In this document: positions 1 to 64,000 of the stretch, one piece after another
How positions within the stretch are numbered: the stretch's first letter is position 1
Layout: each line of letters starts with the position of its first letter
Assembly (NCBI RefSeq): GCF_037975245.1
Contig: NC_092569.1
Location: forward strand, 25,796,668 to 25,860,667
Length of the DNA stretch: 64,000 bases
Direction: 5' to 3'
DNA from: Apostichopus japonicus
Taxonomy: Eukaryota; Echinodermata; Holothuroidea; Aspidochirotida; Stichopodidae
Position numbers and translations under genes: made by a program
The notes under the pieces: generated by a model
The model's database searches: none
What the model was told of the DNA's origin: nothing
Seen by the model: the letters and a program-made list of their open reading frames with translations, nothing else

Positions 1-2
1 AG

Positions 3-184
3 CCCTACCCCTCAGAGCCCTCATGTACAGAAACCAACTCCACACTCTATGAAAATCCATTAATGTTTGGCTGCTATAACGATTCTGAGCATTACTTTCC
101 CATCACTATGGCAACTGAAAACCACCCAATCAACTACAACTTCAGTGGAGCAATGACCAACCAGCTTTGTTATCACCTATGCAG
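3..184 (+). CDS. Exon: first half of a WSC carbohydrate-binding domain
   Basis: The open frame begins at base 3 and runs to a CAG|GTAAAT donor after base 184, phase 2. It contains FGCYNDSEHYF and MTNQLCYHLC, matching the WSC opening (GCYxD ... MTxxxCxxxC). The exon may extend left of the window. The WSC fold is a putative carbohydrate-binding domain known from yeast stress sensors and animal proteins such as polycystin-1 and kremen. The second half of the domain is in the next exon. Confidence 0.75.
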
Positions 185-3100
185 GTAAATTTTAAAAACT
201 ATATACATCTTACGGTTTCTTAAAGTTGGAGTTTCGGAAAAAGTTCAATATTATTTCCTCTCCTGTCTGAATAAAGAAAGGGAACTGTGATGGGGGACAT
301 TGTTTCTCTGTTGAATAACATCTGCAGCAGGTGAAAAGCTGACCATGAAGCTTGTTTACAGCCTTGTTTAAATGTTTAGTCATTTTTTTTGCGTATGAAG
401 AATCGTGCAGATAAGTGGTAGTCATCTAACATTAAATTAATAATATTTAAAATTACCTATTTTGGTGGAAAACACAGTACTTTCATAAGTATGATAGCAT
501 ATCAGTATGTAACTTGCAATTAAATGTTATTCTGGAATTTGTCCCAGTAAATAACATTTAGTTTTCATCTTTACAAAATCTAACAAATAAACTGGACTAC
601 TCATCATTATCTTATATATTTCTTATCATTATAATTGTTTACTTGCTGACGTTGTCACTTTCCCGTCATGGTTTCTCTAGGGCCGAAGGTCTCTTTGTAT
701 CAGGCACCAAGAACGGGACGGATTGCTTCTGCGGTGACTTCACCACGTATCAGCAGTACGAAGACACTGCAGGAACCTTCCATGTTTATGTGAACGTTAC
801 CGTCGATGAACCTTACATAGAGACTGTTTGGGTGGACTGTAACAAGACTGGAGTCACCTGGACCAACCAGACAGTCACTGCAACATGCTTCGATGATGAA
901 GCGTACCGAGAATGTGCGACAGAGAAAAGTCAAGGGTGCCAGAACAAGATGTATTCCCTCTGCTTGGGAAACTTTATGAATGGAATCAATTGTGATCAGA
1001 TAGCTGTTGAGAAGTGCAATGGCTCTTCGGATATGGCCTGTATTATAGAGGAGTCGCAGGAGTGTCAAGGTGTCATGTTTGCGACTTGCAACGATTACGG
1101 CAAATTGTCATGTGATCTTCAAGCGGCCAATGGCTCCATCCACACGTCTTGTCTGGAAGAAGCTCAGGAAGCGTATCGTTTGAACTCCATCTCGATCTGT
1201 CAAAACCGATCTCATGTCGAATGTCGCAGGAATAAATACGAAAACTGTACAGCGTACCGAAACGAAAGTTGTAACACCATGGCGATGGCAAACTGCACCG
1301 ATTGGTCGACGGAAGGCTACGCATCTGATCAAGACTGCATTGAGCATCGATTCACATCTTGTCTGGGAAAGACAGAGGAAGCATGCTCGGTCCTGAGTGA
1401 AGACAGATGTTACAATCAAAGTGACACCTGTACCATGAAGAAACCTACCACTACTGATGTGTATGTTGAAGACTGCAGAGACGTGCTATGGGATAACTGC
1501 TCAACCTGTATGTATGCCATATTCTGGGATTGTCACCATGTGAACGGTGAAGCCAAAGATGGCTGTTCAGAAGGTTAGTGCATGTAGAGTGTCTATACCT
1601 GTCAGGTAATCTGTAAGGTTGACTATCACCATATCCAAGTCTGTATGGCATGTTAGAGTGCATATAACCTGTCAGGTATAACCTGTTATAGGTTTGCTAT
1701 CACTGTACCCAAGTCTGTATGGCATGTAGAGTGTATATAACCTGTCAGGTATAACCTGTTTGCTATCACTGTACCCAAGTCTGTATGGCATGCAGAGTGT
1801 ACAGTATATAACCTGTCAGGTATAACCTGTTAGGTTAACTATCACAGTACCCCAGTCTGTATGGCATGCAAAGTGTATATAACCTGTCAGGTATAACCTG
1901 TTAGGTTTACCTTCACTGTACCCAAGTCTGTATGGCATGTAGAGTGTATATAACCTGTCAGGTATAACCTGTTTGCTATCACTGTACCCAAGTCTGTATG
2001 GCATGCAGAGTGTACAGTATATAACCTGTCAGGTATAACCTGTTAGGTTTACTTTCACTGTACCCAAGTCTGTATGGCATGTAGAGTGTATATAACCTGT
2101 CAGGTATAACCTGTTTGCTATCACTGTACCCAAGTCTGTATGGCATGCAGAGTGTACAGTATATAACCTGTCAGGTATAACCTGTTAGGTTTACCTTCAC
2201 TGTACCCAAGTCTGTATGGCATGTAGAGTGTATATAACCTGTCAGGTATAACCTGTTTGCTATCACTGTACCCAAGTCTGTATGGCATGCAGAGTGTACA
2301 GTATATAACCTGTCAGGTATAACCTGTTAGGTTTACTTTCACTGTACCCAAGTCTGTATGGCATGCAGAGTGTATATAACCTGTCAGGTATAATCTGTTA
2401 GATCATTTACTTTCACTGTAACGGCCAAAAAAGTGTTTATGTAATGAAACAGGGTATGTTTACATCTGTGTGTTTCCTTACAGCATTCCTTCTTTGGTAA
2501 TCTCTTGAACTTTGTTCAGATGGTGTAGCAGATTATGATTATCTTGACTTTTGCAAGGTATTTTCTTATTTATCCGTTTTTTTCTTTCTCTTGTCTGCAC
2601 AGATGCAGTTAAATCTTGTCTTCATCTTTGCTATCAACAAAATTGTTCATCCATCTTCCATTCAATTTACGAGGAATACATCTTCCCGACCTGCTCGTGG
2701 GAGGAAGTCCAGCCGACCGAATTCCTATATCCGTCAAACTGTTCCGAGGATATAACAAGATGGCGTCAAGTCACGGTGTTGGTGTTACAGGAGAAGGATA
2801 TACCATTGTCAATGTGTGGCGTTCCTTGCTCTGGTTAGTTTGGTGATTTTAAGACAATTAAGAGTCTTGTCATGAACTTTCAGGGGCGAGCCAGGATTTT
2901 CAAAGTTGTAGGCATGACTATCTGAGCGGAGCGTACAAGAAACCTTTTGGTTTTACAAACCCCCCAGATGGCCTGAAACGGCCCTTCCCGAGTGTTCATT
3001 CTTGTTCCCTGGCCTCTTGCTAACTTGAGACACCTCATTCAATATCACTTTTAAACCCAAAAAACAAACAAGTTAAAATAGTACGTAATTCAATACTACA

Positions 3101-6100
3101 TAATGTATATAAAATTAGCAAGGTACATGTTCAGAGTACTTTTCAACTTCTGATACTTGTAGATACAAAGATAGGCCAGAAATGTCTTTGATACAAATAT
3201 AGCCAGTAATTATCTTTGAAACAACTGTAGCTAGTAAATGTTTAAGTTAGCCTAATAAGAGAAGGTGAGAGCTATCCGACGATTGCTATCACAAATTTCT
3301 TCAGCACAGCATCAACGTCAGTTGCAAAGTCTCTGTGGATGGGTTAGGGTTAGGGACCCTAACTAGCCCAGCATATATATGGATTTGAATTTTGGGTGTT
3401 TTAAAAAAAGATAACGTGGCCAAAAAAAAGTGTAGGCCCAGGCATACAGTGCTACATACTGGCTACACCCCTGACTCTGACATACAATTCAAGTTATATC
3501 ATTATAATAGCAGGTAATGCGAATATTAGTTGTACCTCAAAATTTTACAAGGTTGACTATCGACTCGTAACACTTCATCTGTAAAAGCTATTATAGGTAA
3601 TATTTAATCAATGTAAGGACTTGATTTCATTTTTATAAGATACAATTTTGGATCTGTATCAAGTTATACAAAGCATAATCATAATCATGTTAACTGTTTG
3701 GGACACCAAATCCACTGCATGGGCTTACTAATGAGGGCAGCAACTAACTAATTAACATTTAATGGTCAAATGGTTTAGTCACAGCTTTTTATATTCATCA
3801 TAGTGAGTGTTATACAGGGATGTGCCCACGCTGACAGCCCCGCCCAGCACTAAAAATTACCGCCCAGCACTGTCTTAAAAATCGTGAATCCCGCCCAGCA
3901 CTATTTTCATCTAAAATCCCGACATTCCTAACAATATACAGTATTCAACATGAATTGGGCCTAGCCTATGCCAAAATCATACAGACTAATAATGCATCAG
4001 TTATGCATGCGAGAAACATTACTTACAGCTCTCAATCGGTCCCTTGTAAAATCTCTTTGAAACAAACTAATTACTTTTACCAGGTTCGTAATATATTTCA
4101 CTAAAAAAAAATTTAAAAAAGTAAATTGTTAGCCAAACTAGTACTTGTGTATGTGCTTAAAAAGCTACACAAGTGACAGCATTTGGCATCTAAGCACCTT
4201 CAAAAATCTTAGACCCCTCCCCTTAGACCCCTCCCCCAGGACGGCGATCAGTATACCTGGCACTCATGAAATCCTGGGCACATCCATGGTTATACAAACA
4301 TGTGTAAGAGATATATGGATCAAGGGTGAAAGCGACACAAATAATTATTTATTTTAGGAAATATCACGCAATCTATTACAGCGATGTTTCCTTAATTCCC
4401 CTGTTAGGTGATGGTACTCAAACCTGCGGTAGCGAGGACTTCATTCTCATGTCTGGGGTACTAGAGACGTCCCTCGTTGAACAGACCTGCGACTGGTTTG
4501 TTGGGTTGTACGACCCCGATGAGGTAATCTCAGTCTTGTTTCGTTAATACAGTGATTTGAGTAATATTAATCGGTGGAGATAAAATAAAGGATTAACAGG
4601 AATTGTTTAGTAAAAATGGGATCCAGTCCTTCGGTCATATCATTTTTTGTCTTTGTATCGCCCTAAGCCTTGCCCTTTGATGAATTTTAGTTTCTGTGAT
4701 TGAGTGCTTGAAATGTTGGCCCGTCCTGCCAGTAAATTTGAATCTAACACTGACTTAGGTCGAGACGTGACGTCAGTGCGGCACATTGGTCAGACTCGAT
4801 CGGATCTCACTCTAAGCTTGGCCTTGATACAATACACAGGATTTTTTATAGACTTCGCGTACGGCTGTGAATACAAAATATCTCACTCTAAGCTTGTATC
4901 AAGGCCTGATATTTAGCATACACTGAGAGTTCCATCAAATTGGCTGGATTAGTAGCATTTGGTCTTTGAGTCATTTTATATTCAGTATTAACCACATGCA
5001 AAAACCAAACACTCTGGCAGATTATCCACATTTTCAAGACATCGACCAAAATTGTGTCTGTCTCTCCAATGCAGGACATAATAACCTGGGAGTTTGAGTT
5101 ACAAGTGAGTCCTCTGGATACTAAAGGCATCACTGAACTGATCCATCCTCTCGTCTCATACACCCATGGACCAGAGAGGAGGCCGACACTCATTCCATTT
5201 GCACCGTTTAGACTTGAGGTATGTCAGACAGTATACATTCAGTTTAGTTTAGTTTAGTTTAGTAGAAAAAAAGGATCAGGAGGGACACTCAAGTCCCCAT
5301 CAAGGACCCTATAGGAGAGAAAAAAAAACTGAAGACACAAACACTCAGACCCAATTACAATGCTTAAAGTGCTTGTCCAAAGCATTCTGAAACCCATTCT
5401 CACTACTTGCAAGTACAACTTTCTCAGGCAAACCGTTTCACTCATTCACAACCCTATGAGAAAAAAATATTAATCCTACTTTGTGCCTTTTGGAGCTTAA
5501 GACAATGACCTCTGGTAAAACTACTATTAGCAAACATGAAAAAGTCAGTGAAGGATAAATTGTCAAAACCATACACAATCTTGAAAACCTTAATCAGGTC
5601 ACCAGGTAACCTCCTAAGCTCCAGTGTGGTGAGATTCAAGAGTTGTAACCGCCTATAATAAGGAACACCCTTTAAGGAACTAATCCTAGTAGCCCTTAAA
5701 TGAATTAAGTCCTTATTCTATCTGTCATTGCCAAAAACTTGATAGTTCTTCTTTTCAAGACATGGTGAGGAAGGGGTTGGAGGGGGAGGGGCCTTTGGGT
5801 TTAAATGTCAAAATGATTTGTCATTTGAGAGAATTTAGGCAGATTTATTTGGCACTGAAACATTTAAGAGATGGGATGGGTGGTGTTGGGTGGGGGAGGC
5901 AGAGAATTCACTCACTGGCGTGAATACAGCCCATATTGGTCCATTGACATCTCTGTACAAAACTGTTCTTTACGAAAGTCCCAGATGCAATAAAATTACA
6001 CACAATTTTACCCAATAAAGACAAAAGTTTGTAATGTTGCCATTCTATGCTCTTCTCAACGCCTACTTACTTCCTCATTATGTTTTGGTCACTTGTCACT

Positions 6101-9100
6101 ACATTTTCTATTTTGCATCACCATTATTTTGTACCATGCCATGGGACTGCATCTTTGCAGAACTTCCATTTCCCTCCCCCCATCCCCCATCCCCCAAACA
6201 ACACATTAACATTCCAGAGAGCTGTTGGAGCTCCAAAGAAAGCTAATTCGTCTATCAAGAGACTTGATGTTTATTTTACAGATCTCTTATATATTTAATT
6301 ATCTCTGTTTCTTCTTTCAGTTCTTTAATGTCTCTCTTCTTCTCCTCCTCGTCAGGCTGGTAAGGTTAACCTGCTCATGACTGTTTGGGTAGCTGCAGAG
6401 CTCTCAGGATACAGACCAGGGTATATATTATGTTAATTACTAACACAGTGTTATGTGATATTTCAAGGTGGAATGTTTTGCTGGTATTCTCTTTATTCCT
6501 ATTTGCCTTTGAGCTGGAGGTCTACATCTGTGGTTGGACATGGATAGCAAAAGAGTTAAATAGGGTAGGGGGTGTTGGGGGGGGTGGGGGTGGCTGATAT
6601 GCTTTATAACCAACATTGAGGATATAGTCTTTAAGAACCGTCTTGATCAGGTTTTTCCACCCCCAAACCCTAACACTTTGGCATAGTCATTAAGAACTAG
6701 AACCTTTTTAAATGTATTGCCAGTGACTATGGGTTGGATAGCATAGATCTGGTCCTATCACAGTGGTTCATTGGATGTTCTTATAAGCTAACATCCATCC
6801 CCACCCTCTGGACATCTGATTTTGCTGTTAGACATTGATAACATTGTTGGTAGAGGTGACATACTTCATAAGTCATTACCTAATGTAACTTGTTTCAATA
6901 TGTTACACAACACCCTCCCCTCCCTTCCCCTATTGAGTTTTTCTTTAGAGGTTATATAATTCCCTAGCAAGGCACTGGTTACTTGACGACGCCAACTATT
7001 CTAGAGTCTAGAGGCTATATAATTCCCTAGCAATGCGTCGGTTCCCAAGTGACAACTTTCTTAATGACTATTAAGGCACTCTGTGAAGTAGATTTATGTT
7101 TACTATGATTTCAGTTACTGGATTGGAAGCATCGCTTAGTATTGGCTTCAAATATGCTAGAAAGTCAAATAATGGTTACTGCAATACTTCCAATTTCAAC
7201 CTGTATTTGACTATATATACCTTTAACATTACACATTTTTCTCACCACTCCCATTTTAATTCTCTAACATAACAAACTTCTAAGGTCTCAAAATAATTTC
7301 GGAGAGTTAGAATTACCAGGATTGTATACCTTTGAAAAAATTTGGTGCCAGTTCCAATTATGGTAAGTTGCTGAGGGTCGAGGGGCAAATCTCAGACGTC
7401 CGACGGGTGATAAAAGTGGAATTAACCAAAACACGATGTTTCTGTTAATTTTTATTTATTTATTCTGCAGAGATCTGATCGAATATTACACTGAAGTTCG
7501 TCACCACCCAAACTCTACCGTCACTGCCAGGGACATCACGGTCTGGTGGATCTTACCGGCTCACGTTCAGTTCCTAAACCTGACTAACCACGCCTACGCA
7601 CATTACGAATACAACGAAATGCAACCAGTCACGGTCAAAAGCACTGACTCAACACAGGGAATCACTTTCTATGTGAGCAAAATATTTGTCAAGTTTGTCG
7701 ATCGCCCTACTGGTTTTTATTTTAACTTTTTTAAAGTTTGTTGTTAATTTACTTCTTCACCTATTCTTGGGTTTTTCTCTTTTGGCTTTTTCTGGGTATG
7801 CATGAGTATTTCTGTCTATCATACTTCATATGTTTAAGTATGCTGCCCTCCCTCCAGCAAAACCCCCCTCCCCCCAACCCACCTCCTCCATCCCACCTAC
7901 TCAAAAGAAGAGATTATGCCGCAGAGACCTTTTGAGGCGGTCTTAGTGACCCTGTTACATCAGCATTCACAGTTATTATACTTTTTAACTGTAACTTTAG
8001 GCACAAAAAACTTCCTTGAGCACCATTAGTTTTACAGTACAGAGCTGCTGGACAATCTACAAAGTATAATAATTCTTTTCATTAATTGTAATTCTTTTTA
8101 TTTATTTATTATTCTAAGCACTTTTTTGATTTTCTTAAGAACGTACAACCGTTGCTCTCTGTTGCTTTGTGTGTGCAGGCGAGACACACACATACACCAA
8201 ATAATAAAAAATGGACCATCCTATAAGTATTACGAAAAAGTTTTTTTTTAAATATAAATGTGTTATCTCTGCATTTTTTGTTTAAATCTCCTCGCATTAC
8301 TCTCTCCAAATTGATCCTAGGTACCGACACTACGCAACATGGACATGTTCTCATTTCACTTTTTGGTGCGACTAGACCCTGAAGGGACCCTTCCAGCTGG
8401 TGACTATAACCTTGTGGCCTTTGCAGAGATGGACTACTATTCTTGGGACCTTTATAATCCACACGAGGGACACTATAAGCATCATATTGTCCCTTATTAT
8501 CATGACCCAGAGATCACTACAGTCCAGTTTCAAGGTAAAATTTGGTTCAAGTAATGCAAGCAGAATATCAAATGTAAACCATAGCGAATAGTTTATCCGG
8601 TATCACATCGCAAAAATTTGCTATGCAAAATGGTCAATTTGCTATGCAAAATGGTCGATTTGCTATGCAAAATGGTGGAGTTGCTATGCAAAATGGTCAA
8701 TTTGCGTAGCAAAATGGCCAAATTGCTATACAAAGTGGTCAAAGTGCTATGCAAATTGTTCAAATTGATAGATGCAAGTCCATAGATGTATGACAAGAAC
8801 AGTAGTATTTTATTTTTATAAGAGACAAAGTTCAGTGACTTTAAAACTGCTACACAAAATCTTGAGCACTTAAATATACCCTGATACCATATTATGAGCC
8901 CACTTTTCAGTTTTAACCCCAGAAGCCTGGTAACGATAAGTTTTTGCCTCTCAAATACTATATATTACTATCTACTTCAACATTTGTGGTAATGCAAATA
9001 CAATTTACAGGAGTATACAAGAAAATAAAAGTCAAATGAATCTGTAAATAGAACACAGCTTCTGAAAAATGAGAACTTGTCCGAACCTATCTCTAAGGTT

Positions 9101-12100
9101 GCCATATTCTCACTATACTTATAATCAGGGAAAAAAATCAAGAAATCAGTAGCAAAACCCTCTAGCATTAAAGGCATTGAAGACTTGCCCCAAACCGCGT
9201 GGGCCATCTGAAAAAGTTAACTTTCCGTTGCTTGCAGGTGACGTTTTGTTCGTGTCGCTACAAAATGCAGACAGTACAGTAATGAAACCTGATACGTTGT
9301 TATCTTTAGCTGGACCAGAGATGTCCATCGCTGTATTGTTTGTACACTGTGCTGTGGGTATTGACCGCAGCTGTATGTACTGACTGTACACTAGTGTCTA
9401 ATTACCAATGTTAGCAAGCTGTGTGTGTGTATTTTCTGGGATCGATGGTGGTGTCTAACACTTTTGTTACACCTCATTCGAAACTAGGTCAGATTAACGG
9501 AATAAGAGGTTTCTTTTTGCGCAAGTCTTCACACCCTTTAATTTTTAGTGACAAGACACATCCTGATGTTTGCTCTTCTTGGCGCTGCACAGCTATTCAT
9601 TGCTCTGGCTCAAATGCACTAAAGAGGCAGACAATTTGTGAGCCATGTTACAGACAAGTTGACATAAGGAAATTTAAGTCAATTATGCAGGTGGCAGTCA
9701 GTCCTAAAGTATAAAACAGTGTATTTACTGAGCTAGTTGCTGCTATTGGTATTTGTATTATGTATAACTTAATTCTTCTTTTCTCTCCTATCAGTGCAAA
9801 CACCTCCAATCATGAGACCAGAACGGGATGGTAAGACTCTCTTCTTGATTATCTTTGTCATAGTCTTTAGAATTTAATGACCATTTCGTTGAGGGTTGTA
9901 AGTAAACACGTTACATTCATCAGTGTGTAATGCCAGCACATCTGATAAGCAACATTTAATATTTGACTCTTTATTTCACATAGCCTCTCTTTTGAGAAAC
10001 ATTTAGAAATGATTCCCACTTTATTTGTATGATTTACTGGCCCCAACAAACATTAACAGGATCAGATACAGGTAGCAATATCTTCACCAAAACTTTCCTT
10101 TTTGCAAAACATTTATTTGCTCTAAAACCTGTTTTCTACTCTCATAAGCGGATTCCTAACTTAATGTTAACTGTAGGATCATATTATGTAGTTACATATT
10201 TTACACTTGTAGGTTGAATTAACAAATTACTTGGTTAGCTTGGGAACTCATCAAACAGCACTTCTAAACGAGATTTGCTAATAGCTTAAGCAATTAGGAA
10301 ATGTTTAATGATCATTTTTTTTTCTTCAGTAATTTACTGGCCCCAGCAAACATTAACAGGATCAGATACGTGTAGCAATATCTTCACCAAAACTTCCTTT
10401 TTGCGAAACATTTATTTTTGCAATACAGAACGTCTTACCTGTTTACTACTGTAGTACTCTCCTAAGCGGATTCCTACCTAAATGTTTACTGCAGGATCAT
10501 TTTATGTAGTTACATAGTTTACACTTGTAGGTTGAATTAAAAAATTACTTGGTTAGCTTGGGAATTCATCAACAAGCACTTCTAAATGAGATTTGCTAAT
10601 AGCTCAAGCAATTAAGAAATGTTTAATGATAATTTTTTTTTATAATAATTTACTGGCCCCAACAAACATTAACAGGATCAGATACATGTAGCAATATCTT
10701 CACCAAAACTTTCCTATTTGCAAAATATTTATTGTTGCAATACAGAAGTTCTTACCTGTTTACTACTGTAGTACTCTCCTAAGCGGATTCCTTCCTTAAT
10801 GTTAACTATAGGATCATATTATTTAGTTACATATGTTACACTGGTAGGTTGAATTAAAAAATTACTTGAATAGCTTGGGAACTCATCAAACAGCACTTCT
10901 AAATGAGATTTGCTAATAGCTCAAGCAATTAAGAAATGTTTAATGATAATTTTTTTTTATAATAATTTACTGGCCCCAACAAACATTAACAGGATCAGAT
11001 ACATGTAGCAATATCTTCACCAAAACTTCCCTATGTGCAAAATATTTATTGTTGCAATACAGAAGTTCTTACCTGTTTACTACTCTCCTTAGCGGATTCC
11101 TACCTTAATGTTAACTATCGGATCATATTATTTAGTTACATATTTTACACTTGTAGGTTAAATTAAAATATTACTTAGTTAGCTTGGGAACTCATCAAAC
11201 AGCACTTCTAAACAAGATTTGCTAACAGCTGAAGTATTTAAGAAATGTTTAATGATAATTTCTTCTTTTTTTTCTTTTTTTGGCTTCTTTAGATATCAAA
11301 CTGAAGATGTACAGTTTCCTTTACGATGAGGGGAACGACATCTTTTATGCATGTTTTTACAACAGGACCGGTAACAGGTACTATGCATTGAAGATTAAAT
11401 TTGAATATTTTTACCAAGTTGGTTTCTGTTCGATTTCCATCTTAAATCTATGCTTAATTTCTTTGATCATGAAACTTTGTGAAAGTACAACATTTTGGAA
11501 CAGTAATAAGACTAGTGTTAGTAGATAATAGACAATGAGCATTGACTAAATAAATAATTAGTGTCGGAAATGCTATTCTTTGGCAATAAATTGTATCCCT
11601 AATTTGAGGGCAATTTTGTCATTATTATATTTCTGTTGCATGCACTGGATAAATTTAGCTACTGCCACATTCAAAGTAGTAGAAAACTCAAACTAATCAC
11701 TTAATATGCACTGCTACCTAGGGTAAACAACCAACTTTAGAGACTTTAGTTACTCCTCTCTTTCTCTGCTCACCCTCCCTCCCCTTATCACCCCCCTCCC
11801 TTACCTCCCCTCCCTCAGTTGAATTATGTTAAGGGTTTGCTCATTTGTCAATGTTTGATTTTAATATGTTTATGCAACAAGTCAGATAACAAGATGCAGT
11901 CAGTTGCCAATTGTGTCTCACTCACTCCATTACAGTAAAAGCTTTTGAGAGACAAAAATCATGTATTTGTATAGTTTGGTATATTTTATTGCAGATGTTT
12001 ACTTCCTCCACAAATTATATTACATTCCATTCAAATATTGTCCATTCCAAAACATAGACCTTTTGAACTTTCTTTAGCTTATGTATTAGACACAAAACCA

Positions 12101-15100
12101 TGGAGCCGTTTCATATCAAACTCTTTTGACCTGATTTTTAGGAGGGATTGAGGTTGTTTCATGACTGGGTCCCTCATTGATCCCTTGCCTAATACTTACC
12201 CCTCCTGTGATGATTATTGTAACTGTACATTGTTCTTTTGACCTTGTATTTTAGGAGGGATCGAGGTTTCATGACTGGGTCCCTCGTTGCTCCCTTGCCT
12301 GATACTTACCCCTCCTGTGATGATTATTGTAACTGTACATTGTTCTTTTGACCTGATTTTTAGGAGGGATGGAGGTTGTTTCATGACTGGGTCCCTGATT
12401 GATCCATTGCCTGATAATTACCCCTCCTGCGATGATTATTGTAACTGTACATTGTTCTTTTGACCTTGTATTTTAGGAGGGATGGTTGTTTCATGACTGG
12501 GTCCCTCGTTGCTCCCTTGCCTGATACTTACCCCTCCTGTGATGATTATTGTAACTGTACATTGTTCTTTTGACCTGATTTTTAGGAGGGATGGAGGTTG
12601 TTTCATGACTGGGTCCCTGATTGATCCCTTGCCTGATACTTACCCCTCCTGCGATGATTATTGTAACTGTACATTGTTCTTTTGACCTGATTTTTAGGAG
12701 GGATGGAGGTTGTTTCATGACTGGGCCCCTGATTGATCCCTTGCCTGATACTTACCCCTCCTGCGATGATTATTGTAACTGTACATTGTTCTTTTGACCT
12801 GATTTTTAGGAGGGATGGAGGTTGTTTCATGACTGGGTCCCTGATTGATCCCTTGCCTGATACTTACCCCTCCTGCGATGATTATTGTAACTGTACATTG
12901 TTCTTTTGACCTGATTTTTAGGAGGGATGGAGGTTGTTTCATGACTGGGTCCCTGATTGATCCCTTGCCTGATACTTACCCCTCCTGCGATGATTATTGT
13001 AACTGTACGTTCCAAGAGGGTCTTATACAGGAGGATAACTGTACCGATGTCATGCCCAGACCTGCAAACTGTTCGTGCGGATGTCATTACGAATGTCAGG
13101 AGGTGATTATGGAAACTTAAAAGCTTTGAAATTGATTTAATGTTAAGATATGAAACATGTTCTTTCAGCAGGGTAGGAACAACATTCCATTACATTCAAC
13201 ACCATTTGTCCATTTCTTAAATATTAAAAGTTGTATAGAAATACCGCCTGGACTGCTGGCAGTGTTTCCTAATGGTGTATTGCATATTCAACATTAATTT
13301 TACGCTCTTCGTTAAACCTCTAGCGACTTTCCTAATTTTCTCATTTTTGCATTTTGAAAATGAAAACTTTCCACTGTAGGTAATATGATTATTGCCTTAG
13401 TATATGTAATATTTATGTTGGAAACTTTGTGGCAATTTTTCGGATGTGCAAGGAGTTTTGGTTGTTAATGTTGGTCTGGGTTTATCAAGAAGTCATTGGT
13501 TTGAATCCCACTCCAACCATAGATTTTATTATTTTCCCAGTCAGTTGTCTGTCTTTCATTTAATTCTCTATTAGTGTAAAATTTTGTTTATCTCAGTTTA
13601 CTTTCCATAAATCATATCCAGATATGACTAAGTTTTGACAAAAAATATGGTTGGTTCTTAACAGTGCTAGATAATTAAGCATTATTCCAAGTCAAACATA
13701 TCTTTTTGCTCCTCCTATTTCTTTTCAGGAATTACCATCTTGCCAGGAAAGCTGCTTCACCTGTCAAGACTGCAACTCGACTTTATGCTCAGCTGATTGT
13801 GAGCTGCTGTATCAGAACTGCACCACTACTTGTTGCGAGAGGGATTGCAGCCAGGAATCGAATGCGTGCATGGCCGATTGTAGCCGCTGTGATCAGTTAT
13901 TGGGATGCAGCGTCCAAGAATGTAGAGCAGCATGTCAAAACAACCATGAATTGTGTAATCGAGGATGCCACCCTGTATTTACCTCTTGTGGAAGCAACTG
14001 TACATCTGCTGCAGTGCTCTGCTCAAGTCACTGTGTCGACCAAGTGTGTCAGAATGTAACATCCTCGAATGACGAGTTCCATTCGGGAGCAACGAAAGGA
14101 GTGTGTCTATCAGAGTGTCGAGAGAATTGCGATGCCGTCGAATGGAACTGTACGAAAGGCTGTTGCACGGAGAAATGTGATGGCCAGGGCGACGTGTGCC
14201 TTGCCGGTTGCATGAGGACTTGTAAGTCGGATGTACCTTGCACGGAATACTGTACATCTCTATGCAATACCAGCCTTGCAGACTGCTCGTTCGACTGTGA
14301 GTTGGCATCAGCATCATGCTCTGGTCGGTGTGACCTCCACGAATTCTCCTGTAGGGAGGAATGCCCTGTGGAGTGCCACGAGGAGATCTGCTGGCAAGAC
14401 ACTCTTGTTACTTGCACAGCATTAATGGATGTTACGACCGATCAAAGTTACCTAACTCCTAATACCACTGAAAGCATACTGGATCATGCTGGATCTGAAA
14501 TGCTCCCGACTAATTCTACCTTACCATATATCACGGTTGAATCAAGTAGCACGACAGGATCAAGCCAAACAGTACAGAACTATACCACAGATCATCCTAA
14601 TACCACTGAAAGCATACTGGATCCTGCTGCATCTGAAATGATCCCTACTAATTCTACCTTACCATATTTCACTGTGGAATCAAGTAGCATTTTTTCCACA
14701 ACAGGATCAAGCCAAACGGTACAGAACTATACCACAGCTCATGTGACTATTGTGAGTCAGTCAGATGTGCAAACTGCAACTGTTGATACTGTCATCATGG
14801 ATACAACCGGCTTGTCTAACAACACCGAGCAGAGTACCAGTGAGGAGAGCATTACCGGGTTATATAATACTACCATCTTCAGTAGTGCCTCGCAGAACTT
14901 TACCCTGCAAGATGTCAGCTTGCCCGATAACTCCACTCAAAATGCCTCCACGAACGATAGCGAGAATGGCAGTGAAATCCACCGATTTGTGAATGCGACA
15001 AGCAACTGTACCGTAGTGAGAAGAGAAATTTGTGAAGAGGATCACACTGTAGCTTGTGGTGACACGTGCAAGAGTGATTGTTGGAAGACCGGTAATGTTT

Positions 15101-18100
15101 GCAGGAGGGACTGTTGCAGAGATTCATGTATCACACAGCTACAGGATTGTCAGGCGGTCTGCAGGGTGAATTGTACCAATGACGATGAATGTTATAAGTT
15201 TTGTAGATTCGTCTGCGAGGACGAATATGAGACATGTTCCAATCCCTGTAATTTGATGGAACATCGCTGCAATTCAGACTGCCGAAGCAGTGAGCAGATT
15301 TGCGTCGGTCAGTGTATAACATGTCAATCAGTATGGAACTCAACTCAGATGGCTACTAGCACCATGGCTACTAGCACCATGGCTACTAACACCATGGCTA
15401 CTAACACCATGGCTGCTAGCACCATGCCTACTAACACCATGGCTACTAGCACCAGCTTACAGCTAACAACAAATGGAAGTGCTGTAATAGATGGTATGAA
15501 TTCAACATGCTCTTGTAACCAAAGCACTGCATCAAGTTCGAATTACTTGTTTGAGTTTAATAACTCCACAGAAGACTACAACTGCTCCTGCGGCAACTCC
15601 AGTGGTATCGTGCGGCCACAGTTCGTCGGTGATGTTTGTGGCAAGTCGAACATGTCTCAGTGCACGCTCGCCTGTAACTCGTCGGTGGCGAGATGTTACG
15701 AAGCCTGCCCGTGCGAGGAAGGCTGTCATATCGACGCTGCTTCTTGTCGGTTGACCTGCAGAGGATGTCAATTGCCCTGCTATGACCAGTGCTATGGTAA
15801 CTGCTCAACAGCTGTGTCTGAATGCCAAGAAAATTGTGAACAAAGTTTGATGAGAATGGAGACCCTGTATGAATGTATTGACTTGTGCAACAGTTCATGT
15901 GTCAATGTCTGCTTTACAAACCAGACCGAGAATATGGCATGCATGACTGATTGCAGCAGACACAGAGCGCAGTGTATATCCCAATGTACTACACAGTATC
16001 TGGCTGTCTGTACTAACAAAACCAACTTCAACTATCATTGGAATAACAGCACATCCACAGGAGGAGCAGATGTATTATCTACTGCTCGCACAGACATGAC
16101 TGGATACGCTATAGGAAGGAATGTAACATATAGCTACAATAGTACAGTACCTGCATTGCTAGAGAATTCAACTTCCATTAGTGATATACTGGATTCCTCA
16201 CCAGATGAGAGCGTGCTTGTTACCGATGATGTCACCACTCAGACAGATGGAATGGTTACGCCGTTGAGCAACAACGTCACCACGGTGATGTATGTGGGCG
16301 GCAGCAAGGCATCTGATTCAACCACCCATGTGTGTAGCGTAATATGCTTGAACACTCTCGACATCTGCCTGAATGGAACTGAAGTCAATGCAACATTCAA
16401 GAATGTGTTAAATTGTTCAGATCAGTATGACATTTGTATCGCACATTGCATTGGCGACCACACCCAAACCTGTTGTCGAGCGGCATGCTCCTCAGACAAC
16501 GCGACGTGCATCCTGTCCTGTTCGAGGTGCGACGGTTGTCTCGGAGACTGCAAGGATTCATGCGACAGCTTTCAGGATAGTTGCATATCCAATTGCCAAA
16601 GACTGGAGAATCGTAGCAATAGATCTGTGGACTGTGATGCATATGCAAGCTGTGCTCTAGGATGTAAGAACAAGACTGATCAGAACTGTACACTAGCGTG
16701 TTTACAATTGCACATCGACAGAAACTGCAGCTCGGTTGCAAACTGCTCTGCTTTGGATGATGTATGTTTGTCACATCGCAGAAGAAAGAGAGGTTGCAGG
16801 GAGGCACAGATCATCTTCAGGGGTACCCCGGACACACTAAGCGAAACAGTCGTTTTCCATCGAGGGAGAAGATCCGCGCAACAGAACGACACTTTGGCGG
16901 GAAATGTGAGCAGCCCGCACGGACACAACCGGTCCCACGATCTATGTAATGTCTATCAACAGTATCGGAGGAATCTAACGGAATACAAGGTGGTGGCCTG
17001 TCAAAATTCATCCTTCACATGTTCCTCTGAGAACAGAACCCATTGCTGTGAGGTCAACGGCTCCTGTGTGAATCGTGACAATAGCAGCGTGTGTGGGGAT
17101 GATCTTTATGACGACGCTCCTATAAGACTCAAAGATTGTATAGCCGATTGCCGGCTTACATCGACCTACTGTGACAACCACTGTCAGAATTGTTCGGACT
17201 CAGATCAATGTTTGGGAATCTGCTCTGAGGTCTGCCATTTCGTCGAACCCATCGACCGTTCTGCAGAGTGTGCGGAGCACTGTGTCTCGTCATTGGTCTC
17301 AACGAGTTGCTCCCAGGATTGCAACTCTTCTTGCCCGAATGGTGCTGGATCTTTGAGCTGTGCTGATTGTAACAATCGTACTTTCATCTCGACCAGTCAG
17401 AACTGTTCTGATCTTGTCTCGACCAATAGCAGCTCACATGACGAATGCCTGGCGCTGGTAGTATACCCAGACTGCACTTGCAACTGCAGCTGTGAAAAGA
17501 CCGAGAGGAAGGCCTTCAAGTGGAGACGTAAGTATGTTTTGAATTTTTGTTGAAGCTTGATGGAGGGTTAAGTAAAACTGAAGGGTGCGGAAATGAGGTG
17601 TAGAGGGGAAGGGGAGGGTAGGGGTATGTAGAAATAGGTGTGATTTGACAAGAAATTTAAAATCTCCAACAAGTATAGTTATTGCAAATGGGATGACAGA
17701 AATAAGTGATCAAAGAAGGTATATAGCATACTAACATTGGTAGTGAATGAAATATGACACCTAGCACTTGTTACAAATAAACTGTTAGTTTTTCAGCCCT
17801 TTAATATCCACTGGCTTATGTGACCAATTTTCCAGTGCATCACATTCTAGTCTTCCGTCAGGGTGTGTTACACCACACTTGCATCAGTCGGGTTCGCAGG
17901 AAATGAATAGAATGACCAATTGCTATGTCGCCCTCACGTTTAGATCACCCTTTGGCATTATGATCAGATTGAATAAATGTAACTAATGAAATAAAATTAT
18001 GAAAATTATCTAGCTCATAAAATGGGATTGAGCTGCAACATTGTAAATCAATATATATTACCATCATCACTGCTTTTTTTTTTCTACAACATTTTTTTAA

Positions 18101-21100
18101 TTTCAAAATTTGGACCACAAATCAGGCTTGAAGAGCATGATCAGTAAAATATCGTCATGGCAACGTCAAATATTGGCCAATAAAGTCTCTTAATGTAGAT
18201 TTAACATTTGTTTTCCCCCTTTCTATTCATTTTGGACATTTTGATTTTTGCATTTAGGGCACCCAACTTGTAAGGTAAATATAACTCTCCCTTCTCCCCC
18301 CACCCCACCATCCCTACAACCTTTGGAAACCTGTAAAGCACCCTAAACTTATATAACAAGCAAATTAAATTCAAACCTTACAACTCACCCTATGATCTTA
18401 ACATACCTTATCAGCTAATAGCTGCCCTAGATTTGCTGGATAATGAAACATGGAAAGATGAAACACTTAAAATTTAAGTCAACTCATTTTAACGTTACTA
18501 TCCAGGTATGCACTTATCGGTTGGAAACGTACTCGGTTACAACTCGGTCAACGGCACCCTCTACGGTCTATCCCGGAATGGACTGGCCATCTTGGAGAGC
18601 ACAGATGTCGGAGAGAGCTGGAGAGCCATCAGTGACAGGGAGTGGTCAGACATTCGGTCATCGAGGTGGTTTAGACCAGCAGAGAGACTGGACGAAGGAT
18701 CCCTCCACACCCTAAATGGGACTTCTCCTCAATTCACATTTGTATCAGATGCTTGGAACAGTTCATACAGATGTGAGCAAAAACAAATATTTAAAAGTCA
18801 AAATCATGAAATGGCAGTAGCACTTACATTTCGGTTTCAAGGAAAACCTTTATAAAAGAATAGTCCAGGTCAAAATTTCTTTTTGATATGTTACAGAGGA
18901 AAATAATGTAAGCTTTCTAGTGAAAATTTGCATTCAATTCATATGTACCGTTTTTGAGATATTGGCAGTTCAAATTATCTGATATTCTACCAAAAGTGGA
19001 CTTGAAGCAAACAGGTGTCATGTCATAGTTGCACACTGACAAAAATAGTGTTTTGATTTTTACTATATTTTCAAGTCTATGATTTGACCTTGGATTGGAT
19101 ACGGTTTACTAGTTTGTCTAAAGGGGATGTGAAATTTATGGAATACCAATACCTATGGTACATTCACATCATGTATGCATCCAATTGTGGAGTATAAAAT
19201 TAGACATAAATTTTAAAGGAAAACAAAACATTATTTATCTATGTGCAACAATGACGTCAGACCCGTTTGCTACAAGTTCACGTTTGGTACAAATTGTGGC
19301 AACTTCAACTGTCAATATCTCAAAAACAGTACACAGGATTTGAATGCAAATTTCACAAGAGAACGCTTAGATTATGTTCCTCTTTAATATATCGAAGAGA
19401 AGTTTTGACCCAGTCCAGTGAAATATATGTGTTTGGACAAAAAGAGTCAGAGAGGAGTAACATTTCCTGATGATACTTCTGCTCTGAGCAATGTGCAGGG
19501 TAAGCGGGTACATAGCTCATGCCAAGCTTATGTCTCAGGCATACCTTATAAGGGCAAGATTGAGTTAGTATTTTTAGTTTTTTGCTCAGGTCAGATTTTA
19601 AAACAAATTTCAGATACTTTTTTTCTTGGCCCTAGAGGAGTTCAACGACTTCCTTTAATAAGGACTATATAGAGATTACTTCCTTATTTGAACAAATCAA
19701 TACTTTGTGATAATGGAGTAATCAAGTTAAATCTAAAACAGGCATTTGTATCAGAAGCATTTTACTTGTTGATGCTGAATTTGAACTATTCGTGATCCTC
19801 TCATTTACATCGTATCACTTCCTGATAACAACCAATTCCCAATAAGGGGAACATAAACATATTCACCAGTGTTGAATGTGGTCGGTGTGCATGGATCTGT
19901 GTCATTTACTCATTAAAGCATTTGATATTTCTTTGGCTTCTGATTGTCATCTAAATCGCTGGTATTTAAAAGTGGGGGATCCAACACTCTTTAGGGTGGT
20001 AAAAATCGTTTGAAGGCTTGTTAACAAAGTCAGAATGAGTAAGGAATTGCATGTATCTGTGGCCAAAAAGTGTGGATGAAATTTGCACATAAATTGTTGC
20101 AAAAGATGTGTAAAAGTAAGTTGGCCTGACATTTTGATCCTAGCAGGAGGCTAAATGACAATTAATGGTAACAGAAGGGACAAAAACACGCACAGAATAC
20201 AATCAGGTTAATAAGCAGGGTGAACACAAAGAGATAGATGTAAGGGGATTAGTAGATAAGGGAGGATTAGTAGACAAGGATTAGTAGACAAGGGATGGAG
20301 AGAACAAAGAATCCAACAGGGGGAAGAGGAGAGGTAGGAGATAAACTGTGGATGGAAAAAGAGAGGATTAAGGGAAGGGGGTAGGGAATAAACTAGAGAA
20401 GGACAAAGACAGAAAGGAGTGGAGAAAAAAAGGATGGAAGAGAGCTATGAGAAGAGGAGTGACAGGGGGGGGGGGGGCACAGGGGGAGAAAAGTTAGTCA
20501 TGTCCTTCCTGAAGTAAGGAGAATGTTGTGGTTGTTATTAGTGATTTGCCGAAGAGGAGGCAATTCTCTTACACAGGCTCTTTAGTGGATAAGCAGTTTG
20601 CTAACAGTTTTATTTTATTTTGAAGTTGCAAAAGTTAAAAAGTTTGGCAACTAATCACCCTTCATCATGTAATGATTTCCCAACTGGAGGGGGGTTACCT
20701 CCCCCCAAAGACCGGCTTCCCCAGGCCACAATAAATGCCCTTCTGGATGGTTAAATAGATGTTGCAGTAAAAATTGGGTTCACCAAGCAAAAAGTAAGAC
20801 AGAAAAAATTTGAATACCAGGGATCTTAAAGGTCAGGAGGAAACATCCCTAACCATTGGGTGTTTAACGATATCTTCTCCCGAGATTTCATTCTGCGTTA
20901 GTCATTACAGCCTCTGTTGCAAATTTTACCAAAAATGTCTTCATATTTGTTTAAAAACTATATCTTTCCTCATAGATATTTTGTTTAACTCTACTTGTAG
21001 TGTCTGGCGTCGGTCTTCACCATCAAGCTTCATCAAACTGGACAGAGCTTTGGGAAACACTGGGTATCTGGACTTGTTGCGATATGTAGGAGTCTATCTA

Positions 21101-21136
21101 AGAGACCTGCAGAAACCTGGAATACGTTGGGTATGA
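3..21136 (+). CDS. Large multi-exon Cys-rich WSC-domain surface/secreted glycoprotein gene, 5' partial
   Basis: I read 14 exons: 3-184, 681-1573, 2603-2833, 4408-4523, 5075-5218, 6356-6420, 7471-7672, 8321-8534, 9795-9830, 11293-11377, 12922-13102, 13729-17527, 18506-18772 and 20976-21136. Each is bounded by AG/GT sites, and the phases join without a break, giving about 2190 codons. Order of parts: WSC domain, Cys-rich spacer, an adhesion-repeat-like domain (exons 5-8), a giant Cys-rich and Ser/Thr-rich region with basic cleavage-like motifs (exon 12), then a short segment reminiscent of BNR repeats. N-glycosylation sequons are very common and no membrane helix is visible, so the product is probably extracellular. 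The signal peptide must lie left of the window. The gene may end at the TGA at 21134 or continue from a GTATGA donor at 21131. I do not recognise an orthologue. Confidence 0.72.
681..1573 (+). CDS. Exon: second half of WSC domain plus Cys-rich region
   Basis: It follows a TCTCTAG acceptor; AG from the previous exon plus G completes an Arg codon. The first residues, GLFVSGTKNGTDCFCGD, complete the WSC consensus (yfGlqyGxeCyCg). The remaining 260 or so residues are rich in Cys (roughly one per eight to nine residues) and in N-glycosylation sequons, with repeated C-x(3)-C and C-x(7-8)-C spacings but no domain I can name. The donor is AAG|GTTAGT, phase 1. Antisense and other-frame open readings here are shadows. 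Confidence 0.75.
1580..2410 (+). repeat. Intronic minisatellite
   Basis: About 830 bp of alternating units, roughly 70-85 bp each, built from ATAACCTGTCAGGTATAACC and CACTGTACCCAAGTCTGTAT blocks. It begins almost at the splice donor of the preceding exon. Short open frames on both strands are repeat artefacts. Confidence 0.9.
2603..2833 (+). CDS. Exon: Cys-containing segment
   Basis: The acceptor is TTGTCTGCACAG. The exon opens by completing an Asp codon and encodes about 77 residues with six or more Cys (for example SCLHLCYQQNC) and one N-linked sequon near PSNCSED. The donor CTG|GTTAGT leaves phase 1. No known domain was recognised. Confidence 0.65.
2881..3474. mobile_element. Degenerate hAT-like non-autonomous element
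   Basis: It starts CAGGGGCGAGCCAGG and ends CTGGCTACACCCCTG, an imperfect inverted pair. Inside, GAGCGGAGCGTACA and the following CCTGAAA...CCGAG block match part of the 389-bp element at 44999. No clear 8-bp duplication remains. It lies in the intron between exons 3 and 4. Confidence 0.5.
3815..4288. mobile_element. MITE with 14-bp inverted ends and GTTATA duplication
   Basis: The left end CAGGGATGTGCCCA and the inverted right end CATGGATGTGCCCA match at 13 of 14 positions. GTTATA flanks both sides (3809-3814 and 4289-4294). The left part holds three direct copies of CCGCCCAGCACT. 474 bp, non-coding. Confidence 0.75.
4408..4523 (+). CDS. Exon: short linker segment with two Cys
   Basis: It lies between a CCCTGTTAG acceptor and a GAG|GTAATC donor and is phase compatible (2-nt start, phase 0 end). 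It encodes about 39 residues beginning GDGTQTCGSEDF and ending GLYDPDE. It sits 113 bp after a MITE whose insertion enlarged the preceding intron. Confidence 0.6.
5075..5218 (+). CDS. Exon: start of adhesion-repeat-like domain
   Basis: The acceptor is TCCAATGCAG and the donor GAG|GTATGT; it is a symmetric phase 0-0 exon of 48 codons. It encodes an alternating hydrophobic, beta-type sequence (DIITWEFELQV ... PFAPFRLE) that continues into exons 6-8 as one domain. Confidence 0.65.
5232..5750 (-). pseudogene. 3' end of a CR1/L2-type LINE reverse transcriptase ORF, truncated
   Basis: Read on the minus strand it gives LTTLELRRLPGDLIKVFKIV, then an SFTRGH-x-L-K motif, then NGLPEKVV...FQNALD, the usual C-terminal tail of CR1/Jockey/L2-type ORF2. 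At least one stop lies inside (a TGA where a Trp is usual). The 3' end carries AGTTT/AAACT tandem repeats (5232-5262), a typical LINE tail. 5'-truncated, in an intron of the WSC gene. Confidence 0.75.
6356..6420 (+). CDS. Exon: 22-residue beta-strand segment
   Basis: A 65-nt exon after CCTCCTCGTCAG, ending at GG|GTATAT in phase 2. It reads AGKVNLLMTVWVAAELSGYR and joins exactly to the next exon. It is assigned by phase, splice sites and beta-strand character. Confidence 0.55.
7471..7672 (+). CDS. Exon: extracellular Ig-like (DUF11-like) repeat core
   Basis: The acceptor is TTATTCTGCAG and the donor TAT|GTGAGC. The segment HHPNSTVTARDITVWWILPA followed by a hydrophobic strand and an NLTN glycosylation site resembles the H-x(5)-A-x-[DN]-[IV] and W-x-LP strand pattern of the conserved extracellular repeats grouped with DUF11-like Ig folds. 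The family match is by eye and uncertain; the exon call is firmer. Confidence 0.65.
8321..8534 (+). CDS. Exon: end of adhesion-repeat-like domain
   Basis: It runs from a TTGATCCTAG acceptor to a CAAG|GTAAAA donor (phase 0 to 1). It encodes 71 residues with FSFHFLVRLDPEGTLPAGDY, a strand-turn-strand pattern usual at the end of such Ig-like repeats, then an acidic, His/Tyr-rich tail. Confidence 0.65.
8608..8770. repeat. Tandem repeat of about 20 bp containing ATGCAAAA
   Basis: Seven or eight copies of a unit like TTTGCTATGCAAAATGGTCAA. Each carries an octamer-like ATGCAAAA, close to the POU consensus ATGCAAAT. It is 75 bp downstream of a splice donor. The minus-strand open frame here is a repeat artefact. 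Confidence 0.85.
9166..9545 (+). repeat. Dispersed repeat family A, copy 1
   Basis: About 380 bp closely matching 26146-26515 in the same orientation; shared blocks include CATTGAAGAC, TCGCTACAAAATGCAGACAG and GTACACTGTGCTGTGGGTAT. It has no lasting open frame. Class unknown. Confidence 0.85.
9795..9830 (+). CDS. Microexon (36 nt)
   Basis: TTTCTCTCCTATCAG precedes and GTAAGA follows. It adds a short basic, Pro-containing linker (QTPPIMRPERD). Phase 1-1 matches both neighbours and a GTAAGA donor supports it, but 36 nt is little evidence alone. Confidence 0.5.
10030..11270 (+). repeat. Four tandem copies of a ~310-bp intronic repeat
   Basis: Copies begin near 10031, 10333, 10648 and 10966 with TTTACTGGCCCCAACAAACA and end near AAGAAATGTTTAATGATAAT. 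Divergence is only a few percent. The array ends just before the acceptor of the exon at 11293. Confidence 0.9.
11293..11377 (+). CDS. Exon upstream of the decoy-acceptor array
   Basis: It follows GGCTTCTTTAG and encodes LKMYSFLYDEGNDIFYACFY and the glycosylation site NRTG. Two donors are possible: 11371 (GTAACA, phase 1) and 11378 (CAG|GTACTA, phase 2). Only the second joins in frame to the next coding exon at 12922, so I chose it. Confidence 0.55.
12126..13010 (+). repeat. 112-bp tandem repeat made of intron end plus exon start (decoy acceptors)
   Basis: Eight copies, near 12129, 12240, 12350, 12462, 12574, 12686, 12798 and 12910. Each holds TTGACCTGATTTTTAG|GAGGG followed by about 77 bp of the exon at 12922. 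Each unit has a pyrimidine-rich tract and AG. Only the last copy continues into the full exon. Confidence 0.9.
12922..13102 (+). CDS. Exon: Cys-rich segment, the only full copy of a tandemly duplicated exon start
   Basis: It uses the last of eight near-identical acceptors (CCTGATTTTTAG) and runs to a GAG|GTGATT donor, phase 0. It encodes DTYPSCDDYCNCTFQEG and then CSCGCHYECQE. Earlier copies contain the first 77 nt or so of this exon, but read through they reach a stop (TTGTTCTTTTGA) 35 nt later, so only this acceptor keeps the frame. Confidence 0.6.
13729..17527 (+). CDS. Giant single exon: repeated Cys modules and Ser/Thr-rich linkers (1266 codons)
   Basis: The acceptor is TTTCTTTTCAG and the donor GGAGAC|GTAAGT. 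The 3.8-kb exon is open throughout. It encodes Cys-rich blocks at about residues 1-230, 424-534, 593-762, 867-1014 and 1070-1260, separated by Ser/Thr/Asn-rich, mucin-like linkers full of NxS/T sequons. Within blocks the spacing repeats C-x(3)-C-x(6-7)-C-x(3)-C-x(3)-C (for example CLSECRENCDAVEWNC), suggesting disulphide-linked helical hairpins. Residues 540-576 hold seven or so copies of a five-residue repeat (MATST/MATNT) made by a 15-bp tandem repeat. RRRKR near 16780 and RGRR near 16864 look like proprotein-convertase sites. No named family fits; role unknown, probably an extracellular matrix, mucus or adhesive protein. Confidence 0.85.
18506..18772 (+). CDS. Exon: BNR/Vps10-repeat-like segment
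   Basis: It lies between ACTATCCAG and AGAT|GTGAGC; 2-nt start, phase 1 end. It encodes 89 residues in which LYGLSRNGLAILESTDVGES plus W resembles the S-x-D-x-G-x-[ST]-W Asp-box motif of beta-propellers, with one glycosylation site (NSS). One motif does not prove a propeller. Confidence 0.65.
18859..19420. mobile_element. Long-inverted-repeat MITE
   Basis: Left arm 18860-19000 and right arm 19270-19418 are inverted copies (both contain TTTTTGAGATATTG and AATTTGCATTCAA, in opposite sense), ending near TAGTCCAGGTCAAAA and the inverse of TTTTGACCCAGTCCA. Non-coding, in the intron after exon 13. Confidence 0.7.
20095..20505 (-). mobile_element. Penelope-like element 3' region, fragment
   Basis: On the minus strand this purine-rich stretch reads as the pyrimidine-rich 3' region seen after the Penelope ORF at 54840-55080, sharing TTTATCTCCTAC, CCATCCCTTGTCTAC, CTTTGTGTTCACC, TCTGTGCGTGTTTTTGTCCC and CCTGCTAGGATC...GTCAGGCCAAC. 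It carries no coding part. Confidence 0.75.
20540..20630 (+). mobile_element. Penelope-like terminal segment, second orientation
   Basis: ACACAGGCTCTTTAGTGGATAAGCAGTTTGCTAACAGTTTTATTTT matches the end of the element at 55090-55135 on the plus strand, opposite to the adjoining minus-strand fragment. Inverted neighbouring pieces are common in Penelope insertions. Confidence 0.65.
20976..21136 (+). CDS. Probable last exon (or internal exon ending at 21130)
   Basis: The acceptor is TTTCCTCATAG. The exon completes a Tyr codon and encodes about 53 residues including FNSTCSVWRR and YLDLLRYVGVYLRDLQKPGI. It reaches TGA at 21134-21136. A GTATGA donor at 21131 would instead give a phase 0 exon. No downstream exon in the right phase was found: the candidate after the acceptor at 23164 stops after eight codons. 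Confidence 0.5.
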
Positions 21137-21179
21137 TGTGGAGGTGCTACGATCTCTATAGCCAGCTCTTCATCGAATG

Positions 21180-22950
21180 GATGTTACTTTAAACACCAGT
21201 GTGTAGATGTGTTATGTCATCTTTAAACACCTGTGTAGATGTGTTGTGTCATCTTTAAACAACCTGTGTAGATGTGTTATGTCATCTTTATACACCAGTG
21301 TAGATGTGTTATGTCATCTTTAAACACCAGTGTGTAGATGTGTTATGTCATCTTTAAACACCAGTGTGTAGATGTGTTATGTCATCTTTAAACACCAGTG
21401 TGTAGATGTGTTATGTCATCTTTATACACCAGTGTAGATGTGTTATGTCATCTTGAAACACCAGTGTGTAGATGTGTTATGTCATCTTTAAACACCAGTG
21501 TGTAGATGTGTTATGTTATCTTTAAACACCTGTGTAGATGTGTTATGTCATCTTTAAACACCAGTGTGTAGATGTGTTATGTTATCTTTAAACACCTGTG
21601 TAGATGTGTTATGTCATCTTTAAACACCTGTGTAGATGTGTTGTGTCATCTTTAAACACCAGTGTGTAGATGTGTTATGTCATCTTTAAACACCTGTGTG
21701 CAGATGTGTTATGTCATCTTTAAACACCAGTGTGTAGATGTGTTATGTCATCTTTAAACACCAGTGTGTAGATGTGTTATGTCATCTTTAAACATCAGTG
21801 TGTAGATGTGTTATGTCATCTTTAAACACCAGTGTGTAGATGTGTTATGTCATCTTTAAACACCAGTGTGTAGATGTGTTATGTCATCTTTAAACACCAG
21901 TGTGTAGATGTGTTATGTTATCTTTAAACACCTGTGTGTAGATGTGTTATGTCATCTTTAAACACCTGTGTAGATGTGTTGTGTCATCTTTAAACACCAG
22001 TGTGTAGATGTGTTATGTCATCTTTAAACACCTGTGTGCAGATGTGTTATGTCATCTTTAAACACCTGTGTAGATGTGTTATGTCATCTTTAAACACCTG
22101 TGTAGATGTGTTATGTCATCTTTAAACACCAGTGTGTAGATGTGTTATGTCATCTTTAAACACCAGTGTGTAGATGTGTTATGTCATCTTTAAACACCTG
22201 TGTAGATGTGTTATGTCATCTTTAAACACCAGTGTGTAGATGTGTTATGTCATCTTTAAACATCAGTGTGTAGATGTGTTATGTTATCTTTAAACACCTG
22301 TGTAGATGTGTTATGTCATTTTTAAACACCTGTGTAGATGTGCTGTGTCATCTTTAAACACCAGCGTGTAGATGTGTTATGTCATCTTTAAACACCTGTG
22401 TGCAGATGTGTTATGTCATCTTTAAACACCTGTGTAGATGTGTTATGTCATCTTTAAACACCAGTGTGTAGATGTGTTATGTCATCTTTAAACACCAGTG
22501 TGTAGATGTGTTATGTTATCTTTAAACACCTGTGTAGATGTGTTATGTCATCTTTAAACACCTGTGTAGATGTGCTGTGTCATCTTTAAACACCAGCGTG
22601 TAGATGTGTTATGTCATCTTTAAACACCTGTGTGCAGATGTGTTATGTCATCTTTAAATACCTGTGTAGATGTGTTATGTCATCTTTAAACACCAGTGTG
22701 TAGATGTGTTATGTCATCTTTAAACATCAGTGTGTAGATGTGTTATGTTATCTTTAAACACCTGTGTAGATGTGTTATGTCATCTTTAAACACCTGTGTA
22801 GATGTGCTGTGTCATCTTTAAACACCAGCGTGTAGATGTGTTATGTCATCTTTAAACACCTGTGTGCAGATGTGTTATGTCATCTTTAAACACCTGTGTA
22901 GATGTGTTATGTCATCTTTAAACACCAGTGTGTAGATGTGTTATGTCATT
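21180..22950 (+). repeat. 1.8-kb minisatellite of 30-34-bp units
   Basis: About 55 units of TGTAGATGTGTTATGTCATC plus TTTAAACACC(AG/TG), with 30- and 34-bp variants ordered in higher-order patterns. It starts 45 bp after the last recognised exon of the WSC gene. A short open frame at its right edge is a repeat artefact. Confidence 0.95.
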
Positions 22951-23553
22951 TTCTTATTTGTTTACTGGCAGCCTCATGGTACATTTGGTGTCTGAATTTG
23001 CTACAGTCTGTAGGTATGGTAGGAAAAAGTTTTTATTTCTAATCAAACAAGTGTTATCTGGAGGTAATAACGTAACTGTCTGTTCCTTCTACCTATTTTT
23101 ACTAAATGGTTCTCAATTTTAAACATCCCGTGTAGATTTTTTTTTTTTTTTTTTTTTTCGGCAGCTTCCTTCAAAGTATATTGGTCACTGACATTGCTTC
23201 ATTCTGTAAGTATCTCACAATATGGTTTGATTTCAAGAAAGGAAATCATAAGTCATGCCTGGATGGTACTATTAAATGTTTGCACTATTTTACCAATTTG
23301 TCCCACTTTACACCTGTATGGATATAAACTATAATATTTTGATTGATTTGAATGTTAAAGATACATTGGGACCTGAATTTTCTGTATTTTCCTGAATTTT
23401 ATATCTGATGCAATACCTTTCAATTCCAATGTATTTTTATGCTACTATTGGGCGAACTGTGTGATGACCTAATAGATGTATACAGTTTAGAGCCAGTATG
23501 TATGACAGATAAGACTTCAGTCTGAACTTAGTAAGACCTTTTCACTTCTCATC

Positions 23554-23616
<63 letters not shown>

Positions 23617-24400
23617 ATTACGCTACATAAATCATAAGCTGTCGAATTGAAAATACCACTTTGATTACTTCCTGAAGTTAGCTCTCAATCATATTCTCAG
23701 CTGTAATGTGAAGAAAAAAGGAAGCAGTTAATAATTGTAATGTTTTAATGTTCGCTTATCAATCTTTTTTATGTCTTTTTTTAGATTTGTTTTTTTTTCG
23801 TCCCAAGACAAGAAAACAAAATGCTGACAGACATATTTTACATTTGTATAAGCAATGTTTTCATTGCTTTGCACAATTCCGATATTATCACAATTTGTTA
23901 TATTTACTGCCATTTATGATGTATCTCATACTTCATTGTCCATCCTTTAGTGTGATGTCATTTTATGGTTCACTTTTCTTTTTCTTTTTTACTATTTCTA
24001 ACTTGTACATTACCAAAATTATTACATTATGGCATGTCATTGTTATTGTTTATCATTGCTAAGTTAACAATGAGGAGGAACTGAGAATATAATTGCATTT
24101 AAGGAAAGCAGAGATGAAGAATAACGTTAACTATCAACTTACATATTTCACAATATATATGATTGATGGATGACCTTGACAATGTCACTGCAATCTGTAA
24201 CATTTGATTACCATGTTAGTTGTCAGGACAACCGCCAATTTTTTTTTTTTTAGCATGTGTTTGTGCTTTCCGTTGGTATTCCGCACTTTCTATTTTGGCT
24301 TCTCATGTTGTATTTGAATTATTGACACCTTGATTTTCATAAAGACTTTTTTCTTTCAAAGCATAATGTGCTTTGAAGTACATAATTTGTGTTCACGTTA
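22951..24400. other. Non-coding stretch with microsatellites
   Basis: Poly-T at 23136-23158, an (ATC)n microsatellite at 23556-23616 and an AT-rich region. Short open frames in it have no recognisable family or splice support. No gene seen. Confidence 0.6.
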
Positions 24401-24540
24401 TAATATATATATATAATTGAAAGCATAATGAGAAGGAAAATCCAGAACAATAAAATATACTTCCAGCCTCCACCGGGATTCGAACCTGGGCCTCCCGCTT
24501 TATATGCGGACACCCTAACCACAAGGCTATGGACGCTGAT
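24400..24540 (-). mobile_element. tRNA-derived SINE (copy 1)
   Basis: On the minus strand, 24536-24466 folds like a tRNA: D-arm TAGCCTTGTGGTTAGG (A-box-like), anticodon arm TCCGC-ATATAAA-GCGGG, T-arm GGTTCGAATCC (B box). It continues into a body ending at TTGTTCTGGATTTTCC and a (TA)n run. The same T-arm and body recur at 41730. The acceptor stem has a mismatch, so a SINE is likelier than a tRNA gene. Confidence 0.7.
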
Positions 24541-24869
24541 TGTATGTCCAGAGGTTCGAAACCGGTAAGGAAGGTTGTAATTATTGAGAGAAACACTTCA
24601 CTATTTGAGTAGTTATTTTGCACCTGGCAACGTTTGAAGGGGGTACAGAGAAAAAGAGTCATTGAAATACTTCATTGATTCATGAAGATCCAAACTAGGC
24701 ACTCCTAAAATCCCCTGCCCCCTCCCCTTCCCTGGCGACTTTCGTGCAACTCTTTGTTTCCTAATCGAGACATGGTGATTGTTCATCTCAATCCTATGCT
24801 CAATAATATCGGCGGCGAGTTTTTATTTCGAGAGTACGAAATGTAAGCAAAATTGGAATTGTAACTGGT

Positions 24870-25550
24870 AGCGAACAAGACAATAAATACACATATTTAT
24901 CCTCTACCCTACCCCTTCGGCCGCCCAGGAATAAAGGTTTTAACAAGACGATAAAATTCACATGTTTATCCTCTCCACCTCTGGCCGCCCAGGAATAAAG
25001 GTTTCAGCAAGATAAATTAGACAATAAATACACATATTTATCCTCTCCCTCCCCCTCCGGCCGCCCAGGAATAAAGGCTTGACATATTCAAGCATATGTA
25101 GCGAACAAGACATTACATTAACATCCATATCCTATCCTCTCTCCCCCAGGGGGTAGGAGCCGGGAGAGCACTTGACCCCACCGTTTTTTTTTTCCAAAAT
25201 ATCAAATGTGCCGTGCCCCTTTGATGAAGAACTGTTTTTTGGATATCTTAAAAGCCTTTGTTAATTTTAATTATTTATTTTTAGTCTGTTCATGCTATTT
25301 TAAAAAGGCGTCCCATATCTTTTTGTAGCACGGTTAACAATAAACAATCTCAGTAAATAGTATTGATAGTATACTAACACACATATGTTTAAGTGATATG
25401 GCCGGTGTGTATCGGTTTATAGCATAACGAGTGTTGGTTTTGGAATGAAAAAGTGCCCCTCTGATGTTGTGCCCCCCCCACTTTTTGGAAGCTTCATACC
25501 CCCCCCCCCCCCTCTGCTCTCCTCTCCGGCCGATCAGGAATAAAGCATAC
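24870..25550. repeat. Imperfect tandem repeat with an inserted GC-rich segment
   Basis: A unit of roughly 70 bp containing TTTATCCTCTCC and GGCCGCCCAGGAATAAAGG occurs three times at 24895-25080 and in part at 25515-25545. The intervening 25145-25505 carries C-run ends (GTAGGAGCCGGGAGAGCA ... AGCTTCATACCCCC) and may be an insertion, though no clean termini were found. Confidence 0.55.
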
Positions 25551-26145
25551 GTCAGCTATTTCTTGTTGTTTTTTAGTTATGGAAAGGTGGGAGAGAGAAT
25601 TACACACATGCGAATTTCAGTTACATCCTTATGTTACCTTGAAAATGACCAAACACCCCAACATCATAATTGTACTATAGTTATGCACGCTTTCAACACT
25701 TTTTTCAGTTCCATAATTTTTAAATTTAAAAAAATACAAACAAAGCCTCTCTTTTACAATGACAATAGGCTATGCACAGAGTAAAACTGGCAGCCCCAAT
25801 ACATAGGACATTGCCTTGGCTTTCGAAACTGGAATAATAGAAAATACTATACGTGGATTAAGATTCGCACTGATTTTGGCTTGTTGAGAATTTCCCGATT
25901 ACCGCTTCTAGATTGATAATTTGACCCTGGTATCAGTTTGTGAGGTGTTAATTGCTAAAGATTTAATGCTGGTCATTTCGAGCTACTTCATAATCTTTCC
26001 ACAGAATCTCGATTTTTGTTTGGGAATGTCATGGCGAGGTTTTATTTTTATTTTCACTGGTCAGAATGTGGTTATGGAGCTATTGCTTATCTATCTTGTA
26101 TATTTAGACGCTGTACGATGTGAAAGAGACAAATCTGACCTATCC

Positions 26146-26515
26146 CGCATTGAAGACTCGCCCCAAACCGCGTGCGGCCATCTGAAAAAGTTTACTTTCC
26201 GTTGCTTGCCAATGACGTTTTCTTCTTGTCGCTACAAAATGCAGACAGTAATGAAACGTGATACCTTGTTATCTTTAGCTGGACCTAAGATGTCCATCGC
26301 TGTATCATTTGTACACTGTGCTGTGGGTATTGACCGCAGCTGTATGTATCGACTGTACACTAGTGTCAAATTACCGAAGGTAGCAAGCTGTGTGTATTTT
26401 CTGGGATCGTTGGACGGTGGTGTCTAACACTTCTGTTACACCTCATTCGAAACTAGGTCAGATTACTGGCATGAGACGTTTCTTTGTGCGCGACTCTTCA
26501 CTCCCTTTAAGTGGC
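26146..26515 (+). repeat. Dispersed repeat family A, copy 2
   Basis: The partner of 9166-9545 in the same orientation, with small indels (for example loss of the second ACAGT). The 168-aa open frame across it is not shared in length by the other copy, so I do not call a gene. Confidence 0.85.
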
Positions 26516-26989
26516 AAATACAACATGTGCTCTGAATTTTGTGCCTATATTAAGATTAAAATATTTATTTTCTGGTTGAATCCTTAAAATGTTGCCCCGA
26601 ATCGACGACACTTTTGTTTTTATTTGTCCTGTAATCTGCGTTCCATGATTTATTTACAGCTCCTTCCGTTCCTTTCTGTTTGTTCAATGATAGTTACTCC
26701 AAAATTCTACATAAATTCATCCAGTAATCACGGAAAAGAAAACACGATGCAGGTATATGCAATTCCGAAAAGCCTTTCAGGCTAACTTAAGAACATATTT
26801 ATTTTGTAAATGAGAGCGGTCATAATAACAGGGCGCACTTTATGCAACCACCTAATAAAGTAATAGTAGGCCTACACTCTTAAAACACCTGGGTCATATT
26901 CATGACCCAAACGCAGGGTCGATGGTCTTATAACCCAATTTGGGTTGTACCATACACTAAGCTGACCTAATGCTAAGTCCGAAACTGAC

Positions 26990-27180
26990 TTTCATCAACG
27001 AGTCAAAATAATATTGGACTATGATTGGTCAACATTATAGGAATATGAGTGCACCATGTCAGATCAGCCAATCAACGAACACACATTGACCGTCCGATCA
27101 TATTGGCCCTGCGCGCGCGCCATAGACAAATTGGCTGTAGAACAAGTTTGCTGACAGAGCGAACATGATTAGAAGCACAA
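26990..27180 (+). promoter_or_regulatory. CCAAT-rich promoter of the transposon's SAM gene
   Basis: Five CCAAT/ATTGG boxes (27012, 27024, 27068, 27102, 27130) and a GCGCGCGCGC run at 27110-27120 lie just upstream of the ATG at 27181. The local GC rise and the lack of a TATA box suggest a dispersed-start promoter. An upstream ATG at 27164 opens a short out-of-frame ORF. Confidence 0.55.
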
Positions 27181-30100
27181 ATGGATTCGTTCGTGAAAGA
27201 TAAATTAGAAGAATGGGGCTTGATGGAATGGGCTAATTCATTTCAAGGTATGGTATCATGTGCAAATATCTTTTTTAATATGTAATTAAATTTCAAGAAA
27301 TGCTGAAGTAGCATACGAAGACTTAACGTATGGCTAAGTCGGTGACTAATTCGTAGTCGTACTAGCCTATAGCCTAACGCTAAGCCATAACATAGGCTAG
27401 GCCTGTAAAGAGTACACTATTGCAGTTGAGATTGAGATGATGTATACATGTACGGAACCTCTAGTATCTGATAGATAAATCCACAATCCTAATTGAACTG
27501 TATATTTAAAATAAATATGACGATGCACAACTGCATAAGTAAGCATTGTTGACAATGCATAAGTAGCCTAGGGCCTAGGCCTAAGCAATGTTGTGCCAAG
27601 TTTGGTAAGTAAATATGATGAGGCCTAGGCCCCTAGGCGAGGCCTATTTGCGATCATGAGGGTCAGCGATCATGAGCATGACGGCTAGATTTAGACATGC
27701 TAATGGAGTGGGTTTTTTTGTACACACAGGGCAGCTACTGAAGTGTGAAACATTTGGAATATGCGTAATGTCGTAGGCCTACAGTAGCCTAATGTTAGGC
27801 CTAGGCTAGGCACTACTGCGCATAGTGTTATAGGCCTAACGTTAGGCCTAGTTATGGAACAAGCCCCAGTGACCAAAAAAAATCATCAGCGTTTTTACCA
27901 GAATTTTAGGGTTACTGTAGGCCTAGGCCTAAATAACAAAAATAGCTTTGCCTAGCCTAGACCTACTGTAGCCTAGGCCTAATGTTACATCTGATTAAGC
28001 AGTAAGTTTACTAACATAGCTTATCAGACTAGGCCTAGGCCTACCAAAAAAAAGACAAAGAAGACCAAACAAGAGGCAGAACTTGGAATAAATTTACAAC
28101 AATTTCATTTAAAAATTTCTTGGCAATGAAAATTTTGAATTTTCATACAAAATTAACATTTAGGCCTAGCCTAGAATGTTAGGTCTTTTTGGTCAAGATG
28201 TGAAAAAAAACAGCCCGTTTTGCATATATTATGGTTGAAAATAAGTAGGCCTAACAGATCTTATTTGTTCATAGCACTTTTTGAGCATGTTGCTACGGTA
28301 ATATTGGAACGTATTGTTAGGTAGCCTAGGTTTATATGCATTATACGGCCCCCGCATTATTCGGGCATCTTGATATACCCTACGATAAGTACTTGAATAT
28401 TAATTCTACAAATTAAGTATGTACAGTTAAGCAGGGGGAGGGGGGCGTTGTTGTAAGTAAGTAGCACTGGGTGCCTGTATACTGTGCACTTTTCAGCTAA
28501 ATTGCTTCAACATTCATTGAAAATATTCGGATTATGATGCCTGCACCAGGCAAACCTCAATCTATATAGGCCCTGGCATAATTGCCAAGGTTCGAAATAT
28601 GTGGTAGTTCAGTAGGCTGTAGCGGAGTGTAGCCCTAGACGACCAAATATACGTTGGACTACCAGAACTGTCAGAACACTGAGTAGCAGTAGTCCGGTGG
28701 GCTACCAAAATTTCCCAACTTGAAAGCTATTGTTTGTGATAAACTGTTTTCACCCACACACACAATGTGTAAATCTTTTCTATAGCAATATTGTATACTG
28801 TATGTCATGAATCATCATCGTTTAAAAAATTATAGGAAAAAATGATAAAAAATAATAAATTGGACCAAGTTTACCATAATAGAACAACACAAAATGGCTG
28901 CCAAGTTTAAATCTCATCTATACAAAAAACAATGATAACTAAAAAATTTTTATTATAGATTAGGCCTACCTACAAATAGTTCAAAAATTATATCCTTCTA
29001 TAGAATCACATTTAAATTATGCTTCTTCCTCTGGAAAATACAAAACAATTTGTGGAGTTGACTACTGGTACGCAAAATGTACATACTTTATCTAAACCAA
29101 AATGGCATATTAATACATTTTTATTGGTAATATTATGTTACCTGAATATTTGCTGCACGTACTTAATTCAGGTGTTATTTTGTATTTTAGTCATAATTCT
29201 TCTATTTATTTTTTACATTTCTATCATATATTTTTCTATACAATCTAATCTTTTATAACCTTTTAACTTTTATACTTTGAACAAATTTTTTATCTTTTGC
29301 TGTAAAGCGCTTTAGAGCAATTTTTTAATTGAATAAGGCGCTATATAAATTTTGTGTAATAATAATAATATTTCTTAAGAGGTTGAATATTAATCACTCT
29401 ACTCTAGTCCTAGTTTTTTCACTGTCTTGTTTAATTTTTTGGCATTTAAAAAAAAGTTCAACCACATCATTTGTTAAAACTGTGCAATTCATTCAAACTA
29501 TACTGTCGTTTATAGTTTGCACACCTACTACTGAATTATTATAGGATTGTACGAGAAAAGCGTTTCTGTGTACACTCACCTTGGACTGCACCAGTCCATC
29601 ATTAAAACAGTATTTTTCTATGTGCAAACAGTAGCTTCTTCACAACACCTAGATTCTATATTCCTTTATCCCTTCGTGGGACTGACTGATTTATAGGCAT
29701 AAGTAGGTCCTTAATGATTCTGAATTCAAAATTAAACACTGTGCTTAACTGAAATTAAACACTGTTTGTAGGTAATATAAGAGGGTATGAGTGTTTGTGG
29801 AATATTTGGCATTAAAATGATAAATTGATATTTGGATTTAAGAAATTCAAAAAAATTAATCTGATTTGAATAAACACAATCTGGTTTTAATCATTTTTTT
29901 AATAGGAAAAATCAACAACCCTGCTGTGAAGTGAGAAATTGAGTCGTTCATCTCCAATCTTGAACAAATATTATATATAGTTTATCATCAAAACCAGGTT
30001 TGAGAAATATGGTGATATTTGATGTTAGCAAAGAGACAAAGGATACATTTCAAATTATTCAATCAGTGGGAGAATATCCCTTCAGGATTTTTGCCTAGAT

Positions 30101-33100
30101 GGCCAAATGAACTTCTTAAGCCATTGGTTGGTTCCACATAGTGCATACAAGTATATAGCTAAGCTAACTCTGTAGTCTGTATCAATCAAATGTTCATTGT
30201 CTCAATGCCCCTTTTTCTTGGTTTTCAGAGAATTTCATTGACAAAGAAATCTTTGTCCTATTAGAAATGGAAACTTTAAAAGAGCTGATACCTCCCCTTG
30301 GACCACGCATGAAGGCTGCTAAGAAGATCAAGGAGCTAAATTCCGAACAGAATGAAACAACAGTGGTGGTATGTTCAACTTCTTAAATTCTGCTGAACTT
30401 GATTATAAACACTGGGCAAGATGGGATTTGTTTGTTTCAGATGTGGCCATTTGATATTAGGTCACAGCAAGGCCCTAATATGGCATTTTAAGAACATTCA
30501 TTCACTAGTAAATGGGAGGTATTTCACAGGACCCATCACATGTATGCAGGATGGCTGCATGAGAACATTCAAGAACCATGTATCTACATTTAAATCCCAT
30601 GTGGAAAAAAAACATGAAATGTATGGAGCAAATGAAGTTCCCTTGCTTGATGATGCTGATGAGTTGAATGCTAGCGATCATAATTCATCAGATGATAATG
30701 AGCCATTGCGTGGGGACCATGATGAGCAACCTATTCCAAATGTTCAAAATTGGGATGATTTTGACAAAGCAGAGATAGAACAAAGGATTGCCATCTTTCT
30801 CGCAAAATTGCTGGCTTCAAGCAGTGTCGTACAGTCAACAATAGACGGTGTAGTTGGTCATACATCTGATTTATTAGATGATGTCGTTGGCTACTTGAAG
30901 CACAAAACCTCCCAGTTTGCTCAGCAAAACATGATTCAACCTAATGATCTTTCATTTTGTTCCCTGATGGAGGATTTTGAAAAATGTGAAAACACCTTTG
31001 ACAGATTCATAGGGGTTTACATGAGAAAGAAGTATTTCACACAAAGTGGTGTATTCCTGGCACCTAAGGAGATCCCTATTGCAGTAGCATTCTATCAAAG
31101 GAGGAACAGAATGACAGGAAATGTCTCTCAAGTGTTGAAAAATGTTTCTTTTCAGTATGTGCCCATTAAACCACTGATGAAACTTATTTTAGAAAGTAAA
31201 GGTTTCTTAGAGAACATCGAAATGCATGAGCCCAGTCTTGATGGGTTAATGAGAGATTTCCATGATGGGGAATACAGCCAACAAAATATATTCTGTAGGC
31301 ACAAAAGGAACATTCAGTTGCTTTTCTACATTGATGACTTTGAGGTTGCAAACCCACTTAGTCCAAAGGCTGGTACTCACAAGCTTGGTGCTGTTTATTG
31401 CACCATAACCAACATACATCCGAAGTTTAGATCATCGCTAAATAACTGTCATTTAGTAATGTTGTTCAATGCTGGTGATGCTAAACTGTATGGGTATGAG
31501 CCAATATTTGACCCACTAGTTGAAGATCTTAATTCATTAATACATGATGGTATACAAATTGAAGCACCCACCTTTCAAGGGACTGTACGTGTTGGACTAG
31601 CACAAGTTACAGGTGATAACCTTGGATTACACTCTCTCTTTGGCTTTGCCCAAGGATTCACTGCCAATTACCCGTGCAGATTTTGTAAGATGCACCGAGC
31701 TGAAGCCCAGTTATCTACATCTGAGAATGTTGGGTTACTCCGCACTAAAGACAACTATCAAATGGATGTGAATGCTCAAGACCTTCCAAATACAGGTGTG
31801 AGGTCCGACAGTCCCCTAAACAAAATTCACCACTATCATGTCACTCAAAATTTTGCTCCGGATATCATGCATGATCTTCTAGAAGGTGTGTGCCCACTGG
31901 AGCTCAAATTGGTGGTAAAAGCTCTTATTGACAAAAGATTGTTCAACATTAATCTGTTGAATAGTAGGCTTGTTAGTTTCAACTATGGTTCTGGTGATAA
32001 CCAGAACAAGCCATGTATCTTCTCTGCTTCTAGTATGACTAATCCAGATGGTGCTCCAGGGCAAAATGCTGCCCAAATGTGGTGTTTGATACGACACTTT
32101 CCACTTATGATGGGTGATTTAGTGCCAGAGGATGATGAGCACTGGGAACTGTTAATTTTGTTGCTTAAATGCATGGACATAATATTTTCACCAGTTATAA
32201 AGTGTCACAGTGTACCTCAAACACCTCATTCAAGATCATCACCAACATTTTCTTGAACCGTTTGGTAATGCAAGGCAATTGAAACCAAAACATCATCATA
32301 TGATACACTACCCAATGGCCATCCAGAAACTTGGTCCTCTAACAAGATTTTGGGCTATGCGCTTTGAGGCTAAACACAATTTTTCAAGGAGACTTTCACA
32401 CATAGTGTGTAATTTTCAAAATATTGCAAAGACATTAGCTTACAGGAACCAAATGTTGCTGTGCTATAATCTCTTGTCACAATTGTCACTCGTTGGGGAT
32501 GAAGTTGAAATCGGTCCAGGGTCATCAGTTCTTGTGGCATCAATTACAGACTCAGATGTTGTCCACATAAGGCTAAGACTAGGTTTATACGACGAAGTAT
32601 TCCTTGCAAATTGGTGCAAAGTATTTGGACACACATACAAGAAACATCAGATGGTGGTTGTTGGAAAGAATGTTGAACTAGATCCAGTCTTCGGTAAACT
32701 TGTTAACATTATTGCAGTAGAGTCTGGAGTTAGATTGATTTATGAAGAATGGCTGACAACTGGATTTTCCAGGCACCTACATGCATACAAAGTTGAAGCA
32801 CAGGAGCCACGAAAAACAGAAATTTGTCGTATTGATGACTTGCTTGATTACCACCCTCTCCAAATGATTCAGAGTGGACCTCCAAATGATCCAGCTTTCT
32901 GTGTTGTCACAAGATACAAATTTTGAATGGGTATGTATTTTTTAGTTACACGGTCATGATCTTTTTTCGTCACAGTACCGAACAGCAATTCTTGAAAGCT
33001 GCTCACATTTACTGGTCCCTAAAGATTCCTCAGAATCCAAAGATGACAATGATGTTAGTCAATCGTTATGCCTGGGCCTATCAATCTTAACATATGTGGT

Positions 33101-36100
33101 ACAGTATTGCTTCGGAAGTGAAATTGGGCCACCTGTTAATGGCGCAGGTATGGGACCAAGTAAGAGTGAGAAAGGTGTTGGTTGTCAGGTTTATATGGAT
33201 TTAGGAAGGGAAGTGAGGGTCGCCAACATACCTATAAGGACTATGGCTAGGGCTGGAATGAGGTCCACAATTTTCAAAACATACCTCCATCCACTGAAAC
33301 TCGAAGACCTAATGTCACCCCTGTTGAAGTGTTTGGACTCTACTTGATGGTGCAGTAGGTCTTATTGATCATATTGTTACTGAAACAAATCTATATGCAG
33401 GTCAGATGAACCCTCAGATCGCCAGTGGATTGTAGTCACACCTGAAGAAATCTGTGCATTTTTAGCTCTACTTTTACAAAACAACTTTACAGAGTTTTAA
33501 TATCCATAATGTCTAGAACCCGATTCCGTACCATAATCAAATATTGGCATCTTATTATAATATTGCTGTTCTGAACGACACATTCCACAATGTTAGACCC
33601 TTTCCGGATTTAGTCACCCTACACTTCACATGAAAACATCACCCAACGAGAGCAGGGACCATTGGGGTTCATCCAGTACAGTACATGCCCACAAAGTGAA
33701 TAAAAGGGGGTATGGAAGCGTATGCATTAAATTAATTACACTGGGAAGTGTATACTGGCAAGGAGGAAAACCAACCACCAAAATCCGAGTGCGGCCCTTG
33801 CACCCAGATACCACCAATCCTGACCCAGAGAAATTGTTTGCAAGTGGAAAAGTTGTAGTTGGTGTTGTTGAAGAGCTTGCAAATAAAGGATTCATGACTA
33901 ACCTGGGGATGGGGATATAAGACTGGAGGAGGGAGACCTGCTTCCAAGATCAAGGGGGATAAGATACAGTATAAAATGGTACAAGAAGTCAATTTATATA
34001 AAGAATTTTTGCAGCAAATTTAAAGACAAATGACACTTTTATAATATGAATTATAAAATAGCCAGCGCTGGGAAGTTTGAAGTGCAAAAAATGACCAGCG
34101 TTAAATGGTTCATTTGTTAGAGTTTTTCTTTTTTTCTTTTTGCAGACTCAGGATAGCCAGGCATATCAATCTACATTGCAGTCTCCAACTTTTTCATTAC
34201 AATCACCTAAATCTTTGATAACCACCTCAACACCAGAACATAGCAATACCCCAAAGAGACCGAAGTTACATTTTGTAAGTACTGTACTTCTCCCTTGTAT
34301 AAATCTGCATTGGTATGTGATTGTCATTAATAAGTCTGCCATCTTTTTACAGTAATCGAAACAATTCATCCAGAACTGTTGAAATGGTGCACACATCAAT
34401 CATTACACACCCAATTAACCAGACAGATCTGTCTTCTGTAAGGGGGCTGTTGTTCCCCTTTAATAGGTACAGTGCAAAGCACAACTAAGCTCCAATCACC
34501 AGCTTTGTTCTCGATTTCTCCTTTTCAAAGGATATCCGTAAAATACTAAATGATAACAACGGCGGAGATATCATTGAGTCTGAAATGGACGAAGGACTAC
34601 TTAGTCACAAATATCGGATTCAAGCTGTCAGGATGTTTGTATCACACCTGATAGAACAGTTTGGAGATAGGTATGTACATGTAGACTCAATAAAAGGTGA
34701 TTTGAATTCTATGTCTTTGAGAATTAGTGGTGACCAGTGGTGAACAAACATTTTTAGTTTTCACAATGTTTACTTTTATTTAGCAACTCATTATTTTACA
34801 CAAAATTGTTTATATTTCAGGCCCACATCCCATGTAAAAGAGGCTCTTGCAAGATCCATTGTAAATGAGTTTCCCAAACTGAAGGGAGAAGATGGAGATG
34901 GTTATGTTAGTATCAATTTTTGTCATGTTAGATCACTTCTTTTTTTGGATTACGTTTTCGTACCTTCAGATCAAGGATAGGGCAAGAATAAATGGCCTCT
35001 GTCAATACTCGAAAGACACCCCCTCTGGGAATACATCCAACTTTGTCGGTGAGCTAATGGTACGATGAAGTGTAAAAACAAAAAAGGGATCAGTTAACTC
35101 AATGGTTTACTGTTTTTGTTCTCAGGAAGGGCAGAATTATAAGCACAACGCAAAAATAAAAAAAGGCATAATACCTGCTGTATAATTTCATTTTTTTGTT
35201 CATAGTTTGCTTTAGCAAAATGGAAGATTTTGTTCAAATCGATGCAAACAAATATTTGGTATGCTTTGTGGGATATGTACTCTCAGTTGCATTTTCAAGA
35301 GCATCACGTTACTCCTGTATCTCTAGTTAAACAAAACATCTGAGATGATATGGTCTTATGCTCTGTAGCAGTAGCCAGCAAAAAGAATTCACCTCAGTGC
35401 CAGGATATGGGACATCTACATCAGTTTGGTTGGATGGTCCTCCAAGACTATTTTGCAGCTCTGTTCACAGTCCAAGTCTGGGTACAAAAAATGCTTTCTG
35501 TGCAGACTTGTCACATATTTCATCCTTTTTCAGATTAATCTGGACTTTGAAGTCATCAAGCCAAAGTGTGGGGACAAATTGTTCCTGTTATGGACACCTG
35601 CAGTCGCTAGGAACCTACTGCATTATGCTGACAAGCAAAATGATTGGTCTCGACACCTGGGGATTGTTCAAGACAGCAGTCAACTATCAGGTAACTAAGT
35701 TGCAATAACTTATTAACCCAGGTAAAATGCATGTGAACTGTTTTCATGTGGCACTGCCAGTGATGTTTCAATTGGCCCCCAGTTGAGCTTCACCTCAGTC
35801 AGGGGAAATAATGAAAATGGTGTGTATTTGGAGGAGGGAGTCAGTCAGGGGATTAAGGTGGTCAGGCAACAGAATAGTGTCAAGTATTATGCCTGATTGC
35901 CATATTTCAGTACACAATGCCTCAGGTCTGGCATGGGCACAACCCTGCACAGTCAACATAGATGACATCGGATTTGTTATAAGCTACAAATGTTTTCTAT
36001 TCTCGCATCAGAATTCTGGTAATATTGTATTGCTTCATCGACGAACATTCATTGGCCTGGCATCCACCCAACTTTGGATCACAATCAGAGATGCTGTTGA

Positions 36101-37642
36101 GAAATTGGTGGATTTGTAGAGCCGTCAGAGATCCTATCCACACTATATAATGCATATTGTTCCACTGAAAGACATTTTTTAACTGATATATCATCATATA
36201 TTCCCACAAATGTGTTACCTTATAACACGGGCATAATCAGTGCCTTCATGAGTGTTAAGTCTGTGAATCTTTCCCCAAGGTTCTTATTTTTCCTCTTTAC
36301 AGATGATGAAGTATGCAACATTGCACTGCAGTGTATTCCATGCATTCTACCTGTTGGGTCACAGAAGATAAAGGGCAAAGGAAAACGGGCTACAATTGAA
36401 GATGCCCTCACTTCATTTGTAGATTTGCAAAAGGTGAGCTGAAAGCTAAATTTGAAGTAGAAAAATTCCTTTTATAAGATCATCGTCGGTTACAGGTTCA
36501 TCTAGGAAAATTGACAGACGATAAAATTATGGATGAAACAGGCAAAGAGCTTGCCTTCTCTTCGCGAGCAGTGTACATCGATTGGTGAGACAAGACATTC
36601 ATCAGATACAATCCTACCCTGCTCCTAGAACCACCATTTTATGTTCCCATCTGAAAGACATGAACGATGCATTCAGCCACTTTCCCAAGGGGAATGGTGG
36701 AAGGGGACTATCAAAGCATCGGTCACTAATGCTCTGCAGCTGTGCCAATCAAATGCCTGAAGAACCTCACCAGCCCCAGAAATTGTGGAACCATAACCCA
36801 CTACCACTGCACCAGGTTGCATTGTACAAACCCTTAACCAAATTTATTACAGGTAGAGTTGTAACAATGATTTCTTCATTCCAGTATACACATGATATAT
36901 GAATACATATAAATGTGAATGCAGAATATGTTGAATGTGCAGTAGAAGAGTGTACAATCTAATTCACACAGATTGGATAGGACATTGTGGTATTCCAGGC
37001 AGTATGGTGTGATAGTATAAGTGTCTTGTTAACTTCTGAACACTGTGTTCATCCATAATCAATTGTCAAGGGTTCCTAGATGAGCCTCAAAATAACTTAC
37101 AGAGACCCGACAATTCCTACCTGGCACCTCTAAAACCCACTATGAAATTGTGGCACTATTCATCACTGAAGTTGTGAAATGCTAAATACTGCACATCCTT
37201 GATCAAAACAAAGATTGCTTCTATCAACCTGCCTTCTGGGGAGTACTGCAATATATGATCCTTTCTATATGGAAGGCAGCATTTGAATAAAGCTAACAAG
37301 TTTGCTTCCATAACCTTTGCTTTTTCATTTCAGATTGGAACCAATATTCCACACTACCTTGAAGGGGTGAAACAAAAGCAACCATTCGTTCTAGCTATTG
37401 GAAGCAGCAGGGTTAGCCCGGAACAAACGTACATAATCATAGAGAGAGAAGCCATTCCACAGGAGTCGCTGCTTAATGCCATTGATTTATGTTTTAAATG
37501 TTTTCATGTTTTTGATATGAATTATCAATGGCAATCATACAACACCTGGCAGTTCCTCCAGACTGTTGTATACAACTTACCTGGGAAAATGTCATCTTCA
37601 GTTGTGTCATTGAAGACATATTTGAAAGTCGGAAGGAAGTAG
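27181..37642 (+). CDS. Spliced SAM-domain accessory gene of the CACTA element (SAMD3-like C-terminal half)
   Basis: Exons I support: 27181-27247, 30229-30368, 34146-34274, 34531-34670, 34821-34905, 34970-35048, 35534-35690, 36303-36433, 36496-~36584 and a terminal exon 37334-37642. The first two join in phase to a SAM domain (EEWGLMEWANSFQ + ENFIDKEIFVLLEMETLKEL). Then come a Ser/Thr/Pro linker with a basic KRPK motif, a helical region (YRIQAVRMFVSHLIEQFGDR), and a C-terminal domain like that of SAMD3-like and transposon-linked uncharacterised proteins of fish and invertebrates. A linking exon between 35049 and 35533 is missing (phase 1 to 0), and the joint 36584/37334 is not phase-matched, so the model is incomplete or the copy is damaged. 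It probably acts like a DNA-binding TnpA. Confidence 0.6.
27370..28360. repeat. TAGGCCTA-rich intronic segment
   Basis: The palindrome TAGGCCTA and its parts (CCTAGGCCTA, AGGCCTAGG) occur dozens of times, unevenly spaced, in the first intron of the SAM gene; no regular tandem unit. No coding signal. Confidence 0.75.
29295..29372 (+). mobile_element. L2/SINE-type 3' tail
   Basis: GCTGTAAAGCGCTTTAGAGC, then AAGGCGCTATATAAAT and an (AAT)n tail: the stem-forming 3' end shared by L2 LINEs and partner SINEs. The 5' extent is not defined; it lies within the transposon's first intron. Confidence 0.6.
30421..32926 (+). pseudogene. CACTA/EnSpm-type transposase, interrupted by one frameshift
   Basis: Frame one (30421-32256) has N-terminal C2H2-like fingers (CFRCGHLILGHSKALIWHFK; C-x(4)-C-x(12)-H-x(4)-H), an acidic linker, then a transposase core with CTITNIHPKFRS, a CRFC-x(2)-H cluster and PDIMHDLLEGVCPLELKLVV. 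Near 32200 the reading moves to the next frame, which continues with KPKHHHMIHYP and WAMRFEAKHN to the stop at 32926. These motifs recur in large transposon-encoded proteins of animals. The gene lies wholly within the SAM gene's second intron (30369-34145), same strand. The single shift could be a sequencing error. Confidence 0.75.
32927..34145. other. Remainder of the SAM-gene intron downstream of the transposase
   Basis: A possible exon follows a GTCACAG acceptor at 32975 (YRTAILESCSHLLVPKDSSE...), which might be a spliced C-terminus of the transposase. Open frames at 33096 and 33630 have no recognisable domain. Nothing further is supported. Confidence 0.35.
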
Positions 37643-38999
37643 GGCTGAAAATTTTCAGACCTATTCGCACAGTGCAACACTAGAATTAACTTGGCGATCG
37701 ATTCAACTGTCCATTACAACTCCTTTTTACATGACAGTTGAAAGAATTTGGACACAATTTTGTTCAATGCCGAGCAATCTTTATTATCATCTGAAGTTGT
37801 GTGATTTTAGTTGAAATCTCAACTGTTAGTTGAATCACGTTTATGGGACCAAGGCATACTTGCCTCATATACAAAGCAAAGATATGCTTGTATTCTAAGA
37901 AGAATTGGCAAAACGTTTTCAGCCTGTATGATCATATTTGTTTTCATCTCATAAATTCCAGTTCCAAAGTTGCAGCTCACAAATATTTTGCTGTCATGAA
38001 ATTTTAGAAGCAAATTATATGGATTGTCCCAGTCCCAGTTATCTGCTCTAAATAAATTGCTTGGACTATTTTCAATTGAACGGCTCTTGGAATACAGAAA
38101 TATGTGTATCCATTCTACACATATTTACATATACAATATTTACCTGTGCTGGGTTATGTACAACAGCAGTATAAATATTACACATAATATATGGACTCAT
38201 TACTTAAAGGCTTGCCGCCGTTTAATGAAATCCATGGATAAGTGTTAAAAAGGGGGGGGAGGGGAATCTTCTTTACGAGGCCTAATTTAGTGAACATTTT
38301 CAAGACTGACCATCCAGCACCCCATCTTTTAAAAATTGGCAACCATGTTTTGGTTGTCATTTTCTTCTTTTGTTATTACATCGTAAGTAAGGCAAATACT
38401 TCCCCATGCGAGCTAGTCTATGCTCTAGCTGATAAATATCATTATGAAGACACACACATGTCTAGCTAGAAAGTGTTCGTTCATTCATTCAGCAAATTGT
38501 ATTTTATCCATACAAGTCTAATAAAATGTTGAAATTGTTTATGTAAAAATTGCACTGGGGTAAAAAACATTTTTGATTAATTGGTAACGCTTCAAACAAT
38601 TCCTTCCTTTAGATCTTGTGCTATGGTACCATATTAATGAAACATTCAGTTTTGTTGCAATTTTACATTAGTTTTTAGCAGTTTTTCAGCAGTTCACTTT
38701 CTTTGAAGGAGTTACATCAATAAATTGCATTGTCAAATGAAGCCTTTTGTATTTATGTATTTTTTCCTATAAGAGTCAAGCTGACCCAAATGTGGTTGAT
38801 TTCCATCATAACCCTTGCCGGGGTCAATATTTACCAATATTTCTGGGTCAAATTTACAACCCATAAATTGGGTCACTTATTCTGACCTAATTTTCTGGGT
38901 CAGTTTGACCCAAATGTGTTAGGTTCCCTCCTGACTTTCATTTGGGTCAAAAAGTGACCCAATTTGGGTCAATTTTAACCCAAGTGTTTTTAGAGTGTA

Positions 39000-40960
39000 T
39001 CTTGTACGCTTTAGATGAGCTGTCCGCAAAGGTTTAGGCCCGACGCACAAAGTCCATGATGGATGAGCCACGACCAACCATATCACCCTTTTATATGGGA
39101 TGTTCTTAATGCATAAAAGCTAGCTTGCACTATAGGGAACTAATGTTAAGAAAATTTAATATTTATCCGGGAGGCAAGATCCGAAGATGTGGATACACTT
39201 TCCGACGTCTGGAAAAACTTCCGTGGCCCATCAAACTCTCTTCTTGTTTTTTTTAAACTAATATTCGTGCCGTTGATTTAGACCACTATACAGATAGTGC
39301 AAGCGGATGCATTAATAACTGCATGATTATTGCCAGATGCTAACTAGTGGACAATCTGATCTTTTCGCAGGCCTGTTTGCAATTAAGGTCATGCTTTCAC
39401 TATAAAAACAAATATATTCAAAATTTAAACAAAGAATCCATATCCAGGAGTTCCTAAAAGAGGAAGTTATGCAAATATTTAATATTTCGGGAGTTACGGT
39501 ATGTTTTACAGCCAATAAGATTTACAATTTTTTCAGCTTGCAGTTCACAGAATATTTTACAAAATTTTACAAAACAAAAATTGATAAAAAAAAAAAACAA
39601 AGAAACCTGAACGCCGAGGTTTGGTACGCAAAGTGAAAAAGTTCAAAGAGTTCACGGGATGCATTAGCTGACCCAAGATGAAAGGTTCAATAAGTAAATT
39701 AACATTTACTGCAATAGTTACGCCTAGTAGGGATGTGTAGACTTAATTGAGATGGATGTACAACGCTTTCACTTAGAACTTAAGCGTATATTATATACAA
39801 TCAAAATAAACTACGCTTGATAAATCCACTACAATTACACATTTCTGATATTGACAAATTTTGATGTTTAGTTATTCATTTAGTTTTTTTTTTCCTTGTC
39901 GGTTATGCACGGTTCCTTTCATACTGTGAACAATAGCGGGCAAGAGACCAGTGTTTTGGGGACTAGCCCTGTTACCGCTAAGGTGACAGTTTTATCCCAC
40001 ACGGAAGTGGTAACAACTATTCGAACTTATTAAGTAAACACATGCACAAAATTAGTGCACTAACTTTTAGCTCAGCGGAACGCTTGCAGCTGAACTATAG
40101 CGATCGTGCGATTCTGTCGAAATTCTGTTACTATTTTTGCCACCGTGTTTGATTGAATGCCATTTCGTAATTTTTTCATTCGAATTGGCTGAAATTCCTC
40201 AGTGGTTAAGTCTTTATACATGCGATATTTTATAAATTTGAAGGTCATATGCGGTCGCGAGAGGTCATTTCTAGAGCGTTTGTCCAAATTTGCTGAAAGG
40301 TGTGATGTAACGTTTGAATAGTAGTGAACCAAAGTTGCTCAGGGAAAATAATTTGGTTGTCATGTGAGGGCCCAAAACAGGGCCTTCTGTAAAGTTTGCA
40401 GTTATGACGTAGGACACAGATGATATGCAATGATATTGAAATTTGATTTTCAACTTATTTCTTAATTTTCCGTTATTTTGGGAAATAATTCCACCCGTGG
40501 GAGACTTGATCTAGTGAAATATTTACTTGTTATTCAGGCTTGCTATGCAGTTCTAGTTCATTCTCTGTAAAAAGGACTACTTGGCAGATATGCATAAAAT
40601 GAACTTTCCAACTTTTTGTGTGAAATATACGACATGTGAGAATGACCGATTTCAGCTCTTTAACGTTCTGTGTGTGCACGGCGATTGTAAACAAACTGCA
40701 GGTCGTACTATTATTAAGTGGGTGCAACTTTCGTGAGCAATTTTGGGATAGCGTGATAGTGTGCTAAATAATATGTCTAAACCAATTCCAAAGATATGCA
40801 AAGCTTCGGTTAATTTTGAACGGGTATAACTTCGTTGCAATGAATGGATGCAGACATTTTGGTAACCTCGAAGTGAAAGTTTCTATGGTGATGACGTATC
40901 GTTTCCGACCAATCATGAGCGACTATTTACACACAATTGCGACCTGTTTGGGAACAAAAT
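39000..40960. other. Intergenic, no gene seen
   Basis: AT-rich, with poly-A/T runs (39584, 39885) and short unsupported open frames on both strands. No repeat unit or splice-consistent exon was recognised. Confidence 0.5.
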
Positions 40961-41054
40961 CGCAACCCGGCCGGGTATCGAACCCGGAACCTCCCGATTG
41001 CTAAACCTCGTTGCTTCAAATCGCACCGCCTTTATCCTCTCGGCTACAGCAACG
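40961..41054 (-). mobile_element. tRNA-Ser-like sequence (SINE head or tRNA pseudogene)
   Basis: The minus strand reads TAGCCGAGAGGATAAAGGCG (A box; compare class II tRNA-Ser), TTTGAAG as an anticodon-like loop (TGA), a long variable region and GGTTCGATACCCG (B box). The acceptor and anticodon stems do not pair well, so it is not a functional tRNA. Confidence 0.55.
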
Positions 41055-41237
41055 GTATACAATTCAAACGGTACTTATACTTTCGATGACTGATAACACG
41101 TCTTTGATATGTTATTCTTTGTCTGAGAGGTCAGTAATCTCCACATACACACACAGGTAGTGGTATCTCGTATCAACGAGGTATTGGCGTCCACTATAGA
41201 CACACATATAAATACAACAACGACTTAGAACGGAAGT

Positions 41238-41411
41238 ATGAAACATGGTATTAATTTCCGGTTGTCCTTGGTCATAATTACTCTGGCTATTATCGTCATC
41301 ATAATTAGATCAGTAAAAAGTACTTTAGCTTTGTATGTGGATCGAGTAGAAAGAACCCCAGAAAACCAGTCGGTTTCAACGGCCTTTGGTACACACCCTC
41401 CCTCTCTTGTA
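41238..41411 (+). CDS. Possible first coding exon: type II membrane anchor
   Basis: The ATG opens MKHGINFR, then a 15-residue hydrophobic run (LSLVIITLAIIVIII), then RSVK and a polar stem. After 58 codons a perfect GTAAGT donor at 41412 leaves phase 0. This fits the first exon of a Golgi-type membrane protein. The NXPE gene's second exon (49903) also starts in phase 0, so this could be an alternative first exon; it could also be chance. Confidence 0.35.
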
Positions 41412-41729
41412 GTAAGTCCTGGATACGCCCGTAAGATAACTGGATCCAACTGTTATGGTACTCGTTCATTATCTCAGTATCTTTCTCATTTTTATGATAT
41501 GATTTTTATTTTAAAAAGGACTGTTACTAGTCAAGTTGAAGTTCAATGTTTACAGTTTTCTACACGAGTCTGGGCTGATCTTAATTGCCATAAATAAAGA
41601 GATCGTTTGTATGAAATCATGACGCGAAAACATGCAGAATTTCAACAACAAAAATAGATTAAAGGGACGTGTGTGTAGTATTTTGGTATATTGCTCTCTT
41701 CTTTTGAGAGGGAAAAAATATGTATATAT

Positions 41730-41790
41730 ATTATATAAGGGAGGCCCGGGTTCGAATCCCGGTGGAGGCTGGAGGTTTTTTCACTGTTCT

Positions 41791-41863
<73 letters not shown>
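41730..41863 (+). mobile_element. tRNA-derived SINE (copy 2, 5'-truncated) with (TA)n tail
   Basis: GGAGGCCCGGGTTCGAATCC and CGGTGGAGGCTGGAG followed by CACTGTTCTGGA and a 68-bp (TA)n run. Same T-arm, body and tail as the minus-strand copy at 24400-24540. Confidence 0.7.
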
Positions 41864-41866
<3 letters not shown>

Positions 41867-41869
41867 GAT

Positions 41870-43660
41870 TAAGGAAGATAAAAGAATAATATTTGTCGGA
41901 AACACAACCTTTTGGGATCCATAAAGCAATATACCAAGGTCGTCTGCACACTTAGCTTAATACGTTCATACGGTCACGGGTTTTCGTATTCTGTGTTCCC
42001 GAAAATTTGTATATCTGGAAAACGTATATTAGTTATATATCTGTTTTCCTATTTCAATAATCTGTCAGATCTAATATACATTGTCATCAATATTCCGATT
42101 TTCCCCTCTTTTCTTTTTGATAAATTCGGGGGGGCGTTACTCCGTTCCCCGTTTCTAAACAATCAGCACCAAAGGATAAACTAAAAGGGTAGTCCCTCTC
42201 ACGAATCGAAGCTGCTTCTGACTCAATTAGTCAGAGAATGTGTTGTCGCATACCATATGGTTTGAACAGGTTTTTCATTGTCCTTTTGCAACTATCCTTC
42301 GTCAGTGTCTAAGCTGTGGATTCGTACTATTTAGCGATTTCTTTATGGAATGCGAAGTATCCTGTAGCAAAGGAACGGGAGTATGCTATGGCATTTGGAT
42401 AAGGTACTCTAATAAGAGAGACTATATCATCTCGGCATTCCTTTAAGTTATCATTTTCTGGATTAGGGAGTGTCGCTTTCTCTCCTGAGTGCCCCTGTCT
42501 TGTTTGGAGCTTTACCAATGTGTGGCATATTTAACAATCTTTGAGAGTGGTGTTTGTTGTTTTAATGGTCTTCTTGTACACTGTTACTGTTGCGTACCGG
42601 TGATGTCCTATACAGTTGCTATTATACTCGTGCAAAAGTTTTCCACAGATGCGTTATGACATTTAATCAATCCTGCTGTCGGCATATTAATTGATTTATT
42701 CCAGTGAAAAGATGCAGAAATTATTCAAACGAAGGTTCCAGACATTGTTAACGAGTCTAAAGTAAGTTTGCATTTTTTTTAATCTGTTTTGCGCCCCCCC
42801 CCCCTCTCTCCCTCCTACTTCCTTTTCTCATTAAAAAGCATTTGCGTTGGGTTATAGAGTTTGTTAATTGGAACAAGAAAGATGTAGGCCAATATTTACA
42901 TATGAAAGAATACCTCTTATAATATGGGATCGTATATATGGTTTAATGGTTAAGTGTTATATTATTTACAGAGAAGCGGAATAGGGTTTAATCTAAGGCT
43001 GGTGTGGGGGTGTTTGCCCAGACTACACGAGTTACAGGGCCAGCGGGACAGGTGAATTGATTTGATTTAAAGGGAAACCAAAACATCCCGACAAAATGGC
43101 TCTTCTTTACAATCTTGACCACTAATTAACTAGCATTATTTGAGTGCGGTCAACAAAACGACACTTTCCTCAGTCAACAAAATAATACTTTTTAATGACA
43201 TTGAATTTTCACCAAAACTGGGGCGGGAAGGCGAAACGTTATTCCAGTACCCCAGCCCCGCCAAACCCTGGTCCTGTAGTGAACATTCTCTTTCCTGTAA
43301 ATTTTCTGTACTGTTTTTCATCAAAGTTGTCTTAAACCAAACTATTTACTGGCCATCGGAGAACATGGGCAGTATTGGGCTTCGCCTGAAAATCACGTGA
43401 CATATTCTGTCGTTCATGGTTTCTCGACGTGCATTGTATATTTAGTGCTGCAGTTGAGGTCGTTGTGCCAGGTAATCATGGGAATCCGAGAAAAAAAATG
43501 TTAGCTTTTCACAGGCATAAAATAACTATAACCATGATAAAGAGACTGTCTGTTCACTTGTCGCATTACACAGGAACGAATTATGGATTTATATTGTTCC
43601 GCCAAATCTATTATTCATGCATTCATTCATTCATTCATTTATTTGTTTCTTCACAATATA
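41870..43660. other. Intergenic, no gene seen
   Basis: Contains a C run (42795), a (TCAT)n stretch (43617-43640) and unsupported short open frames. No exon with matching splice sites was found. Confidence 0.5.
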
Positions 43661-43664
43661 AATA

Positions 43665-43768
43665 TCCAACCCGTAGCTCGCTACATTTCTATTTAGGTCA
43701 GCATTTAAGTCTTTTATAAAAGACTTAAATGCTGACCTAAATAGAAATGTAGCGAGCTACGGGTTGGA
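43665..43768. repeat. Perfect 104-bp palindrome
   Basis: Two 52-bp arms meet at CTTTTA|TAAAAG with no spacer and no mismatch; outer ends TCCAACCCGTAGCTCGCTAC and its inverse. Confidence 0.95.
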
Positions 43769-43985
43769 GCTATTCTAATCCCTATTTACTTTTTATTGCT
43801 GGTTGTTCTATTCATCCCTAAGTTAAAATATTCACTAAAAAAAAAAAAAAAAAAAAAAATTGCTGGTTGTTCTAAGTTTAAAAGTTTCTAAGTTTCTTCC
43901 TAGTTTAAAAATCACTCATGCTTATCACTATTGGAGTCCTTGGATGTATATTAGCCCTTGTATTTAATTGATCTTGTACTTTTGC

Positions 43986-44028
43986 CTGACGATGGAGTGG
44001 TGACCACTCCGAAATATAGCAGTATGTC
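43986..44028 (+). ncRNA. Hammerhead-ribozyme-like motif
   Basis: CTGACGA (43986-43992) is followed by a 7-bp stem (GGAGTGG/CCACTCC, loop TGA), GAAA at 44011-44014, and a 5-bp stem III (ATATA, loop GCAG, TATGT) closing at T44027, with C44028 as the cleavage nucleotide. This is the type I order used by Penelope-like retroelements. Against it: an extra T (43993) between CTGACGA and stem II, and a weak stem I. A (TA)n run starts just downstream. Confidence 0.4.
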
Positions 44029-44035
44029 GTTGTTT

Positions 44036-44122
<87 letters not shown>
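44036..44122. repeat. (TA)n microsatellite
   Basis: Uninterrupted TA repeats; the Tyr/Ile open frames here are artefacts. Confidence 0.95.
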
Positions 44123-44127
<5 letters not shown>

Positions 44128-44373
44128 TTATAATGCATATATGCATTATGTTAATGCAATGGAGGTAAACGACAAAGGCAAATGAATTTTCATTTATATA
44201 AGTATATGCATATACATACATATATACATATTCACCCATGTTAATATAAACATGTATGCTTACTTACACTGACACACATACAATCATATACATACATATA
44301 TATTAGGGGGAATAAGAATACAATAACAAAGGGATGGCTACAGCGTACAAAATACAAATGCAAACTTAAAGTC

Positions 44374-45850
44374 TTAGTAGAGGTTTATAAGGGATCTAGA
44401 AAAGTTGTAACGAAAGCAGTGAACATTATGCTTAGAAGTTAAACTCTCTGGAATGGAATTCCAGGTGCTGATGGCTCGATAATGCAAGCTTGTCTTCGAA
44501 AAAGTTGGCCGATTGCCAGGAAGACAAAGACGATTGCTCTGACATATATGATAAATGTGAACTAGGGAATTCCAAACAAATAAATTTAAAAAAACATAAA
44601 GGCAAGAGATTGTTGTAGAAGCGATAGGTGAAGGTTGCAATATTAACTTTGATTATGTCATTTAATTTTAACAAGTTAAGTGACTTAAAAAGTGCACTGG
44701 TGTCTTCGCGTGGTGCAGAATACGTAATATGTCTGATAGCTCATTTATGGAGAACAAATAACTTTCTTAAAGCGGAGTTACTAGTGCCCGACCAAAAAAG
44801 ACTACAGTAGCAGAGATGGGGATAAACAAGAGTTAGACAAATAGTACGAAGAATATGTTTCGGCAATATCGGTTATCGGTTTTAAGTCTACCGATTATTC
44901 CAACACCCTTAGCAACTTGCGAACACAGGTGAGAATATGTTCATGTCAATTAAACTTTGAGTCAATAAGGACACCAATAAATTAAACACTGGTAGCAGCA
45001 GTGGCGGAGCTAGGGGTATTGGTCGGGGGGGGGGGGGCGAGAATGGTCTGTAGGGGCGCTTTCGACACTATCTAAGCGGAGCGCCACTACTGGTTGGCGC
45101 GGAGCGTACAGAAATTTTTTGAGTAAAGATACTCCCTAGATCGCCTGAAATGACCTTTTCCGAGCATTGCTAATCTGCAGATAAACGAAGAATAGGGTGT
45201 CATCGCCAAATTACACCAACAAAATGTGACAAATGTCAATAGGTAGACTGAGAGGACAACAAAAAAAGTCAATAATTGCGAATAAGTAAAAAGTGGTAAA
45301 AAGCTGAAAGGGCGCCGCAGTACATTTGAGTCCGTCAGGGGGGGGGGGGGGCATCCGCCCCCTGACTATACGGACGCTCCGCCACTGGGTAGCAGCTTGA
45401 AGTGGGTGGTTATTAATGATAATACTAAAACTGGGGTTATGAGTATGAGGCACGTTAAAGACCATATAGATTGTTTTGATGACATTAAGCGAAAGCTTAT
45501 TTGAAGCAAACCAATCAGAGTATAACACAAGTTCACTGCAAGCAGTACTCTCAAGGCGTTCTACATCTGTGTCTTTGACAAAAAAAAAACTGGTGCCGTC
45601 TGCAAACATCACTGTTGAAGAGTTAGATGAAATCGTGGTTATGTCGTTTATGTAGATGGCGTAGTGGCCCAAGAATGGAACCTTGGGGAACACCACAAGA
45701 GATTGTTTTCAAGTTAGAATTTATGTTTTTGAAAGGAGTTAATTGTTTCCTTCCTGTCAAATAACTTGTGATCCAGTCATACGTTAATCCGCGAAATCCA
45801 TATGCAAATAATTTAGTGGACATTATAGCAGATCTACTTTGTAATTTCTC
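44374..45850 (-). pseudogene. CR1/Jockey-type LINE reverse transcriptase, decayed and split
   Basis: From 45850 downward: YGFRGLTYDWITSYLTGRKQ, SCGVPQGSILGPL, then FADGTSFF, where the catalytic FADD second Asp is Gly, and ASNKLSLNVIKT. After the 389-bp insertion at 44999-45387 it resumes with the C-terminal NDIIKVNIATF and TFSKTSLHYRAISTWNSIPE. Frameshifts lie between the parts. No endonuclease is present, so it is 5'-truncated. Confidence 0.85.
44999..45387. mobile_element. 389-bp hAT-type non-autonomous element with 8-bp duplication
   Basis: It starts CAGTGGCGGAGC and ends GCTCCGCCACTG, an exact 12-bp inverted pair. GGTAGCAG is repeated exactly on both sides (44991-44998 and 45388-45395), the 8-bp duplication of hAT elements. 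Long G runs lie near both ends. It interrupts the LINE. Confidence 0.9.
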
Positions 45851-46960
45851 ATTATCTGGTGCAGCTCTGGCATGATCCTAGTTGCTAGTCTGCGTGAAAG
45901 GATGAGTCATGGTCCCGATTTACATGCAACCTACTGTTAAAATGAAATTTAAAGGTAGTATACTTGGTACTTGTAGCTTCTGCAAGTTTCTTTTTTGGTT
46001 TTTTAGTTTTCAAATTTCGACAATATGCAAATTTCTTCTTTTTTTCACATTTCGACAATATGCAAATATTTATAGTCCTTTTTATTCAAAGAAATGAAAT
46101 AACAGAACATGGACAGAAAGCTTCCGTATTATAAATATGATACAAGATGTTTCTCCTGGCTTCTTCATTGCTTACCAGCACATATGGGGCAGGGTGCGCG
46201 CATGCATACGTTATGCATGTATAATAGTCATACCCACGCCATCTTCCTTACAAGTAACAACGTGTAGCAACTTACTAAAACAAATTATGGAAAAACAACT
46301 CATAGACGGTGTGGTTACGATTTGCGTAACCACGTTTTCTTATCATTATTATTATTATTTTGTTCTTTGTATGACTCACTTTACCAAATATATATATAGA
46401 CATAGGACTTTCTGTACTCGATCCGGAATAGGACTCGAATTCACTTTACTCTGGACTTGAGCAGGCTCGGACTCGCTTGTACTAAATTAGGACGTGAGTC
46501 GGACTCAGTAGTGACTGGACTCAGACAAAAAATATAGTTGGAAGTATTTCTTTACAATTTTCTCTATGCATGCAATTGATTGGAACGTGGTTGTATCAAC
46601 TTATGCTTTAATATATATGAGCCACTTTTAACCACGTAATACTGCTTTTAGTAATGATGTCAACAAAAATTGACCTTTTTTTTTACAGGGATCGGTTATA
46701 AGCATGTTTGTATATTAAATTAATCAAACGTATTTGATAAGTATACTCAGATGAAAAGCTATTCTTCCAAACGAAAATAATAATTCCTCACCTGTTTCAG
46801 GAAGTTGTCCATGGCAGCAATCTCTATGGCATAGATTAAAATGATGTTTAGGTTTTGTCTCTTTTAAAGTATTTTTTCGAATGGTGGCCCAATCATCCTA
46901 GTACAGGGTTGATCAAATGTTATGTTAACAGTGCACTAAGGCCATTGATATCAATATTTC
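45851..46960. other. Intergenic, simple-sequence pieces
   Basis: A stretch at 46410-46530 repeats GGACTC/GGACTTG motifs irregularly. The rest is AT-rich with no supported exon. Confidence 0.5.
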
Positions 46961-46961
46961 A

Positions 46962-47058
46962 AAAGTGTGTGTGAGGGTTAGGGTGAAGGTGAGGGTGAAG
47001 GTGAAGGTGAGGGTGCGGGTGAGGGTGCGGGTGAGGGTGAGGGTGTGGGTGAGGGATG
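46962..47058 (+). repeat. Degenerate GGGTGA/GGGTTA hexamer array
   Basis: About 15 units of GTGAGG/GGTGAA/GGGTGC with one GGGTTA; G-rich on the plus strand and similar to a degenerate telomere repeat. Confidence 0.8.
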
Positions 47059-48027
47059 GCAATTTCTCAATTCCCCTGTATCGATTCAGGTACGGGGAAC
47101 ATCTGCATGGCCTGTTAGGCTTGAACACGCAACCTGACCCTTCCTAATGGTACACTTCTTTGCGTGGCACATAATTGAAAGATCTGTCATAATTAATGAT
47201 ATGTATCATGATATGTAGGGCTATGCTACGTAACTAAAAGGCATTAGCAGTTTCCGTCTTTCAAAAAAATACAACACGAAATTGATATTATTGTGAGCAG
47301 TATACATGGTAGAAAGGTAATTGTGTTTTCTTTTTTTTTTTCATATTTGTTACGATGATAATCGTAACCTTTGAATTCATGTTGTCGTATGTGTGTGTGT
47401 TTGCGAGCGGGGCGTTTGTGACGCCCAGCTTGTAAACACGATATCTGAAGAAGAAAACTCGGACCAATTTAATATTTTGTGTGTAGAATTACCATATTCA
47501 GTACAAGAAGGCTGTAGTCTATGGTGGAGGGATTTAGTATGTTGATGTATCTATCACATTACATTACAACGAAACATTCGAAATAAGCTTGCATATGTTT
47601 TCTTATCAAACGTCTTTTTGATCAGCCTTAGAAAATCATGCAGTTAAATCATTTTCCCCGACATTCCATGAACGGTCATATTACTCCTTCGTATATTGGC
47701 TACAGTGAGTATGCTGGGCGTAGTGGATTCAGCACAAGGAGCTGCACAGAAAAATGTAGTAAATTTGCAAAACATGTTTAGAAGCGACCAAGATTTAACC
47801 ATTACTGGTGGAGGGCTACATATCGAGTAACGTTAGCGTATATATATATGGACTAATGTTTCAGTATATTACTTTAAGCTACATTACGATTTGTACTGCA
47901 GCAGCAATTTCTGTGGAGGGAGCGATCTATCAGTAATGCAGGATTCCGTTTAGAGTTGTGCGTCTGTGTGTATCACTGCAGTTGGCATTGAGTTTTTCTT
48001 TGTTTTTTTCTCGATTTTAACAGAACG

Positions 48028-52821
<4,794 letters not shown>

Positions 52822-53229
52822 ACCGTAAATATATGTGTACAGCATACGTTTGAGAGGAAATGGGATATAAACAAAAAATAACTCGCAGCTATTATTAAGA
52901 CCTATTCGAGGAACAAGTGTCATACGAAACTAAGTTGAATCTTATTATTTTTCCTTCTCAAGAGACATTTTGGTTTCGATGTCCTGCGGAGGCAGAACTT
53001 TAATAGATGGGGAAAACAGTCTACTTAAACATATCAGTTCACTTGTGTTTCTATTTTATCATCATTTATACCATGTTTCCATTTCCATTGATGTAAGATA
53101 CATTAATATACGTTAGTTCTATAAGCTCTTTGATATTTTTTAAATTGATGTGGTGAACTTATTTTTAACTTCATTGTCTGACCAATGGAATATCAAGAGA
53201 ATTAACACTAACAATTTATACAACAAAGA

Positions 53230-55145
53230 CCCCCCCCCCCCTCCTCCTCCTCCGCCTCCCACAATGAAAATATTTTATAAACCTGTGGAAGTTCTTAACC
53301 ACCAACATCATTCTGTTTTGTATTCAACATTTGTTAATACCAACCAGCACTACGGACACTCCCTCCAGGACTCCAGAGAGAGTGGAACCGAGTCTTACAC
53401 AGCACCTCCATCCGTCTCATCAACATCCTCACCAAACACTGCCAATCGTCGTTAGATATCCTTAACGATGATATCATGAGGCTGAAGCTTAAATTACAGT
53501 CATGCTGCACCGATGACGAATGGACTCAGTACACTAACAAAATTAACTTGTGTTTGTCTCAGCAGAACATTGAACTCACAGAAAGAAGAAATAAGAAAAT
53601 GATTGTCCTTCAGAAAAGACGCAAACGTACCGCTTGTAACCGTTTTAGAAGGCCCCAGACTCCACCTGAGTCTGAACCACCATCCTCAACTGCAGTTGTT
53701 AACTTATCTTCTTCTACTCTTACCAGTGCAGACCTTATGCTTCTCTCCAAAGGACTCAACTTGTGTCATACTCCTCCGTCATTTGATCAAGCGGAACTGA
53801 GCCAAGATATTACTCATTTCTTTTGCAGAATTCGTCTTCGTGAGTTTTTCCTAGATGATCCTCCAACTGAACGGGAACCCTTCTACAAGAAAAGTTCTTG
53901 GATGCTTCCTAAGAACAGAGTCCCTGTTTTAGAAGCCTAAACACAAGTCGTCAGCTCTGAGACTAACCAGTCAAACTCTCCTCTTCGCAGAACACATGAC
54001 AACCATCCAAGAGATGAGCGTACAGCACTCTCCTCCCTGATGTCTCGCAGTGGCATTATCACTAAGCCAGCCGACAAAGGTTCTGCAGTTGTTATCCAGG
54101 ATCGACAGGATTACATCAAGGAAGCCATGCGTCATCTCTCCAACAGCGATATTTACCCTCTTCTTAACTCTGATCCCACAGTTATTTTCTCCCAGCAGAT
54201 AAAACAGACCATCACTGATATGTACCAGCGGAACCAGATCTCTAAGAAGGCTGTTTCTTTCCTTTCTCCCACAGACTGTAAGGCAGTCAGACATTATCTT
54301 CTGCCCAAAATTCACAAGCCTGGTAACCCTGGTAGGCTAACATCTCAGGGAATGGGTCCCCACCAAGGAGATATCCTTGTTTGTGGACCACTTCATCAAA
54401 CCTCTTGTTCCTCATATTAACTTTTACATCCATGACAAATCCAGATTTCCTCAGGAAACTTGAAGATGTCAAGAACCAAATCCCTAGTTCAGCCATCATC
54501 GGTACTTTCGACGTCACTTCTCTTTACACTAACATCCCTCATGCTGAAGGTATCGCAGCCACATATTCAGCCCTGTCTAAGAAGGTCCACCCTTGTCCAC
54601 CCATCTCTGACATCAAAGTTCTCATGCAACAGGTTCTCACCAAAAACAACTTCACGTTCATGGACAAGCATTACCTTCAAAGACACGGGACTGCCATAGC
54701 CCATGGGTACCAGGATGGCTCCTTCCTTTGCTTGCCTGTATATGTCTAGCCTTGAAGAACGCATGCTCAGTACAGCTCCCTGCCGTCCTCTTATCTGGTG
54801 GCGCCACATTGATGACATCTTTTTCGTTAGGACCTCCTTCCCTTAATCCTCTCTTTGTCCCTCCACTGTTTATCTCCTACTTCTCCTCTTCCCCTGTTGG
54901 TTTCTTTCTTTCTTATCTCCATCCCTTGTCTACTTACCCCTTACATCCATCTCTTTGTGTTCACCATGCTCTTTAACCTGTCTGTATTCTGTGCGTGTTT
55001 TTGTCCCTTCTGTTACTGGTCATTTAGACTTTGGAGAAGATCCTGCTAGGATCGAAAAGTCAGGCCAACCTAGTCTAACACAATCTCCTACACAGGCTCT
55101 CTAGTGGATAAGCAGTTTGCTAAAAGTTTTATTTTAACATTTTTC
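53230..55145 (+). mobile_element. Penelope-like retroelement, decayed
   Basis: In successive frames: a basic N-terminal region (53476-53940), ITKPADKGSAVVIQDRQDYI (54040-54420), HYLLPKIHKPGNPG, TFDVTSLYTNIPHAEGIAAT (54381-54749) and the catalytic WWRHIDDIFF (near 54797). These are the signature motifs of Penelope-type reverse transcriptase. At least three frame changes, and the RT thumb and GIY-YIG endonuclease are missing after 54840. A pyrimidine-rich 3' region and a terminal segment (55030-55140) follow; both recur at 20095-20630. Confidence 0.85.
55031..55062 (+). ncRNA. Degenerate hammerhead-like hairpin at the Penelope 3' end
   Basis: TTGGAGA (two differences from CTGANGA), then GATCC-TGCTA-GGATC as stem II and GAAA. 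Penelope elements often carry hammerhead motifs near their ends; this copy lacks conserved core bases, so is probably inactive. Confidence 0.3.
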
Positions 55146-55314
55146 AAGATCAGTTAAAGACTAGGGGATTTGATGTTTGAAAGAGGAGGGGGAATTAAGA
55201 ACGTGGGGGAGGGGTCTAAGGGGTAGGGGTGTCCCTTGAAATGTTTGTGTATTTAATAAATGGACTTAAATAAGCCCGTGAAATGACATATTGAATAAGT
55301 ATTATATATCGCAG

Positions 55315-55452
55315 AGTTGTCAGTATTGCTGTGGCATAACCAACCGAAGTTATCGACCGAATTGGATAAAATAAAACTCAAGGTCTGGAGAGAAGTGGGG
55401 GCAAGTATCCCGCCTCCCGTAAATGCTTCTTTGGTGAAGACGATGGATGAGG
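55315..55452 (+). CDS. Orphan internal exon, gene unknown
   Basis: ATATCGCAG acceptor and GAGG|GTGAGT donor bound a phase 1-1 exon of 46 codons: LSVLLWHNQPKLSTELDKIK ... VGASIPPPVNASLVKTMDE. It is amphipathic and Pro-rich in the middle, with one NAS sequon. It lies after the NXPE stop and a Penelope insertion, so its partner exons are unclear. Low certainty. Confidence 0.35.
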
Positions 55453-57711
55453 GTGAGTCACCCTGAATATTATTTCCTTTTTTTATTATATTATCAAAAT
55501 GTTATCATGATTTTCATAATCATGGACCTTTAAGACCATTCAACAGGTTGAAATCATCTATTCGACCCTAATACTTACGTAGACAATACAATCACAGAAT
55601 CAAAGTAAGGTTTTTGTTTCTCAATTTTCCTATTTCTCAAGGGATAAGGGACTCCTCATGGAATATCATTTGATACTTATTAGTTACATATTAATGCTTA
55701 CCAAACAAAGACCGCAAATATAATCTTTTATTTGGTTTTCGTTTAACGTTTCCAGATTTTTTTTTTAGTAATACCAGCTTATATCAATAAGAGCAACCTG
55801 TAAAATTAGTATACATGTCGGTAAAGCTGAAGTACTGATTAGTTCATGAATATGATAAAACTCATGAATGGATTTTAATGTGGATAATTAGTAATAAACG
55901 GAATTAGATTCAAGTAAATTAAGAAATTAAATTGAACGAGATACAAATAAGCTGAATGTTGCGATTAAAGTATTTAAATTAACTTTGCTACTAATCATTC
56001 ACATATTTACATCATGTAGGTCTTACTATAATCCCATCTTATAATCTTACATCATGGAACAAGATGAGGGAAGAGGGAGGGGATTTGGAATGGGTAACTT
56101 GAAGATGGGTGGGATAAGCTGATGGCAAGAGGTGTGATGTGGATCTTGTACAAAGTGTCATTCGCTGCCGAAACTCATGAATTCAGCACTGTTACGGCAA
56201 GTGACGAGCCATCTCTGCTTTGTAACCCCCTTTAATAACCCTCTCCCCCCTCCCCCACCCCAACTCAAGAAGCAAAAAAATAGCAAACAAGAAAAAGAGA
56301 AAACAGGGAAGACAATATTTAACCACTAAAACTACATGTATTCAATAATTTACGAAACAGACGACATAAAGTTAATTTTCTTAAACACTAAAATTATTCA
56401 ACAGTTTATGCGGACCATTCGTACCTTTACTGCACCACTACTATAGTACCACCTCGCCGTTATTAATACAAAGTGAACCTCAAAACTAAGTAGTACAAAA
56501 GTACGAAAAGATTTCGTAAGTTTTGGGCGGTAATAATGGAACCCAAAACTCTTTTGTGCTCTCTCGAGAAGACCTAGCTGGATTTAATGTTTAAAGTTTG
56601 AAAACAATTCTTTTCAAATATTAATTCTACTTATTTACTTCGTCCGTCTTTCTTAATCTTTTTTACGGGATTGTGAAGAGGACTAAATAGGGAAGTATAA
56701 AGAAGTAGGAGATAAGAGTATTCTCAAAGTCTCAATGTGTGTTTGCCAAATTTTAATTTCGACTTTTCCAGCTTTCTGCCCCAAAAGCTCAGTGAAAATA
56801 ACACCGCTCTATGCAATTTTCATATTAATAATCATTATTTTTATTGTGTTATCTGTCGTTTAAAATTTTGAGCTGAATAAAATTCGCCAGATTTTCTTAA
56901 CGATTTCGTAGATTCTAAAAACTGCATTGAAAATTTGCAAGCCCCGCCGAACAGATAATGCGCCAATCAAATCTCTCTGTTTTGTTAACGACCGAGACCT
57001 GTGTGCTAGCCTGTGCTAGGTTCATTCTCTTAAATGACATATATCTTTCTTTCGGTCTTACCGATGAAGCTTGCAAAAATATGTCATTCCCTTCGATTGC
57101 AAGGAATAAACAGGTGTTTTTTGCGTTTCCTCCGTGAAATTGAGTCAAAAGAGTGGACGATACGAGTATATATAGGTTACATTTGTGTATGAAAATGCTG
57201 ATATGTGCGATCGCAGTGATTTTACGGTAAATTGTCCGCACCAGAAGGGCAACAGAAAGTAAATTTCTTTCTATCGATTGCGACAGTTTTTCTCCATTAA
57301 AACCCAAATTCCTGGTCAGAGTGCATTTAGAATAAGAAATATTGAATCTGCTTCCGGAGTTTTCCAAAAATCATGAACAAACACACATTTAGACTTTAAC
57401 TTCATAAGTCGAAAATTAATGAAATTCGGGGCTTCAAGTTGACATAATTACGATCCTTAACGTATAGCACTCTCTTCCTTTATAGCTTCTAAAACCAGAT
57501 AAGTTTATTCACGCTTAGATATTATAGCTAACATTGTAAATAAACAAATACAATCAGAAAAACAAAATCCAATTTGGATCTTTGGAGGCATTAAATATGG
57601 TACTTTAGAGGGCAGCATTCCTCCATTTATCATATTACATTAACAAAAATGTGTAACGAGGAATATATTACTTGGATTTCTTACTATGGGTAATATGTGT
57701 ACAGTCTTATA
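55453..57711. other. Intergenic, no supported gene
   Basis: AT-rich. A 150-codon minus-strand open frame at 56915-57367 has no recognisable motif, signal peptide or splice pattern and I do not call it. Purine-rich stretch at 56050-56120. Confidence 0.45.
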
Positions 57712-58725
57712 CACTGAAAACTTAAATTGGTTCACCGACTAACATAACGTTAGTCCATCTGGTGCCTCTCCCGACTAACATAGCCTTAGTCACTTGCTAT
57801 ACCGACTAATTTATTCCTTAGTCAGTTGGATTTCTTAGTAGGTCATCTTAGTCCGTCAGCTTAGTCGATCAAAAATTTCTTAGTCGGTAAATGTATATTA
57901 GTCAGTTACATTAGTTGGTGACATTAGTCGGTCTTTACCGACTAATTTATATGAGCCACCGACTAGTTTATAGCAGGTTTTACATTAGTCAGGATGGTGC
58001 CTCTCCCGACTAACCTTTCTTAGTCGGTATCGACTGACTAGTTGGACTGACTAGAATCACTGAAAGCATTAAACCCGACTAGTTTCACTGACTAGCATCA
58101 CTGAAAGAAAAGAGAGCAGAAGAAACACAAATAATGTGTACGTTGGCAGTATTTAATTCTGATAAAACTTCTGATGTCTACAAGGCTGACTTTCGACAGA
58201 TAGAGAAGAAATCACTGTAAACAAAAATCTGAAAATATGATTTTATTCCAACAAAGTTAAGACAAGTTCATGGATCAAACATGAATCGCAAAAGTATAGC
58301 ACTGCACAATAATGCAAAGTTGAATCTTGGGCAAGGGTTCCTCATGACTTTCGTTTTAAAGTGGTACCCCAAATCGACACCAGTTAAGTCTTCACGAACA
58401 AAGAGTGTTTCTCTTAACTACAAATGGCCTCCCACTTGTCTTCAGGAAGCCAAAATCTGCACCATTATTGACCTGTGAACAGAAAATATGATATACGTGT
58501 AAGCGCAGATACAGATATAGCACATGATAACTCACATTATCATAAACATACATTTACATTAAAATTTTATAACATATTGGGAGGTATACATTTAAATCTA
58601 GGTCCCTCAAATTATAAGCCAGGAATAGCAGCTTTACCAAATAATTATTAGCTTTGAACAGCATAACACCAAGTTATTTTTCAAAGCTTAATAATTATGT
58701 TAATCATGTTAATAATGATCCCAAT

Positions 58726-60263
58726 AGACCGGGAGCCCAGCGGGTTTGGTTAGCTGGGAAGGTAACCAATTGCCTTGTACATCACAATGTTCACAGTGCA
58801 TTCCTGTATATGAAACCAGACGACTGGCAACCGACTGTGGTGAGTGTGGCTGGGAGAGCAATTTTAAAGTCACCTGATAGCTAACCTAGATCAGTTTTCA
58901 TGGTAACACATCAAAGTAAGTACAATGTGTCAGGTGTGGCCCCAAGAGCAACAAATGGCCATCGCCAGTAATTATTGGTGGTGGGGTACCCCTGCCAGTG
59001 ATCTATAATTGACCCCTCAAGGCTGACCTAGGTCAGCTCATGAGGTAACCACTTGAAACCTACTGGAAAATGTTGGTTAGGACTTCAGATACAACTGATG
59101 GGCATTGCCAGTAATTTTTATTAGTGGGGTACCCCTGCCAGTAGACCCCCAAAATGCCCATCTCCCATTGACCTAGATGAGCTCATGATGTAACCAGTTG
59201 AAAACTACTGGAAAATTGTATCACTTCATATGTAAGGGATGGGCATTTCCAGTAATTTATATTGGGGGGGTACCCCTGCCAGTAGACCCCCAAAATGCCC
59301 ATTCCCTCATTGACCTAGGTCAGCTCATGAGATAACCAGTTGAAAAATTACTGGAAATGATAGGTATCACTTCATATGTAAGGGATGGGCATTTCTAGTC
59401 ATTTACATTGGTGGGGTAACCCTGCCAGTAGACCCCCAAAATGCCCATCCCCCATTGACCTAGATTAGCTCATGAGGTAACCAGTTGAAAACTACTGTAA
59501 AATGATTGGCAGGACACTATATGTAAGGGATGGGCATTGCCAGTAATTTTTATTGGTGGGGTACCCCTGCCAGTAGACCCCCAAAATGCCCCCCCCCCCC
59601 CTCATTGATCTAGGTCAGCTCATGATTTAACCAGTTGAAAACTACTGGAAAATGATTGACAGGATTCTATATGTAAGGGATGGGCGAACTCTGGCAGTGG
59701 TGGCCCACCAATATAAAATACTGGAAATGCCCATCCTTACATATGAAGTGATACCTATCATTTTCCTGTAGGTTTCAACTGGTCAAATCATGAGCTCACC
59801 TAGGTCAATGAGGGGATGGGCATATTGGGGGTCTACTGGCAGGGGTACCCCACCAATAAAAATTACTGGCAATGCCCATCCCTTTTATCTGAAGTCCTAA
59901 CCAACATTTTCCAGTAGGTTTCAAGTGGTTACCTCATGAGCTGACCTAGGTCAGCCTTGAGGGGTCAATTATAGATCACTGGCAGGGGTACCCCACCACC
60001 AATAATTACTGGCGATGGCCATTTGTTGCTCTTGGGGCCATACATGACACATTGTTCTTACTTTGATGTGGTTACCATGAAAGCTGATCTAGGTTAGCTA
60101 TTACAGGGTAGGTGACTTTAAATTGCTCTCCCAGCCACATCCACCACAGTCGGTTTGCCAGTCGTCAGGTTTCATATACAGGAATGCATTGTGAACATTG
60201 TGATGTACCAGGCAATTGGTTACCTTCCCAAACAACCAAACCCTCTGGACTCCCGCTCTACAG
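58726..60263. mobile_element. 1.5-kb foldback element with long inverted arms
   Basis: Left arm from CGGGAGCCCAGCGGGTTTGG (58729) and right arm ending with the inverse of CGGGAGTCCAGAGGGTTTGG (60255). The arms pair over about 500 bp. Between and within them, four or five copies of a ~150-bp unit (GGGATGGGCATT, GGTACCCCTGCCAGTAGACC, TGACCTAGGTCAGCTCATGA) lie in tandem. The two mirrored open frames (KVTNCLVHHNVH, FLYMKPDDWQ) are one arm sequence seen twice. Confidence 0.85.
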
Positions 60264-60498
60264 ATCAGTGAAAATTTGACCAAACTTATGAAGCTTGCAC
60301 GTAAATGATATACTAGACTTTTTTTTTTTAAAACAGGTTATGAAAAGTATCTTCAATATCATTAAACAGTTGGGTACAATAATTAAACTCACTCTTCCAT
60401 CTTTTTTCTCTATGGTACTTGTTCCTTTGCTTTTTGGACTCTTGGATAAACTCTTTTGTTCTGCGAAGGGTACCAATATATCATCTTAAAACATGTCT

Positions 60499-60606
60499 TT
60501 AAGCATATATAACACAGTTCTCCTCTTCTGTTGTTGCCTCCACACTGGTGTCGTACATCACAGGAAACCTCACCCTTGACTTAGATATTTGGCTTTTCAA
60601 TTCCTG
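60499..60606 (-). CDS. Possible terminal exon inside the 4.8-kb CACTA element
   Basis: On the minus strand a poly-T-CCAG acceptor at 60607 is followed by QELKSQISKSRVRFPVMYDT and a Glu-rich end, stopping with TAA at 60499. It could be the remnant of a transposon accessory gene. Short, no homology recognised. Confidence 0.3.
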   Translation of the reverse strand, partial: QELKSQISKSRVRFPVMYDTSVEATTEEENCVIYA

Positions 60607-63020
60607 CTGGAAAAAAAAAACAGCAAAGTATTCATCATTTGAAAAAGAACAAAAAAAAAGTTGTCACCACAAAGTTATGTGAGATTTGCTTCCACTATAG
60701 TCTCAAAAAACAATCCCAAAGTTTGAAGCAGACTGTATAAAGCTGAAAATTTGAACGAGAGTGTCATCACCATTGCAACCAGAATCAAATGCCCAGAATA
60801 CAGAGATAATAAAACATGGGCTAAATCTTTGTTTGTTTTTATGATCTTTAATAATATAAAATTTTAGAAACAGAAATGCACTGAGCCAACTTATTTATCG
60901 GCATAATCGTTTTTAGTTGTTATTTTGCTTGCTCACATAACAAGCCTGTTTAGACCTAGGCTAGAGGAGAATCAGTACTTTGTTACACTAAGTTTGTCTT
61001 TCGGTCGTTTTGATTTAGTCTTACTAGTAGTACTAAAGTATATAATGGACCGGCGAAGACTAGAGAATACCCAGAGTTTTAGGAACTGCGTTAAACTGTA
61101 TGATCTGATCAATTATTTACGTCAATGAGTTTCATTCAATCTAGGATCAAAAAGAGAAAACTAATTAATCTTAACCTTTAAACTTTGCTACTAAACAGAT
61201 ATGCTTGAATTACAAATAAATGTCAAAAAAACATCATAATCTACGAATCGATGCATATACATATACATAAACAGAATAATTTGAATTCGCGCAAGTGAAC
61301 CCTGCACTACATTGGACAGAAGAAAAAAAACGTGCAATTAGACCAAACTAAACATACTAAATTTTCCGTTACTTCTACATAAAATAGCAATACAAATACA
61401 ACAACTTACTCTTTTGGCAGTATACTAAAAGCACATGTTATAATAACTTCAGACTATCAAGCTTTCCTGAGAAAAAACGGTTAATACTTCTTACAGTAAA
61501 CAAGTCGACCGTGAAGGAATGTCGCAATTGTTTCCTGGGTGTGACCGGAAATTAAATACTAAAAATTGATAAATGAGAAGGTTAAATAGAACTGAAGCGT
61601 GCATCCTGACTGCTCGCAACATATAATACCGTTGACTAGCCAACATAATTTGTTCAGCCTACTGTGACTGTACGTTTGAAGGTCTAGCCTTGCTTATTCA
61701 ATATCACAAAGCCTACCCATTTAGATTCACATGGGAAATTACAGGAAATCTTTACCAAATGAGTGTAGACTTCAAATAAACTATTGAGACTTATAGTTCC
61801 AGCATTTGTTTGGGAATAAATTAGAAGATTATGTGCCACTGTTCAATCTAGCCCAATACACACATAACACATTGTTAATTGGTGTTTAGAATGCACACTT
61901 TAGTGTTGAGAATGCACTGCAGTACCCAATAGAAGCCTATAGGCTACTCACTGTCATTGCACTTGTGTATTGATTGCGAAACGCCAGCGTGACAACAGTA
62001 GCGTTACAACGGTAGCGTTACACTAACCATAATACAGTACTAGTGCCAGTGGCCTAACAATTAACTTTAATTTTACCTTCAAGTTAAAGGAATAACAGGT
62101 AGGCCGACGATGGCAGTTAATACCTCCATTCTTCTAAAGACCTTCTTGGGTGATTTACGGTTGAAAGTTGCTTAGAGTGATCGTATGAAACTATGCCAAG
62201 TCCAGCAAGCTGCCGTTGCCTCTCGGTTTCCAAATTGAAGTGAATCGAAGTGGTCCGTCATACGTTAGTCCGTCGACACCGACTAAGCTACGATTATAGC
62301 GTAAATCGGGTGTCCGTATCGGTCTTAGTCCATGGGTTAAAATACCTTAGTCCGTCGCCACCAACTAAGCTGCGATTATATTTTCCTTAGTCAGTGTAAA
62401 CTGACTAAGAAGCAGCGATGAAACGAAGATTTTTGGTAGTCCGTGTGCATTGGCTAACGTTACAGACTAATTTAACGTTAGTCCGTGGCAATATTGACTA
62501 GTTTATTTTTTCAGTGTATACGATATATGAACATTCAACATTTGATATAACTAGACAAAATAAACATAACTTACTGATTGAAAGGGTACTGCTCGACATA
62601 ACTGTTGATAAATATACATTGAGTTGATCGAATATTAAATGGGAAAAAATTGAATAACATGTGGAATCTGTTTTTCCCTCCGACTAATTTAAAGATGATT
62701 CGAAATTTTCGGAGAGGTTTTTTTTTCTATGAGATAACTAACTGGAGGTAACTCACCATAAAGTTAGTATTAAAACAGAGATATATACTATTTATGGTGA
62801 CGTAAATATAAATACTTTTATCATTTTATGACTCATGTCAGTAGATGAGAAAACGTAAATGAACAATGATGAACTCATGAACAAGATTATTATCATTATT
62901 TTGATAAATTTACACTAGTATTAGTTTCCGATTCATAGTTAACATTACTAAACGTCTTATTTTATCTGTTACATTGAACATACAGCAATACTTTATGAAA
63001 CGTTGACGTACTCGCATCTC

Positions 63021-63280
63021 TTAGACAGGTCGTATCTTCATCTCAGTGTATTTGATGTGATACCTGCCTCCAGGCAGAAAACGCCAGGAAATACTCCAGT
63101 TCTCGGTCATTGTATTGTATTCACCGTTAAGGTTAGACTGGTCGCACATCCTGTACCACCAGGCACCGTGGCGAGAAACAGCACATTGGCCGTTGCTTAG
63201 TACATCATTGTCCTTGTCGAATGTACTAAAGGAATAATCCTGATGATATCTCAAAGCAGAACCATCTGGGTGAGTGTCAC
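63021..63280 (-). CDS. Fibrinogen-related domain protein, last exon (5' part beyond window)
   Basis: The minus-strand acceptor CTCGACAG at 63281 opens a 260-nt exon ending in TAA at 63021. It encodes GDTHPDGSALRYHQDYSFST, the FDKDND calcium-site motif, then C-x(6)-GAWWYRMCDQSNLNG and a C-terminal beta strand (YHIKYTEMKIRPV), the P-subdomain of the fibrinogen C-terminal domain. The last Cys pair is intact. Family members include ficolins, tenascins, angiopoietin-like and many invertebrate lectins; the N-terminal part that would decide is not here. Confidence 0.9.
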
Positions 63281-64000
63281 CTGTCGAGGCGATTGAGAAA
63301 AAGAATCACTCTGGTATGACTTACAAAGGCTACAGTGACGTCAGTATATCAAAAACAATCATGATAATGATCGTTAATATTTGTCATGTTAGGCTAAATA
63401 TCAGATCAGGTAAATAAAAGACAAGCATATTTATTCATTAGTGATAAGATTGAGCACATGATTGAATGGAATTAATTGAAGCAATGGTATTAAACCAACA
63501 TTGAATAATAAATGTTATTACTTATTTGATATCTAAAGATTAATTAAGTAATCTTTATGTGTCTGTATTTTGACCACTGTTCGTTGTACACAACCTTCTC
63601 ACTCCTCTCCCACCCCTACCCACCCCCACGACCAATACGCAAAATGTTGTTACAGTTATGCGCAGTGGCTCGCCTGGGTATTTAATAATTTTTGGGGCGA
63701 GTACCCTGACCCTCGACGGGGTATTCGGGCGTTCGGGTGAAGCCATCAATTCCACCACCTGAGGTTATCTTTAGAAACCTTTGTGTTAAGTCACAAGGAG
63801 AGTATATAAATTCAAGGAAATGTGTTTTTTGTATACTATATTGCGAGCTGTCATGTGCGAGGAAACCGCATCTAAAAGTATTTCATTCTAAACATTTCTC
63901 GTAGAGATCCTATCCTTTTCCACCCCGCTGGGAAATAGTAGTATTTTGGCCTGTCAGATGCCTGGAAATAGCATATGAAGTACTTTTAAATTTTTTTTCG
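63281..64000. other. Upstream intron of the fibrinogen-related gene
   Basis: No further exon seen on the minus strand. A short open frame at 63555-63758 has no splice support. Confidence 0.5.

Follow-up and report, generated by a model that had tools for sequence, protein, structure and literature searches.

In Apostichopus japonicus, a DNA transposon carries its transposase open reading frame (ORF) nested between exons of a SAM-domain gene on the same strand, and this arrangement recurs in divergent families, namely eight of the 11 (A to K) represented among the 30 best loci. We favour the interpretation, with a probability of about two in three, that this element of the CACTA/EnSpm-Mirage-Chapaev-Transib group has one transcription unit giving two proteins, the SAM protein or the transposase, of which the former would act as an accessory or regulatory partner. 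The nested two-gene plan of maize En/Spm is shown here in the DNA of an animal genome, in several families and with a different second protein.

Ends and target site duplication

The window, i.e. the whole stretch analysed, comprises 64,000 nt of assembly GCF_037975245.1 (NC_092569.1, 25,796,668-25,860,667, forward strand; position 1 is its first letter). The transposon occupies 26875-38997 (12,123 bp), with TA on either side. It begins with CACTCT at 26875 and ends with GAGTG at 38997, and its terminal inverted repeats pair as TACACTCTWAAAACACYTGGGT, with 2 mismatches in 22. Its terminal features are as follows:

26873..26874, unstranded: left copy of the 2-bp target site duplication (TA), based on the matching non-TA flanks of other copies
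26875..26895, + strand: 5' terminal inverted repeat, CACTCTTAAAACACCTGGGTC, based on the sequence and other copies
26890..26947, unstranded: 5' subterminal repeats, comprising TGGGTCA in direct and inverted form plus an AACCCA/TGGGTT palindrome
38782..38984, unstranded: 3' subterminal repeats, with TGGGTCA present eight times, on one strand or the other
38977..38997, - strand: 3' terminal inverted repeat, based on the sequence and other copies
38998..38999, unstranded: right copy of the target site duplication (TA)

The first-pass annotation had described a complete 12.1-kb element with these termini and TA, a claim that copies with different ends would have refuted. Both ends are confirmed by other copies in the same genome: the 5' end is the same in 4/4 copies read (window copy counted) and the 3' end in 8/8 (the window copy, copy C8 and six others). 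Near-identical copies have the same ends and different flanks, and identity between copies of a family is 99.5-99.98% over about 4.7 kb (six families). The window element belongs to a young family of cut-and-paste DNA transposons.

The left and right flanking dinucleotides are identical in all 17 family-A copies with both sides read (14 TA, 2 CA and 1 TG, a ratio that is biased since some copies were picked because their matches stopped short of TA). Copies C14:22336252 (decayed ends) and C22:11720481 (3' flank unread) were left out of this count. As the dinucleotides match and three of them are not TA, they represent a true target site duplication of 2 bp, unlike the 3 bp of canonical CACTA elements. 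No empty site was seen in a search with the window's left flank (202 bases), which proved unique; the non-TA duplications answer the question of target duplication in its place. The TACACTCTAAAAA ends and TA are common to families A, C, D and K. The ends of families B, I and J were not found, and there the pairing of transposase and SAM gene rests on position.

The subterminal TGGGTCA repeats noticed earlier also held up: 10 of the 13 TGGGTCA/TGACCCA sites of the element lie inside its 300 terminal bases (binomial P 2e-14, the 300 bases having been picked after the sites were seen). Across the full window, enrichment of the motif is only mild (16 sites versus 9.7 expected; 3/100 shuffles reach 16). 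Subterminal repeats are present in families A, C, D and K, each with its own repeat, that of family K being a strong AGTGCT (P 7e-19).

The nested SAM and transposase genes

The genes inside the element are arranged as follows, all on the + strand:

27181..27247: SAM gene exon 1, starting with ATG, first part of the SAM domain
30229..30368: SAM gene exon 2, remainder of the SAM domain; counterpart 5' of the transposase at 22/30 loci
30369..34145: SAM gene intron 2 (predicted), within which the transposase ORF lies, with 52 nt between the intron's 5' splice site and the transposase ATG
30421..32256: transposase, part 1 of the broken frame, with two C2H2 fingers, both catalytic D residues and CxxC
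32201..32926: transposase, part 2, in another frame, with HxxxH, catalytic E and the C-terminus
34146..34274: SAM gene exon 3 (predicted), unmatched in families C and D
34531..34670: SAM gene exon 4
34821..34905: SAM gene exon 5
35534..35690: later SAM gene exon; a further exon may lie between 34906 and 35533
36303..36433: penultimate SAM gene exon
37334..37642: last SAM gene exon, conserved C-terminal region

The SAM exon borders are GT-AG, and exons 1-5 splice to one open frame of 187 codons. When Pfam SAM_1 (cut-off 23 bits) was scored on the spliced domains of families A, C and D, A and C were above the cut-off (26.0 and 30.0 bits) and D under it (14.5 bits), as was the ORF with exon 2 alone (15.8 bits). 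Pfam returned no match for two other regions of the SAM protein, and for the exon-3 frame nothing beyond a sub-cut-off Peptidase_C48 (13.8 versus 20.7 bits). The predicted SAM protein is without a recognised DNA-binding domain. We take its N-terminus and conserved C-terminal region to resemble SAMD3-like proteins of fishes and invertebrates.

SAM exon 2 is located just 5' of the transposase in 8/11 families. It was found upstream of the transposase at 22/30 loci by tblastn with the window exon (E up to 3.5e-4) and also by a profile; as the profile was built from eight sequences out of those same loci, the tblastn figure is the independent count. The distance from the predicted exon-2 5' splice site to the transposase ATG, read by eye, is 13-58 nt in seven of these eight families (A, C, D, E, F, G and H) and about 630 nt in family B. 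In families I, J and K, which form one clade, neither the 1.5 kb ahead of the transposase nor the rest of the 18-20 kb read contains a recognised SAM exon 2 (best E 0.13).

Later SAM exons lie downstream of the transposase, on the same strand, in 11/11 families, including the last exon in families F, I, J and K (K keeps this C-terminal exon though no exon 2 is recognised) and the penultimate exon, by profile, in family H. Families A, C and D have an identical SAM exon order inside known ends. At least 22 of 74 transposase matches (21 copies, two matches being pieces of one copy) have the last SAM exon downstream on the same strand; against the SAM matches listed (150 of 686 candidates scored), no transposase match had it on the opposite strand or upstream within 20 kb, and 52 of the 74 were without a SAM partner. 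A search of the intron in families A, C and D gave no poly(A) signal conserved between them (A 3, C 1, D 0). The placement of the transposase in an intron of a same-strand SAM gene, which the first-pass annotation had compared with En/Spm, is borne out by these other copies and families.

The transposase and its relatives

In the window, a shift near 32200 breaks the transposase frame, so what had been read as a single ORF (30421-32926) is in fact two frames, 30421-32256 and 32201-32926; the element is of full size, but cannot be called intact in its transposase. An 840-codon frame is open in three near-identical copies. Residues D305, D399, C419xxC422, H627xxxH631 and E651, together with the finger residues, are invariant in 8/8 families aligned. 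The predicted protein fits the CACTA/EnSpm-Mirage-Chapaev-Transib group, whose signature places C(2)C and H(3-4)H in the interval from the second D to the E (PMC12730594). Pfam Transposase_21 (tnp2) appeared at E up to 0.1 in 4/8 families (best 1.9e-5, 24.4 bits versus a cut-off of 28.6), did not appear at E 0.1 in the other four, and reached the cut-off in 0/8. A PDB profile search with the transposase retrieved mainly zinc-finger proteins aligned to the finger part (YY1 weakly, E 0.0038), other weak matches being FokI, spore coat protein W and one more (E 0.2-0.75), with no RAG1 and no Transib. No relatives were confirmed in viral contigs scanned with the transposase, the SAM C-terminus and the transposase profile.

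The earlier label "CACTA" is loose. EnSpm/CACTA proper is expected to have a 3-bp target site duplication (PMC12730594), whereas 2 bp were found in 17/17 family-A pairs, and its CACTA ends are replaced by CACTC in the four families with ends found (A, C, D and K). Subterminal repeats occur in these families as in EnSpm/CACTA proper, and the DNA layout fits that expected of a gene for a second protein with the transposase ORF in its intron. In En/Spm the large ORF sits in intron 1 of tnpA, and both maize En/Spm and Antirrhinum Tam1 have a transposase ORF in the intron of a second gene, two proteins per unit and subterminal repeats (PMC2613891). The present element differs from them in its CACTC ends, its 2-bp duplication, a second protein that carries a SAM domain but lacks any recognised DNA-binding domain, and a transposase with C2H2 fingers.

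Among animal and fungal TRC elements, SmTRC1 likewise has an animal CACTA-related transposase, a 2-bp flanking repeat (7/14 copies) and alternatively spliced transcripts encoding different proteins, but is 4.5 kb long with 54-bp ends beginning CCC (PMC1636069). ESTA, a fungal EnSpm-like group, and the CMCT clade share with our element the C(2)C and H(3-4)H signature given above, CA..TG ends (here CACTC..GAGTG) and a TA duplication (here a TA preference); compared by description, ESTA differs in being known from fungi, with three families carrying TET/JBP genes (PMC12730594). The word SAM is absent from the main text of both papers (PMC1636069, PMC12730594).

One transcription unit or two genes

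According to the model we prefer, transcription would begin near the 5' end of the element. Use of the exon-2 5' splice site would remove the transposase as an intron and yield the SAM protein, while bypass of this site would keep the transposase ORF in the mRNA, a short way downstream; alternative splicing may, we infer, be the switch between the two proteins. The C2H2 fingers of the transposase would then bind the family-specific subterminal repeats, with cleavage at the CACTCTWAAAA end that the families have in common, and the SAM protein, as a self-associating accessory or regulatory partner, would be either required for transposition or limiting to it. On a bypassed transcript, a short upstream ORF (our own reading of the sequence) and the SAM start codon precede the transposase, so that leaky scanning, reinitiation or an internal promoter would be required. 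Also counting against the model are the intron without a conserved poly(A) signal, the wide spacing in family B, the missing exon 2 of families I, J and K, the 52 transposase matches lacking a SAM partner among those listed, the pairing by position in families B, I and J, and the sub-cut-off scores for SAM_1 in family D and for Transposase_21.

The same nesting might instead reflect compact packing of two independent genes, in which case the transposase would be driven by its own promoter, located in SAM intron 1 or exon 2, with no link by splicing. The transposase has its own ATG, in a frame different from that of exon 2, whose extension into the intron meets a stop at 30386; family B leaves about 630 nt of room, and families I, J and K retain the transposase without a recognised exon 2. 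However, the tight spacing of exon-2 splice site and ATG in 7/8 families, together with the nesting in divergent families, makes a shared pre-mRNA the simpler explanation (as reported for En/Spm, PMC2613891, and SmTRC1, PMC1636069), and we consider independent genes unlikely, though deserving of attention. Far less credible, to the point of being nearly negligible, is a host SAM gene hit by transposon insertion or recently captured by one element: host-type genes do occur near by, e.g. an NXPE-like gene at 49903-52821, but in families A, C and D the termini enclose the SAM exons, and eight families spanning the tree have these exons together with the transposase, so that other copies already contradict it.

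Another question is which protein recognises the ends. The first-pass annotation saw in the SAM protein a TnpA equivalent binding the TGGGTCA repeats, and in the transposase a TnpD equivalent that cuts. This is compatible with the single-unit model, from which it differs in the protein that binds. It would agree with the nested layout of En/Spm, with repeats that vary by family, as expected if a dedicated binder co-evolves, and with the inverted pairing of several sites, which suits a dimer. Nevertheless, the SAM protein offers only the unmatched regions and the sub-cut-off Peptidase_C48 mentioned above, whereas the finger residues of the transposase are invariant in 8/8 families and match solved zinc-finger proteins, if weakly, and family K combines strong AGTGCT repeats with the lack of a recognised SAM exon 2. 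The transposase fingers are at least an equal candidate, and binding by the SAM protein appears doubtful, marginally more so than the existence of two independent genes.

Many SAMD3-like genes are annotated in animal genomes. Our literature search found no report tying a SAM-domain protein to this transposon group, which is no proof of absence. Tentatively, and at somewhat less than even odds, we suggest that an old TA-targeting, CACTA-like animal lineage has kept a splice-switched SAM/transposase unit across deeply diverged families, with a second protein unlike plant TnpA; the SAM protein could be an obligate partner or a brake that assembles the ends, and SAMD3-like genes could be transposon genes or their tamed descendants. 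The occurrence of this plan in an animal makes two questions testable: (i) does one splice choice set the ratio of transposase to regulator, and (ii) is a class of animal SAM-domain genes transposon-derived?

Many copies have the SAM C-terminus and no scored transposase, and a separate "SAM-only" class of elements was considered for them. It was dropped, since all three such copies with a complete or almost complete read carry an internal deletion by which SAM exons 2-5 have been lost as well.

Ends, target duplication and copies of the element

In the window, which spans C9:25796668-25860667, the left end reads TA/CACTCT at 26873-26880 and the right end GAGTG/TA at 38993-38999 (slash, element boundary), exactly where the first-pass annotation had placed them, and the two ends form an inverted repeat with 2 mismatches in 22 bases. 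The genome search (671.6 Mb, 35 contigs) gave 28 matches to the 5'-end DNA and 27 to the 3'-end DNA, partial ones included, and the other genomic copies define the same 12,123-bp element (26875-38997) as had been proposed. By arithmetic on match coordinates, pairing of the ends yielded four transposase-bearing copies of 12.1-13.5 kb (the window copy, C8:10889165, C21:14182659 and C20:10784970) as well as a number of shorter ones, ~5.4-9.5 kb long; all three shorter copies that were read are internal deletions. Over ~4.7 kb around the transposase, the window copy shares 99.5-99.7% identity with the three other transposase-bearing copies, which marks them as recent copies. The copies C20:10771426-10784970 and C21:14169148-14182659 are ~1.4 kb longer than those of the window and C8, with the extra DNA placed between the transposase start and the last SAM exon. 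A 212-bp miniature at C19:25596742-25596953 consists, by match coordinates, of just the two ends.

The left dinucleotide equals the right one in all 17 copies of the window's family (A) with both flanks read: 14 have TA, two CA (C8:12019722, C2:15600717) and one TG (C6:554945), a ratio from a biased sample, as some copies were chosen for apparent non-TA flanks. Since three pairs are not TA, the two flanking bases are the duplicated target and lie outside the element. TA flanks were also found in families C (2/2 copies), D (2/2) and K (1/1), and TACACTCTWAAAA starts the elements of families A, C, D and K. The element contains 13 TGGGTCA sites, counting both orientations, and 10 of these fall within 300 terminal bases (P 2e-14, with the bounds picked after the sites were seen). 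The top subterminal hexamers by enrichment are GGGTCA (A), CCTGGT (C), GTTGGG and TGGGCA (D) and AGTGCT (K). Judging by these motifs, the elements look like a combination of a common cleavage end with a family-specific recognition site.

Transposase and classification

The best 30 of 74 scored genome matches were taken as transposase loci and grouped by identity and N-terminus into 11 families, A to K, with the 5'-truncated locus L029 excluded and the remaining 44 matches left ungrouped. In the three other transposase-bearing family-A copies, the transposase frame runs open for 840 codons; in the window copy, a frame change near 32200 displaces HxxxH and the catalytic E into another frame. Alignment of eight families (31-51% identity to the first) revealed invariant finger residues C5, C8, H22, H27, C41, C46 and H60, as well as D305, D399, C419xxC422, H627xxxH631 and E651, among which the catalytic assignment is our reading. 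Four of the eight families matched Pfam Transposase_21 at E up to 0.1, each under the cut-off. A profile search of solved structures retrieved mostly zinc-finger proteins, with YY1 on top (E 0.0038), and neither RAG1 nor Transib.

According to published accounts, canonical EnSpm elements have a 3-bp duplication and fungal ESTA elements a TA duplication (PMC12730594), and a 2-bp repeat occurs in 7 of 14 copies of SmTRC1 of Schistosoma (PMC1636069); the excerpt on zebrafish EnSpm-N6 gives no termini for comparison (PMC3485254). The earlier label 'CACTA' holds in the sense of CACTA-like but not in the strict sense, as neither CACTA ends nor a 3-bp duplication was found, and the element is therefore filed as a TA-duplicating CACTA-like (CMCT) element.

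The nested SAM gene

The relevant parts, all on one strand, are:

27181-27247, SAM exon 1
30229-30368, SAM exon 2
30421-32926, transposase (frame broken near 32200)
37334-37642, last SAM exon

The first-pass annotation had described a SAM gene surrounding the transposase, which we confirm and extend to a layout common to several families. Predicted exons 1-5 have GT-AG borders and form one open frame when joined; the last three are mutually in frame and separated from exons 1-5 by 34906-35533. The elements of families C (10.8 kb) and D (12.0 kb) contain equivalents of exons 1, 2, 4, 5 and the last three, arranged as in the window copy, with the transposase following exon 2 and preceding the later exons; neither family yielded a match to exon 3. 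Exon 2 precedes the transposase by at most 1.5 kb at 22 of the 30 loci (window counted), representing families A-H; in families I, J and K it was found neither in that interval nor elsewhere in the 18-20 kb read.

Of 74 transposase matches, 22 (21 copies) are followed by the last SAM exon at up to 20 kb and in the same orientation, and none has it upstream or on the opposite strand within that distance; the other 52 had no partner among the 150 SAM matches scored of 686 candidates. Reading the DNA of five families lacking a partner among those 150 (I, J, K, F and H) recovered the last exon in I, J and K (E 5e-14 to 1e-17), together with weaker matches to the exon 4-5 profiles (E 7e-5 to 5e-3), and in F (E 2e-28) with a penultimate-exon profile match. 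Family H gave the penultimate-exon match alone (E 2e-6), with no last exon within the 3 kb read. Neither of two controls, the remainder of the window and the element in reverse, produced a match below E 0.3. In families B, I and J, where ends were not found, both parts are judged by position to belong to one element. A tree covering ten families places I, J and K together in a single clade (support 100/99), and exon 2 is present in both remaining groups; as the tree is unrooted, loss and gain of this exon are indistinguishable.

Seven SAM C-terminal copies, each with one internal TAA, occupy 280 kb at C9:12289591-12568603, with no scored transposase nearby; they may represent a segmental duplication or a cluster of genes.

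Proposed mechanism and further observations

The exon-2 5' splice site and the transposase ATG (read by eye in A and C-H) are 52 nt apart in A, 50 in C, 40 in E, 58 in F, 23 in G, 13 in D, 20 or 33 in H and about 630 in B. In seven of eight families the ATG closely follows the splice site, and retention of the transposase ORF in the mRNA would depend on whether this site is used. We suggest that the SAM gene and the transposase probably form a single transcription unit with a splice switch, that the subterminal repeats would be read by the transposase fingers, and that the SAM protein would act as a partner or regulator. A 12-codon upstream ORF (27165-27203, read from the sequence) begins before the SAM start codon and overlaps it, and bears on translation of either protein.

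The proposed En/Spm-like plan is supported in the DNA. Published work on En/Spm describes a large ORF within intron 1 of tnpA, subterminal repeats bound by TNPA and a requirement for both proteins; TNPA and TNP1 of Tam1 have little common sequence, so a different second protein does not disqualify the likeness (PMC2613891). An animal precedent for alternative splicing in CACTA-related elements is SmTRC1 (PMC1636069). The TnpA role once suggested for the SAM protein, as binder of TGGGTCA, finds no support in the DNA. The literature searches made here turned up no SAM protein linked to this transposon group. The SAM domain of the element's protein has a weak match in the one of Bicaudal C homologue 1 (E 0.0082), and two further regions of the protein had no Pfam match. 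The Bicaudal C homologue 1 domain polymerises; by analogy, a polymerising SAM domain would suit assembly of the element ends. The protein presumably resembles SAMD3-like annotations.

Elsewhere in the window lie:

13675-17553, single open frame of 1,292 codons, cysteine-, serine- and threonine-rich, no Pfam match at E 0.001
49903-52821, pieces of an NXPE-like host gene (Neurexophilin E 1.8e-9, NXPE4_C E 2.3e-36), of families that point to an animal genome

In the genome, TGGGTCAGGACTTAGTTTGGGTCA repeats at ~229-bp spacing form satellite-like arrays on C5:8247829-9062153 and C6:2432812-2450431.
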